Shown: one piece after another, positions 1 through 49,832 of the stretch
Numbering within the stretch: position 1 is the first letter of the stretch
Layout of the letters: the number at the start of each line of letters is the position of its first letter
Source: Planctomycetota bacterium
GTDB taxonomy: Bacteria; Planctomycetota; UBA1135; UBA2386
Length of the DNA stretch: 49,832 nt
NCBI GenBank assembly: GCA_016872675.1
Contig: VGZG01000021.1
Span: 1-49,832 of the forward strand
Direction: 5' to 3'
The notes under the pieces: model-generated
Databases searched by the model: none
Told to the model about the DNA's origin: nothing
The model's input: only the letters and a program-made list of their open reading frames with translations
Made by a program: the position numbers and the translations under genes

Positions 1-1
1 G

Positions 2-628
2 CGGCGGCTGGTGGCGCGGGACGCACGGCTCCAGCTGCGATGGGAACTCGCCGATGCGCTCGATGAGGCCGCCAATGCATCAGAAGCAGTTGGCGATCTC
101 GAGGCTGCGGGCCAGCGCTTCGCCAAAGCACTCCAGGTGTTGGTTGTCCTGCGGCGGGACCGAGACCACGGGGGCGACCGCTGGGCGCACCGGGTCGTCG
201 CCTTGGGCGCGGGCCGTATCGCGCACTCGCTCGGTCGACTTAACGACGCCGCGGCCCACTTCGCCTGCGCCCTCGACTTGGCGCTGGCTTCGGTTGCGAC
301 CGATGAAGCGCCGGAAGACGTCGCCGAGGCGGCGGAACGAGCCAACCGACCGGCCTGGCCCGCGGTCTGTCTCGCACAGGTGCACCTTGCGCAAGGCGAC
401 GCGGCGGCCTGCGCCGCCGCCTTGGCGCAGGCGCAGCCTTGGATCCCGGCGCTGGAGCACGAGGACCTGACGAACGACAATCTGCTCGACACCGCCGCCG
501 CCTTCTACGAGACCCAGGCGCAAGCCGCCGAGGCGAGCGGCGATCGCAAGCTCGCCAAGTCCGCGACCAAGGCGGCCGCAGCCCTGCGCGCGCGGATCGA
601 AGCCCTGACCGACGACCGCGAGGACTAG
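2..628 (+). CDS. TPR-like helical repeat protein, 5'-truncated
   Basis: The reading frame is already open at the window edge, so this is the C-terminal end of a longer protein. A GTG at 11 is possible but probably internal. The visible 205 residues are Ala-rich and helical, with pairs of amphipathic helices resembling tetratricopeptide repeats (for example around residues 20-45, 75-95 and 115-150, the last containing ALAQAQPWIPAL). Such repeats usually mediate protein-protein contacts. In planctomycetes they often form the C-terminus of Ser/Thr kinases or sigma-associated proteins, but no catalytic domain lies inside the window, so the function is open. It ends in TAG and is followed by 80 nt before a fragment resembling an NTPase N-terminus. 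No signal peptide can be judged because the start is missing. Confidence 0.6.
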   Translation, partial: RRLVARDARLQLRWELADALDEAANASEAVGDLEAAGQRFAKALQVLVVLRRDRDHGGDRWAHRVVALGAGRIAHSLGRLNDAAAHFACALDLALASVATDEAPEDVAEAAERANRPAWPAVCLAQVHLAQGDAAACAAALAQAQPWIPALEHEDLTNDNLLDTAAAFYETQAQAAEASGDRKLAKSATKAAAALRARIEALTDDRED

Positions 629-712
629 ACGCACCAACCGCCGTCTCCGCCGCATCCCTCGCACACCACCGCACACCGCCTCGCCTCGCCCCTCCCCCGC
701 ACCCATCCCGCC

Positions 713-790
713 ATGCCCATCCCGTTCTTCGGCCGCGACCACGAACTCGCCACGCTGCAGCGCCTCTTCGCCGGCGTTCGCCCACGGACG
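713..790 (+). pseudogene. possible remnant of an AAA/NACHT-type ATPase N-terminus
   Basis: The ATG at 713 opens about 25 codons beginning MPIPFFGRDHELATLQRLFA. This resembles the GRxxELxxLxxLL start of AAA, NACHT or adenylate-cyclase-associated ATPases. It then runs, without a P-loop, in frame into the SGNH hydrolase that follows. Either it is the decayed start of a deleted ATPase or an accidental in-frame extension. The resemblance is short, so the call is tentative. Confidence 0.3.
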
Positions 791-823
791 GACGGTGTTC
801 GGGCACAATGCGCGCCGGTGGCC

Positions 824-1933
824 ATGCGCAAGCAAGCGACAACGGCTGGAGTCGTACCCGTGGCAGCGCCCTCGCCGCGGCGCGCGCGCAGCCGCCACTT
901 CCTCGCCTTCGTCGTCCTCGCCAACCTGCTGGCGTTCACGGCGTGCGTCGCGGTCGGAGAACTCGCCGTGCGTTGGTGGCGCGAAGGCGGTCTGCGCGCC
1001 GCGTTCGCGTCGCTGGCGTCCGAACGGGCGGTGCCGCGCAGCCTCGGGACCGGCGATTGGCTCCAGGCGGACGCGACGCGCGGCTACGTGCTGCGCGCCG
1101 GCGTGCACGGCACGAACTCGCTGGGATTGCGCCATCCGGAGCTGATCACGCCCAAACCGGCGTCGGTGTTCCGGTTGCTGGTGCTCGGCGACTCGGTCGC
1201 CTTCCCGGCGGACGGCTTCGTCGCGCGCATCCGCGCCGCGTGTGAGCCGGCCGCGACGACGACCGAGGTGGTGAACGCCGCGACGCCGGGTTACACGACG
1301 CACCAGGAGCGACTGCACCTCGAGGCCCTGGTCGCCGAGGTCGCGCCGGACGCCGTGCTGTTGCAGTACTGCTGCAACGACAACCACCGCTTCCTGCATC
1401 AACTGACGGACGCTGGCGGCTGGCTGATCACGGCGGAGGCAAGGCGCGCGTTGCTGCCCGAGGACGGCGGCGTGATCGCCCGCATCGCGCGCTGGAGCTA
1501 CCTCGCGCTCGAAGCGCGACGGCTCATGCTCGCGCACCGTCCGAAGGACGTGGTCTTCCCGTGGCGCGACGATCCCGCCTTCGCGGCGGCGTGGCGCGCG
1601 GACACGTGGCCATTCGTCGACGGCGAGATCCTGCGCATGCGCGACGTGGCGGCGGCACACGGCGCGCGCTTCGCCGTCGTCGCCGTGCCCTACGAACCAC
1701 AGTTGTCCGACGGCGCGCTCGCGGCCGATCGCGCGCACGCCCTCGGGCCCCAGGCGCGGCTGGCGGCGCTCTGCGGTCGGGCGGGCATCGCCTTCCTCGA
1801 CCTGCACGCCGCGTTCGCGTCAGCCAGGAGCCAGGGCCTCTACACGGACGGCATCCACCTGACCGCCCGTGGGCACGAGGTCGCGGCGACCAGCATCGTG
1901 CCGTTCCTGCGCGCGCACGGGCTGCTGCGCTGA
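824..1933 (+). CDS. membrane-anchored SGNH/GDSL-family hydrolase
   Basis: Predicted esterase or acyl-hydrolase of the SGNH fold. The four catalytic blocks are visible in order: GDS (LVLGDSVAF, nucleophile Ser), the Gly of NAATPGY, the Asn of CCNDNHRF, and the C-terminal DxxH in YTDGIHLTARGHE. An N-terminal hydrophobic segment (FLAFVVLANLLAFTACVAV) after a basic stretch looks like a signal anchor, so the enzyme probably faces the periplasm. I chose the ATG at 824 (369 residues) because the longer form from 713 starts with sequence resembling an unrelated ATPase and would put 50 extra residues before the anchor. Similar anchored SGNH proteins are common in planctomycetes and may act on acylated glycans, but the substrate cannot be read from sequence. 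It is convergent with the M3 peptidase gene, 48 nt apart. Confidence 0.8.
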   Translation: MRKQATTAGVVPVAAPSPRRARSRHFLAFVVLANLLAFTACVAVGELAVRWWREGGLRAAFASLASERAVPRSLGTGDWLQADATRGYVLRAGVHGTNSLGLRHPELITPKPASVFRLLVLGDSVAFPADGFVARIRAACEPAATTTEVVNAATPGYTTHQERLHLEALVAEVAPDAVLLQYCCNDNHRFLHQLTDAGGWLITAEARRALLPEDGGVIARIARWSYLALEARRLMLAHRPKDVVFPWRDDPAFAAAWRADTWPFVDGEILRMRDVAAAHGARFAVVAVPYEPQLSDGALAADRAHALGPQARLAALCGRAGIAFLDLHAAFASARSQGLYTDGIHLTARGHEVAATSIVPFLRAHGLLR

Positions 1934-1981
1934 ACGGCGGGCGCGTCACAGCAATGCCGCCGCAGCCCGCCCCGCCGCCGA

Positions 1982-4099
1982 CTACAGCAAGCCGCGGCGC
2001 TTGAGCAGCGCCTTGGTGTCGAGGTCGCGGCCGCGGAAGGCGGCGAACATCGACATCGGCTCGACGGTCATGCCGCGCGCCAGCACGAGGTCGCGGAAGC
2101 GCTTGCCGTTCTGCGCCGTCATGCCGCCGTTCTCGACGCACGCGGCGAAGGCGTCGGCCGCCAGCGCCTCGCTCCACATGTAGGCGTAGTAGCCCGCCGA
2201 GTAGCCGCCCGGCCAGACGTGCGCGAAGTACGTGCTGCGGTAGCGCGGCGGCACGAGGTCGAGGTCGACGCCGGCCTTGGCGAGCGCCTGCTTCTCGAAC
2301 GCGAGCACGTCGTCGACCTTGGTCCCGGCCGGCAGCGTGTGCCACGCCATGTCGAGCAGCGCCGCGGCGACGTACTCCAGCGACGCGAAGCCCTGGCCGA
2401 AGGTGCGCGCCGCGCGGATCTTGCCGACCAATTCCTGCGGCATCGCCTCGCCAGTCTGCCAGTGCTTGGCGCAGCGCGCGAGCACCGCGGGATCGAAGGC
2501 GAAGTCCTCGTGGAACTGCGACGGGAACTCGACGAAGTCGCGCGGCACGCTGGTGCCTGACAGCAGCGGGTAGCGCACCTTGCTGAAGAGCCCGTGCACG
2601 CCGTGCCCGAACTCGTGGAACATCGTCGTGACCTCGTCGAAGCTCAGCAGCGTCGGCTGGCCGTCGCCGGCCTTCTGGATGTTCATCACGTTGACGACGA
2701 CCGGCAGTTGGCCGAGCAGCTCGGTCTGGTCGACGAAGTTGTCCATCCACGCGCCGCCGCGCTTGCTCGGGCGGGCGAAGTAGTCGGCGTAGAACAGGCC
2801 GAGCTTGCTGCCGTCGCCGTCGAACACCTCGAACACGCGCACGTCGGGGTGGTAGACGGGCAGGTCCTTGCGCTCGCGGAGTTCGACGCCGTACAGCTGC
2901 TTGGCCATGTAGAACATGCCGTCCTGCAGCACGCGGTCGATCGGGAAGTACTGCTTCACCGCACCCTCGTCGAAGGCGTACTTCTCCGTGCGCACCTTCT
3001 CGGCGACCCAACTCCAGTCCCAGGCCGCGAGCTTCTGGCCCTTCTGGTTGCGGTCGAGCCAGTCCTGCAGTTCGGCGGCCTCGGCCTTGGCCTTGACGAC
3101 GATCTGCGCCGCCATGCTCGCCAGCATCTTCTCGACCGCAGCACCCGAGCCCGCCATCTGGTCGGCGAGCACGTAGTCGGCGTGCGTCGCGTAGCCGAGC
3201 AGCTTGGCCTTCTCGGCGCGCAGCGCGGCGAGCTGCAGCACCAGCGCCTTGGTGTCGTTGCCGTTGCCGCGGGCGCAGCGGTTCATCGACGCCTCGAACA
3301 CGCGCTGGCGCGTGCCGCGGTCGTCGAGCGACGACAGCGCGCCCTGCGAGGTCGGCAGCTGCAGCGTCAGCAGCCACTTGCCGTCCTTGCCGGCGGCCTT
3401 GGCGGCGTCGGCGGCGGCCGAGACGGCGCTGGCGTCGAAGCCGGCGAGCGCCTTCTGGTCGTCGACGACGACGGCGAGATCCTTGGTGTCGGCGAGCAGA
3501 CGCTCCTGGAAGGTCGTCGTCAGCCTGCTCGACTCCTCGTTGATCGCGCGCAGCCGCTTCTGTGCGTCGAGCGACAGCCGCGCGCCGTTGCGCACGAACG
3601 ACAGGTGCAGGCGATCGACGAGGCGCTTCGCCTCGCCTGCGAGCGACTCGCGGCCGGCGTGCACCGCTTCCAGGCGCGCGAACAGCCGCGCGTCGAGGTA
3701 GATCGAGTCCTGGTGCGCGGCGAGTTTCGGCGCGACCTCGGCCTGGACCTTCTGGATCGTCGGGTTGGTCGTCGATTCGGTGAGGTTGAAGAACACCTTG
3801 GCGACGCGCGTCAGCAAGGCGCCGCTGCGCTCCATCGCCTCGACCGTGTTGGCGAACGTCGGCGCCTCGGGGTTGGCGGCGATCGCCTTGATCTCGGCGG
3901 CGTGCTGCTTCATGCCTTCGAGCAGGGCCGGCAGGTAGTGCGCGTCCTGGATGCGGTCGAAGGCGGGGGTCGTGTACGGCAGCGCGCTCGGCTGCGCGAA
4001 CGGGTTGCCGGCGAGGGGATCCTGGGCGGTGGCGGTGGTCATGGCGGCGCTGGCGGCGACGGCGGCCAGCAGGAATGCGGAGGCTTGGGTCGGTCGCAT
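1982..4099 (-). CDS. dcp: secreted M3-family peptidyl-dipeptidase (Dcp-like)
   Basis: Zinc oligopeptidase of family M3. The 705-residue length matches peptidyl-dipeptidase Dcp, which removes C-terminal dipeptides from oligopeptides. The zinc site HEFGH (in TMFHEFGHGVHGLF) is intact, and the third ligand Glu lies downstream in RDFVEFPSQFHED. The C-terminal substrate-binding stretch HVWPGGYSAGYYAYMW is typical of the family. Residues 1-25 form a signal peptide ending ATA, with Gln26 at the predicted mature N-terminus, so the enzyme is probably periplasmic, whereas the E. coli enzyme is cytoplasmic. The gene stands alone on the minus strand. A 407-nt stretch without genes lies upstream, so it likely has its own promoter, though none was recognised. 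Close relatives (OpdA/PrlC) share the fold; the WPGGYSAGYY region and the length favour Dcp. Confidence 0.92.
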   Translation of the reverse strand: MRPTQASAFLLAAVAASAAMTTATAQDPLAGNPFAQPSALPYTTPAFDRIQDAHYLPALLEGMKQHAAEIKAIAANPEAPTFANTVEAMERSGALLTRVAKVFFNLTESTTNPTIQKVQAEVAPKLAAHQDSIYLDARLFARLEAVHAGRESLAGEAKRLVDRLHLSFVRNGARLSLDAQKRLRAINEESSRLTTTFQERLLADTKDLAVVVDDQKALAGFDASAVSAAADAAKAAGKDGKWLLTLQLPTSQGALSSLDDRGTRQRVFEASMNRCARGNGNDTKALVLQLAALRAEKAKLLGYATHADYVLADQMAGSGAAVEKMLASMAAQIVVKAKAEAAELQDWLDRNQKGQKLAAWDWSWVAEKVRTEKYAFDEGAVKQYFPIDRVLQDGMFYMAKQLYGVELRERKDLPVYHPDVRVFEVFDGDGSKLGLFYADYFARPSKRGGAWMDNFVDQTELLGQLPVVVNVMNIQKAGDGQPTLLSFDEVTTMFHEFGHGVHGLFSKVRYPLLSGTSVPRDFVEFPSQFHEDFAFDPAVLARCAKHWQTGEAMPQELVGKIRAARTFGQGFASLEYVAAALLDMAWHTLPAGTKVDDVLAFEKQALAKAGVDLDLVPPRYRSTYFAHVWPGGYSAGYYAYMWSEALAADAFAACVENGGMTAQNGKRFRDLVLARGMTVEPMSMFAAFRGRDLDTKALLKRRGLL

Positions 4100-4506
4100 C
4101 GCCGCAGTCTACGGCGACGGCGCGCGATGGGCACGGCGGACCGCGGCGCGGCAGGCGGCGCCAGCCGGAACACGGCACGCGAGCGCGAACGACCATGGTT
4201 GCGCGGGGCGCCGCCGCCGCCGGCTAGACCGTCGGCGTGATCCAGTCGACGGACGGGCGCGCTGCGACGACCGTCCAGGACCTTGGCGCTGCGCTGCGGC
4301 TCGGCGCGCGTCTCGGCATCGAGCGCGCGCAACCCAACATGCGCGCGGGCGTCGGCTTCGCCGGCCTGCGCCGCTTCGAGCTGTTGGCGATGCTCGGCGC
4401 CGCGCGGCGCCATGAAACGCGCAGGGCCCGAGCGACCATCGTCGCCCGAGCCCTGTCTGGTCGCGACTGCGGCGCGTGCGAGCGCGCGCATCGCCGTCGC
4501 GCGGGA
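4100..4506. other. intergenic stretch with no convincing gene
   Basis: The 407 nt between the M3 peptidase start and the stop of the small Lys-rich gene are open in several frames because of the GC bias. The translations are Arg/Ala-rich, show no recognisable motif, and no start has a good ribosome binding site. The only structure seen is the hairpin at 4422-4455. The part next to 4100 should hold the promoter of the peptidase gene. Confidence 0.5.
4422..4455 (-). terminator. hairpin terminator after the Lys-rich small protein gene
   Basis: The arms at 4422-4435 and 4442-4455 pair over 14 bp around a 6-nt loop. The two positions that mismatch on the plus strand become G-U pairs in the minus-strand RNA, so the structure is specific to minus-strand transcription. 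It lies 51 nt past the stop of the 34-residue gene and is followed by a short U-containing stretch (CGTTTC). It has no long U tract. Confidence 0.55.
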
Positions 4507-4611
4507 TCAGCCCTTCATCGCCTTCTTGGCGGCCTTCGCGGCGCGCTTCTCCTTGAGCGTCAGCTTCGCTTCCTTCTTCGTCTCCTTCTTGCCTTGTTGA
4601 CCCTTGGCCAT
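4507..4611 (-). CDS. 34-residue lysine-rich basic protein
   Basis: A very small gene reading MAKGQQGKKETKKEAK and ending KKAMKG, with about a third Lys. The ATG at 4611 has a clear Shine-Dalgarno sequence (CGGAG, about 7 nt upstream), a hairpin lies downstream at 4422-4455, and another at 4651-4671 separates it from the PLP-enzyme gene, so it looks like an independent unit. Lysine/alanine-rich peptides of this size may bind nucleic acid or ribosomes, but that is a guess from composition. I recognise no named family. There is no membrane segment or cysteine. Confidence 0.6.
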   Translation of the reverse strand: MAKGQQGKKETKKEAKLTLKEKRAAKAAKKAMKG

Positions 4612-4650
4612 GGCGTGCTCCGTGTGGGATGTCTTGGGATCGGGCGCGGC

Positions 4651-4671
4651 GCGGTCGCGAGGTGCGACCGC
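4651..4671. terminator. perfect 8-bp GC hairpin
   Basis: GCGGTCGC and GCGACCGC pair perfectly around a 5-nt loop. The hairpin lies 90 nt after the stop of the PLP-enzyme gene and 40 nt before the start of the 34-residue gene on the minus strand. It is either the terminator of the former or a leader structure of the latter. No U tract follows. Confidence 0.4.
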
Positions 4672-4760
4672 CCGGCGCACGCGCACAGAGTGCAGAACGA
4701 AGGCGCGCGAGTCAAAGGGGCCTTGGTACGGAGATCGTCGCTCGCGGCCGCGCCGCCGAC

Positions 4761-5762
4761 TCACCGGCCGAGCAGCGTCGCCTCGTAGGCGTGCACCGCC
4801 GGCGCGCCGCCGGTGTGCAGGAACAGCACCTTCTCGCCCTTCTGGAACGTCCCGGCGCGGCTCATGCCGATCAGCCCGGCCATGATCTTGCCGGTGTAGA
4901 CCGGGTCGAGCAGGATCGCCTCGGTGCGCGCGAGCAGTTGCACGGCCTCGACCATCGCTGCGTTGGGCAACGAGTACTTGGGCTGCCAATAGCCGCCGAC
5001 GCAGCGCACGGCCTCGCGCGGCACCTGCAGGCCCAGCCCCAGCAGGTCGCAGACCGCCTGCGCCTCCTTGTGCACCAGCGGCGCTTGGTCGGCCGGGTCG
5101 CGGCTGACGCCGACGCCGTGGATCGGCACGTCGATGCGGTTGCCGAGGAAGCCGGCGAGCAGGCCGCCGTGCGTGCCCGAACTGCCCGAGCCGACGACGA
5201 CGTGGTCGAAGCGCACGCCCTGCTCGAACGTCTGCTGCTGCAGTTCCTGCGCGCAGGCGACGTAGCCCAGCCCGCCGAGCGCGTTGCTGCCGCCGCCCGG
5301 GATGACGTAGCCCTTGCGGCCCTGGCGGGCGAGTTCGTCGGCCACCTGCTGCATCGCCGCCGCCATGTCCGTGCCGGCCGGCACGACGGTGATCGCCTCG
5401 ACGCCGAACAAGCGGAACAGGAAGTGGTTGCCGCTGGCGTCGTCGCGGTAGCTGCCGGGGATGCGCTCCTCGATCACGAAGCGGCACCGGAGCCCTTCCT
5501 TGACCGCGGCGGACAGGGTGATGCGGCAGTGGTTGGACTGCGGCGCGCCGCAGGTGATCAGCGTGTCGCAGCCCTGCGCCAGGGCGTCGGCGACCAGGAA
5601 CTCGAGCTTGCGCGTCTTGTTGCCGCCCGGCGACAAGCCCAGCAGGTCGTCGCGCTTGATCCAGACATCCGGGCCGCCCAGGGCCTTGGTGAAGTGGGAC
5701 AGGAACTCGAGCGGGGTTGGACCGTGGCTGTACTGGCGGCGGGTAAAGCGGGCGAGATCCAT
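4761..5762 (-). CDS. dcyD: D-cysteine desulfhydrase / ACC deaminase-family PLP enzyme
   Basis: A 333-residue fold-type II PLP enzyme. The Schiff-base lysine is probably Lys49 in SPGGNKTRKLEF, followed by CGAPQSNHCR, which contains the Ser-Asn-His of the family. The Gly-rich phosphate loop appears as GSGSSGTHGG and the C-terminal part as FLHTGGAPAVHAYE. D-cysteine desulfhydrase converts D-cysteine to pyruvate, sulfide and ammonia. ACC deaminase and L-cysteate sulfo-lyase share this architecture and cannot be excluded. The closing LHTGG pattern and the length are closest to DcyD. The start at 5762 gives MDLARFTRRQYSHGPTPLEF, the expected N-terminus. It is divergent from the DUF1801 gene with only 22 nt between starts. 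The cell probably uses it for D-amino-acid detoxification or as a sulfur/carbon source. Confidence 0.85.
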   Translation of the reverse strand: MDLARFTRRQYSHGPTPLEFLSHFTKALGGPDVWIKRDDLLGLSPGGNKTRKLEFLVADALAQGCDTLITCGAPQSNHCRITLSAAVKEGLRCRFVIEERIPGSYRDDASGNHFLFRLFGVEAITVVPAGTDMAAAMQQVADELARQGRKGYVIPGGGSNALGGLGYVACAQELQQQTFEQGVRFDHVVVGSGSSGTHGGLLAGFLGNRIDVPIHGVGVSRDPADQAPLVHKEAQAVCDLLGLGLQVPREAVRCVGGYWQPKYSLPNAAMVEAVQLLARTEAILLDPVYTGKIMAGLIGMSRAGTFQKGEKVLFLHTGGAPAVHAYEATLLGR

Positions 5763-5784
5763 CGCCGCACTCTATCCTTCCGCA

Positions 5785-6288
5785 ATGCCCGGCAAGCCCG
5801 CCGACGACGTCGCTGCGTTCCTGGCGGCGTGCCGCCACCCGCTGCGCGCCGAGATCGATGCGCTGCGCGCGATCGTCGCCAAGGCCGAGCCCAAGCTGGT
5901 CGAGTCGATCCAGTCCAACGCGCCGAGCTGGGCGCTGCCCAAAGGCGACAACCACTACATGACGGTCAGCCTCGCCAACAAGGCGACGCTGCGTCTGGTG
6001 CTGCACCGCGGCGCGCAGGAGGGCGCGGGCACCGATGCGGCGCCGTTCGTCGACTTCGACGCGACGTGGCTGCACTGGCCGGCGGCCGACCGCGCGGTCG
6101 CGACCTTCGCCAGCATGGCCGAACTCGACGCCGCGCGGCCGGCGTTGGTGCAACTGCTCAAGCTGTGGACCGCGGCAATGCGGGCGGCGGCGGCGCCGTC
6201 CACAGCCAAGCCGCCGGCGCCGCGCACGGGAGCGCCAGCGGCGCCAGCCAGTCCGCCGGCGAGCGCTGCCACGCGCCGCAAGCGCTGA
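5785..6288 (+). CDS. DUF1801 (YdhG-like) domain protein
   Basis: A 167-residue protein. Residues 1-130 match the DUF1801/YdhG fold pattern: an N-terminal helix pair (DDVAAFLAACRHPLRAEIDALRAIV), then ESIQSNAPSWAL, an exposed aromatic sheet and a closing helix. Residues 138-167 are a low-complexity Pro/Ala tail ending in a basic cluster (RRKR), probably disordered. The ATG at 5785 was chosen because the domain starts there; upstream in-frame sequence overlaps the divergent PLP-enzyme gene. The family has a SRPBCC-like, iron-chaperone-related fold, but the biochemical role is not established. The gene is convergent with glyS. Confidence 0.75.
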   Translation: MPGKPADDVAAFLAACRHPLRAEIDALRAIVAKAEPKLVESIQSNAPSWALPKGDNHYMTVSLANKATLRLVLHRGAQEGAGTDAAPFVDFDATWLHWPAADRAVATFASMAELDAARPALVQLLKLWTAAMRAAAAPSTAKPPAPRTGAPAAPASPPASAATRRKR

Positions 6289-6331
6289 GCAACGCCACTG
6301 CGGCGGCGAGCGACCAGCAGCACGCCGCCGA

Positions 6332-8434
6332 TCACGTCGCCAGCCGCGCCAGGTCCGCCGTGCGGTTCATCAGCGCGTGCAGCTGCCCCAGCAGCGCCTG
6401 GCGATTCTGCCGCAGCGCCGCGTCGTCGGTGTTGACCATCACCTTGTCGAAGAACGCGTCGACCGGCGCCCTCAGCGACGCGCAGGCGACCAGCCCGCCC
6501 TGCCAGTCGCCGGCGGCGTACTTGGGCTCGGCGGCGGCAGCGGCCTGCTGCAGCGCTTGGTGCAGCGCCCGCTCCTGCGGCTCGGCCAGCAGGTCGGCGC
6601 GCACGGTCGTCGGCAGCGCGCCTTCGACCTTCTTGAGGATGTTGCCGATGCGTTTGTTGGCGGCGGCGAGCGAGGCGGCTTCCGGCAGTGCTGCGAACGC
6701 GCGCACTGCCGCCAGCCGCTGGCCGACCTCGGCGAGCCGCTGCGGGCGCAGCGACACGACGGCGTCGATTTCTTGCGGCGTGTAACCCTGGTCCTTGAGC
6801 GTCGACGCGAGGCGGTCGAACACGAAGTCGGTCAGCGCCGCCGTCGGCTCCTGGATCAGCCCGCCGAACGGCGGCCGCGCCAGCGCGATCAGCTGGTCGA
6901 GCGCGAGCGGCAGCTTCTTCTCGGCGACCATGCGGATCGCGCCGAGCGCGTGGCGGCGCAGCGCGAACGGGTCCTTGTCGCCGGTCGGCGCCTGGCCGAT
7001 GCCGAACAGGCCGACCAGCGTCTCCAGCTTGTCGGCCAGCGCGACGCAAACGCCGACCGGATTGCGCGGCAGCGCGTCGCCGGCGAAGCGCGGCTTGTAG
7101 TGGTCCTCGATCGCGTCGGCGACCGCCGGCGTCTCGCCGTCGTGGCGGGCGTAGTAGCCGCCCATGATCCCCTGCAGCTCGGGGAACTCGCCGACCATGT
7201 CGGTCAGCAGGTCGGCCTTGGCGAGTTGGGCGGCGCGCGTCGCCGCCGTCGCCAGCGCGTCGCCGCCGAGCAGGCGACCGATCGCGGCCGCGATCGCGAC
7301 GACGCGTTCGACGCGCTCGCCCTGGGTGCCGAGCTTGTTGTGGTAGACGACCTTGGCGAGGCCCGGCAAGCGGGCGGCGAGCGTCTTCTTGCGGTCCTGG
7401 TCGAAGAAGAACTTGGCGTCGGCGAGGCGCGGGCGCACGACGCGCTCGTTGCCGCTGACCACGGCGCTCGCGTCGGCGGGCCGGATGTTGCTGACGACGA
7501 GGAACTTGTTGGTCAGCTTCCCCTTGCCGTCGAGCAGCGGGAAGTACTTCTGGTTGAGCTTCATCGTCAGGATGAGGCACTCCTGCGGCACGGCGAGGAA
7601 CTCCTCTTCGAACCGGCAGAGCAGCACGTTGGGCCGCTCGACCAGCGCGGTGACCTCGTCGAGCAGCGCTGCGTCGTCGATCGGCGTCAGGCCCTCGGCT
7701 GTGGCCTTGGCGGCGAGCTGGCGCGCGATCTCGGCGCGGCGCTCGGCGAACGACGCGATCACGGCGCCGTCGGCGGCGAGCAGGCGGCTGTAGGCGTCGG
7801 CGTCGGCGACGGTGAGCGCTTCGGTCTTGGCCTCGAAGCGGTGACCGTGCGTCGTGCGGCCCGACTGCAGGCCGAGCGTCTGCACCGGCACGACGTCGGC
7901 GCCGTGCAGGGCGACGAGGCCGTGCGCCGGGCGGACGAACTGCACGTTGCTCCAGCCGTCGGCGAGTTGGTAGGTCATGCCCTTGGCGATCGGCAGCTTG
8001 GCGAGCGCGTCATCGAGCGCCTTCTGCAGACCGGCGGCGAGCGGCGTGCCGGACTCGACCTTGTCGAGGAACAGCGTCTCGGCCTTGCCGTCGACGGCGC
8101 GCTTGAGCCCGGGCACGGCGGCGGCGTTGGCGCCGACGGCGGCGAGCTTCTTGAGCAGCACTGGCGTGGCGTTGCCCTGCGCGTCGAGGCCGACGCTGAC
8201 CGGCACCAGCTTGACCTGCACGGCCTTGTCAGCGGCCTTGGCGGCGACCTTGGTCAGGTGCAGCGCGAGCCGGCGCGGCGACGCGTAGGTGGTCGCGGCC
8301 GCGTCGGCGGCGGCGAGGCCCTGGGCCTTGAGGCCGTCGGTGAGCGCGGCGCCGAACGCCTCGCCGAACTTCTTCAGCGACTTCGGCGGCAGTTCCTCGA
8401 CGAACAGTTCGACCAGCAGACTCTTCGTGCTCAT
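6332..8434 (-). CDS. glyS: glycyl-tRNA synthetase beta subunit
   Basis: The 700-residue beta subunit of the alpha2-beta2 bacterial glycyl-tRNA synthetase, which recognises tRNA-Gly and cooperates with the catalytic alpha subunit. The N-terminus LLVELFVEELPPKSL is diagnostic, as are LNQKYFPLLD and the HD-like core VGEFPELQGIMGGYYARHDGE. The C-terminal DALR-type anticodon region includes ARPPFGG and FFDKVMVN. It ends NRTADLARLAT, as in other GlyS proteins. In many bacteria glyQ and glyS are adjacent. Here glyS lies 63 nt after a methyltransferase gene on the same strand, while glyQ is about 2.8 kb upstream (minus-strand sense), with a plus-strand gene between. Confidence 0.97.
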   Translation of the reverse strand: MSTKSLLVELFVEELPPKSLKKFGEAFGAALTDGLKAQGLAAADAAATTYASPRRLALHLTKVAAKAADKAVQVKLVPVSVGLDAQGNATPVLLKKLAAVGANAAAVPGLKRAVDGKAETLFLDKVESGTPLAAGLQKALDDALAKLPIAKGMTYQLADGWSNVQFVRPAHGLVALHGADVVPVQTLGLQSGRTTHGHRFEAKTEALTVADADAYSRLLAADGAVIASFAERRAEIARQLAAKATAEGLTPIDDAALLDEVTALVERPNVLLCRFEEEFLAVPQECLILTMKLNQKYFPLLDGKGKLTNKFLVVSNIRPADASAVVSGNERVVRPRLADAKFFFDQDRKKTLAARLPGLAKVVYHNKLGTQGERVERVVAIAAAIGRLLGGDALATAATRAAQLAKADLLTDMVGEFPELQGIMGGYYARHDGETPAVADAIEDHYKPRFAGDALPRNPVGVCVALADKLETLVGLFGIGQAPTGDKDPFALRRHALGAIRMVAEKKLPLALDQLIALARPPFGGLIQEPTAALTDFVFDRLASTLKDQGYTPQEIDAVVSLRPQRLAEVGQRLAAVRAFAALPEAASLAAANKRIGNILKKVEGALPTTVRADLLAEPQERALHQALQQAAAAAEPKYAAGDWQGGLVACASLRAPVDAFFDKVMVNTDDAALRQNRQALLGQLHALMNRTADLARLAT

Positions 8435-8497
8435 GCGCGCGGCGGATCCTACGGGCCGGGCGGACGCAGGCCAACGTGCGGCGGGCCGACGGCACGA

Positions 8498-9274
8498 TCA
8501 GGCGTTCACGACGAAGTGCCGGTGCTCGATCGGCATGTCGATCCGGCCTGCGCGCGCGTAGGGATCGAACAGCGCCAGCGCCGCGGCGGCCGGCAGGCGC
8601 GCTGCGCGCTCGGCCAGCAGGAAGCGCAAGATGCGCCAGCGGTCGCCAGGCGTGTCCGGGAAGCGAAGGCGGAATGGCGCGCGGCCGCCGCTCGCGACCC
8701 GGCCCATGCGCGCCAGCAGCGCGTCGAGCTCCTCGGCGGTGTGGTAGGGCATCGGCTCGCCGAGCAGCGCGAAGCACGCGTCCCACATGCGCAGCAGCGC
8801 GTTCTCGCGGCCGGCAAACGCGGCGAGCAGCGTGCCACCCGGCGCGATGGCCTGCAGCAGGCGCGGGACGACGTCGGCGAAGCTGGTGACGTAGTAGAGG
8901 CAGTGGTTGGCGACGATCAGGTCGAAGGCGCCGCGCGAGTCGTCGGGCAGCGCTGTGTGCGAGGCGATCGGTCGCGTCGTGAACGGCGCGAGCGCCGTCG
9001 CGGCGGCTTCGCGGTAGAGCCGTTGCGGTTCGACCAGCGTCAGGTGCAACTGCGCGGGCGAGCAGTCGAGCTGGCGCAGGAAGCGGACGCTGAAACCGCC
9101 GGGGCCGCAGCCGAAGTCGCACAGGCGCAGCGGTTGCGCGCCGCGCGCGCGCAGCACGACAGAGGCAGGCTCGCGATACTGCGCGAGGTCGCTTTCGGCT
9201 TCGTCGCTGTGCGACTCGAAGAACGCGTAGTCGTCGCGGATTGGACCGAAGTCCTTGGCGGGGGAGTCGCTCAC
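8498..9274 (-). CDS. SAM-dependent class I methyltransferase
   Basis: A 258-residue protein. Motif I of the Rossmann methyltransferase fold is LCDFGCGPGGFSVRFL, followed by an acidic end of strand 2 (LTLVEPQRLY), motif IV LIVANHCLYYV and a post-motif RLLQAIAPGGTLLAAF. It therefore binds S-adenosylmethionine, but the acceptor is not evident. The GTG at 9274 (VSDSPAKDFGPIRDDYAFFE) is chosen because it begins just before the first conserved helix. Longer starts give low-complexity sequence that runs into the divergent FAH gene. No clear Shine-Dalgarno sequence precedes it. It is 63 nt upstream of glyS and may be cotranscribed with it. Confidence 0.75.
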   Translation of the reverse strand: MSDSPAKDFGPIRDDYAFFESHSDEAESDLAQYREPASVVLRARGAQPLRLCDFGCGPGGFSVRFLRQLDCSPAQLHLTLVEPQRLYREAAATALAPFTTRPIASHTALPDDSRGAFDLIVANHCLYYVTSFADVVPRLLQAIAPGGTLLAAFAGRENALLRMWDACFALLGEPMPYHTAEELDALLARMGRVASGGRAPFRLRFPDTPGDRWRILRFLLAERAARLPAAAALALFDPYARAGRIDMPIEHRHFVVNA

Positions 9275-9344
9275 ACGGCGATGGTAGCCGGCTTCGCGTG
9301 AGCGCCGCATTGCCGCCGCGGCGGCCGTCGCCGACGATCGCGGC

Positions 9345-10559
9345 ATGGCCGATCCTGCCCCGACGCCTTCGCTGCCGACGATGTTGCCCACCGACGCCGA
9401 CGCCGCGACGCTCGTCGGCCGCGTCGACCGGCCGGGGCGCGGCCCGTGCGTTGTGGCCGTGCGCGACGGCGTCGTTTTCGACATCACGTCGTGCGCGTCG
9501 CCGACCATGCGCGACCTGTGCGCGATGCCGGATGCGGCGTGGCACGCGCGCCACGCCTACGGCGAACGGCTCGGGATCGTTGACGAACTGGCGGCCAACT
9601 CATGGGAGGGCCGCGTCGATCCGGCGCGACCGCGCTTGCTGGCGCCGGTCGACCTGCAGGCGGTCAAGGCCGCCGGCGTGACGTTCGCGATCAGTCTGCT
9701 GGAGCGCGTCATCGAGGAGCAGGCGCGCGGCGATGCGAGCAAGGCCGAGGCGCTGCGCGCGGAGATCCAGCGCACGCTCGGCGGCGAACTGCGCGGGCTG
9801 CGGCCGGGCTCGCCGCAGGCACAGGAGCTCAAGCGCGCGCTGATCGCGCGCGGGCTGTGGTCGCAGTACCTCGAGGTTGGCATCGGTCCCGACCCCGAGG
9901 TGTTCACCAAGGCGCAACCGCTCAGCGCCGTCGGCTACGGCGCGCACGTCGGCGTGCCGCCGTTCTCGCAGTGGAACAACCCGGAGCCCGAGGTCGTGCT
10001 CGTCGTCGACCCGCGCGGCCGCATCGTCGGCGCCACGCTCGGCAACGATGTCAACCTGCGCGATGTCGAGGGCCGTTCGGCGCTGCTGCTCGGCAAGGCG
10101 AAGGACAACAACGCCGCGGCGGCGATTGGTCCGTTCGTTCGGCTGTTCGACCGCGGCTTCACGCTCGATGACGTGCGCGCCACGGTGGTGACGCTGGCGG
10201 TCGACGGCGTCGACGGTTTCGCGCTGCGCGGCGAGAGCTCGCTGTCGCGCATCAGCCGCGATCCGGCCGAACTCGTCGCCGCGACGATCGGCGCGCATCA
10301 CCAGTATCCGGACGGGTTGTGCCTCTACCTCGGCACGATGTTCGCGCCGACGCAGGATCGCGATGGCGTCGGCAAGGGCTTCACGCACAAGCCGGGCGAC
10401 CGCGTGGTGATCGCGGCCGCGCGGCTGGGCGCGCTGGCCAACGTCGTGCAGCCGACGGCGGCGTGCGCGCCGTGGACGTTCGGCGCTGGCGAGTTGATGC
10501 GCAGCCTCGCACGGCGCGATCTGCTGGGGAGCCACCCGACACGCACCGGCCCGGATTGA
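9345..10559 (+). CDS. fumarylacetoacetate hydrolase (FAH) family protein
   Basis: A 404-residue member of the FAH superfamily, metal-dependent enzymes that cleave or decarboxylate beta-diketo or related acids. The metal-binding acidic pair sits in WNNPEPEVVLVV, and further conserved parts are IVGATLGNDVNLRDVEGRS, DNNAAAAIGPF and the C-terminal HKPGDRVVIAAARLGALANVV. The N-terminal 120 residues form the variable FAH N-domain with a long helical insertion (RGDASKAEALRAEIQRTL). This larger subtype is often annotated generically or as 2-dehydro-3-deoxy-D-arabinonate dehydratase-like; the substrate is not resolvable here. The stop codon lies in the loop of a 9-bp hairpin (10547-10568). It is divergent from the methyltransferase gene with 70 nt between. 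Confidence 0.85.
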   Translation: MADPAPTPSLPTMLPTDADAATLVGRVDRPGRGPCVVAVRDGVVFDITSCASPTMRDLCAMPDAAWHARHAYGERLGIVDELAANSWEGRVDPARPRLLAPVDLQAVKAAGVTFAISLLERVIEEQARGDASKAEALRAEIQRTLGGELRGLRPGSPQAQELKRALIARGLWSQYLEVGIGPDPEVFTKAQPLSAVGYGAHVGVPPFSQWNNPEPEVVLVVDPRGRIVGATLGNDVNLRDVEGRSALLLGKAKDNNAAAAIGPFVRLFDRGFTLDDVRATVVTLAVDGVDGFALRGESSLSRISRDPAELVAATIGAHHQYPDGLCLYLGTMFAPTQDRDGVGKGFTHKPGDRVVIAAARLGALANVVQPTAACAPWTFGAGELMRSLARRDLLGSHPTRTGPD

Positions 10560-10568
10560 TCCGGGCCG
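10547..10568 (+). terminator. hairpin enclosing the FAH stop codon
   Basis: CGGCCCGGA and TCCGGGCCG pair perfectly over 9 bp with loop TTGA. The TGA in the loop is the stop codon of the FAH gene (10557-10559). No U tract follows. It is terminator-like by position. Confidence 0.5.
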
Positions 10569-10623
10569 ACGGCCTCGTCGCTGCCGCAGCGGCGCGCAGG
10601 CGTAGCTGGCTCAGGCTTTGGCG

Positions 10624-10642
10624 CCGCCCGCGTCGCGGGCGG
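10624..10642 (-). terminator. GC-rich inverted repeat between convergent genes
   Basis: CCGCCCGCG-T-CGCGGGCGG is a near-perfect 19-nt dyad. It lies 6 nt past the stop of the minus-strand TPGFW gene, and the FAH gene converges from the other side, so it may serve both. No U tract is seen on either strand. Confidence 0.45.
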
Positions 10643-10648
10643 ACAGGC

Positions 10649-11097
10649 TCACAGCCAGTTGAGGTTGTTGTTGGCCGCGTCCAGGGCGTTCTTCAGCATC
10701 TCCTGAGTGAGGCGGTTCGGATCGCCCACTGGCGTGAACGAGTCCAAGCCGAGCGCCTCGTTAGCCGTCGTGATCAGCGCCAGGATGTTCATTGGACCCG
10801 AGCCGGTCTGGATCCAGCAATTGCCGCTGACGCTGCCCGACAGGACGTTGAGCTGCATGGCCGCGAGGTGCGCCGACAGCTGGTAGGACATGTTGACGGC
10901 GTTGCGGTTCTTCAGCCAGTTGCGCCACTCGGGGATCGAGCCGGTCGGGTTGTAGGCCGAGCCGTTGGCGTTGGCGAGGTTGAGCGCGGCGAGCTCGTCC
11001 CAGAAGCCGTTGTTGACGATCAGCGCAGTGCCGTTGTTGTTCTGCCAGAAGCCCGGCGTGCGGCCGATGCATATGACGGTTGGCGGGGTGAGATCAT
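10649..11097 (-). CDS. small TPGFW-motif protein, probable frameshift near the start
   Basis: The body contains RTPGFWQNNNG, then NGFWDELAALNLAN, PEWRNWLKNRN, YQLSAHLAAMQLNVLSG and a helical C-terminus ending NNNLNWL. TPG[FY]W-K/Q-N sequences followed by a LAAMxLNVLSG helix recur in secreted proteins of many bacteria, but I know of no assigned function. The body frame has no ATG, GTG or TTG near its beginning. An ATG at 11097 has an excellent Shine-Dalgarno sequence (GGAAGG, 5 nt spacing) but is one base out of frame. Adding one C to the CCCC run (minus strand, 11088-11085) would give an intact 149-residue protein starting MISPPPTVICIGRTPGFW. So this is a sequencing indel or a genuine frameshift. 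The only in-frame alternative is an ATG at 11227, through non-coding-looking sequence. No signal peptide is visible. Confidence 0.6.
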
Positions 11098-11265
11098 GAG
11101 TGCCTTCCAGGCGAGGTGCGTTCCGAGGCGGGCTGCAAGTTACTGCGGAACGACGCCATTGGCGAACTGGCAAGCGGGGACCTCCGGATCTATGCGCCGC
11201 CGCCTGGGCACGGGTGCCAGGGCGCATTGCCGTGATGGTCCAGCGCAATCCAGCGCGTTTTGGGG

Positions 11266-12195
11266 CTACGCCGACTGCGTGCCAGCGGACGCGGCGAGCC
11301 TCGCCAGCGTCTCGTCGGCCCAGGATTTGGGCGCCAATGGGAAGCCCAACCGCGCGCGCGAGTCGACGTAGCTCTGTGCGACGGCGCGCGCGAGGTTGCG
11401 GATGCGGCCAATGTAGGCGGCGCGCTCCGTTACGCTTATGGCGCCGCGCGCGTCGAGCAGATTGAACGTGTGGCCGGCCTTGAGCAATTGCTCGTATGCG
11501 GGCAGCGCCAGCTGCTGCCGCATCAAGTGCTGCGACTGGCTCTCGTGCGCGGTGAACGCCGACAGCAGGAACGCCACGTCGCTGTGCTCGAAGTTGTAGG
11601 CGCTCTGCTCGACCTCGTTCTGGTGGAACACATCGCCGTACTTGATGCCGGCAGCGTAGACGAGGTCGAAGACGTTGGCGACGCCTTGCAGGTACATGCA
11701 CAAGCGCTCGAGGCCGTAGGTGATCTCGCCGGTGATCGGCCGGCAGTCGATGCCGCCGACCTGCTGGAAGTAGGTGAACTGCGTCACCTCCATGCCGTTG
11801 AGCCAGACCTCCCAGCCGAGCCCCCAGCAGCCGAGCGTGGGGTTCTCCCAGTTGTCCTCGACGAAGCGCACGTCGTTCTTCTTGAGGTCGAAGCCGACGG
11901 CCGCGAGCGAGCCGAGGTAGAGGTCGAGGATGTCAGCCGGCGCCGGCTTCAGCACGACCTGGTACTGGTAGTAGTGCTGCAGACGGTTCGGATTCTGGCC
12001 GTAGCGGCCGTCCTTCGGCCGCCGGCTCGGCTGCACGTAGGCGGCCTTCCAAGGCTCTGGTCCAAGGGCGCGCAGAAACGTCGCGGTGTGGCTGGTGCCG
12101 GCGCCGACCTCCATGTCATACGGTTGCAGCAGCGCGCAGCCCTGCTCGTCCCAGTAGGCCTGCAGGCGGAGGATCAGTTGCTGGAAGGTCAGCAT
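11266..12195 (-). CDS. glyQ: glycyl-tRNA synthetase alpha subunit
   Basis: The 309-residue catalytic alpha subunit of the alpha2-beta2 glycyl-tRNA synthetase, forming glycyl-adenylate and charging tRNA-Gly together with GlyS (encoded at 6332-8434). The N-terminus [25 protein letters not shown] and the segments [33 protein letters not shown] and [21 protein letters not shown] are near-invariant in the family. These cover class II motifs 1 and 2, while [15 protein letters not shown] lies in the C-terminal half. The ATG at 12195 gives the standard start. The gene is not adjacent to glyS. The 262 nt upstream is shared with the divergent FG-GAP gene. Confidence 0.97.
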
Positions 12196-12352
12196 CGGCG
12201 GAGCCGGATCCTACGGACCGCCGGCCGGTCGATGCCATCGGCTTCCGCAGCGGACGGCCGGCGCCGTTGCTGACGGTCGGCGGACCCGCTGCGATGGGGA
12301 CATCCTGAGCCGGGAATTCTGGCGTACCGCGCGTCCAGGTTGCCGTACCCCG

Positions 12353-12382
12353 TTGCCCGGATTCCACGGCAGGGGGTAGCCT
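12353..12382 (+). promoter_or_regulatory. candidate promoter of the FG-GAP gene
   Basis: TTGCCC at 12353 and TAGCCT at 12377 are separated by 18 nt. They lie about 75 nt before the GTG start at 12458, in the non-coding gap between the divergent glyQ and FG-GAP genes. The match to a sigma-70 consensus is only partial. Confidence 0.25.
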
Positions 12383-12457
12383 CCCCTGACCTGCCACTCC
12401 CCGGTGCGGCCGCATCGGGGACTCTTCCCGCCACTCCTGCGACCGAAAGAGGTCTCC

Positions 12458-15070
12458 GTGCATCTCCTCATCCGTCCCGCGCTCGCTGCCGCCATCGCTG
12501 CCGCCGTTTGCGTCCCGTCGCTGCGCGCCCAGTGGGCGACCTTCGTCAACCAGACGTCGACGCGCCTCGTCGCCAACGCCGCCGTCGGCTCCGCGGATCC
12601 TGAAGAGAAGGACTACGCCTGGGCCGACTTCGACCAGGACGGCGACACCGATCTCGTATGCGTGCGCAAGTCGCCGGCGACGACGACCGGCCACTTCCCG
12701 AACGTGCTGTTCATGAACGAGAACGGCGTGCTCACCGACCGCACGGCGGCGTTGGCCAGCGCGTCGCTGATCGCCGGCAGCCAGGGCATGCTCGACGCCA
12801 CCAACGACCGCGACGTGGTCGCCGTCGACGTCAACGGCGACGGCTGGGTCGACCTCGTCACCTGCACCACGCTGACGGCGGGCAACCCGCAGTACATCCG
12901 CGTGCCGCGCGTCTACGTCAATCGCGGCAGCAACCTCGGCGTCTGGCAGGGCTTCCTGTACGACGACGCGCTGCGCATCGACGACACGCCGTGGGGCGGC
13001 AACCACCGCTTCTGCTCGGTCGCCACCGGCGACGTCGACAACGACGGCGACATGGACCTGTACTTCGGCGACTACCAGCAAGGCGGCGCCCGCCCGACGG
13101 ACATCGACGACCGGCTGCTGCTCAACAACGGCGCGGGCTACTTCACCGACGTGTCGTCGGCGCGCATGACCGCCGAGATGCTCGAGTCGTCCTTTGCGAT
13201 GAAGGTCGCGATGGTCGACATGAACCTCGATGGCAAGCTCGACATCATCAAGGACGACGCGCTGAACGCGCCGCAGGGCATTTCGATCAGCTACAACAAC
13301 GGCGCCGCCGGCCCGGGCCACTTCGGCACCTACCAGGTCGCGTACGGCAACGCGCCGTACCACTTCCACATCGGCGACCTCAACAACGACAACCTGCCGG
13401 ACATGATCGTCAGCGACGACGGCCAGGACCGCTACATCCTGCACACCGGCGTCGTCAACGGCCAGGCGACCTTCAGCCCGACGATCGCGTTCAGCTACGT
13501 CGGCGGCGGCGGTGACGACGGCTTCGGCGGCAACAACATCATCGCCGACCTCAACAACGACGGCTGGAAGGACGTGATCATCGCCGACTTCGACGTCGAC
13601 GTCGCCGGCTGCGGCCGCCGCTGCCACATTTTCCGCAACCTTGGCAACGCGCCGAACGTCGCGCTGCAGGAGGAGCAGATCGGCGGCAACATCGGCGGCA
13701 TCCCGACGAGCATGCTGACCGGCACGTACGACGTCGCGGTGTTCGACATCAACGGCGATGGCTGGAAGGACATGGTCATCGGCCGCTGCGCGGGCACCCA
13801 GGTCTGGATCAACCAGCCGCCGAGCGGCATATCGTTCCAGATCGCGGGCGGGCCGCCGGTGATGATCGCGCCCGGTGTGTCGCACCCGGTCAACGTCACC
13901 GCGACGGGCATCGGCGCGGTCGTCCCGGTGGCTGGCAGCGGCCGGCTGTACTACTCGATCAACAACGCGCCGTTCGCGCAGGTCGTCATGACCAGCGGCG
14001 CGGCCGGCCAGTACAGCGCTTCGCTGCCGGCGATGCCCAACTGCGCCGACGGCATCCGCTGGTACGTCGCCGTCGACGGCACCAACGCCACGACCTACAC
14101 CGACCCGCCGACGGCGCCCGCCGGCGTCTACGCGGCGCCGGCCGCCGTGGGCCTGACGACGATCTACAGCAACAACTGCGAAGCGGCCGTGACCGGCTGG
14201 ACCGTCACCAACACCGCGCTCACCACGGGCGCGTGGCAGGTGGCGACGCCGATCGGCACATCGCTTGGCGCCCAGCCCGCGGCGCCCAACGAGGACGCCG
14301 AGGCCAGCGCCAGCGCGACGAAGTGCTGGGTGACGCAGAACGGCGTTGTCGGCGGCGCGGCCGGGGCGGCTGATGTCGATGGCGGTCCGACGGACCTCGT
14401 CTCGCCGCCGCTGAACTTCACCGGCAGCGACGGCTTCGTCAGCTACCGCCGCTGGTTCTTCAGCAGCACGTCGGAGGACACGCTGATCGTTTCGGTCAGC
14501 GGCGACAACGGCGTCAACTGGACGACGGTCGAGACCGTCGGCAACAGCGGCAACAACCAGTGGATCCAGCGGCAGTTCCGCGTCGGCCAGTACGTGGCGC
14601 CGTCGGCCAGCGTCCGCGTCCGCTTCCGCACGTCGGACAACCCGAACAACTCGACGACCGAAGCCGGCATGGACGTCTTCACCGCCGAGGCGTTCACCTG
14701 CGTGCCCTGCCAGCAGCAGATCGCGCTGGCCACCAACGGCAGCGCCTACCTGTCGATCTGCGGCGGCGACCTGTCGACCCCTGGCTCGTTCTCGACCCTC
14801 AAGGTCGTCAGTCTGCCGGCGGGCACGAGCGGCCTGCTGGTGTTCGACCTGCCGCTGCTGCCGACGCCGTGGCTCGGCGGCACGCTGATGTCGCCGGCGC
14901 CGTTGATCCTCGGCCCGCTGTTCGCCGATGCGACCGGCACCTACCAGATCCCGGTGCCGCTCGGCGGCCTGCTGCCGCCGGGTTGGTTCCTGCACACCCA
15001 GGCGCTGTACAGCGACGCCGCGCTGCCGTCGGCGACTGGCCAGACCAACGCCGTCAAGGTGCAGTGGTGA
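12458..15070 (+). CDS. secreted FG-GAP (VCBS-like) repeat protein with C-terminal beta module
   Basis: An 870-residue exported protein. The GTG at 12458 is chosen because AGAGG lies 5 nt upstream and a signal peptide follows immediately (residues 1-24, ending SLRA, Gln25 next). Residues about 45-450 carry at least seven FG-GAP-type calcium loops, for example DFDQDGDTDLV, DVNGDGWVDLV, DVDNDGDMDLY, DLNNDGWKDVI and DINGDGWKDMV, which build integrin-like beta-propeller blades. A middle region (about 460-730) looks like Ig-like and jelly-roll beta domains (NNCEAAVTGWTV, SDGFVSYRRWFFSSTSED). The last ~115 residues, after CVPCQQQ, form a module related to those ending the next three genes. It is probably cell-surface or extracellular, in adhesion or ligand binding; the target is unknown. 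A 6-bp hairpin follows the stop. Confidence 0.85.
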   Translation: MHLLIRPALAAAIAAAVCVPSLRAQWATFVNQTSTRLVANAAVGSADPEEKDYAWADFDQDGDTDLVCVRKSPATTTGHFPNVLFMNENGVLTDRTAALASASLIAGSQGMLDATNDRDVVAVDVNGDGWVDLVTCTTLTAGNPQYIRVPRVYVNRGSNLGVWQGFLYDDALRIDDTPWGGNHRFCSVATGDVDNDGDMDLYFGDYQQGGARPTDIDDRLLLNNGAGYFTDVSSARMTAEMLESSFAMKVAMVDMNLDGKLDIIKDDALNAPQGISISYNNGAAGPGHFGTYQVAYGNAPYHFHIGDLNNDNLPDMIVSDDGQDRYILHTGVVNGQATFSPTIAFSYVGGGGDDGFGGNNIIADLNNDGWKDVIIADFDVDVAGCGRRCHIFRNLGNAPNVALQEEQIGGNIGGIPTSMLTGTYDVAVFDINGDGWKDMVIGRCAGTQVWINQPPSGISFQIAGGPPVMIAPGVSHPVNVTATGIGAVVPVAGSGRLYYSINNAPFAQVVMTSGAAGQYSASLPAMPNCADGIRWYVAVDGTNATTYTDPPTAPAGVYAAPAAVGLTTIYSNNCEAAVTGWTVTNTALTTGAWQVATPIGTSLGAQPAAPNEDAEASASATKCWVTQNGVVGGAAGAADVDGGPTDLVSPPLNFTGSDGFVSYRRWFFSSTSEDTLIVSVSGDNGVNWTTVETVGNSGNNQWIQRQFRVGQYVAPSASVRVRFRTSDNPNNSTTEAGMDVFTAEAFTCVPCQQQIALATNGSAYLSICGGDLSTPGSFSTLKVVSLPAGTSGLLVFDLPLLPTPWLGGTLMSPAPLILGPLFADATGTYQIPVPLGGLLPPGWFLHTQALYSDAALPSATGQTNAVKVQW

Positions 15071-15076
15071 CCGACA

Positions 15077-15093
15077 GCCGCGCTTGACGCGGC
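15077..15093 (+). terminator. short GC hairpin after the FG-GAP gene
   Basis: GCCGCG and CGCGGC pair around loop CTTGA, starting 7 nt after the stop codon. The stem is only 6 bp and no U tract follows, so termination is uncertain. Confidence 0.35.
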
Positions 15094-15212
15094 GCAACGG
15101 AAACCGTCCCGGGAGCGGCCCGGCAGTCGCACACGCGGTCATCGGGCCGCGTTGTTTCTGCTAGACTCTGGCGACTACCCTGCGGCGCCCTCCTCGCCGC
15201 GCCTACCCGCCG

Positions 15213-17069
15213 ATGCACCCTATGCGCACGCTCGCACTCGCCGTCGTCGCTGCCGCGCAACTATGCGCGCAGACGCCGCAACCCAAGGCCGGCCGTCCGC
15301 TCAACGGTCTCACCGCCGCCGAGTCGGCGCGCTGGCAGGCCGGTCGCCAGGACTTCACGCGCGTCATGACGGTCCAGGACGGTCTCGGGCCGATCTTTAA
15401 CCAGACCAGCTGCGCATCGTGCCACAACAACCCGGTCGGCGGCCCGGGCAGCATCACGGTCACGCGCTTTGGCTACACGGACGGCAAGGGCAACTTCGAT
15501 CCGCTGACGGCGCTCGGCGGCTCGCTGCTGCAGCAGGCCGGCATCCATCCTCTGTGCGTCGAGACCGTGCCGGCCGCGGCCAACACCACGGCCACGCGCG
15601 TCACCACCTCGTCGCTCGGCATCGGCCTGATCGAGGCGATCCCCGACGTCGCGATCGCCGCGCGCGAACTGACGCCGCCGAGCGCCAACGTCAGCGGTCG
15701 CGTGCACTGGGTGCATCTGCTCGAGGCCCCGACAGCGCCGCTGCGCGCCGGGCGTTTTGGCTGGAAGTCGCAGCTCGCCACCGTGCTGTCGTTCTCTGGC
15801 GATGCCGCGCAGAACGAACTCGGCATCACCAACCGGCTGCTGCCGACGGAGAACGCGCCGAACGGCAACATGGCGCTGCTGCTGCAGTTCGACACGCGGC
15901 CCGATCCCGAGGATCAGCCCGATCCCGCGACCGGCCGCGACATGATCGACCGGTTGACCGACTACCAGCGCTTCTTGGCGGCGCCGCCGCAGACGCCGCG
16001 CAGCGGCATGACCGGCGAGGCGATCTTCGCCGCCGTCGGCTGCGCCGACTGCCACGTTGCGTCGTTCACGACCAGCAACAGCGCGACGCTCGAAACCGCG
16101 CTGCGCAACAAGGTCGTCAAGCCGTACACGGACTTCCTGCTGCACGACATGGGCATCGCCGCCGACTTCATTCCGATCGGCGACGCGTCAGGCCAGGAGA
16201 TCCGCACACCACCGCTGTGGGGCGTGCGCAGCAAGGATCCGCTCTGGCACGACGGCCGCGTCGCCGGCGGCACGCTGCAGAGCCGCGTCCTCGGCCCGAG
16301 CGGCGTGATCTTCCAGCACGGCGTGTTCGGCAGCGAGGCGGTGGCTTCGGCCGTCGCGTTCAACAACCTGTCGGCCGCCGACAAGCAGAAGGTCGTCGCC
16401 TTCCTTGGCTCGCTCGGACGCCTCGAATTCGACGGCAACGCCGACGGCGTGTGCAACAGCCTCGACCTGCCCGGCTTCGTCGCCGCGAGCGCCGGCGCCG
16501 GCGGCCCGTACACGGCCGACGCCCCGCAGGCCGTGTTCGACTTCAATCAGGACGGCTACGTCAACCAGACCGACCTCGCGGCCTTCGCGCTGGTCTTCGA
16601 GGGCGACTGCAACGCCAACGGCAGCAACGACCTGCAGGACGTCGTCGCCGGCACGAGCGCGGATTCGAACGGCAACCTCGTCCCCGACGAGTGCGAGACC
16701 TGCCAGACCAACCTCGGCTTCGCCGGCAGCGGCACGCTGACGTTGACCGTCTGCGGCGACGCGCTGACGACCGCCGGCTCGCGCGCGACGTTCCAACTCG
16801 CCAACGGTCCGGCCAACGGCCTCGTGCTGGTCGCCATCGGCTTCACGTCCAACCCGACGCCGATCACCGCGACCGAGATCCTGGTCCCAGCACAGCCGCT
16901 CGCGGCGCTGGTGACGTTCCTCACGCTCGACGCCAACGGCCGCCTGCGCGTGCCGATGTTCGGCGGCAGCAACACGCCGACGCTGAGCTGGGTCTTCCAG
17001 GGCCTCGCCTTCGACGGCGCCAACTGGGACCTGTCGAACGGCGTGCAGGTGACGTTCGGGACGTTCTGA
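15213..17069 (+). CDS. secreted di-haem oxidoreductase (DUF1111/MauG-like) with calcium loops and C-terminal module
   Basis: A 618-residue exported c-type cytochrome. The signal peptide covers residues 1-19 (ending LCA, Gln20 next). Two haem c attachment motifs are seen: CASCH at residues 67-71 and CADCH at 277-281. The region between and after (QEIRTPPLWGVRSKDPLWHDGR) matches the di-haem thiol oxidoreductase or cytochrome c peroxidase-like family, which shuttles electrons in the periplasm. Residues about 408-495 hold EF-hand or dockerin-like loops (DGNADGVCNSLDLPGF, DFNQDGYVNQTDLAAF, DCNANGSNDLQDV and NLVPDECE), then C-Q and a ~115-residue beta module with VCGDALTTAGS. The cytochrome fold is normally soluble, so the added modules suggest surface attachment or sorting. 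The ATG at 15213 is used; 15222 is equally possible. Confidence 0.88.
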   Translation: MHPMRTLALAVVAAAQLCAQTPQPKAGRPLNGLTAAESARWQAGRQDFTRVMTVQDGLGPIFNQTSCASCHNNPVGGPGSITVTRFGYTDGKGNFDPLTALGGSLLQQAGIHPLCVETVPAAANTTATRVTTSSLGIGLIEAIPDVAIAARELTPPSANVSGRVHWVHLLEAPTAPLRAGRFGWKSQLATVLSFSGDAAQNELGITNRLLPTENAPNGNMALLLQFDTRPDPEDQPDPATGRDMIDRLTDYQRFLAAPPQTPRSGMTGEAIFAAVGCADCHVASFTTSNSATLETALRNKVVKPYTDFLLHDMGIAADFIPIGDASGQEIRTPPLWGVRSKDPLWHDGRVAGGTLQSRVLGPSGVIFQHGVFGSEAVASAVAFNNLSAADKQKVVAFLGSLGRLEFDGNADGVCNSLDLPGFVAASAGAGGPYTADAPQAVFDFNQDGYVNQTDLAAFALVFEGDCNANGSNDLQDVVAGTSADSNGNLVPDECETCQTNLGFAGSGTLTLTVCGDALTTAGSRATFQLANGPANGLVLVAIGFTSNPTPITATEILVPAQPLAALVTFLTLDANGRLRVPMFGGSNTPTLSWVFQGLAFDGANWDLSNGVQVTFGTF

Positions 17070-17335
17070 GGCGGCTCGCCCGCGAGGCGACCCGCGTCAG
17101 CGATTGCTGAGACGCCGCGAGGCGGGACCCGTCCACCGCGAGATCGACGCCGCCGGCCTGCGGCCGTTGCGGCCGACCGTGCGGTTCCAACGCGAGACGC
17201 GCGCGGGCGATCGTGCGATCGTCCATTGCCATAGCCACCGTTGCATGGGTGTCACGCGGTCATGCGACTGCGCCGTTGACGCCCCGCGGATTGTCGCCGG
17301 TTGACCATGCGCGTCTGGTGGGGGAGCCTTTGCGG

Positions 17336-19045
17336 ATGCCTCGCGCCGCCGTCGCCCGCCTCGCTCCGTGGCTGCTTCCCGTCGCCGCCGCCGCGCAGAC
17401 GCCGACGGTCACCGCCAACGGCGAAATGATGCGCCTGGGCACGCCGACCGTCGTCGCCGGCACGGGCGGCGCGTGGACCGTGACGCTGCCGATGGCGAAC
17501 GACAACGGCAATGCCGCGCTGCCGACGTCGTTCCGCCGCTGGTGGCACTGCGAGATCGGCAACCTGCCGGCCGCCGGTGCGACGCTCAACATCTCGGTCA
17601 CCAACGCCGGCTACACCGACATCATCCTGCCGACGTGGTCGCTGTCGACCGACGGCGTGACCTTTGGCGCGTACACGCGCGTGCCGACGAGCGCCGTGCC
17701 AACGCTCGTCGCCTCGACGACGCATCGCTTCACGCTGGTCACGCCGCCCGGCGTGCCGCGCCTGCGGCTCGCCAAGTACTTCCCGTACACGGTGACGCGC
17801 AAGAACGCGTGGCTGCAGTCGGTAGCCAACCATCCGCGCGTGCGCAGCGTGACGACGATCGGCAACTCCGTCCAGGGTCGCCCGATCGAGCTGCTGACGC
17901 TGACCGACGGCAGCGTGCCCGACGCCGGCAAGAAGCGCGTGTGGATCCACAGCGCCGTGCATCCGTCGGAAACGCCGGCGTACTTCTTCGTCGAAGGGCT
18001 GGTGGCGTGGCTGCAGGGCGGCAGCGCCGAGGCCGAGCGCCTGCTCGACGCGACGATCTTCGACATCGTGCCGATGGCGAACCCCGATGGCGTGGTCCTA
18101 GGCAACTACCGCACCAACGCCAACTCGGTCAATGTCGAGGACCAGTGGTCGGCCCCGTACACCAACGCCACCGCGGAGGTCGTCGCGCTGCGGACGGCGA
18201 TCGAGACGCGCATGGGCACGGTCGCCGCGCCGGCGCCCAACCCGATCCGCGTGCTGCTCAACCTGCACGCCTCGCACGGCGTCGGCGCGCCGTTCCACTT
18301 CCAGCACGTCGCCAACCCTAACTGGAACCCGACGACGAACAACACCGGCGTCATCCCGCTGGTCAACGCCGACGAAGGCGCGTGGATCGCCGCTTTCAGG
18401 GCGCGCAGCCCGTTTATGAACATCGGAGCGACGCAAAGCAGCTCCCTGACGTCGCGGCCGTTCGTCGAGTCGATGTGCCACGACCGTTGGACGGCGGTGA
18501 ACGGCTGGCTCAACGCGCCGGGCTTCCGCGATCCCGTCATGGCGATCACGTGGGAGGGCACGTACCGCCGCGGCCCGGACGGGGTGACATGGGACACCGA
18601 GGCCGACTACCGCGACGTCGGCATGCAGGCGGGCCTCGCCTTGTTCGACTTCCTCGGCCTGCAGCTGACCGCCAGCGCCACGCCGTATGGCGCGTCGTGC
18701 GCATCGCTGACCTTGGCGGCGCAACTGACGCCGCAGCTCGGCGGCGGTTACCTCGCCGCGCTGTCGATCGCGGGCGCTTTGCCGTCGTCGCTCGGCGTGC
18801 TGGCGCTCGGCGGCCAGCAACTTGCCGTGCCGTTGCCGACGCCGTGGCAGACCTGCACGCTGCTGTGCAGCCCCGACGCGACGGCGTCGTTCGTCGCCTC
18901 GCCGACCGGCACGGCGAGTTTCGGCGTGCAGATGCCGCCGCTGCCGGGCCTGCGCGCCTGGCTGCAGGCCTTCGCGATCGACTGGACGCAGACGACACTG
19001 TCGCTCGACGCCAGCGGCGGCCTGCGCCTGCAAAACGACTACTGA
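17336..19045 (+). CDS. secreted M14 zinc carboxypeptidase with CCP-like N-domain
   Basis: A 569-residue exported metallopeptidase. The ATG at 17336 is preceded by GGGGGAG about 9 nt upstream and starts a signal peptide (MPRAAVARLAPWLLPVAAAA, Gln21 next). Residues ~45-140 resemble the beta-sandwich N-domain of cytosolic carboxypeptidases (FRRWWHCEIGNLPAAG). The catalytic domain shows zinc ligands HxxE in SAVHPSETPAYF, the third His in LLNLHASHG, substrate-binding PMANPDGV, and the catalytic Glu probably in MAITWEGTYRRG. It should remove C-terminal residues from peptides or proteins outside the cytoplasm. The last ~115 residues form the C-terminal module shared with the neighbouring genes (ending ASGGLRLQNDY). 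Only 29 nt separate it from the next gene, so they are likely cotranscribed. The 266 nt before the start hold no evident gene. Confidence 0.88.
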   Translation: MPRAAVARLAPWLLPVAAAAQTPTVTANGEMMRLGTPTVVAGTGGAWTVTLPMANDNGNAALPTSFRRWWHCEIGNLPAAGATLNISVTNAGYTDIILPTWSLSTDGVTFGAYTRVPTSAVPTLVASTTHRFTLVTPPGVPRLRLAKYFPYTVTRKNAWLQSVANHPRVRSVTTIGNSVQGRPIELLTLTDGSVPDAGKKRVWIHSAVHPSETPAYFFVEGLVAWLQGGSAEAERLLDATIFDIVPMANPDGVVLGNYRTNANSVNVEDQWSAPYTNATAEVVALRTAIETRMGTVAAPAPNPIRVLLNLHASHGVGAPFHFQHVANPNWNPTTNNTGVIPLVNADEGAWIAAFRARSPFMNIGATQSSSLTSRPFVESMCHDRWTAVNGWLNAPGFRDPVMAITWEGTYRRGPDGVTWDTEADYRDVGMQAGLALFDFLGLQLTASATPYGASCASLTLAAQLTPQLGGGYLAALSIAGALPSSLGVLALGGQQLAVPLPTPWQTCTLLCSPDATASFVASPTGTASFGVQMPPLPGLRAWLQAFAIDWTQTTLSLDASGGLRLQNDY

Positions 19046-19074
19046 CCGCGCCTTACCGAAGCCAAGCACCAAAC

Positions 19075-20859
19075 ATGACCATGCTGCTCGCCGCGGTCGT
19101 GGCCGCTGCCTTCCCGCAGGGGCCGGGCTCCTCGCCCGCGCCCGTCGTCATCAACGAATTCGTCCACGACGACGCCGGCTTGATCGACGATCGCGAGTTC
19201 GTCGAACTCTACAACCGCACAGGCCAGCCGGTGGCTTTGTCCGGCTGGCGCCTACAGGGTGAGGAAGGTTCGGCCGGCGGCTTGCTGAACGGAGCCTTCA
19301 CGTTCCCCGCCGGCACGGTGATCCAGCCCGGCCAGTACCTCGTTGTCGGCAGCCCGCTGGTGCCCAACGTCGCGTTCACGACGACCAGCACGAGTCCGCC
19401 CGAATGGCTCGGCGAGAACGTCGCCGGCTCAGCCAACCTGCCCGACGGTCTGACGCTGCGCGACGCCACCGGCGCGGTGGTCGACGCGGTGTGCTGGAAC
19501 TACGCGGTTTGGACCGCGACCGTGCCGCCGTGGGTCGAGGGCAGCGGCCTGTGGGGCGCGATGCAGCTCATTGACGGCAGCGCGCAGCCGATCGCTGGCC
19601 AGCTCAGCGCGCAGCGCTGGGTCGATGGCCACGACGACAACGACAACGGCAAGGACTTCCTGCACATGCAGTGGACGCCGGGCGCGCAAAACGGCTCGCT
19701 CAACGCTGTGCTGCCCAGTGTCCGCGAGGATTGCGACGGGCCGATCGGCTCGTCGCTCAATTCGCTGTTCGCGTTCTCGTTCGTGCCCGGCACGCTGCAG
19801 GACCCGGCCGCGGTCGCGGTGGCGACCGGCGCGGTGCGCGCCTATCCGCCATCGCCGCAGGGCGGCAACGTGCTGCGAACATGGGATCCGACCGGCGGCG
19901 GCAACATGCTGACGGCGCAGACGCTGACGGTGATCGGCAGCTTCCTGTTCGAGGCCTGGGTGCACATCGCGCCCGGTAATCCGGCGATCGTCGCCGGCGA
20001 AGGCGAGAGCTGGGCGATCGGCGTGCGCGGCACCACCGACACGTTTGGCCACCCGCACGACGCGTCGGGCGCCTACTACCAGCAGGCGTCGTTCTGCGCC
20101 AACCGCTCGCCCGGCGGCACCGGCCTCGCGTGGATGGCGTACGTCAATGCGACGCAGACGGACTTGTACCTCGTCGACGCCGGCAACGGCGGCCCCGGCC
20201 TCAACGTGATCGCTGGCCCGATCGTCTGCAATGCTGCGCAGAACTCCGGCTGGCGGCGGCTGCGGTTGCGCGTCGATGGCACGCAGGCGGTCGCCAACTT
20301 CGGCGGCACGTTCGGCGTTGACGACGGCCAGCGCTTCACTGCCACGGTTGCCGACGTCCCCGGCGCGCTGTGGATGCAGTTCCGCGAGTGCATCCTCGCC
20401 AACGCCAACATCACCGGGCTTCTGCTCGACCGCATCGAGCTGTACGCCGCGTCGCCGGCGCAGGTGACGTACGCGGGCCAGGGCTCGCCGACGAGCGTCG
20501 GCACGCCGGGCATCGGCGTCGTCGGCAGCCCGCAGGTCGGCAACGCCGGCTTCCAGATCGTCTCGACCGGTGTGATCCCGTTCGGCGTCAGCCTGCTGGC
20601 GCTCGATGTCGGCGCGCTGCTGCCCGGCGTGCCGGTGCCGGGCGCGCAGCCAGGGCTCGCGCTGTACGCCACTCCGACGTTCGTCGGCACGGCGTTCAAC
20701 GCGCCAGCCGGCACGTCGTCGTTCGCCTTCCCATTGCCGCCCGAGAACGCGCTCGTTGGCGCGGTGCTGGCGGCGCAGTGGTTCGATCTCGACGTAACGC
20801 TGCCGTACCCGCTGCCGCTCGGCAGTTCGCGCGGCTGCCAGTTGGTCTTGGGCAACTGA
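19075..20859 (+). CDS. secreted lamin-tail-domain protein with C-terminal module
   Basis: A 594-residue protein. The ATG at 19075 starts a short hydrophobic signal-like segment (MLLAAVVAAAFP) and then a lamin tail domain at residues about 22-145: VINEFVHDDAG, EFVELYNRTGQPVALSGWRL, FPAGTVIQPGQYLVVG, and DGLTLRDATGAVVDAV. Bacterial lamin tail domains occur in exported proteins, often with nucleases or adhesins; here no catalytic domain is visible. Residues about 230-460 look like a concanavalin-type jelly roll (FLFEAWVHIAPG, WRRLRLRVDGTQAV). The C-terminal ~120 residues (VGSPQVGNAGFQI to GCQLVLGN) form the module common to this gene group. Its position 29 nt after the carboxypeptidase gene argues for cotranscription. 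Function unknown beyond a likely surface role. Confidence 0.8.
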   Translation: MTMLLAAVVAAAFPQGPGSSPAPVVINEFVHDDAGLIDDREFVELYNRTGQPVALSGWRLQGEEGSAGGLLNGAFTFPAGTVIQPGQYLVVGSPLVPNVAFTTTSTSPPEWLGENVAGSANLPDGLTLRDATGAVVDAVCWNYAVWTATVPPWVEGSGLWGAMQLIDGSAQPIAGQLSAQRWVDGHDDNDNGKDFLHMQWTPGAQNGSLNAVLPSVREDCDGPIGSSLNSLFAFSFVPGTLQDPAAVAVATGAVRAYPPSPQGGNVLRTWDPTGGGNMLTAQTLTVIGSFLFEAWVHIAPGNPAIVAGEGESWAIGVRGTTDTFGHPHDASGAYYQQASFCANRSPGGTGLAWMAYVNATQTDLYLVDAGNGGPGLNVIAGPIVCNAAQNSGWRRLRLRVDGTQAVANFGGTFGVDDGQRFTATVADVPGALWMQFRECILANANITGLLLDRIELYAASPAQVTYAGQGSPTSVGTPGIGVVGSPQVGNAGFQIVSTGVIPFGVSLLALDVGALLPGVPVPGAQPGLALYATPTFVGTAFNAPAGTSSFAFPLPPENALVGAVLAAQWFDLDVTLPYPLPLGSSRGCQLVLGN

Positions 20860-20867
20860 TTGGGGGT

Positions 20868-20899
20868 CGGCGGGCGCCGCGGCGGTCGCGAACCCGCCG
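20868..20899 (+). terminator. possible hairpin after the lamin-tail gene
   Basis: CGGCGGG and CCCGCCG can pair over 7 bp with an 18-nt GC-rich loop, starting 9 nt after the stop. It may end the M14/lamin-tail transcript before scpA. Weak evidence. Confidence 0.3.
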
Positions 20900-20959
20900 C
20901 GCGCCGTTCCTCGGGCAGGAGGCTGTGCTGCGCGCGCAGCGCCGCTATCCTGCGCCGCC

Positions 20960-21961
20960 GTGAGCTATCGCGTCGAGCTCCCGGTCTTCTCGGGCCCCAT
21001 GGACCTCCTGCTGCACCTCGTGCGGCAGTCGGAGGTCGACATCCACGAGATCAAGATCGCGCGCATCCTCGACGACTTCCTCAAGCACCTCGCGGTGCTA
21101 CAGGAACTCGACCTGCAGGACATCGGCGACTTCATGGTGATGGCCAGCACGTTGATGGAGATCAAGTCGCGCGAGCTGCTGCCCAACGAGTCGGTCGAAC
21201 TGGAGCAGGAGCTGGACCCGCGCGATGACCTGATTCGCCGCCTGCTCGAGTACAAGCGCTACCGCGACCTTGCCCGCGAGCTCGACTCGCGCGCCGACGT
21301 GCGCTCGCGCCAGGCGCCGTTGGTGCTATCGCAGCCGGCGCACTTCGCCGAACAAGGCGACGAGGACCACCTCGACCTCGGCGAGGTCGGCATCTGGGAG
21401 CTCACGACGGCGTTCGCCAAGTTGCTCGAGGAGATCGGGCAGCAGGCGACGATGCAGATCGAGAAGGAGAAGCGCGACGTCGGCTACTACACGCGCCGCC
21501 TGCTGACGCAGTTCAAGGGGCGTCGGGAGGTCCGCTTCACCGAGGTCTTCGACCGCACTGAGGGCCGTTACGGCCTGATCGGCACCCTGATCGCGCTGCT
21601 CGAGATGATGAAGCAGGGCTACCTGCGCGCGATCCAGGACCAGTGCTTCGGCGAGATCCACCTCGCCTTCAAGGGCGGCGACGAAGTCGATGCCGACCAG
21701 ATCCTCGCCGGCATCGCCGCCGACGAACTCAAGCAGAAGGAGCGCGAGGCCGCGCTGGCAGCGGGGACCGACCCGGAGGACGGCTCGATCCCGGTCGAGC
21801 AGATGCGTGCCATCGTCGAGGCCGGCGGCGACGAGCCGGCGGGCGAGGACGAAGACGGCCTGGCCAGCGTGCCCGAGTTCGAGGACTTCGGCGAGGACGA
21901 GGTCGACGAGGTGCCATCCAAGGCGCCCGAGTCCGACCGCTCCGACGAAGCCGCGTGGTGA
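20960..21961 (+). CDS. scpA: segregation and condensation protein A
   Basis: The 333-residue kleisin ScpA, which bridges the SMC ATPase heads and, with ScpB, forms the condensin that compacts and segregates the chromosome. The GTG at 20960 gives the family N-terminus VELPVFSGPMDLLLHLVRQSEVDIHEIKIARILDDF (quoted in part; the key motif is GPMDLLLHLV). Next come MASTLMEIKSRELLP, typical of the N-terminal SMC-neck-binding helices, and then the acidic linker and winged-helix C-terminal domain (VTFLALLEMMKQG-like, here GTLIALLEMMKQGYLRAIQD). After residue ~250 there is an unusually long acidic tail (many Glu/Asp) absent from shorter ScpA proteins. No scpB is in view. The gene overlaps the downstream pterin dehydratase by 4 nt (GTGA). 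Confidence 0.93.
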   Translation: MSYRVELPVFSGPMDLLLHLVRQSEVDIHEIKIARILDDFLKHLAVLQELDLQDIGDFMVMASTLMEIKSRELLPNESVELEQELDPRDDLIRRLLEYKRYRDLARELDSRADVRSRQAPLVLSQPAHFAEQGDEDHLDLGEVGIWELTTAFAKLLEEIGQQATMQIEKEKRDVGYYTRRLLTQFKGRREVRFTEVFDRTEGRYGLIGTLIALLEMMKQGYLRAIQDQCFGEIHLAFKGGDEVDADQILAGIAADELKQKEREAALAAGTDPEDGSIPVEQMRAIVEAGGDEPAGEDEDGLASVPEFEDFGEDEVDEVPSKAPESDRSDEAAW

Positions 21962-22263
21962 CGGCGCGGCCGTCGCGGCTCGATCCGGCCGCCGTTCAGG
22001 CGTTGCTCGCGCGGCATCCCGACTGGCGGCGCGACGGCGAGACGTTGGTCGCGACGTTCCGCTGGCCGTCGTTTCGCGCGGCGGTCGCCTTCACGCAGCG
22101 ACTGGCCGACGTCGCCGAGGCCCAGGACCATCACCCTGACTGGGCCGTGCGCTGGCGCGTCGTCGAGGTGCGCACGACGACGCACGACGCCGACGGCATC
22201 ACCGCGCGCGACGCGGCGCTGGTGGCGGCAATCGACGCGCTGGTTCGCGACGCGGGGCGCTGA
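21958..22263 (+). CDS. pterin-4a-carbinolamine dehydratase
   Basis: A 101-residue protein of the PCD/DCoH family, which dehydrates 4a-hydroxytetrahydrobiopterin and so regenerates pterin cofactor after aromatic amino acid hydroxylation. The active-site pattern is DHHPDW (the two histidines and Pro of the family), followed by the strand RWRVVEVRTTTHDADGIT and a closing helix. The GTG at 21958 overlaps the scpA stop in GTGA, giving translational coupling. A second GTG at 21955 is possible. No phenylalanine hydroxylase lies in the window, so its partner is unknown. In bacteria without one, PCD homologues may serve other pterin or molybdopterin roles. Confidence 0.85.
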   Translation: MTARPSRLDPAAVQALLARHPDWRRDGETLVATFRWPSFRAAVAFTQRLADVAEAQDHHPDWAVRWRVVEVRTTTHDADGITARDAALVAAIDALVRDAGR

Positions 22264-22505
22264 CGCGGCGGGCGCCGTGGCGGCGTCTCCCCGCCTCGGT
22301 TGGCTATGGGTCGCGATTGCGCGCCCAGCCGGTCCCAGACCTTTGGCTCTCGACTGCCGGGGTTGGTTGCGCCAGTGCGCCCACAGCGCCTTGGGCCGCG
22401 TCCAAACCGCTCCTCCGCAGTTGCCCGTCGCCGCGATTGCGGCCGCATCCTGTCCCAGGCCTGCGCCGCCGCTTCGGCTGTGGCCGGTTGCTCCTGCGCG
22501 CCCCG
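22264..22505. other. gap between convergent genes, no gene seen
   Basis: The 242 nt between the pterin dehydratase stop and the rdgB stop contain no coding sequence with a plausible start and no recognisable motif. Translations are Arg/Pro-rich. There are no strong hairpins. Confidence 0.5.
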
Positions 22506-23135
22506 TCACGCCTCCGCTGGGCCGCCCGCAACCAGGCCAGGCAGCGTCGCCGCCAATCGGCGCAGCGCCTTGCCGCGGTGGCTGAGCCGGTCCTTGGTCG
22601 CGGCGTCGAGCGCCGCGAACGTCTTCGTTGGGTCGCCGGCGAACTCCACCGGCACGAAGATCGGGTCGTAGCCGAAACCGCCTTCGCCCTGCGGCGCGCG
22701 CAGCAGCGTGCCCTCGCACACGTCCTCGATCGCCGCCAGCACGCGACCGTCCGCGCCGCACACGCACAGGCTGCAGACGAACCTCGCCGTGCGCCGGTGG
22801 TCAGGCGCTTCGGACAACTCGCCGAGCAGTCGCAGCAGCCGGCCGCGGTCGTCGAGTCCCGGACCGCCATAGCGCGCCGACAGCACGCCGGGCCGGCCAC
22901 CGAGCGCGTCGACGCACAGGCCGCTGTCATCTGCCAGCGCGACGGCGCCGGCGAGCCGCGCCAACGCCGATGCCTTCGCGCGTGCGTTACCGGCGAAGTC
23001 CGGCTGGTCCTCGACCGGATCGAACGGCCGGCCGAGTTGGTCCGGCGTTCGCAGCGTGAAGCCGAGCGGCGCCAGCATGCGCTCGAGCTCAGCGCGCTTC
23101 TTCTTGTTGTTGGTCCCGATCCAGAGCGTCGGCAT
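22506..23135 (-). CDS. rdgB: XTP/dITP diphosphatase (RdgB/HAM1)
   Basis: A 209-residue house-cleaning nucleotidase that hydrolyses dITP, XTP and related non-canonical purine triphosphates to the monophosphates, preventing their incorporation into DNA. Family motifs are all visible: the substrate-binding start LWIGTNNKKKRAEL (the SxNxxK-like motif, here TNNKKK), ADDSGLCVDALGGRPGVLSARYGG with the catalytic Asp, and GEGGFGYDPIFVP, then LSHRGKALRRL near the C-terminus. The ATG at 23135 is chosen because it begins directly before the first strand. It lies 20 nt after the rph stop on the same strand; rph-rdgB is a widespread gene pair, which supports an operon. Confidence 0.95.
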   Translation of the reverse strand: MPTLWIGTNNKKKRAELERMLAPLGFTLRTPDQLGRPFDPVEDQPDFAGNARAKASALARLAGAVALADDSGLCVDALGGRPGVLSARYGGPGLDDRGRLLRLLGELSEAPDHRRTARFVCSLCVCGADGRVLAAIEDVCEGTLLRAPQGEGGFGYDPIFVPVEFAGDPTKTFAALDAATKDRLSHRGKALRRLAATLPGLVAGGPAEA

Positions 23136-23155
23136 GGCGCGCCTCGCGGCCCAAC

Positions 23156-23878
23156 TCAGATACCGAGCGACTTCTTCTGCAGGCCGTTGATCGCGGCGCA
23201 ACCGGTCTGGCCGAGCGCGATCATCTGGTGGAACTGCTCCATCGCGAACGGCCGCTTCTCAGCGCCGCCCTGGACCTCGATCAGCCGGCCGTCTTCGGTG
23301 CTGACGATGCTGAGATCGACTTCGGCGCCGCTGTCCTCGGAGTAGTCGAGGTCAAGCATCGGCGTGCCGCCGACGACGCCGACCGACACCGCCGAGACGA
23401 GGCCGCGCAGCGGCCACTTCGGCAGCTGCTTCTGCTCCTCCATCCACAGCAGCGCGTCGTAGAGCGCCACGACCGCGCCGTTGACCGAGGTCGTGCGCGT
23501 GCCGCCGTCGGCGTTGATCACGTCGCAGTCGACCCACAGCGTCACCTCTGGTAGCTGCTGCAGGTCGATGGCGCAACGCAGCGCGCGACCGATCAGGCGC
23601 TGGATCTCGAAGCTGCGGCCGTCGAGCGGGCGGCCGGTGCGGCCGTCGCGCGGCTTCCGCGGCTGGCCGGCGCCCGGCAGCATCGAGTATTCGGCGGTCA
23701 GCCAGCCGCCCTGGTGGCGGTTGTACATCCACTGCGGCACCTGGTCCTGCACGGACACCGTGCACAGGACCTTGGTCTTCCCGCACTCGGCGAGCACCGA
23801 GCCGGGCAGGTCGGTGTAGCCGCGAGTGAATGTGATCGGACGCAGAGCGTCGGCGGAGCGATTGTTCTTGCGAGCCAG
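23156..23878 (-). CDS. rph: ribonuclease PH, apparent CTG start
   Basis: A 240-residue phosphorolytic 3'-5' exoribonuclease that trims tRNA 3' ends. Conserved segments are CGKTKVLCTVSV, WLTAEYSMLPGA, GRSFEIQRLIGRALR, DCDVINADGGTRTTSV and the C-terminal EVQGGAEKRPF. The standard N-terminus of RNase PH (R-x-D-x-LRPITxTRGYT) is encoded upstream of the first conventional start (GTG at 23797): RSADALRPITFTRGYT. Between the in-frame TAG at 23914 and that GTG there is no ATG, GTG or TTG. A CTG at 23878 sits 7 nt after a strong Shine-Dalgarno sequence (GAGGAA) and gives a 240-residue protein, matching the usual ~238. I therefore place the start at CTG. It is followed by rdgB after 20 nt and preceded by the kinase-like gene with a 33-nt gap. 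Confidence 0.92.
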   Translation of the reverse strand: MARKNNRSADALRPITFTRGYTDLPGSVLAECGKTKVLCTVSVQDQVPQWMYNRHQGGWLTAEYSMLPGAGQPRKPRDGRTGRPLDGRSFEIQRLIGRALRCAIDLQQLPEVTLWVDCDVINADGGTRTTSVNGAVVALYDALLWMEEQKQLPKWPLRGLVSAVSVGVVGGTPMLDLDYSEDSGAEVDLSIVSTEDGRLIEVQGGAEKRPFAMEQFHQMIALGQTGCAAINGLQKKSLGI

Positions 23879-23911
23879 GGGCGTGTTCCTCGGTGAATCG
23901 GGCCGAGCAGG

Positions 23912-25111
23912 CTAACTGGCGGTCACTAGCGAGGCGAGGGCCCGGCGAAGTTCGTGCACGCCGAACGGCTTGCGCAGATGCCGCAGTCGCGGCCACGACG
24001 CGTTGGTGGCGATGTCCGGCTCGTCGAGCGCGAACACATCCAGTTCGGGCGCGATCGCGTGCAGTGTTGTCGCAAGCTCACGGTCGGCGAGGCGTTCGTT
24101 GCGATCGACGAGCAGCAGCTCGAAGCGGTCCGGCGTTGCGCGCAGGAACGCGGCGGCTGCCGTCGCGTCGGCGCAGACGAACACGGCGCGGCCCGTGGCC
24201 TTGAGCTCGCTTGCCAGCATCGCGCGGATCGCCGGGTCGGTCTCCAACACCAGTGCGCCGCCGTAGCGGTGCTCGCGCGGCCGGCTCGCGGCCGGCTGGG
24301 GCGGCGCGGCGGGTTCGGCCGCGGCCTCGTTGAGCCCGGGCCAGCGCGCGACGGCGCGGGCCGAGCGGCCGCGCAACTGCTGGAACGACATCGTGCCGCC
24401 GCACGCCGCCGCGAGCGCCACGGCGGCCTCGCGGTCGAGCGCGCAGCGCGGGTCCGTAAGCAGGTCGCTGGAACCGCCGCCGCCGTCGCTGTTCCACTCC
24501 AGCGCGCAGTCCAATTCCAGCTGCGGCTTGGAGTCGGCGTAGCAGGCCTCCGCGGCGATGGTCAGGCACGAGGCGCCGTGCTCGGCGTGCAGTAACGCGC
24601 GACAGGCGGCGACGAGTGCGTTGAACACGATGTCGTGCGGCGCATGCAGCAGCGGCAGGTGCTCGGGCGGATCCCAGTGTAGCTCCAGGCCGACGTGCAT
24701 TGAGTGCAGTTCGGCCGACAGTCGTGCGACCAGCCGGCGCACGTCCGTCGCGCCGGACGTCGCAGCGATGGCCGGCTTGCCGCCGAGCGCGGCGAGCCGC
24801 GTGTGCAGTGCGCGCAGCCGCCGCACCGCCATCTGCAGGTCTTCCGCCGCGCGCGGCACGCCGGCGCGGCTGGCGGCCGCTTCGACGAGCGCGTGCATGC
24901 GGCCTTCGATGCCGGACGCCAGCGTGGCAACGTCATTGGCGACCGCCGTAGCGAACGGTTGCGTTCGATCCTCCGGCCGCGCCGCGGCGCTGTGCGCGCC
25001 GTCGGCCGTCGGCGGCGCGGACGGCGCGACGGACGGGCGGCGGGCGCGCAGCAGCGCGGCGGCGCAGGCGGCCGCGCAGGCGGCGCCGACGAGGAACGAC
25101 GACAGGTCCAC
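23912..25111 (-). CDS. degenerate histidine kinase-like protein with C-terminal receiver domain
   Basis: A 399-residue protein from GTG 25111. Residues 6-21 are a hydrophobic anchor (FLVGAACAAACAAALL). Residues ~50-110 resemble the dimerisation helices of hybrid histidine kinases, but where the H-box reads VAHDFNNLL this protein has VANDVATLA, so the phosphoacceptor His is Asn59. Residues ~145-262 look like a reduced HATPase domain (HDIVFNALVAACRALL as N-box, SDGGGG as a G-box). Residues 284-395 are a receiver domain with acidic residues Glu290/Asp292, the phosphoacceptor Asp336 (LLLVDRN) and Lys381 (RKPF). It therefore probably cannot autophosphorylate in the normal way. It may be an allosteric or phosphate-receiving regulator. 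It lies just upstream of rph-rdgB. A start upstream of the G9 tract (25187-25195) would also be open in frame. Confidence 0.65.
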   Translation of the reverse strand: MDLSSFLVGAACAAACAAALLRARRPSVAPSAPPTADGAHSAAARPEDRTQPFATAVANDVATLASGIEGRMHALVEAAASRAGVPRAAEDLQMAVRRLRALHTRLAALGGKPAIAATSGATDVRRLVARLSAELHSMHVGLELHWDPPEHLPLLHAPHDIVFNALVAACRALLHAEHGASCLTIAAEACYADSKPQLELDCALEWNSDGGGGSSDLLTDPRCALDREAAVALAAACGGTMSFQQLRGRSARAVARWPGLNEAAAEPAAPPQPAASRPREHRYGGALVLETDPAIRAMLASELKATGRAVFVCADATAAAAFLRATPDRFELLLVDRNERLADRELATTLHAIAPELDVFALDEPDIATNASWPRLRHLRKPFGVHELRRALASLVTAS

Positions 25112-25145
25112 GGGCAGGCGGATGGCGACGGGGGACGAGGGAGAG

Positions 25146-25172
25146 CCGAGCCACGCTAGCCGGGTGGCTCGG
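25146..25172 (-). terminator. 9-bp hairpin upstream of the kinase-like gene
   Basis: CCGAGCCAC and GTGGCTCGG pair perfectly around a 9-nt loop. On the minus strand it lies about 160 nt after the stop of the 25331-26278 gene and 35 nt before the GTG at 25111. It may be a terminator of the upstream gene or a leader structure. Confidence 0.4.
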
Positions 25173-25186
25173 ACCTGTCGAGCCTT

Positions 25187-25195
25187 GGGGGGGGG
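25187..25195. repeat. homopolymer tract of nine G (plus strand)
   Basis: Nine consecutive G, followed at once by a small GGGGC-TGA-GCCCC dyad. It lies in the 5' region of the kinase-like gene. Tracts of this length are prone to slippage. Confidence 0.8.
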
Positions 25196-25330
25196 CTGAG
25201 CCCCATGAGGCCACGCCGCCATGCCACGCGCGGTCGCGCCCGGCAGCTCGCCGTCGGTCGTCGCTGCCGCGCGCTCGCCGCGGCTCCCTCGGACGATCCG
25301 TGAGCGGGCAAGCAACCGCCGCAGAGGCGC

Positions 25331-26278
25331 TCAGCCGTGGCCGCCGAGGCGGAACGCGTGGACGATCCGGCCGCGGCATGCCCCGCCGGGCGTCGCGACC
25401 TCGCCGTTGCCCACGGTCAACCTGTCGACGGCGCGCACGAGCGTGAACGCGACGAAGCCGCCGTTGTCGTTGGTGACGGTCTCGCCGACCGGCGTGCACT
25501 CGTGCGTGATCGCCGCCGCAGGCAGGCCGAGGAAACGCGCGCGCAGCCGCCAACCGCACAGCCGATTGTCGATGGCGAGTTGCAGCCGCACCCACGGTTC
25601 GTCGGCGAAGCCGGTGAACGTCGCCTCGCAGTCCCAGCCGATCGGGCCGCGGCCGACGCGGCCCGCGATCGTCAGTTGCTGCGCGTCGCCAGCGTCGATG
25701 TAGCGCACCGCTGGCAGGAACTGCGCCGAGAACAGGCGTGGCCGTTCGTCGTCGGCGCCGGCGAAGCCGTCGAGCGTGCCGTGGTCGGCGCGCGCCTCGA
25801 AGCGCAGGCAGTTGGTCGAGTGCAGCGCGTCGCCGCGGTCGACGAACAGCACGCCTTCCTTGCGCGTGAAGCGCACGCGCGCGCTGCCGGACTTCACCAG
25901 CAGGTCCTTGCGTTTGCGCAGATCCTTGCCGGTGACCATCGGCGCGCCGGCCGGCAGCGTTCGCTCGGGCGTCGTTGGCGCGAGCGCGATCGCCTCCTCG
26001 AGACGGGCCGCGAGACCGCGTGCGACGCCGTCCTGCACCGTGCCGGCCCACAGGTCGGGGTGGCGCTCTGCCGGCCAGGCGGCGAGGTGCGCGCGGCTCG
26101 CCGGGCTAGCAGCCATTGCCTGCAGGGCCCGCCACTGCAACAGCTTGAGGTCGATGCGGCAGTCGGCCGCGCCAGCGCCCGGCCAAGCCGCCGCCGGACC
26201 GATGACGGCCGCGGCGGCGGGCAGGTTGGCGAGGGTCGCAGCGGCGCGGTCGCCGGGCGACGTCGACGGGGCGGGCAT
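25331..26278 (-). CDS. uncharacterised protein with C-terminal beta-sandwich-like region
   Basis: A 315-residue protein that I do not recognise. The first ~110 residues are Ala-rich and helical. From about residue 120 the sequence turns into alternating strands (VRFTRKEGVLFVDRG, IGWDCEATFTGFADEPWVRLQLAIDN, GWRLRARFLGLPAAAI, NGGFVAFTLVRAVDRL). The PWVRLQLAIDN-x-WRLRARF pattern and the later FVAFTLVRAVDRL are reminiscent of the C-terminal beta domains of some glycoside hydrolases (GH38-like), but no catalytic domain is present and the likeness is weak. No signal peptide. The ATG at 26278 is chosen over 26368, which would overlap the divergent gene. It is followed downstream by the kinase-like gene after 219 nt. 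Confidence 0.55.
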   Translation of the reverse strand: MPAPSTSPGDRAAATLANLPAAAAVIGPAAAWPGAGAADCRIDLKLLQWRALQAMAASPASRAHLAAWPAERHPDLWAGTVQDGVARGLAARLEEAIALAPTTPERTLPAGAPMVTGKDLRKRKDLLVKSGSARVRFTRKEGVLFVDRGDALHSTNCLRFEARADHGTLDGFAGADDERPRLFSAQFLPAVRYIDAGDAQQLTIAGRVGRGPIGWDCEATFTGFADEPWVRLQLAIDNRLCGWRLRARFLGLPAAAITHECTPVGETVTNDNGGFVAFTLVRAVDRLTVGNGEVATPGGACRGRIVHAFRLGGHG

Positions 26279-26366
26279 CCCCCGATCTTGGCCGAGGGTC
26301 GCGGGGCGCGCCACACGCCGTTCTTCGGTTTCAGGGGCGGCGCGGAACAGCCGATGAGACGGCCGC

Positions 26367-27971
26367 ATGAACTACGTGCGGGCATACGGCGATCCCTTCG
26401 GCGACGACGCTCCGGCCAGCCAGCTGCGCAATTTCCTGCGGCTGCTGCCTGGCAACGGCATGCGCGGCGCCTGGTCGCTCGATTCCGTGCGCGCGCACGA
26501 CGAGGACGCGACTGCGCCGATCGTCACCGTGCACGATTGCCAGCGCACGCTCGCGATCTCGACGCGCCTGCCGCCGGCCGAGGTCGAGTTGCTGCAGCGC
26601 GCCGCCGACGAGGCCGCGCCGTCGACAGCGCCGGTCGTCGTGTTCGCCGCCGAGTCGCGCCTTGCCGCCGCCGTCCGCGCCGCCGGCCTGCGCTTCCCGC
26701 AGGCCTGCGTCGTCGTCGCCGCGCGCGCCGCGTCGTCGGCGTCTGACCTGATCCAGCGCGTTCGCGCCGAGCTGCGCTGGGCGGGCATGGAGAATCCGAC
26801 GTTCGCTCGCGATGAGCTCGAACTCGCGCCGTGGCGTGCGTTGCCACCCGTCGCGTCATCTGGCCCGCTGCTGTGCGTCGCCATCGACGGCCACGACGAC
26901 GGCGTCGATCTCGCGATCGCCGCGTGGCGCCGCGCGCGCGCCGCCGATTCGCGGCCGCTGCGGATCGTGCTGACCCACGAGTCGCCGGCGCTGGCCAAGA
27001 CCGTCTGCGCCGCGCTTGGCGACGACGTCGCCGAGGCCGAACTCGTCACCGCTCCGTTCACCGCCGAACTCGCGCGCGACGTCGCCGCGATCCTGCTGCC
27101 ATGGCGCCGCGTGCGCGAGCTGCGCGTGCTCGTGCACGCGCTCGCGTCGGGCCGCCCCGTCTGCGCGTCGCGCTACGCCGCCACCGCCTCGTTGCTGTGC
27201 GCCGGCGCTTGCCTGCCGATCGGCGGTCGCGTCGTCGCCAGCGCCGCCGGCGAGACCGCGTTCGCGCCGGAGCCGCGTTCGCTCGACAAGGCGCTCGCCG
27301 TCGTGACCGTTGATCCGGTGCGCGCCGCGGCCATCGGTTGCCGTGCCCGCGCCTTCGTCGGCGCCGAGCTCACGCGCGGCCGTCCGATCGCGCCACCGCT
27401 GCCGGTCCGGCCGGCTGTCACCACGCCGCCCGTGATCGTCGTCGAAGCCGCCTGGAACGCCGGCGACGAAGCCGCCGAGCGCGCCAACGCGCTCGTGCGC
27501 GCGCTGTCGCTGCGCGCTGATGTCACCGTGCAGTGCGTTTATGCCTGTCGCGCTCGCCTCGACGCGGCCAGCCTCGCCGAGGCTGCGCCCGAGGTCGCCG
27601 CGCGGCTTGTGCGCGCGCCGGATCGCGCCGACGTCTGGGTCGCTGCCGGCAGCAGCCTGCGGGCCGTCCGGCCCGCGTGCCGCCATTTCGTCGTCGGCGT
27701 TGTCGGCCTCACGGACGCCGCGACGGCCGACTTCTCGCCGCTGCTCGCGCAGGAATGCGACGTGGCGCTGACGACCGACGCCGGCCTCGCCGCGGCGCTG
27801 CGTGCCGCTGGTCGCAAGGCCGATGGCGTTGTCGCGTGGGACGCGCCCGCGGCCGCCGCCGCGTTCGTCGCCGGTCGCGCGCTCGGCGCGCTGCGCGTCG
27901 CCGAGCCGGTCGCGATTCCCGCCGTCGCGCCGCGCGTGGTCATTGGCGTCCGTTCGCCAGCTGCCGTCTGA
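26367..27971 (+). CDS. GT-B glycosyltransferase-like protein, degenerate
   Basis: A 534-residue Ala/Val/Arg-rich protein with two alternating alpha/beta halves. The middle portion (VRELRVLVHALASGRPVCAS to the basic GCRARAFV) follows the layout of the donor-binding end of GT4-type glycosyltransferases: EA-ASG-PVVAS, then G-G-V, then D-VRAAAIG-RAR. However, the catalytic E-x7-E motif is not evident. The C-terminal third (from PPVIVVEAAWNAGDEAAERANALVRAL) starts what looks like a second Rossmann-like unit. It may be a non-catalytic or highly diverged glycosyltransferase. Its place just ahead of cysQ and a polysaccharide-type ABC permease on the same strand fits a role in surface-glycan synthesis, but this is inference. 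No signal peptide or membrane segment. Confidence 0.5.
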   Translation: MNYVRAYGDPFGDDAPASQLRNFLRLLPGNGMRGAWSLDSVRAHDEDATAPIVTVHDCQRTLAISTRLPPAEVELLQRAADEAAPSTAPVVVFAAESRLAAAVRAAGLRFPQACVVVAARAASSASDLIQRVRAELRWAGMENPTFARDELELAPWRALPPVASSGPLLCVAIDGHDDGVDLAIAAWRRARAADSRPLRIVLTHESPALAKTVCAALGDDVAEAELVTAPFTAELARDVAAILLPWRRVRELRVLVHALASGRPVCASRYAATASLLCAGACLPIGGRVVASAAGETAFAPEPRSLDKALAVVTVDPVRAAAIGCRARAFVGAELTRGRPIAPPLPVRPAVTTPPVIVVEAAWNAGDEAAERANALVRALSLRADVTVQCVYACRARLDAASLAEAAPEVAARLVRAPDRADVWVAAGSSLRAVRPACRHFVVGVVGLTDAATADFSPLLAQECDVALTTDAGLAAALRAAGRKADGVVAWDAPAAAAAFVAGRALGALRVAEPVAIPAVAPRVVIGVRSPAAV

Positions 27972-28021
27972 GTCGCGGCGGCGCGCTGGCGCCGCCATGC
28001 GGCCACGGCTACCTATAGCGC

Positions 28022-28843
28022 ATGGAACTGCCGCCTGCCGACCAGTTGGACGCGCGCCTGCGCTTCGCCGCCGAGATCGCCGAGGCCGCCGGCCGCCGGC
28101 TCGTCGGCATCCGCGCCAGCGGCCGCTGGACCGAGCCCGGCCTCGTCGGCGAAGTCGGCGACCAGGCCGCCGACGCCTACCTGCAGGGCGCGATCCGCGC
28201 GCGCCACGCCGCCGACGGCCTGCTGTCGGAGGAGACCGCCGACGGGCCGGAGCGCCTGGCGCGACGGTGGGCCTGGATCGTCGATCCGCTCGACGGCACC
28301 AAAGAGTATTCGCAGGGCCGCCACGACTGGGCGGTGCACGTCGGCCTCGCCTGGGACGGCGTCGCCGTGGCGGGCGCGCTGGCGCTGCCGGCGATTGGCC
28401 GCGTCGTCGCTGGCCGCTGTGTCGTCGGCGACACGCGCGCGACGCTGACCGGCGGCGGCGGCGACTGGCCCCTGGCGCTGTCGCCCGCCAACCAGTCGGC
28501 CGCCGGCCGTCGACTGCGCATGGTGTGCAGCCGCAGCCACACGCCGTCGCTCGTGCAGCGCGTGGCCGATGGCCTCGACGCCGAGCTCGTGCCGTGCGGC
28601 AGCGTCGGCTTCAAGGTCGCGATGCTGCTGTTCGGCCGCGCCGATGTGTATGTGCACAAGAAGGGCCTGCGCGAATGGGACGTCTGCGCGCCCGACGCCG
28701 TGGCGCAGGCATGCGGCTTCGTCGTCTGCCGCTTCGACGGCGAGCGCCATTGCTACAACCGGCCCGATCCCCGCAGCGACGAGATCGTCGTCTGTCGGCC
28801 GTGGCTCAGGGAGCGCGTGCTGGCGCTCGTTGGCGCGTCGTGA
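28022..28843 (+). CDS. cysQ: 3'(2'),5'-bisphosphate nucleotidase (CysQ-like, inositol monophosphatase superfamily)
   Basis: A 273-residue Mg-dependent phosphatase. The metal site motif WIVDPLDGTKEYSQG is intact. The variant DPLDGTKEY, rather than the inositol monophosphatase DPIDGTxNF, is characteristic of CysQ/PAP phosphatases. Glu in LLSEE supplies a further metal ligand, and REWDVCAPDAVAQACG is the C-terminal metal/substrate motif. The likely reaction is PAP to AMP, which relieves product inhibition after sulfate transfer from PAPS. A PAPS-forming operon (cysC, cysD, cysNC) lies about 2.3 kb away on the other strand, which supports this assignment. The next gene on the same strand is an ABC permease after 132 nt. 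Inositol monophosphatase activity cannot be ruled out from sequence alone. Confidence 0.85.
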   Translation: MELPPADQLDARLRFAAEIAEAAGRRLVGIRASGRWTEPGLVGEVGDQAADAYLQGAIRARHAADGLLSEETADGPERLARRWAWIVDPLDGTKEYSQGRHDWAVHVGLAWDGVAVAGALALPAIGRVVAGRCVVGDTRATLTGGGGDWPLALSPANQSAAGRRLRMVCSRSHTPSLVQRVADGLDAELVPCGSVGFKVAMLLFGRADVYVHKKGLREWDVCAPDAVAQACGFVVCRFDGERHCYNRPDPRSDEIVVCRPWLRERVLALVGAS

Positions 28844-28975
28844 CGCGGGGCGTACGGCGCCACCGGGTCTTCCGCGCCGCGAAACGCGCGATGCCGCCAC
28901 AGTCCACTACCCCCAGCGTTCGATGAGGGCGGGCGCGGCGACCCTGCCGGCGCGACGTTACATTCTGCCGACCCG

Positions 28976-29869
28976 ATGAGCTTCGTCCGCAACTACGACG
29001 CCGCGACCGACAACCACGGAGTGCTCCGGCACGTCGCGACGATGTTCCGTTACCCGGCCGTTGTCTGGCAGCACCGCTACATGGTGCAGAACTTCCTGCG
29101 TCGGGATCTGCTGTCACGCGTCAACGGCTCGGCCCTCGGCATTGGCTGGCTGCTGCTGCAGCCGTTGTTCCTGTTCGCCGTCTACTACGCGGTCTTCGGC
29201 ATGCTGTTTGGCGGCCGCAGCGGGACGGGCGAGGCGAGCGCGCAGTTCGCGCTCTACCTGTTCTCCGGCGTTCTCGTCTGGCAGGCGTTCGCCGAGGCGT
29301 CGACGGTGTCGTGCGCGATGATCGTCGACAACGGCAACCTCGTGAAGAAGGTCGCCTTCCCGTCCGAGGCGCTGTTCGTGCATGTCGGCGCCGTTGCGAT
29401 GATCGTCTACCTGCTCGGCGCGGCCATCTGCGTGGCGACCGCGCTGATCATGGGCGTCGGCGCCGTAGGCTGGTCGCTGCTCGGCCTGCCGCTGGTGATG
29501 CTGATCCAATTCGTGTTCACGCTCGGGCTCGGCATGCTGCTGGCTAACGCCAACGTGTTCGTCCGCGACGTCGGCCAGTTGTGGCGGATCGTCGTTTCGG
29601 CCTGGATGTTCCTCTCGCCGGTGTTCTGGGAGCCAAAGCTGCTCCAACAGAACGATCAGGTGCCGCAAGGGTTCGTCGCGCTGGCCATGGACTGGAACCC
29701 GATGTATCCGCTGCTGATGGCGCACCGGCTCGCGCTCGGCGGCGACGCGCCGTTCCTCGGCGAGTTCTGGCCGCAGGTCGGTCGCTCGGCGGCGTGGGCC
29801 GTCGGCGTGTTCGTGCTCGGCTACGGCTTGTTCATGAGCCGCAAGCACAAGTACGCCGACTTGATCTGA
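28976..29869 (+). CDS. ABC-2 type polysaccharide export permease (Wzm/TagG-like)
   Basis: A 297-residue integral membrane protein. The start MSFVRNYD is followed by an amphipathic interface (WQHRYMVQNFLRRDLLSRVNGSALGIGWLLLQP), the classic beginning of ABC-2 permeases for O-antigen, capsule or teichoic acid export. About six hydrophobic segments follow, with ASTVSCAMIVDNGNLVKKVAFPSE as the coupling-helix region and DVGQLWRIVVSAWMFLSPVFW later. It should form the channel half of an exporter whose ATPase is most likely the convergent gene at 29890-31095. The two genes face each other 20 nt apart, although such pairs are usually cotranscribed. It is preceded by cysQ on the same strand. Confidence 0.9.
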   Translation: MSFVRNYDAATDNHGVLRHVATMFRYPAVVWQHRYMVQNFLRRDLLSRVNGSALGIGWLLLQPLFLFAVYYAVFGMLFGGRSGTGEASAQFALYLFSGVLVWQAFAEASTVSCAMIVDNGNLVKKVAFPSEALFVHVGAVAMIVYLLGAAICVATALIMGVGAVGWSLLGLPLVMLIQFVFTLGLGMLLANANVFVRDVGQLWRIVVSAWMFLSPVFWEPKLLQQNDQVPQGFVALAMDWNPMYPLLMAHRLALGGDAPFLGEFWPQVGRSAAWAVGVFVLGYGLFMSRKHKYADLI

Positions 29870-29889
29870 CCGCTGGCGGTGCGCCGGGG

Positions 29890-31095
29890 TCAGCGCGCCA
29901 GCGGCTCCACCTGCCAGCGGTGGCCCTGCAGGAACAGTCCCAGGTCCTTCGTGCGGTTCTGCACGATCAAGTTCTGTGTCGCCGGGCGCTCCTGGTACAG
30001 GTGCACGCCGTTGCCATCGAATAGCCAGATCGGCACGCCGAACTCACCCGACAGCAGGCACAGCGAGTCGATCATGAGCGTGACGTGGCCTTCGGCGAAG
30101 TCGATCTTCAGGCCGGCGAACTGCGTCGTGTGCGCGAAGCACAGCGTGCCGTCGGTCCGCTTGGCGCCGACCGCGACGACGATCGGCTCGCGCTTGGGGT
30201 TGCGCACGGTCACGCGCACCGCCGCCTGCTCGCCCGGCGCGAAGACGTTGCGCGGCTTGCCGGTCGCCGGGTCGAGGATCTCGGCGGTGAGGATCCGCGG
30301 CAGGTCGTCGGCGGCGGGGGCCTTGGGGTTGTCGGCGAACGGCGACGGGTCGCCGCCGGCGAGCAGGTTGTTCTCGTAGGTGGCGTACTCGTTGGTGACC
30401 GTCACCGCGTCCGCCAACATCTGCACTCGCCCCTGCTTGAGCCAGATCGCACGCTCGCAGATCTGGCGCACTTGGTAGAGGCCGTGCGAGCAGAAGAACA
30501 TCGACTTGCCGCGCTGCTTGAAGCTCCACACGCGGTCGAAGCACTTCTTCTGGAAGTTCATGTCACCGACGCTCAGGATCTCGTCGATGATCAGCAGGTC
30601 TGGGTCGGTCGCCATCGCGACGCTGAACGCGAGCCGCGCGGCCATGCCGGAGCTGTAGGTTCGCACCGGCGCGTCGATGAACTCGCCGAGCTCGCTGAAG
30701 TCGACGATCTCGCCGAACTTGCGGTGCGCCTCCTTGCGCGAGAAGCCGAGCATCGCGGCGTTCATGAAGATGTTCTCGCGGCCGGTGAACGCCGTGTTGA
30801 AGCCGGCGCCGAGCTCGAGCAGGCTGGTGACGCGGCCGCGCACCGTGTAGCTGCCGGCGGTCGGGAAGGTCGTGCTGCTCAGCACCTTCAGCAGCGTCGA
30901 CTTGCCGGCGCCGTTGGTGCCGATGAGGCCGACGCACTCGCCGGGCGCGACGGCAAAGCTGACGTCTCGCAGCGCGTGGACCTCGCGATAGCGCTTCTTG
31001 CGGTCCCACGGCAGGCGCTCGAGCAGCCGACCGTAGGGGCTGTCGTACAGGCGGTACGACTTGCCGAGTCCCTTGGCTTCAATGACGGGTTGCAT
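29890..31095 (-). CDS. ABC transporter ATP-binding protein with C-terminal Wzt-like domain
   Basis: A 401-residue ATPase. The Walker A motif is GTNGAGKSTLLKVL, the signature TYSSGMAARLAFSVAMAT and Walker B LLIIDEILSVGD. The H-loop is FCSHGLYQV. The start region LGKSYRLYDSPYGRLLERLPW and the GFSRKEAHRKFGEIVDFSELGEFIDAPVRTYSSGM arrangement are those of Wzt/TagH exporters (first part only quoted as key positions). Residues about 260-400 form the extra beta-sandwich of Wzt proteins, which in O-antigen export recognises the finished glycan end (VRVTVRNPKREPIVVAVGAKRTDG). The ATG at 31095 is chosen (MQPVIEAKGLGKSY). It starts 7 nt after the cysNC stop, making it the last gene of the cysC-cysD-cysNC operon, and it faces its probable permease partner. 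Confidence 0.9.
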   Translation of the reverse strand: MQPVIEAKGLGKSYRLYDSPYGRLLERLPWDRKKRYREVHALRDVSFAVAPGECVGLIGTNGAGKSTLLKVLSSTTFPTAGSYTVRGRVTSLLELGAGFNTAFTGRENIFMNAAMLGFSRKEAHRKFGEIVDFSELGEFIDAPVRTYSSGMAARLAFSVAMATDPDLLIIDEILSVGDMNFQKKCFDRVWSFKQRGKSMFFCSHGLYQVRQICERAIWLKQGRVQMLADAVTVTNEYATYENNLLAGGDPSPFADNPKAPAADDLPRILTAEILDPATGKPRNVFAPGEQAAVRVTVRNPKREPIVVAVGAKRTDGTLCFAHTTQFAGLKIDFAEGHVTLMIDSLCLLSGEFGVPIWLFDGNGVHLYQERPATQNLIVQNRTKDLGLFLQGHRWQVEPLAR

Positions 31096-31102
31096 CGCCG
31101 AC

Positions 31103-33049
31103 TCACTCCAGCATGCCATGGGCGCGCAGCAAGGCGATGACCTTGTCGACGTTCGTCGGCAGGTCGATGCGCCAGGTGTCGAGGCGCAGGTCCGGCGCGG
31201 GCGGCGCCTCGTACGGGGCGTCGATGCCGGTGACGCCCACGGTCTCGCCGGCGCGGGCGCGGGCGTACAGGCCGTCCTGGTCGCGCGCTTCGCAGACCTC
31301 CAGCGGCGCGTCGCAGTGGATCTCGACGAAGCGCTCGGCGCCGACGATCGCGCGCGCCTGTTGCCGCTCGGCCGCCAGCGGCGACACGAGGGCGACGATC
31401 GTGATCAGGCCGGACTCGGCGTTGAGCCGGGCGACCTCGGCGGCCCGGCGCTGGTTCTCCCAGCGATCCGCGCCGCGGAAGCCCAGGTCGCGGCTCAGGC
31501 CGCGGCGCAGGACCTCGCCGTCGAGGACCTGCATTAGCCGGCCATCGCCGAACAGGCGTTCCTCGAGCGCGTAAGCCAGCGACGACTTGCCGCTGCGCGG
31601 CAGCCCGGTGATCCACAGCACGAACGGCCGCTGGCCCAGGCGCGCGGCGCGCGCATCGGCGGTGACGCGCCGCTTGTCGACGAGCTGCAGGTTGCGGCCG
31701 GCGTCGGCGGCGGCGGCGCGCGTGCGGCCGGTGCTCTCCTTGGCGGTCATGCGCTCGACGACCATGCCGGCGCCGACCGTCGCGTTGGTCATGCGGTCGA
31801 TGAGGATGAACGAGCCGGTGGTGCGGTTCTGCGCGTAGGCGTCGGCCGCCAGCGGTCGCGCCGTCTCCAGGCGGATGCGGCCGATCTCGTTCATCTGCAG
31901 TTCGTCGGCCGGCTCGCTGCGCAGCGTGGCGACCTGGATGCGATAGCGCAGGTCGGTGACCTCGCCAGGGGTCTCCAGCGCGGTGTGCTTGACGAGGTAC
32001 TGCCGGCCGGTCTGCATCGGCGTCTCGGCGAACCAGACGACCATCGCCTCGACCGAGTTGTCGAGGGCCGGCGCGTTGTTGGCGGCGACGATCATGTCGC
32101 CGCGGCTGATGTCGATCTCGTCGGCGAGCGTGACGGTCACCGCCATCGGGGCCCACGCCTCGCGGACCTCGACGCCGCCGACCAGCAGCGACTTGACGCG
32201 CGAGCGCTGCCCGGACGGCAGCGTCGCGATCTCGTCGCCGACCCGCAGGATGCCAGAGGCGAGCGTGCCGCAGAAGCCGCGGAAGTCGAGGTTGGGCCGC
32301 AGCACGAGCTGGACCGGCAGGCGCAGGTCGACGAGGTTGCGGTCGCCGGCGAGGTGCACCGACTCGAGGTGCGCCAGCAGCGGCGCGCCCTGGTACCACG
32401 GCATCTCCTCGCTGCGGCGCACGACGTTGTCGCCCTTGAGCGCCGATATCGGCAGGAAGTGGATGTCCTGCACCTGCAGGCGCGCGGCGAACTCGGCGTA
32501 CGTGGCGCGGATCTCCTCGAAGCGCGCCTCGCTCCAGCCGACGAGGTCCATCTTGTTGATCGCGACGACGAAGTGCTGGATGCCGAGCAACGAGCACAGG
32601 AACGAGTGGCGGCGCGTCTGCTCGAGCACGCCGTGGCGGGCGTCGAGCAGGATGATCGCGAGGTCGCAGTTCGACGCGCCGGTGGCCATGTTGCGCGTGT
32701 ACTGCACGTGCCCTGGCGTGTCGGCGATGATGAACTTGCGCTTGTCGGTGGCGAAGTACCGGTGGGCGACGTCGATGGTGATGCCCTGCTCGCGCTCGGC
32801 CTGCAGGCCGTCGACCAGCAGCGCGAGGTCGACCTCCTCGCCGGTCGTGCCGTAGCGGGTCGTCGCCTTCTTGGTCGCCGCCAGCACGTCGTCGTGGACC
32901 GCCTGCGAGTCGTACAGCAGGCGGCCGATGAGCGTCGACTTGCCGTCGTCGACGCTGCCGCAGGTCAGCAGGCGCAGCATCTCGCGCTGGCCGTAGCGGG
33001 CCAGCCAGCTTTCGATGCCCAACTGGTCGATCTGGTCGCCGTAGGCCAT
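31103..33049 (-). CDS. cysNC: CysN-CysC fusion: ATP sulfurylase GTPase subunit with divergent APS kinase domain
   Basis: A 648-residue fusion. Residues 1-~425 are CysN, the GTPase driving sulfate adenylation with CysD: G1 GSVDDGKSTLIG, G2 region QGITIDVAHRYF, G3 DTPGH, G4 NKMD, followed by EF-Tu-like beta domains. After a linker (~430-470) comes a CysC-like domain with P-loop GLPRSGKSSLA, LDGEVLRRGLSRDLGF and DGLYARARAGE. Compared with canonical APS kinase, DGDN has become DGEV, SP[FY]R has become SPLA, and KGLYKKA has become DGLYARA, so the kinase half is diverged. A canonical stand-alone cysC is in the same operon. The ATG at 33049 overlaps the cysD stop as TGATG, giving coupling. Readthrough sequence upstream in this frame lies inside cysD and cysC and is not part of the protein. 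Confidence 0.93.
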   Translation of the reverse strand: MAYGDQIDQLGIESWLARYGQREMLRLLTCGSVDDGKSTLIGRLLYDSQAVHDDVLAATKKATTRYGTTGEEVDLALLVDGLQAEREQGITIDVAHRYFATDKRKFIIADTPGHVQYTRNMATGASNCDLAIILLDARHGVLEQTRRHSFLCSLLGIQHFVVAINKMDLVGWSEARFEEIRATYAEFAARLQVQDIHFLPISALKGDNVVRRSEEMPWYQGAPLLAHLESVHLAGDRNLVDLRLPVQLVLRPNLDFRGFCGTLASGILRVGDEIATLPSGQRSRVKSLLVGGVEVREAWAPMAVTVTLADEIDISRGDMIVAANNAPALDNSVEAMVVWFAETPMQTGRQYLVKHTALETPGEVTDLRYRIQVATLRSEPADELQMNEIGRIRLETARPLAADAYAQNRTTGSFILIDRMTNATVGAGMVVERMTAKESTGRTRAAAADAGRNLQLVDKRRVTADARAARLGQRPFVLWITGLPRSGKSSLAYALEERLFGDGRLMQVLDGEVLRRGLSRDLGFRGADRWENQRRAAEVARLNAESGLITIVALVSPLAAERQQARAIVGAERFVEIHCDAPLEVCEARDQDGLYARARAGETVGVTGIDAPYEAPPAPDLRLDTWRIDLPTNVDKVIALLRAHGMLE

Positions 33050-33957
33050 CAGAAGTAGCCTTCCCGCTTCTTCTGCTCCATCGAGCCGCCTTCGTCGTAG
33101 TCGATCACGCGGCCTTGTCGCTCGGAGTCGCGGCTGCGGAGCATCTCCTCGATGATCTTGGGCATGGTGTCGGCCTCGGATTCGATCGCGCCGGTGAGCG
33201 GGTAGCAGCCGAGCGTGCGGAAGCGCACCTTGCGCAGTTCCGGCTTCTCGCCGGGCTCGAGCGGCATGCGGTCGTCGTCGACCATGATCCACGCGGCGCC
33301 GCGGCGCACGACCGGGCGCTCCTTGGCAAAGTACAGCGGCACCATCGGCAGCTGCTCCTTGTGCGCGTAGAGCCAGACGTCGAGCTCGGTCCAGTTGCTC
33401 AGCGGGAACACGCGGATCGACTCGCCCTTGTTGACGCGGCAGTTGAACAGGTTCCAGAGCTCGGGCCGCTGGTTCTTCGGGTCCCACTGGTGGAAGCGGT
33501 CGCGGAAGCTGAACACGCGCTCCTTGGCGCGGCTCTTCTCCTCGTCGCGCCGCGCGCCGCCGAACGCCGCGTCGAAGCCGCCGGCGGTCAGCGCCTGCTT
33601 CAGCGCGAGCGTCTTCATGACGTGCGTGTGCTTCTGCGTGCCGTGCGTGAAGGGCCCGACCTCGTCGCGCACGCCGTCGGGATTGATCCACTCGACGAAG
33701 TCGAGCTCCATGTCGCGGACGATCCGATCGCGGAACTCGATCATCTCGCGGAACTTCCACCGCGTGTTGACGTGCAGGACCTTGAACGGGATGCGCGCCG
33801 GCGCGAAGGCCTTCTCGGCCAGGCGTAGCATCACGCCGCTGTCCTTGCCTATCGAGTACAGCATCACCGGCTTCTCGAACGAGGCGGCGACCTCGCGGAT
33901 GATGTTGATGCTCTCGTGTTCGAGCTGTGCTAGGTGGTGGATCGTGTAGCCGGTCAT
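33049..33957 (-). CDS. cysD: sulfate adenylyltransferase subunit 2
   Basis: The 302-residue catalytic subunit of ATP sulfurylase, exactly the usual length. With CysN it forms APS from sulfate and ATP. The PP-loop is visible as [13 protein letters not shown] (SxGKDS), with [34 protein letters not shown] and [27 protein letters not shown], followed by the C-terminal [11 protein letters not shown] and REGYF ending typical of CysD (motifs listed in order). The ATG at 33957 overlaps the cysC stop in ATGA, and the stop overlaps the cysN start in TGATG. These overlaps mark one tightly coupled operon in the order cysC, cysD, cysNC, Wzt-like ATPase. Confidence 0.97.
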
Positions 33958-34568
33958 CGCGCCTCCGTCGTCGGGACCGCGCCGCGGGCGCGTAGCAGCG
34001 CCAGCAGTTGCTCGACGCACTCGTCAACCGTGCGGTCGGCGCTGCGCAGGCGGATGTCCGGGTCGGCGGGCGGCTCGTACGGCGAATCGACGCCGGTGAA
34101 GTCGGCGAGCTGGCCGGCGCGGGCCTTCTTGTAGAGGCCCTTCGGGTCGCGCTGCTCGCAAGCGGCGAGCGGGGCGTCGACATGGACCTCGATCATGTCG
34201 GCGCCGAGCAGGTCGCGCGCGGCCTCGCGGTCGGCGCGGAACGGCGAGACGAAGGCGGTGACGACGATCGCGCCGAGGTCGACGAACAGCGCTGCGGTGT
34301 GCGCGGCGCGGCGGATGTTCTCGCTGCGCGCGGCGGCGTCGAAGCCGAGGTCGGCGCACAGCCCGTGCCTTAGGTTGTCGCCGTCGAGCACGCTGCACAG
34401 CCGGCCGAGCGCGAACAGCCGCGCCTCGAGCGCGCGCGCGATCGTCGATTTGCCGGCGCCCGACAGGCCCGTGAGCCAGACGACGCAGCCGCGCTGGCCG
34501 AGCAGCCGCTCCCGGTCAGCGCGGGCAACGACGCCGTGGTGCATGCGAAGGTTGCGGTCGGCGGCCAT
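33954..34568 (-). CDS. cysC: adenylylsulfate (APS) kinase
   Basis: A 204-residue kinase making PAPS from APS and ATP. All family motifs are canonical: P-loop [62 protein letters not shown] and [11 protein letters not shown]. It is the first gene of the sulfate-activation operon. The second CysC-like domain, fused to CysN downstream, lacks several of these residues, so this protein is probably the main APS kinase. The ATG at 34568 leaves a 186-nt gap to the upstream gene, which must carry the promoter; none was confidently recognised. The N-terminus [19 protein letters not shown] is typical for CysC. Confidence 0.96.
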
Positions 34569-34701
34569 TGGGCGTGGAGCAGATGTAGCCTGCTTGGTCT
34601 TGAATCCTATGCCAATCCCAAGGCCCGTGCTGGCTTACGTCTTGCCTCGGTCTATTGCCGGGACGGCCGTAGAAGGCGAGAGGGCCTGCGCGCGATGGCG
34701 T

Positions 34702-34725
34702 CGTCGCCACCGCCGGGTGGCGACG
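34702..34725 (-). terminator. strong GC hairpin after the cobalamin-binding gene
   Basis: CGTCGCCACC and GGTGGCGACG pair perfectly over 10 bp around a 4-nt loop. On the minus strand it begins 29 nt after the stop of the B12-binding protein and lies about 130 nt before the cysC start, so it may insulate the two genes. No U tract. Confidence 0.5.
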
Positions 34726-34754
34726 CGCGCCGGCCGGGCTGCCGCCGTCGGCGG

Positions 34755-35819
34755 TCAGCGAACTGCCAGCAGCTCTTCGCCGCGGCGGACCGCGGTGTTG
34801 GGGTCGTTGGCGACGGCGTCGGCGCCGACGACACGGTGCAGGTCGTCGACGACCGCAAACGGGCCGCCGCCGACGAGGATCGGCGGGCAATGGCGTCCGA
34901 GCGCGTCGCGCAACTGCGCGATCGTGGCGCGCGCGCTGCCCACATGCAGGACCAGTGTCGCACCGAGCGCGATGAGGTCGACCTTGCGATCCTGCAACAT
35001 CCACTCGAAGTCGTGCCCGGGCATGTCGGCGCCGAGGTTCCAGACGTCGTAGCCGTGCGCCTCGAAGCGGTCGGCGACCATGCGCAAACCGATGGCGTGC
35101 ATGTCGCCACCGACGGCGAACATCAGCACCGTGCGATTGCGCCGTATCGGCGCCGTGGACATCGTCGACATCCGGTCGAGGCAACTCTCGACGATGCGCG
35201 AGGCGAAGTGCTCGTCGGCGATCGGGATTTCGCTCATCAGCCACATGCGGCCGACCTCGCGCTGCGCGGTCGACAGCAGGTGGTCGTGGATGTCGGCGAC
35301 GCTTACGCCGGCAGTTCGCAGGCCCATGACCAGATCGATCGCGTCGGCGCGGCGGTTCTCGAGCACGGCCAGCAGGAAGCGCCGCGCCTCGACGCGCAGC
35401 GGTCCGTCACCCTCCAGGTAGCTGGGGATTTCAGTCGGCGCTTCGGCCGCAGCGCGCAGGGCGGCGTCGACGTGGCGGTCGATGGCTGGCTGGCACTCGG
35501 CGGGCAATTCGGCGCGCAGCGCCGAGCGGATCGCCTGCAGGTTCTCCGGCAAGTAGGCCGCGGCGACGTTGCGGTGGGCGAGCGCGACCTTGTACCAGGC
35601 GGATTGGTGGGCCAGTAGCTGCGGACGGTCGACGTCGAGGGACTCCGCCAGCGCGAGAATGCGCATGCGCGTGTCATCGACCGGATCGGCGAAGGTGCTT
35701 GGCAGGCCGCCGTCGACCAGTTCGGGCCGCGACTTGGTCAGCGCGTCGAGCGCGAGCAGCGCGACCGCGCGGGAACTCTGGCGCAGAACGCCGGCGGCGA
35801 AGCGTTCGGGGTGCTGCAC
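34755..35819 (-). CDS. cobalamin-binding CarH-like sensor without DNA-binding domain
   Basis: A 354-residue protein from GTG 35819. Residues ~140-220 form a four-helix B12 cap domain and ~228-350 a Rossmann-type B12-binding domain. The B12 motif DxHxxG is at residues 239-244 (DMHAIG), with His241 the expected lower ligand of cobalt. The cap has Trp193, Glu203 and His204, exactly the Wx9EH pattern characteristic of CarH-type adenosylcobalamin photoreceptors. The residue after the Trp is Leu194, whereas T. thermophilus CarH has the His there that becomes the second ligand after illumination. Residues 1-~135 are helical ([16 protein letters not shown]) and replace the MerR-type helix-turn-helix of CarH; they loosely resemble an RsbR-type N-domain. 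It is divergent from the fasciclin gene and next to an ECF sigma/anti-sigma pair, suggesting a light- or B12-sensing regulator acting through protein contacts. Confidence 0.8.
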
Positions 35820-35867
35820 AGCGTTGGTTCTATCGCTAACGCCGGTGACAAGCCAAGACACGATGCC

Positions 35868-35897
35868 GCATCCGCAGTCAGTGCATCCGCGGATGCA
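35868..35897. promoter_or_regulatory. 16-bp palindrome plus half-site in divergent intergenic region
   Basis: TGCATCCGCGGATGCA at 35882-35897 is a perfect 16-bp palindrome. An extra half-site GCATCCGC lies at 35868-35875, 15 bp upstream in direct orientation. It is placed between the B12-sensor start (35819) and the fasciclin start (35964), as expected for an operator. The binding protein is not known. Confidence 0.5.
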
Positions 35898-35921
35898 GTC
35901 CGCGGCGAAGTGTTCAATCCC

Positions 35922-35936
35922 GCGAGCCAGGCTCGC
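35922..35936. promoter_or_regulatory. 15-nt odd palindrome upstream of the fasciclin gene
   Basis: GCGAGCC-A-GGCTCGC is perfectly symmetric and ends 27 nt before the fasciclin ATG. It could be a second operator or a small leader hairpin (6-bp stem, CAG loop). Confidence 0.35.
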
Positions 35937-35963
35937 ATCACCTCTGACCACGAGACACTTCGC

Positions 35964-36866
35964 ATGCTCCGCTTCGTTCCGCTGTTCGCCGCCGGCCTGC
36001 TGGCCGCCGGTCTCGCCGCCCAGACCCCGGTTGACGCTTCGGCCAAGCCGACGAAGGACATCGTCGGCACCGCCATCGGTGCCGGCTCGTTCCAGACGCT
36101 CATCGCCGCAGTGAAGGCCGCCGGCCTCGTCGAGACGCTGCAGGGCGAAGGCCCGTTCACCGTCTTCGCGCCGACGGACGAGGCGTTCGCCAAGCTCGGC
36201 AAGGAGACGATCGCCGACCTGCTGAAGCCGGAGAACAAGGCCAAGCTGACGGCCGTGCTGACCTACCACGTCGTTCCCGGCAACATGCCGGCTGGCAAGG
36301 TCGTCACCCAGACGTCGCTCGCCACGGCTCAGGGCGCGTCGCTGCCGATCGTCGCCAACAAGGACGGCGTGACCGTCGCCGGCGCGAAGGTCGTCAAGAC
36401 CGACGTCATGGCCACCAACGGCGTGATCCACGTCATCGACACGGTCGTGCTGCCGCCGGAGAACATCGTCGCCACGGCGGCGAAGGCCGGCAAGTTCCAG
36501 ACGCTGCTGACCGCGGCCACGGCCGCCGGCCTCGCCGACACGCTCGCCAACGGCGGCCCGTTCACGGTATTCGCGCCGACGGACGAGGCGTTTGCCAAGC
36601 TGGGCAAGGAAACGATCGCCGAACTGCTGAAGCCGGCGAACAAGAACAGGCTCGCCAACGTCCTCAAGTACCACGTCGTCGCCGGCGTCGTGAAGGCCGC
36701 TGACGTCGTCAAGCTGACGGAGGCCAAGACGCTGCAGGGCGGCGCGGCCGCCATCAAGGTCGCCGACGGCAAGGTCATGGTCGACGGCGCGAACGTCGTC
36801 GCCACGGACGTCGCGGCCAGCAACGGCGTGATCCACGTCATCGACACCGTCATCCTCCCGCGCTGA
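35964..36866 (+). CDS. secreted protein with two fasciclin (FAS1) domains
   Basis: A 300-residue exported protein. The signal peptide is residues 1-19 (ending GLAA), Gln20 next. Two FAS1 domains follow, at about residues 32-162 and 167-298, each with the H1 core [17 protein letters not shown] and the H2 core [10 protein letters not shown][VI]LP, with the YH motif (TYHVV, KYHVV) between. FAS1 domains mediate cell-matrix or cell-cell adhesion and are often induced with ECF regulons. The two domains are nearly identical over the H1 stretch (7 differences in 90 nt between 36150-36239 and 36555-36644), pointing to a recent tandem duplication of a 135-codon unit. The ATG at 35964 is used. It lies upstream of the ECF sigma gene in the same direction, with a hairpin between. 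Confidence 0.93.
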
Positions 36867-36910
36867 GAGCCGGAAATCGTGCAGGCTACGCCGGAACTCC
36901 AATACGCAGT

Positions 36911-36937
36911 GCGGCGCGTTCACGTAGAACGTGCCGC
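36911..36937 (+). terminator. 11-bp hairpin between fasciclin and sigma-factor genes
   Basis: GCGGCGCGTTC and GAACGTGCCGC pair over 11 bp (one G-U) around a 5-nt loop, 44 nt after the fasciclin stop and 16 nt before the ATG of the sigma gene. It is either a terminator/attenuator limiting readthrough or an mRNA leader. Its presence argues against the earlier GTG start of the sigma gene at 36879. Confidence 0.5.
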
Positions 36938-36953
36938 CTCGAGTTCCGAGCGA

Positions 36954-37508
36954 ATGAGTCCGTCCCTGCTTCCTCGCATCGCCGCCGGCGACATGGCTGC
37001 CGTCAGCGAGTTCCTCCGTCGCCACACCAACTTGGTGATGGGGCAAGCGCGACGCTTTTGCCGCAACGCCCAGGACGCCGAGGACGCGGTCCAGGACATC
37101 TTCCTGGAGATCTGGCGCAGCGCCGCGCGCTTTGATCCGAACATGGGCTCCGAGACGACGTTCGTCGCGACCATCGCGCGGCGTCGTCTCGTCGATCGCA
37201 TCCGGCGGCTCACCAGCAAACCGGCGCCCGACCTGCTCGAGGACGCGACGACGATCGCCGCCAAGCCCGAGCGCGACGACGTCGACCTGCGCGACGAGGC
37301 TGCGCGCGCCAAGGCGGCCATGGAGAAGCTGCGGCCGGAGCAGCGCCAGGTGCTTGAACTCGCGCTCGGCCACGGCCGCTCGCACCAGGAGATCGCCGCC
37401 AGCTGCGGCATCCCGCTCGGCACGGTGAAGAGCCACGCCCGCCGCGGCCTGATCCGACTGCGCAAAATGCTCGGCGTGGACTCAGAGTCGCCGGAGGGCA
37501 AGCGATGA
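36954..37508 (+). CDS. ECF-family RNA polymerase sigma factor
   Basis: A 184-residue extracytoplasmic-function sigma factor. Region 2 includes the -10-recognising stretch RNAQDAEDAVQDIFLEIWRSAARFD and TFVATIARRRLVDRIRR. Region 4 has the helix-turn-helix HQEIAASCGIPLGTVKSHARRGLIRLRKML (motifs given in parts; key residues are EIA, LGTVKSH and R-RL). The ATG at 36954 (MSPSLLPRIAAGDMAAV) matches typical ECF N-termini. A GTG at 36879 would extend it through a hairpin. Its stop overlaps the ATG of the anti-sigma gene (ATGA), so both proteins should be made in a fixed ratio. The partner is RskA-like, so it belongs to the SigK-like or related ECF groups. It lies downstream of the fasciclin gene and upstream of SOUL and SRPBCC genes. 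Confidence 0.92.
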   Translation: MSPSLLPRIAAGDMAAVSEFLRRHTNLVMGQARRFCRNAQDAEDAVQDIFLEIWRSAARFDPNMGSETTFVATIARRRLVDRIRRLTSKPAPDLLEDATTIAAKPERDDVDLRDEAARAKAAMEKLRPEQRQVLELALGHGRSHQEIAASCGIPLGTVKSHARRGLIRLRKMLGVDSESPEGKR

Positions 37509-38281
37509 CCGCCGAACTGGAGCCGTCGCGCTGCGAAGCGCTGCTCGCCGACGCCGCCCTGGGCTGGGTCGACGAGGCCGAACGCGACGAACTCGCGGCG
37601 CTGCTGCGAGATCCGCAGGCGCAACGGGAGTACGAACAACTCGAGCGCGCCGCCGCGGTCGCCGGCATCGTCGCCGCAGCGTCCGCCGCCGAGCGCGACG
37701 TCGACGCCATGCTGGCGCTCGCCGCCAAGTTGCACGCGGACGCCGCTGCGCACTTCGCCGCCGCCCGCGTCGAATCGGCGCGCGCGCGCCGCCACCCGCT
37801 GCGCGCGCTGCCGTGGCTGCTCGCCGCCGCGAGCGTCGTGTTGGCGCTGTGGCCGCACGGCGAGCCGACGCCGGTCGTGCCGAGCCTCGCGCGCGAGGCG
37901 TTGCTGCAGCAGCCGGCGTCGCAATGGGTGCAGTGGGACTGGCAGCCGGGCCCGAGCCCGCTCCGCGGCGACGTCCAGGGCGACGTGGTCTGGGCCGTCG
38001 GCCGGCACCATGGATTCTTGCGCCTGCGCGGCTTGCCCAAGCTCGACATGGACCACAGCTACCAACTCTGGATCCTCGACGGCAGCCGCCAAGGCGCGCC
38101 GGTCGACGGTGGCGTGCTGGAAAACATCAGCAGCGGGGTCGCCGAGAGCGAGGAGGTCGTCGTCCGCGTGTCGTCCCGCCTGCCCGTGCGCCGCGAAGCC
38201 GGCTTCGTGCTGACGGTGGAAGGGTACGATGGCGCCGTCGTGTCGGCCCAGGAGCACGTCGTCGCCGTCGCCAAGCCCTGA
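37505..38281 (+). CDS. RskA-type anti-sigma factor
   Basis: A 258-residue membrane protein. The N-terminal ~75 residues (CEALLADAALGWVDEAERDELAALLRD) match the helical anti-sigma domain of RskA/ZAS-like proteins, without the zinc HxxxCxxC motif. A membrane segment lies around residues 100-118 (ALPWLLAAASVVLALW). The C-terminal outer domain is the RskA beta fold (GFLRLRGLPKLDMDHSYQLWILDG, VVVRVSSRLPVRREAGFVLTVE). It should hold the ECF sigma factor at the membrane until a signal in the periplasm triggers release, usually by proteolysis. It overlaps the sigma gene by 4 nt. No cysteine pair or haem ligand that would name the signal is visible. Confidence 0.9.
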   Translation: MTAELEPSRCEALLADAALGWVDEAERDELAALLRDPQAQREYEQLERAAAVAGIVAAASAAERDVDAMLALAAKLHADAAAHFAAARVESARARRHPLRALPWLLAAASVVLALWPHGEPTPVVPSLAREALLQQPASQWVQWDWQPGPSPLRGDVQGDVVWAVGRHHGFLRLRGLPKLDMDHSYQLWILDGSRQGAPVDGGVLENISSGVAESEEVVVRVSSRLPVRREAGFVLTVEGYDGAVVSAQEHVVAVAKP

Positions 38282-38399
38282 CCCTGCCGACGGATCGCGC
38301 CCACAGCGATTCGATGGCAATGGCTTCCGCGGTCGGTGTGCCAGCGGCTGGCCGTCGTCTGCGTGCATCCACCGGTCGTCCGTCGGCGAACGGTGCGCC

Positions 38400-39236
38400 A
38401 TGCGTTTCCTGCCAATCGCTCTCCTCGTCGCCGCCACCGCCGTCGCCCAGCAGCGCCTCTTCGACCCGACGGACGCGCCGGCGCGCGCTTCGGCCGCGGC
38501 GGTGCTGTCGTACGGCGTTGCCGCCAGCAAGACCGATGGCGAGGTCGGCGTCGAGCGACTGCACGCGGCGATCGCGACGGCCTGCCACTGCCTGCCGGCC
38601 GGTTCGGCCGCGCGCGCGGCGGCTGCGGAACTCCGCGCGGAAGCCGGCGGCGCCAAGGCGCTCGCCAAGCAGGTCGCGGCGCTGGCCGCCGACCTGAGCT
38701 TCCGTCCCGTCGCCGAGGCCGAACTGCCCGCCGGCGTGCCGGGGTTCGCCGTGCTCGACGAGATCGAGATCCGCACCTACCCGACCTACCGCATGGTCAA
38801 GACGGCGATGAAGGACGGCTCGATGGGCGCGTTCTGGCCGCTGTTCAACCACATCAAGGACAACGACATCGCGATGACGACGCCGGTGCAGGTCGACTAC
38901 GCCGAGGACGGCGAGCGCCAGCGCGAGGCGTCGATGGCGTTCCTATATGGCTCGCCTGACCTCGGCCCGCTGCGCAAGGACGGCGCCGTCGAGGTCGTCG
39001 ACGTGCCGGCGCTGACCGTGCTGACGCTCGGTTCGCGCGGCTACGACCGCAAGAGCCGCGTCGAGGAGCTGCGCGCGCGCATGGATGCCTGGCTCGCGGA
39101 TCACCCCGAGTGGCAGGCTGTCGGGCCGATGCGAACGATGGGCTACAACAGCCCGTCGGTCGCCGGCAACCGACGCTACTTCGAGGTGCAGATCCCGATT
39201 GCGCCGAAGGCGGGCAAGGGGCAAGACGCGCAGTGA
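38400..39236 (+). CDS. exported SOUL haem-binding family protein
   Basis: A 278-residue protein. The ATG at 38400 begins a signal peptide (MRFLPIALLVAATAVA, Gln17 next). Residues ~95-270 match the SOUL/HBP fold: FAVLDEIEIRTYPTYRMVKTAM, FWPLFNHIKDNDIAMTTPVQVDY and VLTLGSRGYDRKSRVEELRARMDAW, with NRRYFEVQIPI at the end (these are the conserved strand-helix elements). SOUL proteins bind tetrapyrroles such as haem or porphyrins. A periplasmic member next to a possible B12-based sensor and an ECF system may sequester porphyrins, which are photosensitisers, but this is inference. It lies 118 nt after the anti-sigma gene and 34 nt before the SRPBCC gene on the same strand. Confidence 0.88.
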   Translation: MRFLPIALLVAATAVAQQRLFDPTDAPARASAAAVLSYGVAASKTDGEVGVERLHAAIATACHCLPAGSAARAAAAELRAEAGGAKALAKQVAALAADLSFRPVAEAELPAGVPGFAVLDEIEIRTYPTYRMVKTAMKDGSMGAFWPLFNHIKDNDIAMTTPVQVDYAEDGERQREASMAFLYGSPDLGPLRKDGAVEVVDVPALTVLTLGSRGYDRKSRVEELRARMDAWLADHPEWQAVGPMRTMGYNSPSVAGNRRYFEVQIPIAPKAGKGQDAQ

Positions 39237-39270
39237 GCCGCTCTGACGCACCCGCCCAGGAGATCGTCGC

Positions 39271-39798
39271 GTGACTGCCGCCGCCGCCGCGACCGCCGCC
39301 CTGCCGCGCGGTGATGCCGTGTTGCGCTGTGAGTTCTGGACGCCGGCCCAGGTGACCGAAGTCTGGCCGTTCTTCGCTGATGCCGGCAACCTGCAGGAGT
39401 TGACGCCGCCTTGGCTCGACTGCCGCATCCTGACGCCGCGGCCGATCCCGATGCACGTCGACGCGCGCATCGAGTACCGCGTCCGCATCCGCGGCATCCC
39501 CGTGCGCTGGCGCTCGCGCATCGCCGAATGGCAACCGCTCGTCCGTTTCGTCGACGAGCAGGAGAAGGGCCCATACCGCGTCTGGCGCCATACGCACACG
39601 TTCGAACCGAAGGACGGCGGCACGCTGCTCGGCGACCACGTCGTCTTCGCGGTGCCCGGCGGCCCGCTGGCGCCGCTGCTGCGGCGGTGGTGGGTCGAGC
39701 CCGACGTGCTGCGCATCTTCCGGTTCCGGCTGGAACGCATGGCTGCCCGCTTCGGCGGATCCGGCGGCCGCGTCTGGATCGCAGACGCGACGGCCTGA
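39271..39798 (+). CDS. SRPBCC-fold ligand-binding protein
   Basis: A 175-residue cytoplasmic protein of the START/polyketide-cyclase-like SRPBCC superfamily. The GTG at 39271 has a Shine-Dalgarno AGGAG 8 nt upstream. The pattern VWPFFADAGNLQELTPPWLDCRIL is the N-terminal helix-strand of this group, followed by YRVRIRGIPVRWRSRIAEW, FVDEQEKGPYRVWRHTHTF, DHVVFAVPGGPLAPLLRRWWVEPDVLRIFRFR (segments listed, not continuous). The hydrophobic cavity of such proteins binds lipids or isoprenoids. Closely similar SRPBCC genes often accompany photolyase or light-induced clusters. It is the last gene before the flagellar operon and is followed by a 7-bp hairpin. Confidence 0.82.
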   Translation: MTAAAAATAALPRGDAVLRCEFWTPAQVTEVWPFFADAGNLQELTPPWLDCRILTPRPIPMHVDARIEYRVRIRGIPVRWRSRIAEWQPLVRFVDEQEKGPYRVWRHTHTFEPKDGGTLLGDHVVFAVPGGPLAPLLRRWWVEPDVLRIFRFRLERMAARFGGSGGRVWIADATA

Positions 39799-39803
39799 GC
39801 CGC

Positions 39804-39824
39804 GCCGCCGGCCGTGTCGGCGGC
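39804..39824 (+). terminator. hairpin after the SRPBCC gene
   Basis: GCCGCCG and CGGCGGC pair over 7 bp around a 7-nt loop, 5 nt after the stop codon. It probably ends the stress-gene transcript ahead of the flagellar operon; there is no U tract. Confidence 0.45.
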
Positions 39825-39948
39825 CCCAGCCGCCGCTGTAAGTCCGGGCGCCGAGGCCTCCTGCGGTCGCTGATCGGGAAAGTTTCCTTGTCGTGCCGCG
39901 CGACACAGCTTAGCCGAGGCCGCCTCGCGCCATTCGCCAACTCCCGGT

Positions 39949-39983
39949 CTCAAGGCGGGAACGGGTTCCTGCCGATGCTTGAG
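39949..39983 (+). promoter_or_regulatory. long imperfect hairpin in the flgB leader
   Basis: An inner stem GGCGGGAAC/GTTCCTGCC (9 bp, one G-U) is enclosed by CTCAA/TTGAG, ending 17 nt before the flgB ATG. The Shine-Dalgarno sequence (AAGGCAGG) lies just outside. A second dyad GGAAA-G-TTTCC lies near 39880. It may be an operator or a translation-control element of the flagellar operon. No sigma-28 or sigma-54 promoter was recognised. Confidence 0.4.
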
Positions 39984-40000
39984 GGCAAGGCAGGCGAATC

Positions 40001-40348
40001 ATGATCGACTTCGATCGCGACATCTCATTCCAGCAGCGCATGCTCGACGTGCTCGACGCGCGGACGAAGGCGGGACTGCACAACGTCGCCAACCAGAACG
40101 TCGCTGGCTTCAAGCGCTACGTCGTCCGCTTCGAGGACCTGCTGAAGCAGGCCGAGTCCGACGGCCAGCCGACCGACAAGGTCGAGCCGGTGACCGAGCG
40201 CGACACCTCGGGCGCGCCGGGCCAGAACAACGTCGTGCTGATGGAGGAGTTGTCCATGTTGGGCAAGACCTCGCTGCTGCACGACCTGATGACCCGTCGT
40301 CTCGGCAGCTACTTCGGGACCCTCAACAAGGCCGTGGTCGGGAGGTAA
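40001..40348 (+). CDS. flgB: flagellar basal-body rod protein FlgB
   Basis: A 115-residue proximal rod protein, first gene of the flagellar operon. The N-terminal rod motif is RMLDVLDARTKAGLHNVANQNVAGFKRY, equivalent to LxxRxxxxxxNIANxxTPGF (key residues N-VAN-N-G). The C-terminal helix LLHDLMTRRLGSYFGTLNKAV packs against FlgC and the distal rod. It is translated from ATG 40001 with AAGGCAGG as ribosome binding site. Its TAA stop is followed at once by the flgC ribosome binding region. It is somewhat shorter than enteric FlgB (138 residues), with a condensed central region. Confidence 0.93.
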   Translation: MIDFDRDISFQQRMLDVLDARTKAGLHNVANQNVAGFKRYVVRFEDLLKQAESDGQPTDKVEPVTERDTSGAPGQNNVVLMEELSMLGKTSLLHDLMTRRLGSYFGTLNKAVVGR

Positions 40349-40353
40349 TGCGC

Positions 40354-40809
40354 ATGTCCGATCCCATGAAGGGCGTCTTCCGCGGCTTCGACATCGCCGG
40401 CGCCGGCCTGCGGGCCGAGATGCAGCGGTCCGAGATCGTCGCGAGCAATCTCGTCAACATGCACCGGACGGGCAACGCCAAGAACGAGCCCTACCGGCGC
40501 AAGGTCGTCGTGTTCGAGGAGCTGCTGGAGCAGGCGACGCGCAGCGCCGCCGAGGGCGGCGGTCGCGACGCGCTCGCCGGCGGCGTCGCGGTCTCGCGCG
40601 TCGCCGAGGACACGTCGGCGTTCCCCGTCTTCTACCAACCCGGTCACCCGGACGCCGACGAGAACGGCCAGGTGATGGGCAGCAACGTCGACCTGTTCAA
40701 GGAACTGGTCGACATGCAGGTCATCGAGCGCAGCTTCGACGCCAACCTGACGGCGATGCGCAGCTACCGCACGATGCTGCAGAACACCATCAACAACCTG
40801 CGCGGCTGA
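40354..40809 (+). CDS. flgC: flagellar basal-body rod protein FlgC
   Basis: A 151-residue proximal rod protein. The N-terminus GVFRGFDIAGAGLRAEMQRSEIVASNLVNMHRTG carries the rod-family helix with ASNLVN, and YRRKVVVFEELL follows. The C-terminal NVDLFKELVDMQVIERSFDANLTAMRSYRTMLQNTINN is the conserved coiled-coil half (segments; key motif FDANLTAMR). Two ATG codons are possible. 40354 is preferred because GGAGG then lies 8 nt upstream; 40348 would leave only 2 nt. It follows flgB directly and precedes fliE by 11 nt. Confidence 0.94.
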   Translation: MSDPMKGVFRGFDIAGAGLRAEMQRSEIVASNLVNMHRTGNAKNEPYRRKVVVFEELLEQATRSAAEGGGRDALAGGVAVSRVAEDTSAFPVFYQPGHPDADENGQVMGSNVDLFKELVDMQVIERSFDANLTAMRSYRTMLQNTINNLRG

Positions 40810-40820
40810 GGGACTGACCC

Positions 40821-41189
40821 ATGAGCGGAATGGACATCGGTGGCCTCGGCGCGCGCGGCATGAGCCCGTGGCGCTCGCCTTTGCGCCCGATCGGCAGCGA
40901 GATCGCGCCGCCGATCCAGGACCCACAGCGCATCGAGCGCAAGACGCCGGGAGCGCAGGAAGGCGCAGCCAAGGGCTTCGGCGACCTGCTGACCGGCGCG
41001 CTCGAGAACGTGCAGGCCCTGCAGGACGACACCAGCGCCAAGACGCGCGGTCTCGCACTCGGCGAGGACGTCGACGTGCACGACGTGATGATCGCGGCCG
41101 GCAAGAGCGAGGTTGCGTTCAACCTCGTGCTCGAGGTCCGCAACAAGATGGTCGAAGCGTGGGAGAAGCTCTCCCGCTCGGTGATGTGA
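40821..41189 (+). CDS. fliE: flagellar hook-basal body protein FliE
   Basis: A 122-residue adaptor that joins the MS ring to the rod. The C-terminal half shows the FliE pattern FGDLLTGALENVQALQDDTSAKTRGLALGEDVDVHDVMIAAGKSEVAFNLVLEVRNKMVEAWEKL (key parts DVHDVMIA, K-E-AF-L-LEVRNK-V-A-E). The N-terminal 45 residues are Pro/Arg-rich and poorly conserved. The ATG at 40821 follows a GAGGGAC stretch near the flgC stop. Its stop TGA is followed 1 nt later by the fliF ATG. Confidence 0.93.
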   Translation: MSGMDIGGLGARGMSPWRSPLRPIGSEIAPPIQDPQRIERKTPGAQEGAAKGFGDLLTGALENVQALQDDTSAKTRGLALGEDVDVHDVMIAAGKSEVAFNLVLEVRNKMVEAWEKLSRSVM

Positions 41190-41190
41190 C

Positions 41191-42675
41191 ATGCGCAATG
41201 CGTTCCAAGAAGTGATCACGCAGATCAATGGCATCTGGAGCCGTCTCGACAGCGGCCAGCGGCTCGTGGTCTCGGTGGTGCTGGCGGCGACGGTGGCCGG
41301 ACTCTCGGCGATCGTCTGGTTCGCCGGACAGCCGAGCTACGAGACGGTCTACATTGCCCGCACCAACGAGGAGATCGAGCGCGTCGAGCGCGCCCTGCAG
41401 CAAGCCGGTGTGGCTTGGCAGGTCGGCGCCGGCCGTTCCTTCCTCGTCGAGCGCGGCAAGATCGACCTCGCCAACATGGCGATCGCCAAGGAGGGCCTGA
41501 CCGGGGCCTCGACGACGGCGATCGGCGGTGGGCTCAGCCTCGTCGAGGACGCCGAGACCAAGGCCTGGAAGCTCGACGCCGCCACGCGCGCCAGCGCCGA
41601 GGCCGCGATCCAGCAGCTCGAGGGCGTCGTGCAAGCGATCGTCACCGCCAGCCGCCCGCGCAAGGTTGCGGCCTTCCGCGACCGCGACGCCGAGAACCGG
41701 CCGAGCGCGACCGTCATGCTGAAGCTGCGCCCCGGCGCCGGCTTCGACGCGGTCGCCCGCGCCGCCGCCTCGATCGCCGGCTCGCAGCTGATGGTGCCGC
41801 CGACCAACATCGAGGTCGTCAGCTCGACCGGCTCGCAGCGCTACCGCTACGACCCGGACCGCGACACCGGCAGCGGCACGTCGGAGTTCCTGACGCTGCA
41901 GCGCACGATGGGCGAGGACCGCACGCGGCTCGCGCAGGAGCGCCTCGACCAGCTGTGGCCGGGCAAGTCCTCGGTCGCCGTCAGCGTCGAGCTCGATCCG
42001 TCGTGGGAGATCCGCAGCGAGAAGATGGTGCCGACCGAGGCCATCGTGATGTCGGAGACGGTCAAGAAGGACGCGACCGAGTCGTCGATCGCCAAGGGCG
42101 ACACCGACGGCAACAGGAACACCAGCAAGAACGAGGTCAAGGAACGCAAGTACGTCACCGACATCGGCGAGCGCCGCAGCGGCAAGCTGATGCCGGAGAT
42201 CAAGCGCCTGACCGTCGCCGTGCTCTACGACCGCACGCTGCAGAACGCGCAGGGTTTCAACAAGACCGATCTCGAGAACGTCGTGAAGGCGATCGTCGGC
42301 TGGGATCCGTCGCGCGACAAGCCGGACGCATTCAGCACGCTGGTCGGCGACTTCGCGCCGGCTGAGCCTGCCGCTGAGCCGGCCGCCGGCCCGGGTATTG
42401 CCGAGACGGCGCTGCGCTGGGGTCCGACCGTCGGCCAGGCGCTCGGTGTGCTCGTCGTCGTGATGTTCCTGCGCGGGCTGTTCCGCCGCGCGGGCAAGGC
42501 GTCGATCGCGGTTTCAACCGACGCCGCCCAGGCGAAGGTCGAGGCTGCCGAGGAGAACGTCGATCCCGAGGAGCAGCAGAAGCGCATGCGCCGCGAGATC
42601 GAGCGTTCGATCGCCGAGGACCCGGCTGCGCTCGCCAAGCTGTTCGAGTCTTGGCTCGTCGAGCAGAAGAACTGA
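41191..42675 (+). CDS. fliF: flagellar MS-ring protein FliF
   Basis: A 494-residue MS-ring protein that forms the base of the flagellum in the inner membrane and holds the export gate. Two membrane segments are seen, at residues ~25-45 (LVVSVVLAATVAGLSAIVWFA) in part, and ~412-430 (VGQALGVLVVVMFLRGLF). The periplasmic ring-building motifs lie between (IERVERALQQAGVAWQV, ASRPRKVAAFRDRDAENRPSATVMLKL, MVPPTNIEVVSSTG). The C-terminal tail REIERSIAEDPAALAKLFESWL is the FliG-binding helix. It is somewhat shorter than enteric FliF (552 residues), mainly in the middle domain. It starts 1 nt after fliE. Confidence 0.95.
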   Translation: MRNAFQEVITQINGIWSRLDSGQRLVVSVVLAATVAGLSAIVWFAGQPSYETVYIARTNEEIERVERALQQAGVAWQVGAGRSFLVERGKIDLANMAIAKEGLTGASTTAIGGGLSLVEDAETKAWKLDAATRASAEAAIQQLEGVVQAIVTASRPRKVAAFRDRDAENRPSATVMLKLRPGAGFDAVARAAASIAGSQLMVPPTNIEVVSSTGSQRYRYDPDRDTGSGTSEFLTLQRTMGEDRTRLAQERLDQLWPGKSSVAVSVELDPSWEIRSEKMVPTEAIVMSETVKKDATESSIAKGDTDGNRNTSKNEVKERKYVTDIGERRSGKLMPEIKRLTVAVLYDRTLQNAQGFNKTDLENVVKAIVGWDPSRDKPDAFSTLVGDFAPAEPAAEPAAGPGIAETALRWGPTVGQALGVLVVVMFLRGLFRRAGKASIAVSTDAAQAKVEAAEENVDPEEQQKRMRREIERSIAEDPAALAKLFESWLVEQKN

Positions 42676-42692
42676 TCCCCAGCAGGTAGACC

Positions 42693-43712
42693 ATGCCCGT
42701 CACCCAGAAGCCGATGTCCGTCGACCGCACGATCGCGACCGTCCTGCTGTCGATCGACCAGGACCTCGCGGCCAAGGTGCTGCGTAGCCTGAGCGACGAC
42801 ACGCTCGACAAGGTCACGCGCGCCATGCAGGAGCTGCAGGAGATGGCCGTCGACCGCGACGCCGTGCACAGCTGCTATCTGACCGCCGTACAGCGCATGC
42901 GCCAGGGCGGCGTCGCTCTCGGCGACGTCGGCGGCATGATGAAGAACGTGCTGTCGCGCGCCTTCGGCGAGGAGCGCAGCGCCGACGTCGCGCGCCGCGC
43001 CAACAGCGACATCCTGGCCAAGCGTCCGTTCGCGGTGTTCGAGTCGCTCGGCGCCTCGGACCTCGCCAACCTGCTGACCGAGGAGCACCCGCAGATCGCG
43101 GCCGTTTTCCTCGCGCACCTCGACCGCAAGAAGGGTGGCGAGATCTTGCAGCACCTCGAGGAGGACATGCGCGCCGATCTGGTGCAGCGCGTCGCCACGC
43201 TCGATCGCACGCCGGCCGACGTCGTGCAGCGCGTGCTCGACGTCATGCGCAAGAAGATCAAGGACCTTGGCCTGACGACGCTGCGCAGCGAGCCGAAGGC
43301 GTGGATCAAGGCCGCCGCGTCGCTGCTCAACAACCTGGGCGGCGGCGACAAGGCCGTGCTCGAGAAGATCGAGTCGCTCGACGCCGACATCGCTGGCGCG
43401 ATCCGCGAGGAGATGTTCACGTTCGACGACATCCAGAAGCTCGACAAGAAGTCGATCCAGAAGATCCTGGCGGCCGTCGACAGCCGGCAGCTGGCGGTCG
43501 CCCTCAAGGCGGCGATCTCGTCGGTCGAGCAGGCGATCCTCGGCAACCTCAGCAAGCGCGCGAGCGCCGTGGTGCGCGAGGAACGCGACAACCTCGGCCC
43601 GACGCCGCTCTCCGAGGTCCTCGCCGCGCAGACCGAGATCCTCAAGCTGATCCGCGACCTCATCGACAAGGGCGAGATCAAGGCCGGCGGCGCCGTCGAG
43701 CAGATGCTCTGA
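42693..43712 (+). CDS. fliG: flagellar motor switch protein FliG
   Basis: A 339-residue rotor protein that transmits torque from the stator. The N-domain binds FliF (TIATVLLSIDQDLAAKVLRSLSDDTLDKVTRAM), the middle domain carries the conserved EEHPQIAAVFLAHLDRKKGGEIL, the C-domain MFTFDDIQKLDKKSIQKILAAVDSRQLAVALKAA includes the torque helix with charged residues (listed motifs; key is EHPQ, then MFTFDDI). The ending GEIKAGGAVEQML extends slightly past the enteric protein. The Shine-Dalgarno region CAGCAGG precedes ATG 42693. It lies 17 nt after fliF. Confidence 0.96.
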   Translation: MPVTQKPMSVDRTIATVLLSIDQDLAAKVLRSLSDDTLDKVTRAMQELQEMAVDRDAVHSCYLTAVQRMRQGGVALGDVGGMMKNVLSRAFGEERSADVARRANSDILAKRPFAVFESLGASDLANLLTEEHPQIAAVFLAHLDRKKGGEILQHLEEDMRADLVQRVATLDRTPADVVQRVLDVMRKKIKDLGLTTLRSEPKAWIKAAASLLNNLGGGDKAVLEKIESLDADIAGAIREEMFTFDDIQKLDKKSIQKILAAVDSRQLAVALKAAISSVEQAILGNLSKRASAVVREERDNLGPTPLSEVLAAQTEILKLIRDLIDKGEIKAGGAVEQML

Positions 43713-43720
43713 CCACGGCC

Positions 43721-44302
43721 ATGACTTCCGCCAACAAGTCCCCCGGCGTGCTCGTCGGCCTCCGTATGCACCCGCGCCGCCCGGCGCCGGGCACGCCCGA
43801 CGTCGCCAGGCAGTTGCTCGACCTCAAGGTCCGCGAACAGGCGCGCCTCGCCGCCGAGGCGTCGCTGCGCGACCTGTGCGCGACGGCCGACGCGATGGTG
43901 CGCGAACTGCCGACCCAGGTCGAGGCGCGCCTCGAACAGGTCGCCCATATCTCGGTCGAACTCGGCCTGGCGATTGCGCGCGAGATCGTCGGCGCGGCGC
44001 TCGACAAAGGCTTCGTCGATCCGACCCCGACCGTCGTCCGCTGCCTGCGCGATTGCGTGCACGGCAGCAGCAACGCCGACCTCGTCGTGCGACTCAACCC
44101 GCATGACCTCGCGGGCGTGCAGGAGCGCCTCGCCGCCCATCCGGAGCTGCAGGCGGAGATCGCGCGAGCGCGCTTCGTCGCCGACGCGACCGTCGCCCGC
44201 GGCGGCGTCTGCGCCGAGACCGGCGCTGGCCGCCTGCTCTACGATCCGATGGATGCGCTCGCGCGCGTCTGCGAAGAGGTTCGCCGCGAGGCCACGCAAT
44301 GA
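43721..44302 (+). CDS. fliH: flagellar assembly protein FliH
   Basis: A 193-residue negative regulator and stalk partner of the FliI ATPase. The helical part LRDLCATADAMVRELPTQVEARLEQVAHISVELGLAIAREIVGAAL resembles FliH/V-ATPase E-stalk sequence (key AIAREIVG), followed by DLVVRLNPHDLAGVQERL and GGVCAETGAGRLLYDPMDALARV, the C-terminal FliI-binding domain. The ATG at 43721 is chosen because upstream in-frame sequence lies inside fliG. Its end overlaps the fliI start in ATGA, coupling the two. Confidence 0.88.
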   Translation: MTSANKSPGVLVGLRMHPRRPAPGTPDVARQLLDLKVREQARLAAEASLRDLCATADAMVRELPTQVEARLEQVAHISVELGLAIAREIVGAALDKGFVDPTPTVVRCLRDCVHGSSNADLVVRLNPHDLAGVQERLAAHPELQAEIARARFVADATVARGGVCAETGAGRLLYDPMDALARVCEEVRREATQ

Positions 44303-45612
44303 CGCTGCCCGCCGGGCTCGAGCGGGCGCTCGCCGCCGCGCGCACGCTCAACCGGCCGCGCGCCGAGGGCCGCGTCCGCGCCATCAAGGGCATTGCCATC
44401 CAGGTCGCCGGCCTCGCGGCTGCGATCGGCGACACCTGCATCATCGCAGCCGAGGACGGGGCCTCGCCGATCCAGGCCGAGGTCGTCGGCTTTGACGGCG
44501 ACGACACGGTGGTGATGGCGCTCGGCGACGCCAACCGCGTGGCGCCGTGGGATCGCGTGCAGAACGAACACCGCCCGCTGGCCGTGCCGATCGGCGCCGG
44601 CCTGCTCGGTCGCGTCATCGACGCGCTCGGTCGCCCGCTCGACGGCGGCCCGCCGATCGTCGGCGCGCTACGCCCGCTGACCGGCGACGCGCCGTCGCCG
44701 TTGCAGCGCGCGCCGATCAACGAGCCGATCGAGACTGGCGTGTCCGCCATCGACGGCGCGCTGACGCTCGGCAAGGGCCAGCGCATCGGCATCTTCTCCG
44801 GTTCGGGCGTCGGCAAGTCGACGCTGATGGGGCAGATCGCCCGCAGCAAGGCCGGCGAGGTCAACGTCATCGCGTTGATCGGCGAGCGCGGCCGCGAAGT
44901 CGGCGAGTTCGTCGCCGAGGTGCTCGGCCCCGAGGGCCTGCGCAAGAGTGTCGTCATCGCTTGCACGTCGGACGCCGCGCCGATGCTGCGGCTCAAGGCG
45001 CCGCTCACCGCCGTCGCGATCGCCGAGGCGTTCCGCGGCAAGGGCGCCGACGTGATGTTCATGATGGACTCGGTGACGCGCTACGCGATGGCTTGCCGCG
45101 AGGTCGGCCTCGCCGCCGGCGAGCCGCCGACGCTGCGCGGCTACCCGCCGTCGCTGTTCGCGGAGTTGCCGCGGCTCGTCGAGCGCCTCGGCTCCGACGG
45201 CAACGGCACGATCACCGGCCTGTTCACCGTGCTCGTCGACGGCGACGACATGAACGAGCCGGTCGCCGACGCGCTGCGCGGCTACCTCGACGGCCACATC
45301 GTGCTCAACCGCAAGATCGCCGAGCGCGGCCGCTTCCCGGCCATCGACGTGCTGGCGTCGATCAGCCGTCTGATGCCCAAGGTCGCCACGCCCGAACAGC
45401 AGAAGCGGGCGCGGCGGCTGCGCGAGCTGATGGCGCACTACGAGGAGAACCGCGACCTCGTCGCGGTGGGGGCGTACCGCAAGGGCTCCGATCCGCTGCT
45501 CGACCAGGCGATCGCCAAGATCACCGCGATCGAGGGGCTGCTGCACAACGGCTGCGAGTCGCGGCCGGCCGCCGAGACGCAGCGCCTGCTGCAGCAGATC
45601 GCCGGGGTGTGA
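44299..45612 (+). CDS. fliI: flagellum-specific ATPase FliI
   Basis: A 437-residue ATPase of the flagellar type III export apparatus. Walker A is FSGSGVGKSTLMGQIAR near residue 170, then ALIGERGREVGEFVAEVLG, Walker B region VMFMMDSVTRYAMACREVGLAAGEPPTLRGYPPSLFAELPRL (key parts MMDSVTR and GEPP-RGYPPS), as in F1-beta-like ATPases. It energises export of rod, hook and filament subunits with FliH and FliJ. It is translationally coupled to fliH (ATGA). A 149-nt gap follows before fliJ, the largest gap inside the operon so far, containing a 12-bp direct repeat. Confidence 0.97.
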   Translation: MTLPAGLERALAAARTLNRPRAEGRVRAIKGIAIQVAGLAAAIGDTCIIAAEDGASPIQAEVVGFDGDDTVVMALGDANRVAPWDRVQNEHRPLAVPIGAGLLGRVIDALGRPLDGGPPIVGALRPLTGDAPSPLQRAPINEPIETGVSAIDGALTLGKGQRIGIFSGSGVGKSTLMGQIARSKAGEVNVIALIGERGREVGEFVAEVLGPEGLRKSVVIACTSDAAPMLRLKAPLTAVAIAEAFRGKGADVMFMMDSVTRYAMACREVGLAAGEPPTLRGYPPSLFAELPRLVERLGSDGNGTITGLFTVLVDGDDMNEPVADALRGYLDGHIVLNRKIAERGRFPAIDVLASISRLMPKVATPEQQKRARRLRELMAHYEENRDLVAVGAYRKGSDPLLDQAIAKITAIEGLLHNGCESRPAAETQRLLQQIAGV

Positions 45613-45617
45613 GTCCG

Positions 45618-45670
45618 CGTCCGGCGCGGCCGTAGTTCGCTGGGGTTCCCTGACGTGCCGTCCGGCGCGG
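45618..45670. repeat. 12-bp direct repeat in the fliI-fliJ gap
   Basis: CGTCCGGCGCGG occurs at 45618-45629 and again at 45659-45670, 41 bp apart start to start. It lies in the 149-nt non-coding gap between fliI and fliJ, possibly an internal promoter or operator region; no promoter consensus was found. Confidence 0.5.
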
Positions 45671-45761
45671 TCCCGTCCTGGCGCTCACTCCGGCCTGGTA
45701 ACCCGCCGGGATACGCGACATTCGCTCAGCTTTTCCCCATGCCACGGTCGATACGCCGCCC

Positions 45762-46217
45762 ATGCGTCGCTTCCGCTTCCGTCTCGCTCCGGTCCTGCGC
45801 CTGCGCGCGCAGCTGGAGCGCACCGCCCGCCGCGAACTCGCGGTGGCGATGACGGCGCTGTCGACCTTCGACCAGCAGTTGGCGGCTGCCGCCCAGGGCC
45901 TGCGCGACTGCGCCGAGCAGTCGGCGCTGCCGGGGGCGGTCGGCGCACTGTCGAAGGCGCTCGAGGATGGGTTGCGCCGCCACCAGTGGCGGCTGCAGAA
46001 GAAGCAGCAAGAGGCGCAGAAGCGGGTCGACGTCGCGCGCGGCGAATACGCGCAGCGCGCGCGCGATCTCAAGGCCCTGCAGCAGCTGCGCGAGCAGCAG
46101 CAGACGGCGTGGCGCTTCGAGGCGCTGCGGGTCGAGCAGGCCGAGCTGGACGAGATCGTTGCCCTGGCGCGCGGCGCCAAGGCGGCACAAGCAAACGAGG
46201 AAGGAGCGCTCCGATGA
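45762..46217 (+). CDS. fliJ: flagellar export chaperone-type protein FliJ
   Basis: A 151-residue coiled-coil protein. The N-terminus RRFRFRLAPVLRLRAQLERTARRELA matches FliJ (F-F-L-VL-LR), followed by a long heptad-rich helix (RLQKKQQEAQKRVDVARGEYAQRARDLKALQQLREQQQ, quoted as a region) typical of the stalk that inserts in the FliI ring. It is assigned by these features and by its position after fliI. The stop overlaps the next gene as ATGA. Confidence 0.85.
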   Translation: MRRFRFRLAPVLRLRAQLERTARRELAVAMTALSTFDQQLAAAAQGLRDCAEQSALPGAVGALSKALEDGLRRHQWRLQKKQQEAQKRVDVARGEYAQRARDLKALQQLREQQQTAWRFEALRVEQAELDEIVALARGAKAAQANEEGALR

Positions 46218-47245
46218 TCGGAATCGTCGTCAAGGTCGCGGTGGGGACCATGCTGTTCGCCGGCACGCTCGCCGGCGGTCTCGCGGTCACCGGCCGCCTC
46301 AACCACGAAGGCACGGCCAACATCCCCGTGCTGAACCTATTGTTCCCAGCGCCGCCGGAGTCCGCCGAAGGCGCGACGACCAACGGCGCGCCCGTCGATG
46401 GCCTCGCCAGTCCGGCCGACGCGCACGCCGCGCCCGCCGACGACCAGGGCGGCCCCGCCGACGCGGACCACGGCGAGCAGGATCCCGTCGCTGGCGGCGA
46501 GCCGCGCAAGCAGAAGGTCGGCCGTTCGCTGAACGAGCCGGAGCCGAAAGCCGACGCGCACGGTGGCCACGGCGGCGGCAACGCCCACGCCGCGCCGTCG
46601 GCCGACGCGCACGGCAAGGCCGGCGCGGCCGCGTCGACCAAGGACAAGTCCGGCAAGGCGACGCCATCGGAGCGCGACTTCGATCGCCTCGCCGTGTCGC
46701 TCGAGGCCGCCAAGGCGCAGTACTCGCCCGGCAACCTCTATCGTTTCGACGGCTTGCCGGCCGGCGTCACGCCGGAGCAGATCAACGATGCGTGGCAGCG
46801 CGTGCAGGACCAGCTCGCCGATCTCGACCGCCGCAAGGTCGTGCTCGACCAGCAGGAGCAGCAGATGCGCGAACTAGGCGAGGACATCAGCCGCCGCCAG
46901 GTCGCGCTCGCAAAGGAGCGCGTCGAGGTCGAGCAGATGCAGCGTCAGCTCGACTCCAAGATCCAGAAGTTCCAGGAGACCGTCACGCTGGTGCGGTCCG
47001 ACGAGGTCGCGGCGCTCAAGCGCAACGCGCAGACGTTGACGGCGTTCGAGCCGAGCAAGGCTGCGGAGCTCATCGAGGCGCAGTGGAAGACCGACAAGGG
47101 CCAGGACGAGGCGCTCAGGCTCATGGAGTTCATGGACAAGGACGCGCTCAACGAGATCCTCGCGGCGATACCAGGCCCGACCACGGCCGACATCCTGAAG
47201 AAGCGCCTGCGGGTCGCCAAGGAACTCGCCGCGCCGACCAAGTGA
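46214..47245 (+). CDS. MotE-like membrane coiled-coil protein with MgtE-N-like C-domain
   Basis: A 343-residue protein. Residues ~5-27 are a membrane anchor (VVKVAVGTMLFAGTLAGGLAV). Residues ~55-155 form a low-complexity Ala/Gly/Asp/His linker with repeated DAH (DAHGGHGGGNAHAAPSADAHG). Residues ~185-265 are a coiled coil (LADLDRRKVVLDQQEQQMREL). Residues ~275-340 (FEPSKAAELIEA, ALRLMEFMDKDALNEILAAIP, TADILKKRL) resemble the helical MgtE-N/FliG-N-like domain found in MotE, which stabilises the stator MotC in other bacteria. Here the gene lies between fliJ and fliL, coupled by ATGA, so a stator or export-gate support role is likely. The exact partner is not known, and motAB are absent from the window. 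Confidence 0.75.
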   Translation: MIGIVVKVAVGTMLFAGTLAGGLAVTGRLNHEGTANIPVLNLLFPAPPESAEGATTNGAPVDGLASPADAHAAPADDQGGPADADHGEQDPVAGGEPRKQKVGRSLNEPEPKADAHGGHGGGNAHAAPSADAHGKAGAAASTKDKSGKATPSERDFDRLAVSLEAAKAQYSPGNLYRFDGLPAGVTPEQINDAWQRVQDQLADLDRRKVVLDQQEQQMRELGEDISRRQVALAKERVEVEQMQRQLDSKIQKFQETVTLVRSDEVAALKRNAQTLTAFEPSKAAELIEAQWKTDKGQDEALRLMEFMDKDALNEILAAIPGPTTADILKKRLRVAKELAAPTK

Positions 47246-47302
47246 CGCTGCCATTGGCGCGTGGGCGATATCGCAGACCGCCTTCAGAGCCGAACGTCTC
47301 GA

Positions 47303-47310
47303 TCCGATAA
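47303..47310 (+). promoter_or_regulatory. weak sigma-28-like -10 element before fliL
   Basis: TCCGATAA matches the flagellar sigma-28 -10 consensus GCCGATAA in 7 of 8 positions, 33 nt before the fliL GTG. The expected TAAA at -35 is only TCAG at 47284-47287, so the promoter is doubtful. Confidence 0.2.
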
Positions 47311-47343
47311 CAGCCAGCCAACCAACCGAACGGAGACGACCAA

Positions 47344-47859
47344 GTGGCCGATGACAAGAAGAAGGAGCCCGAGGCTAAGGCCGACGAGGGCAAGAAGAAG
47401 GGCATGACGGCCATCGCGCTCGTCATCGTGGGCGCGATCGTCGGCGGCGCCGGCGTCGTGTTCGCCGTGCCGCCCAAGGTCAAGGAAGTGCACGTCCCGG
47501 CGCCCGTCTACGAGGTTGTCGACGTCACGCACCCGGACGCGATCAAGAAGACGCTGAACCCGCGGTCGACGTCCGGCAAGGGCACCGCGCGCGTTGAGTT
47601 CAAGTTCGTCTACGCGGTCCGCGAGGACCGCGAGCCCGAGGCCTTCGACCGCATCAAGGCCAACTGGGAGACCGCCAACAGCAAGGCGCTGATGCTGCTG
47701 AAGAATCGGACCATGCGCGAGCTGCAGTCCGAGGCCGGCATCGTCGCGCTGGAAAAGGACCTGGTCGACGAGCTAGACCGCGTGCTGTTCCCCGGCAAGT
47801 CGGGCGAGAAGGTCGCGTGCGTCGAGCGCATCCTGTGGGTGGAACTGCTGTGCCAGTGA
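47344..47859 (+). CDS. fliL: flagellar basal body-associated protein FliL
   Basis: A 171-residue single-pass membrane protein. A Lys/Glu-rich cytoplasmic N-terminus (DDKKKEPEAKADEGKKKG) is followed by a membrane helix (TAIALVIVGAIVGGAGVVFAV in part). A periplasmic stomatin-like FliL domain follows (YEVVDVTHPDAIKKTLNP, ARVEFKFVYAVREDREPEAFDRI, LMLLKNRTMRELQSEAGI, VDELDRVLFPGK). FliL surrounds the stator and stabilises torque. The GTG at 47344 follows CGGAGACGACCAA (GGAG, 8-9 nt upstream). A 98-nt untranslated gap precedes it, containing a weak sigma-28-like -10. It lies 16 nt before fliM. Confidence 0.88.
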   Translation: MADDKKKEPEAKADEGKKKGMTAIALVIVGAIVGGAGVVFAVPPKVKEVHVPAPVYEVVDVTHPDAIKKTLNPRSTSGKGTARVEFKFVYAVREDREPEAFDRIKANWETANSKALMLLKNRTMRELQSEAGIVALEKDLVDELDRVLFPGKSGEKVACVERILWVELLCQ

Positions 47860-47875
47860 CTCGCGAGATCCCCCC

Positions 47876-48883
47876 GTGACCCAGCTCACCAACGAGATTC
47901 TCAGCAACGATGAGATCGACGCGCTGCTGCGGATGTTCCGCAGCGACGGCGCGGCGTTGGAGACCCCCGGCACGCCCCGCCGCCCGGCCGCCGCGCCGGT
48001 AGCCGGCACCGACGGCGTCGTCGTCAGTCCGATCGACCTGCTGAAGCCCAATCGCCTCGGTCGCGAGCAACTGCGCGGCCTCGAGCGCTACTTCGAGAGC
48101 GCCGGCAAGATGCTCTCTGCCACGATCGGCGACAAGCTGCGCCTGGAGACGCGCTGCGACTGCGTCGCCGTCGAGCAGTTGCGCTTCGGCAACTGGCTCG
48201 AACAGCTGCCTGGTCCCGTCGCGATCTACGCGCTGCAACTCGAGCCCTTCAAACTGCCGGCGCTGCTGACCGTCAGCACCAGCCTGCTCTACGGCGCCGT
48301 CGACCGCATCCTCGGCGGCTCGGGCAAAGTGCAGAAGGTGCCCAAGGACTTCACGCTCGCCGAGCACACGGTCGCCGAGGCCCTAGTCGGCCCGTGCCTC
48401 GACCGCATCTGCGAGGCGCTGGCCGATGTCGTCAAGCTGAAGTGGACGATCGCCAACCGCTTCTGCAACCCGTCGATGGCGCAGATCCTGCCGTCGCAGG
48501 ACGTCGTCGTTTCGGTCTACTTCCAGGTGTCGGGCGACTTCCTGCTCGGCGACCTGCGGCTCGTGCTGCCGTTTGCGTCGCTTGAGCCGCTGCTCGACAA
48601 GTTCGGCAAGGACACCGTCGCGCGCATGGAGCCCGGCGCGATGAAGCAGAAGCTCGGCCAGTCGGTGCGGCAGATGCCGATCGACGTCTCGGTCGAGCTC
48701 GGGGCCACGAGCATCCGCCTGCGCCAGCTGATGGAGCTGCAGCCAGGCGACGTCATCCCGCTCGGGGCCCATGTCGGCGAGCCGGCCGTTGTGCCGGTCA
48801 TGGGCAAGCCGAAATTCACCGCGCACATCGGCAAGATCGGCAACAGGTTCGGGGTGCAGGTTGCCGATGTCATGGGGCAGTAG
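47876..48883 (+). CDS. fliM: flagellar motor switch protein FliM
   Basis: A 335-residue C-ring protein. The N-terminal CheY-P-binding peptide is present (ILSNDEIDALLRMF). The middle domain has the conserved LRGLERYFESAGKMLSATIGDKLR, LLYGAVDRILGGSG and FTLAEHTVAEALVGPCLDRI, and the C-terminal SpoA fold MPIDVSVELGATSIRLRQLMELQPGDVIPLG matches FliN-like domains (motifs listed in order). It controls switching of flagellar rotation. The GTG at 47876 lacks a strong Shine-Dalgarno sequence. It precedes fliN by 2 nt. Confidence 0.95.
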   Translation: MTQLTNEILSNDEIDALLRMFRSDGAALETPGTPRRPAAAPVAGTDGVVVSPIDLLKPNRLGREQLRGLERYFESAGKMLSATIGDKLRLETRCDCVAVEQLRFGNWLEQLPGPVAIYALQLEPFKLPALLTVSTSLLYGAVDRILGGSGKVQKVPKDFTLAEHTVAEALVGPCLDRICEALADVVKLKWTIANRFCNPSMAQILPSQDVVVSVYFQVSGDFLLGDLRLVLPFASLEPLLDKFGKDTVARMEPGAMKQKLGQSVRQMPIDVSVELGATSIRLRQLMELQPGDVIPLGAHVGEPAVVPVMGKPKFTAHIGKIGNRFGVQVADVMGQ

Positions 48884-48885
48884 CC

Positions 48886-49278
48886 ATGGTCGACGAAAAG
48901 AACAACGACGGGACGTGGGGCGCCGATCTGGTCGCGCAGGCGGGCGCTGAGCTCGCGGCTGCGGCCGTGCAACCGGTCGCCTTCGGTCAGTTGGGCGGCA
49001 ACGCCAAGGGCGAAGCCAACCGCAACCTCGATCTGCTGCTCGACGTCGACATCCCGATCGCGGTCGAGGTTGGCTGCGCCAAGATGCCGCTCGAGGACGT
49101 GCTGAAGCTCGTGCCCGGCAGCGTCATCGCGCTCGACAAGAAGGCCGAGGAGCCAGTCGACCTGCGCGTCAACGGCAAGCTCGTCGCTCGCGGCGAGGTC
49201 GTCCTAGTCGACGACTGCTACGGCCTGCGCATCACGCAGATCGTCGACGCCCAGGGCCGCATCGAGAGCCTGCGCTGA
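48886..49278 (+). CDS. fliN: flagellar motor switch protein FliN
   Basis: A 130-residue C-ring protein. The SpoA domain is clear: NLDLLLDVDIPIAVEVGCAKMPLEDVLKLVPGSVIALDK with VDLRVNGKLVARGEVVLVDDCYGLRITQIV, whose pattern (LxDVxxxVxVExG, L-PGSVI-LD, N-LVARGEVV-D---GVRI) is the FliN signature. The N-terminal ~45 residues are variable. It starts 2 nt after the fliM stop and is the last flagellar gene visible; fliO, fliP, fliQ and fliR do not follow. Confidence 0.95.
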   Translation: MVDEKNNDGTWGADLVAQAGAELAAAAVQPVAFGQLGGNAKGEANRNLDLLLDVDIPIAVEVGCAKMPLEDVLKLVPGSVIALDKKAEEPVDLRVNGKLVARGEVVLVDDCYGLRITQIVDAQGRIESLR

Positions 49279-49284
49279 GCGGAC

Positions 49285-49464
49285 GCCCGGCGCCGGCCGG
49301 AACGCGATCGATTCGACCGAGCTGATGCCGCCGCTGCCAACTGCGGACAAGTTGGCGCCGTTCCAGCGGGCGATGGAGTTCACGACGGCCCCGCCGGCGG
49401 TGGCGAAGGCGCCGGCGACGAGGTCGCCGTTCGGCAAGAACGCCAGCGCCAACACCGTGCCGTG
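49285..49464 (-). pseudogene. remnant of a beta-propeller repeat protein
   Basis: About 60 codons on the minus strand read VLALAFLPNGDLVAGAF, then TAGGAVVNSIARWNGANLSAVGSGG. This closely follows the repeat ALxxLPNGDLVAGGxFTTAGGxxxNxIARWNGxxWSxLGSGxx of large planctomycete beta-propeller proteins. Only one to two blades remain, no start codon is evident, and both sides are unrelated sequence between fliN and the ThrE-like gene. It is therefore probably a decayed fragment, though the frame is still open. Confidence 0.55.
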
Positions 49465-49510
49465 CCGCCGCTGCTGCGCCCTGGCCGGCGTTTGCCGTAC
49501 GCTCGTCGCC

Positions 49511-49832
49511 GTGACCGCCCAACAGTTCGTGCTTGGCATCGGCCGGGCGCTGCACGCCCTCGGCAGCCCGTCGTACCGCATCGAGGACGCGATGGACGCG
49601 TGCTGTCGCACGCTCGGCCTCGAAGGCAGCTTCTTCTCGACGCCGACGGCGATCTTCGCCTCGCTCGGCGAGCGCGGCGGGCCGCAGGCGACGACGCTCA
49701 TACGCGTGCAGCCGGGCGACATCGACCTCGGCCGCCTCGCCGAGCTGTACGCCGTGCGCGACGCGGTGCTGCGCGGCGGCACGTCGCCGGCCGACGGGCT
49801 GCGCGCCATCGAGGCGACGCTGGCGGCGGAGG
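49511..49832 (+). CDS. threonine/serine exporter family protein (ThrE-like), 3'-truncated
   Basis: The gene runs off the window end; 107 codons are visible from GTG 49511. The sequence QFVLGIGRALHALGSPSYRIED matches the start of the ThrE/YjjP (DUF1212) cytoplasmic domain, LLxxGRALxxxGxPxHRVEE. It continues FFSTPTAIFASL, then TTLIRVQPGDIDLGRLAELYAVRDAVLRG and SPADGLRAIEATL (segments quoted). In the family this domain precedes about five to ten membrane helices and the protein exports Thr and Ser, sometimes as a split pair. The membrane part lies beyond the window. It is not obviously linked to the flagellar operon; 232 nt with a pseudogene remnant separate them. Confidence 0.85.
   Translation, partial: MTAQQFVLGIGRALHALGSPSYRIEDAMDACCRTLGLEGSFFSTPTAIFASLGERGGPQATTLIRVQPGDIDLGRLAELYAVRDAVLRGGTSPADGLRAIEATLAAE

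What the first reader, a model, noticed from the sequence alone, without database searches (positions are those of the whole stretch)
34755..35819. CarH-type B12 photoreceptor core without a DNA-binding domain
The protein has Trp193-x9-Glu203-His204 and DMHAIG at 239-244, spaced like Trp131, Glu141-His142 and His177 of Thermus CarH. The Wx9EH pattern is known as a signature of adenosylcobalamin photoreceptors. However, the first ~135 residues are helical and not a MerR helix-turn-helix, and Leu194 replaces the His that becomes the second axial ligand in light. This suggests a light or B12 sensor with a protein-interaction output and possibly altered photochemistry.
Basis: partly seen in the sequence, partly recalled or inferred. 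Interest (0 to 1): 0.8.

Follow-up and report, generated by a model that had tools for sequence, protein, structure and literature searches.

The report
Vitamin B12 light-sensor wired to sigma-factor genes
A planctomycete protein combines a vitamin-B12 light-sensing core with a bile-pigment-type globin and travels with one particular stress sigma factor and its genes, which suggests a light switch for a bacterial stress response whose trigger has been unknown; nothing has been tested at the bench.

Summary
The 354-residue protein at 34755-35819 has W193-x9-E203-H204, DMH241 and GADMP267. The W, E, H241 and P are identical in 53 of 53 homologues; H204 in 52. The N-terminal ~134 residues are not an unknown interaction domain but a bilin-type globin, by profile match to the globin of photocobilins (E 2e-9) and by fold (phycobiliproteins, smURFP, photocobilin). 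Asp49 and Trp75 fall on the biliverdin residues Asp270 and Trp296 of SasPcob. It is a photocobilin with its two domains in reversed order, a known kind; the missing second His is usual there. The new part is the wiring. Of 41 related genomes with this protein, 39 have a SigK-like ECF sigma factor, and in 31 it lies within 3 kb, in a fasciclin-sigK-rskA cassette. A shared promoter motif (TGCATCC-N15/16-GCGAAY; 41 hits against 2 for the control) heads genes typical of light responses. In three genomes without the protein, a MerR-CarH B12 photoreceptor sits near the same sigma factor. Most likely function: light control of SigK/RskA by protein contact. Light response, bilin binding and the partner are inferred.

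The parts
34755..35819 (-). photocobilin-type protein (globin + B12-binding domain), 354 aa, GTG start
   Evidence: translation, Pfam, homologues, AF2 model pLDDT 95.0, pTM 0.90
35418..35819 (-). N-terminal bilin-type globin domain, aa 1-134
   Evidence: profile vs PDB 8j2w E 2e-9; PF00502 Phycobilisome in 2 of 19 members; fold search smURFP, allophycocyanin, photocobilin
35673..35675 (-). Asp49, aligned with SasPcob Asp270 (biliverdin A/B/C ring contact)
   Evidence: alignment with numbering; D in 33/53
35595..35597 (-). Trp75, aligned with SasPcob Trp296 (biliverdin D ring and corrin contact)
   Evidence: invariant 53/53
35175..35384 (-). helical cap of the B12 module (B12-binding_2), with W193-x9-E203-H204
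34809..35132 (-). Rossmann B12-binding domain with lower-ligand His241 and GxxxP
35827..35832 (-). -10-like TAGAAC just upstream of the GTG; a similar box at a similar place in many homologues suggests a leaderless transcript from a housekeeping-type promoter
35882..35910 (+). ECF/SigK-type promoter TGCATCC-N16-GCGAAG (one mismatch) for the divergent operon
35964..36866 (+). secreted protein with two fasciclin domains (MPT83/MPT70-like position in the cassette)
   Evidence: PF02469 4.5e-79; start
36879..37508 (+). ECF sigma factor, SigK-like
   Evidence: best NCBIfam model SigK PRK09646 2.1e-40, Pfam sigma-70 r2/r4; start codon not settled
37505..38281 (+). RskA-type anti-sigma factor
   Evidence: PF10099 RskA_C above cut-off
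38364..38391 (+). ECF/SigK-type promoter TGCATCC-N15-GCGAAC, 8 nt before the SOUL start codon
38400..39236 (+). SOUL haem-binding-family protein, predicted regulon member
   Evidence: PF04832, promoter motif
39271..39798 (+). SRPBCC-family protein; SRPBCC-family genes elsewhere carry the motif directly
   Evidence: PF03364/PF10604; L085, L086, L094

Best explanation
The protein is a stand-alone photocobilin with the order bilin-globin then B12 domain. In the dark it holds adenosylcobalamin (lower ligand His241, adenosyl stacked on Trp193 and held by Glu203-His204), with the globin packed against it, probably with a bound bilin that widens the usable colours. Light breaks the Co-C bond, adenosine leaves, the cap helix moves and the quaternary state changes. 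Because there is no DNA-binding domain, the output is a protein contact with the neighbouring SigK-like sigma factor or its anti-sigma factor RskA. Light thereby sets free a SigK regulon of photo-protective and membrane-lipid genes (fasciclin, SOUL, SRPBCC, desaturase, folE, DUF1295, DCC1 and others). Shown by computation: domains, residues, fold, genomic coupling, promoter motif. Taken from characterised photocobilins: photochemistry and regulation through protein contact. Inferred: bilin occupancy here, the partner, and the direction of the switch.
For: Light-CBD signature complete and invariant. N-domain profile hits SasPcob globin at 2e-9 and AbPcob at 8e-6, then phycobiliproteins; fold hits are almost all bilin globins. 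Asp49/Trp75 match the biliverdin contacts. AdoCbl supply: cobalamin adenosyltransferase in 31/31 and cobalamin riboswitch in 29/31 genomes, own included. Sigma factor and photocobilin co-occur: 39 both, 2 and 8 one only, 52 neither, Fisher 1.3e-17; in the own family 26 both and 8 neither; 31 of 39 within 3 kb. In distant genomes the gene follows the sigma gene directly (4-nt overlap in L052; ECF-photocobilin-folE in L046, Myxococcota). Promoter motif 41 hits vs 2 controls in 10 genomes before SOUL, SRPBCC, fasciclin, desaturase, folE, DUF1295, DCC1, DUF2867 genes. Photolyase-like, DUF1722, DUF1365 and CMAS genes beside distant copies. Three sigma-only genomes carry MerR-CarH 2-3 kb from the sigma gene. 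Stand-alone photocobilins can act through protein contact (PMC10979010); light induces the fasciclin genes with SigK sites in M. kansasii (PMC9861118).
Against: No experiment exists on this protein. No canonical haem oxygenase (PF01126) in the own genome or 99 of the 101 genomes searched, and no PF14518 or PF10615 in the own genome, so the bilin source is unknown. Eight of 39 co-occurring genomes do not have the two genes near each other (some on broken contigs), and many phylum-wide homologues have no such sigma gene within 1.5 kb. Co-occurrence was not corrected for phylogeny. Domain packing could not be superposed on SasPcob because the fold search does not handle swapped domain order.
Confidence: 0.6

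Rival explanations
1. B12-only light sensor: the globin is a structural remnant with no bilin, and only AdoCbl senses light.
For: No haem oxygenase of three kinds in the own genome. Other homologues have lost Asp49 (20 of 53) and many of these carry Trp46-Lys/Arg instead, with a CarH-like His at 194 in 9 of the 20. AbDPcob binds biliverdin weakly (PMC10979010).
Against: Asp49 is kept in 33 of 53, this protein included, and Trp75 in all. Bilin could come from outside or from an unrecognised enzyme.
Confidence: 0.35
2. The photocobilin is itself the anti-sigma factor (or a sigma partner) rather than acting through RskA.
For: In several distant loci it follows the sigma gene directly with no room for an anti-sigma gene between them (L046, L052).
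Against: In the window's own family an RskA-type anti-sigma gene follows the sigma gene. Anti-sigma genes elsewhere in those genomes were not excluded.
Confidence: 0.3
3. A corrinoid methyl-carrier or other B12 enzyme partner, not a sensor.
For: Best NCBIfam hits are corrinoid proteins such as MtgC (1e-19), all far below their cut-offs.
Against: The full light-CBD signature is invariant; PDB best hits are photocobilins; neighbours are sigma/anti-sigma and light-type genes.
Confidence: 0.05
4. A B12-level sensor (apo versus holo) that controls the sigma factor without a role for light.
For: AdoCbl binding alone changes activity of AbDPcob (apo versus dark).
Against: Predicted targets and swapped-in CarH proteins point to light.
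Confidence: 0.1

Closest known systems
Photocobilins SasPcob (8J2W/8J2X) and AbDPcob (8J2Y), PMC10979010
   Same: light-type B12 domain plus bilin globin, same signature residues, no covalent Cys, no second axial His
   Different: domain order reversed (globin first); coupled to a SigK/RskA cassette; no enzyme domain. The paper notes, from predicted structures, that photocobilins with the B12 domain at either end exist
Photoglobins (Schneider et al. 2022, cited in PMC10151467; paper not held here)
   Same: globin-B12 fusion proteins by that citation
   Different: could not be compared directly; the cited CXQD motif is not present here (PVDD)
CarH/LitR
   Same: Trp, Glu-His, lower His and GxxxP of the AdoCbl light sensor
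   Different: no MerR HTH, no His132 equivalent; extra globin
AerR/PpaA
   Same: B12-binding regulators that act on another regulator (PMC10734443)
   Different: weak similarity only (7te2, 3.7e-5); match confined to the B12 part
SigK-RskA-MPT83 cassette (PMC7509140)
   Same: fasciclin-sigK-rskA order, SigK-like sigma, RskA-type anti-sigma, a shared promoter motif before the cassette
   Different: a B12/bilin photoreceptor gene is attached; no such partner is described in the papers read

Membership tests
photocobilin | light-responsive CBD signature GxxW, EH, GxxH, GxxxP | tested here: met
photocobilin | bilin-binding globin-like domain next to the CBD | tested here: met
photocobilin | biliverdin-contact residues (Asp270 and Trp296 of SasPcob) | tested here: met
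   Asp49 and Trp75
photocobilin | binds AdoCbl and biliverdin; green- and red-light Co-C cleavage | not testable with these tools
   needs purified protein
photocobilin | globin placed against the corrin edge as in SasPcob | not tested
   no superposition possible with swapped domain order; model pTM 0.90 only
CarH/LitR | N-terminal MerR DNA-binding domain | tested here: not met
CarH/LitR | second axial His (His132) | tested here: not met
   Leu194
corrinoid methyl carriers (MtgC, MtbC) | score above the curated cut-off | tested here: not met
   MtgC 70.9 bits against 370
AerR/PpaA | acts on CrtJ/PpsR in a photosynthesis gene cluster | not tested
   no photosynthesis genes were looked for
SigK-RskA-fasciclin cassette (neighbours) | gene order fasciclin-sigma-RskA-type anti-sigma | tested here: met
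SigK (neighbour) | score above the NCBIfam SigK cut-off | tested here: not met
   best model, but 138.4 bits against 226; called SigK-like only

The most novel reading that the evidence does not exclude
A photocobilin that directly controls an ECF sigma factor or its anti-sigma factor: a light input to the SigK/RskA regulon by protein contact, interchangeable in evolution with a DNA-binding CarH. This would be a first natural target of a stand-alone photocobilin and a signal for a sigma factor system whose stimulus is unknown.
Probability: 0.45. Interest if true: 0.85.

Novelty: new variant of a known kind. Interest (0 to 1): 0.72.

Why it matters
The role of stand-alone photocobilins is called less clear by their discoverers, and the stimulus of the SigK-RskA system is called obscure. 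Finding the two tied together across a bacterial order gives both questions one direct test. It would also give a soluble, multi-colour light switch for a sigma factor, useful as a tool.

Tried and rejected
HTH or other DNA-binding N-domain: none found. RsbRD-type N-domain, considered at first: not found by Pfam. Single-sequence scan of genome contigs found nothing; the alignment scan worked. First extraction of homologues mis-read minus-strand loci and was redone. Foldseek with the whole model aligned mainly the B12 part, so the N-domain was folded and searched alone. Haem oxygenase of three kinds not found in the own genome. A regular-expression scan for W-x9-EH near the sigma gene was too strict at first and was repeated. 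One Pfam call failed on wrong coordinates.

Full report
The observation. The frame lies on the minus strand, 34755-35819, and gives 354 residues from a GTG at 35819. The Trp-x9-Glu-His and DMHAIG patterns are present as stated. Pfam sees a B12-binding cap and a B12-binding Rossmann domain and nothing in front of them. Thirty full-length sequences from the same genus, family and order keep W193, E203, H204, H241, G263 and P267 without exception; with 23 more, most from across the phylum, the only break is one H204. These are the positions that define light-responsive B12 domains in a published survey, GxxW, EH, GxxH and GxxxP (PMC11796333). The window comes from a planctomycete by its named relatives.

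The N-domain. A search of solved structures with the single protein gave the photocobilins 8j2y, 8j2x and 8j2w as best hits, and a faint second alignment put residues 46-101 on the C-terminal globin of SasPcob. A profile of the N-domain alone hit that globin at 2e-9 and AbPcob at 8e-6, with phycobiliproteins at 0.08 to 0.7. Two of 19 members match the Pfam phycobilisome family, best 1e-4. The N-domain was folded alone (pLDDT 93, pTM 0.88); its nearest solved structures are smURFP, allophycocyanins, phycocyanins and photocobilin, TM about 0.65-0.78 and probability 1.00, with E-values of 1e-3 to 4e-2, and two neuroglobin entries among the fifty listed. The numbering offset of SasPcob (chain index plus 5, from Trp61 and His108) places our Asp49 on Asp270 and Trp75 on Trp296, the residues that hold biliverdin and touch the corrin in the crystal structure (PMC10979010). 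So the protein has both parts of a photocobilin in reversed order. The photocobilin paper already reports, from predicted structures, groups with the B12 domain at either end.

Leu194. The missing second histidine is normal outside CarH: Gln in SasPcob, Tyr in AbDPcob, Arg in CtMerR. SasPcob gives a water- or hydroxide-ligated light state. In our set position 194 is Leu or Gln in most; His appears in 9 of the 20 sequences that lack Asp49 and in none of the 33 that have it. This may mark two classes, one bilin-competent and one CarH-like; it is not corrected for descent.

Genomic wiring. Divergent from the gene lies a fasciclin gene, then a SigK-like ECF sigma gene and an RskA-type anti-sigma gene, then SOUL and SRPBCC genes. 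This is the fasciclin-sigK-rskA cassette known from mycobacteria and some Gram-negatives (PMC7509140). In 101 related genomes photocobilin and this sigma factor occur together in 39, one without the other in 2 and 8, and neither in 52 (Fisher 1.3e-17, not corrected for relatedness). In the window's family the match is perfect, 26 with both and 8 with neither. In 31 of the 39 they lie within 3 kb. In more distant genomes the order changes to sigma gene followed directly by photocobilin, with a 4-nt overlap in L052, and in a Myxococcota genome the order is sigma-photocobilin-folE. Many phylum-wide homologues have no such sigma gene within 1.5 kb, so the link is common but not universal.

Regulon. 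The region between photocobilin and fasciclin genes contains TGCATCC-N15/16-GCGAAY or a close form of it in many family members. In ten genomes this motif occurs 41 times against 2 for the reversed pattern. In many cases a start codon follows 8-10 nt later. Genes behind it include fasciclin, SOUL, SRPBCC, fatty-acid desaturase, GTP cyclohydrolase I, short-chain dehydrogenase, DUF2867, DUF1295 and DCC1-like proteins. Several hits have no convincing gene behind them and may be chance. In the window the motif stands 8 nt before the SOUL start and, with one mismatch, before the fasciclin gene. Beside distant copies lie a photolyase-like gene (below the Pfam cut-off), a thiouracil desulfurase-DUF1722 protein, a DCC1-like protein, and an FAD oxidoreductase-DUF1365-CMAS run. 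Genes of several of these kinds are light-induced in Pseudomonas under LitR (PMC9758184), and fasciclin, cfa-type and folE2 genes are in the Rhodobacter photo-oxidative response (PMC7074977). In M. kansasii light raises the fasciclin genes that carry SigK sites (PMC9861118).

A swap. Eight genomes have the sigma factor without photocobilin. In three of them (G062, G086, G081) a MerR-type B12 protein with W-x9-EH lies 2-3 kb from the sigma gene. Two different B12 light sensors next to the same sigma factor is independent support for a light input.

How it would work. AdoCbl supply is present. By analogy with SasPcob the dark form binds AdoCbl and light releases adenosine and changes the quaternary state. 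Stand-alone photocobilins can act on a partner through contact. The partner here is most likely the sigma factor or RskA. The direction of the switch is not known.

Weak points. The bilin source is unknown: haem oxygenase PF01126 is absent from the own genome and from 99 of the 101 genomes searched, and PF14518 and PF10615 are absent from the own genome. Bilin binding is therefore an open question. The relative placement of the two domains could not be superposed. The original photoglobin paper could not be read, so part of the architecture may be described there.

Verdict. It is a photocobilin of reversed order, a known kind. Its tie to the SigK-RskA-fasciclin system was not found in the papers searched and makes two open questions testable together.

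Noticed in passing
window 28022-34568: Sulfate activation and polysaccharide-export genes: cysQ-like, ABC-2 permease and ATPase, cysN/C, cysD and a separate APS kinase, conserved in synteny in the closest relatives.
   Followed up: no
L115-L134 and family alignment, residues 46-49 and 194: Two classes of homologue: with Asp49 and never His194, or without Asp49 (often Trp46-Lys/Arg47) and His194 in 9 of 20.
   Followed up: partly
L157 6550-7497, L158 5626-6567, L159 5934-6857: MerR-CarH-like B12 proteins 2-3 kb from the same SigK-like sigma gene in genomes without photocobilin.
   Followed up: partly
G013 contig C161, 3244-3771 and 4883-5404: The SigK-like sigma gene lies about 1.1 kb from the cobalamin adenosyltransferase gene, which makes AdoCbl.
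   Followed up: no
window 38400-39236: A SOUL haem-binding-family gene under the same promoter motif in four genomes; a possible link to tetrapyrrole supply.
   Followed up: no
G000 contig C35, 15609-15637: The second motif hit of the own genome has no convincing gene behind it; possibly chance.
   Followed up: no
pcob upstream regions, window 35827-35832 and homologues: A TAGAAC/TACAAC box shortly before the start codon in many homologues suggests leaderless transcripts.
   Followed up: no
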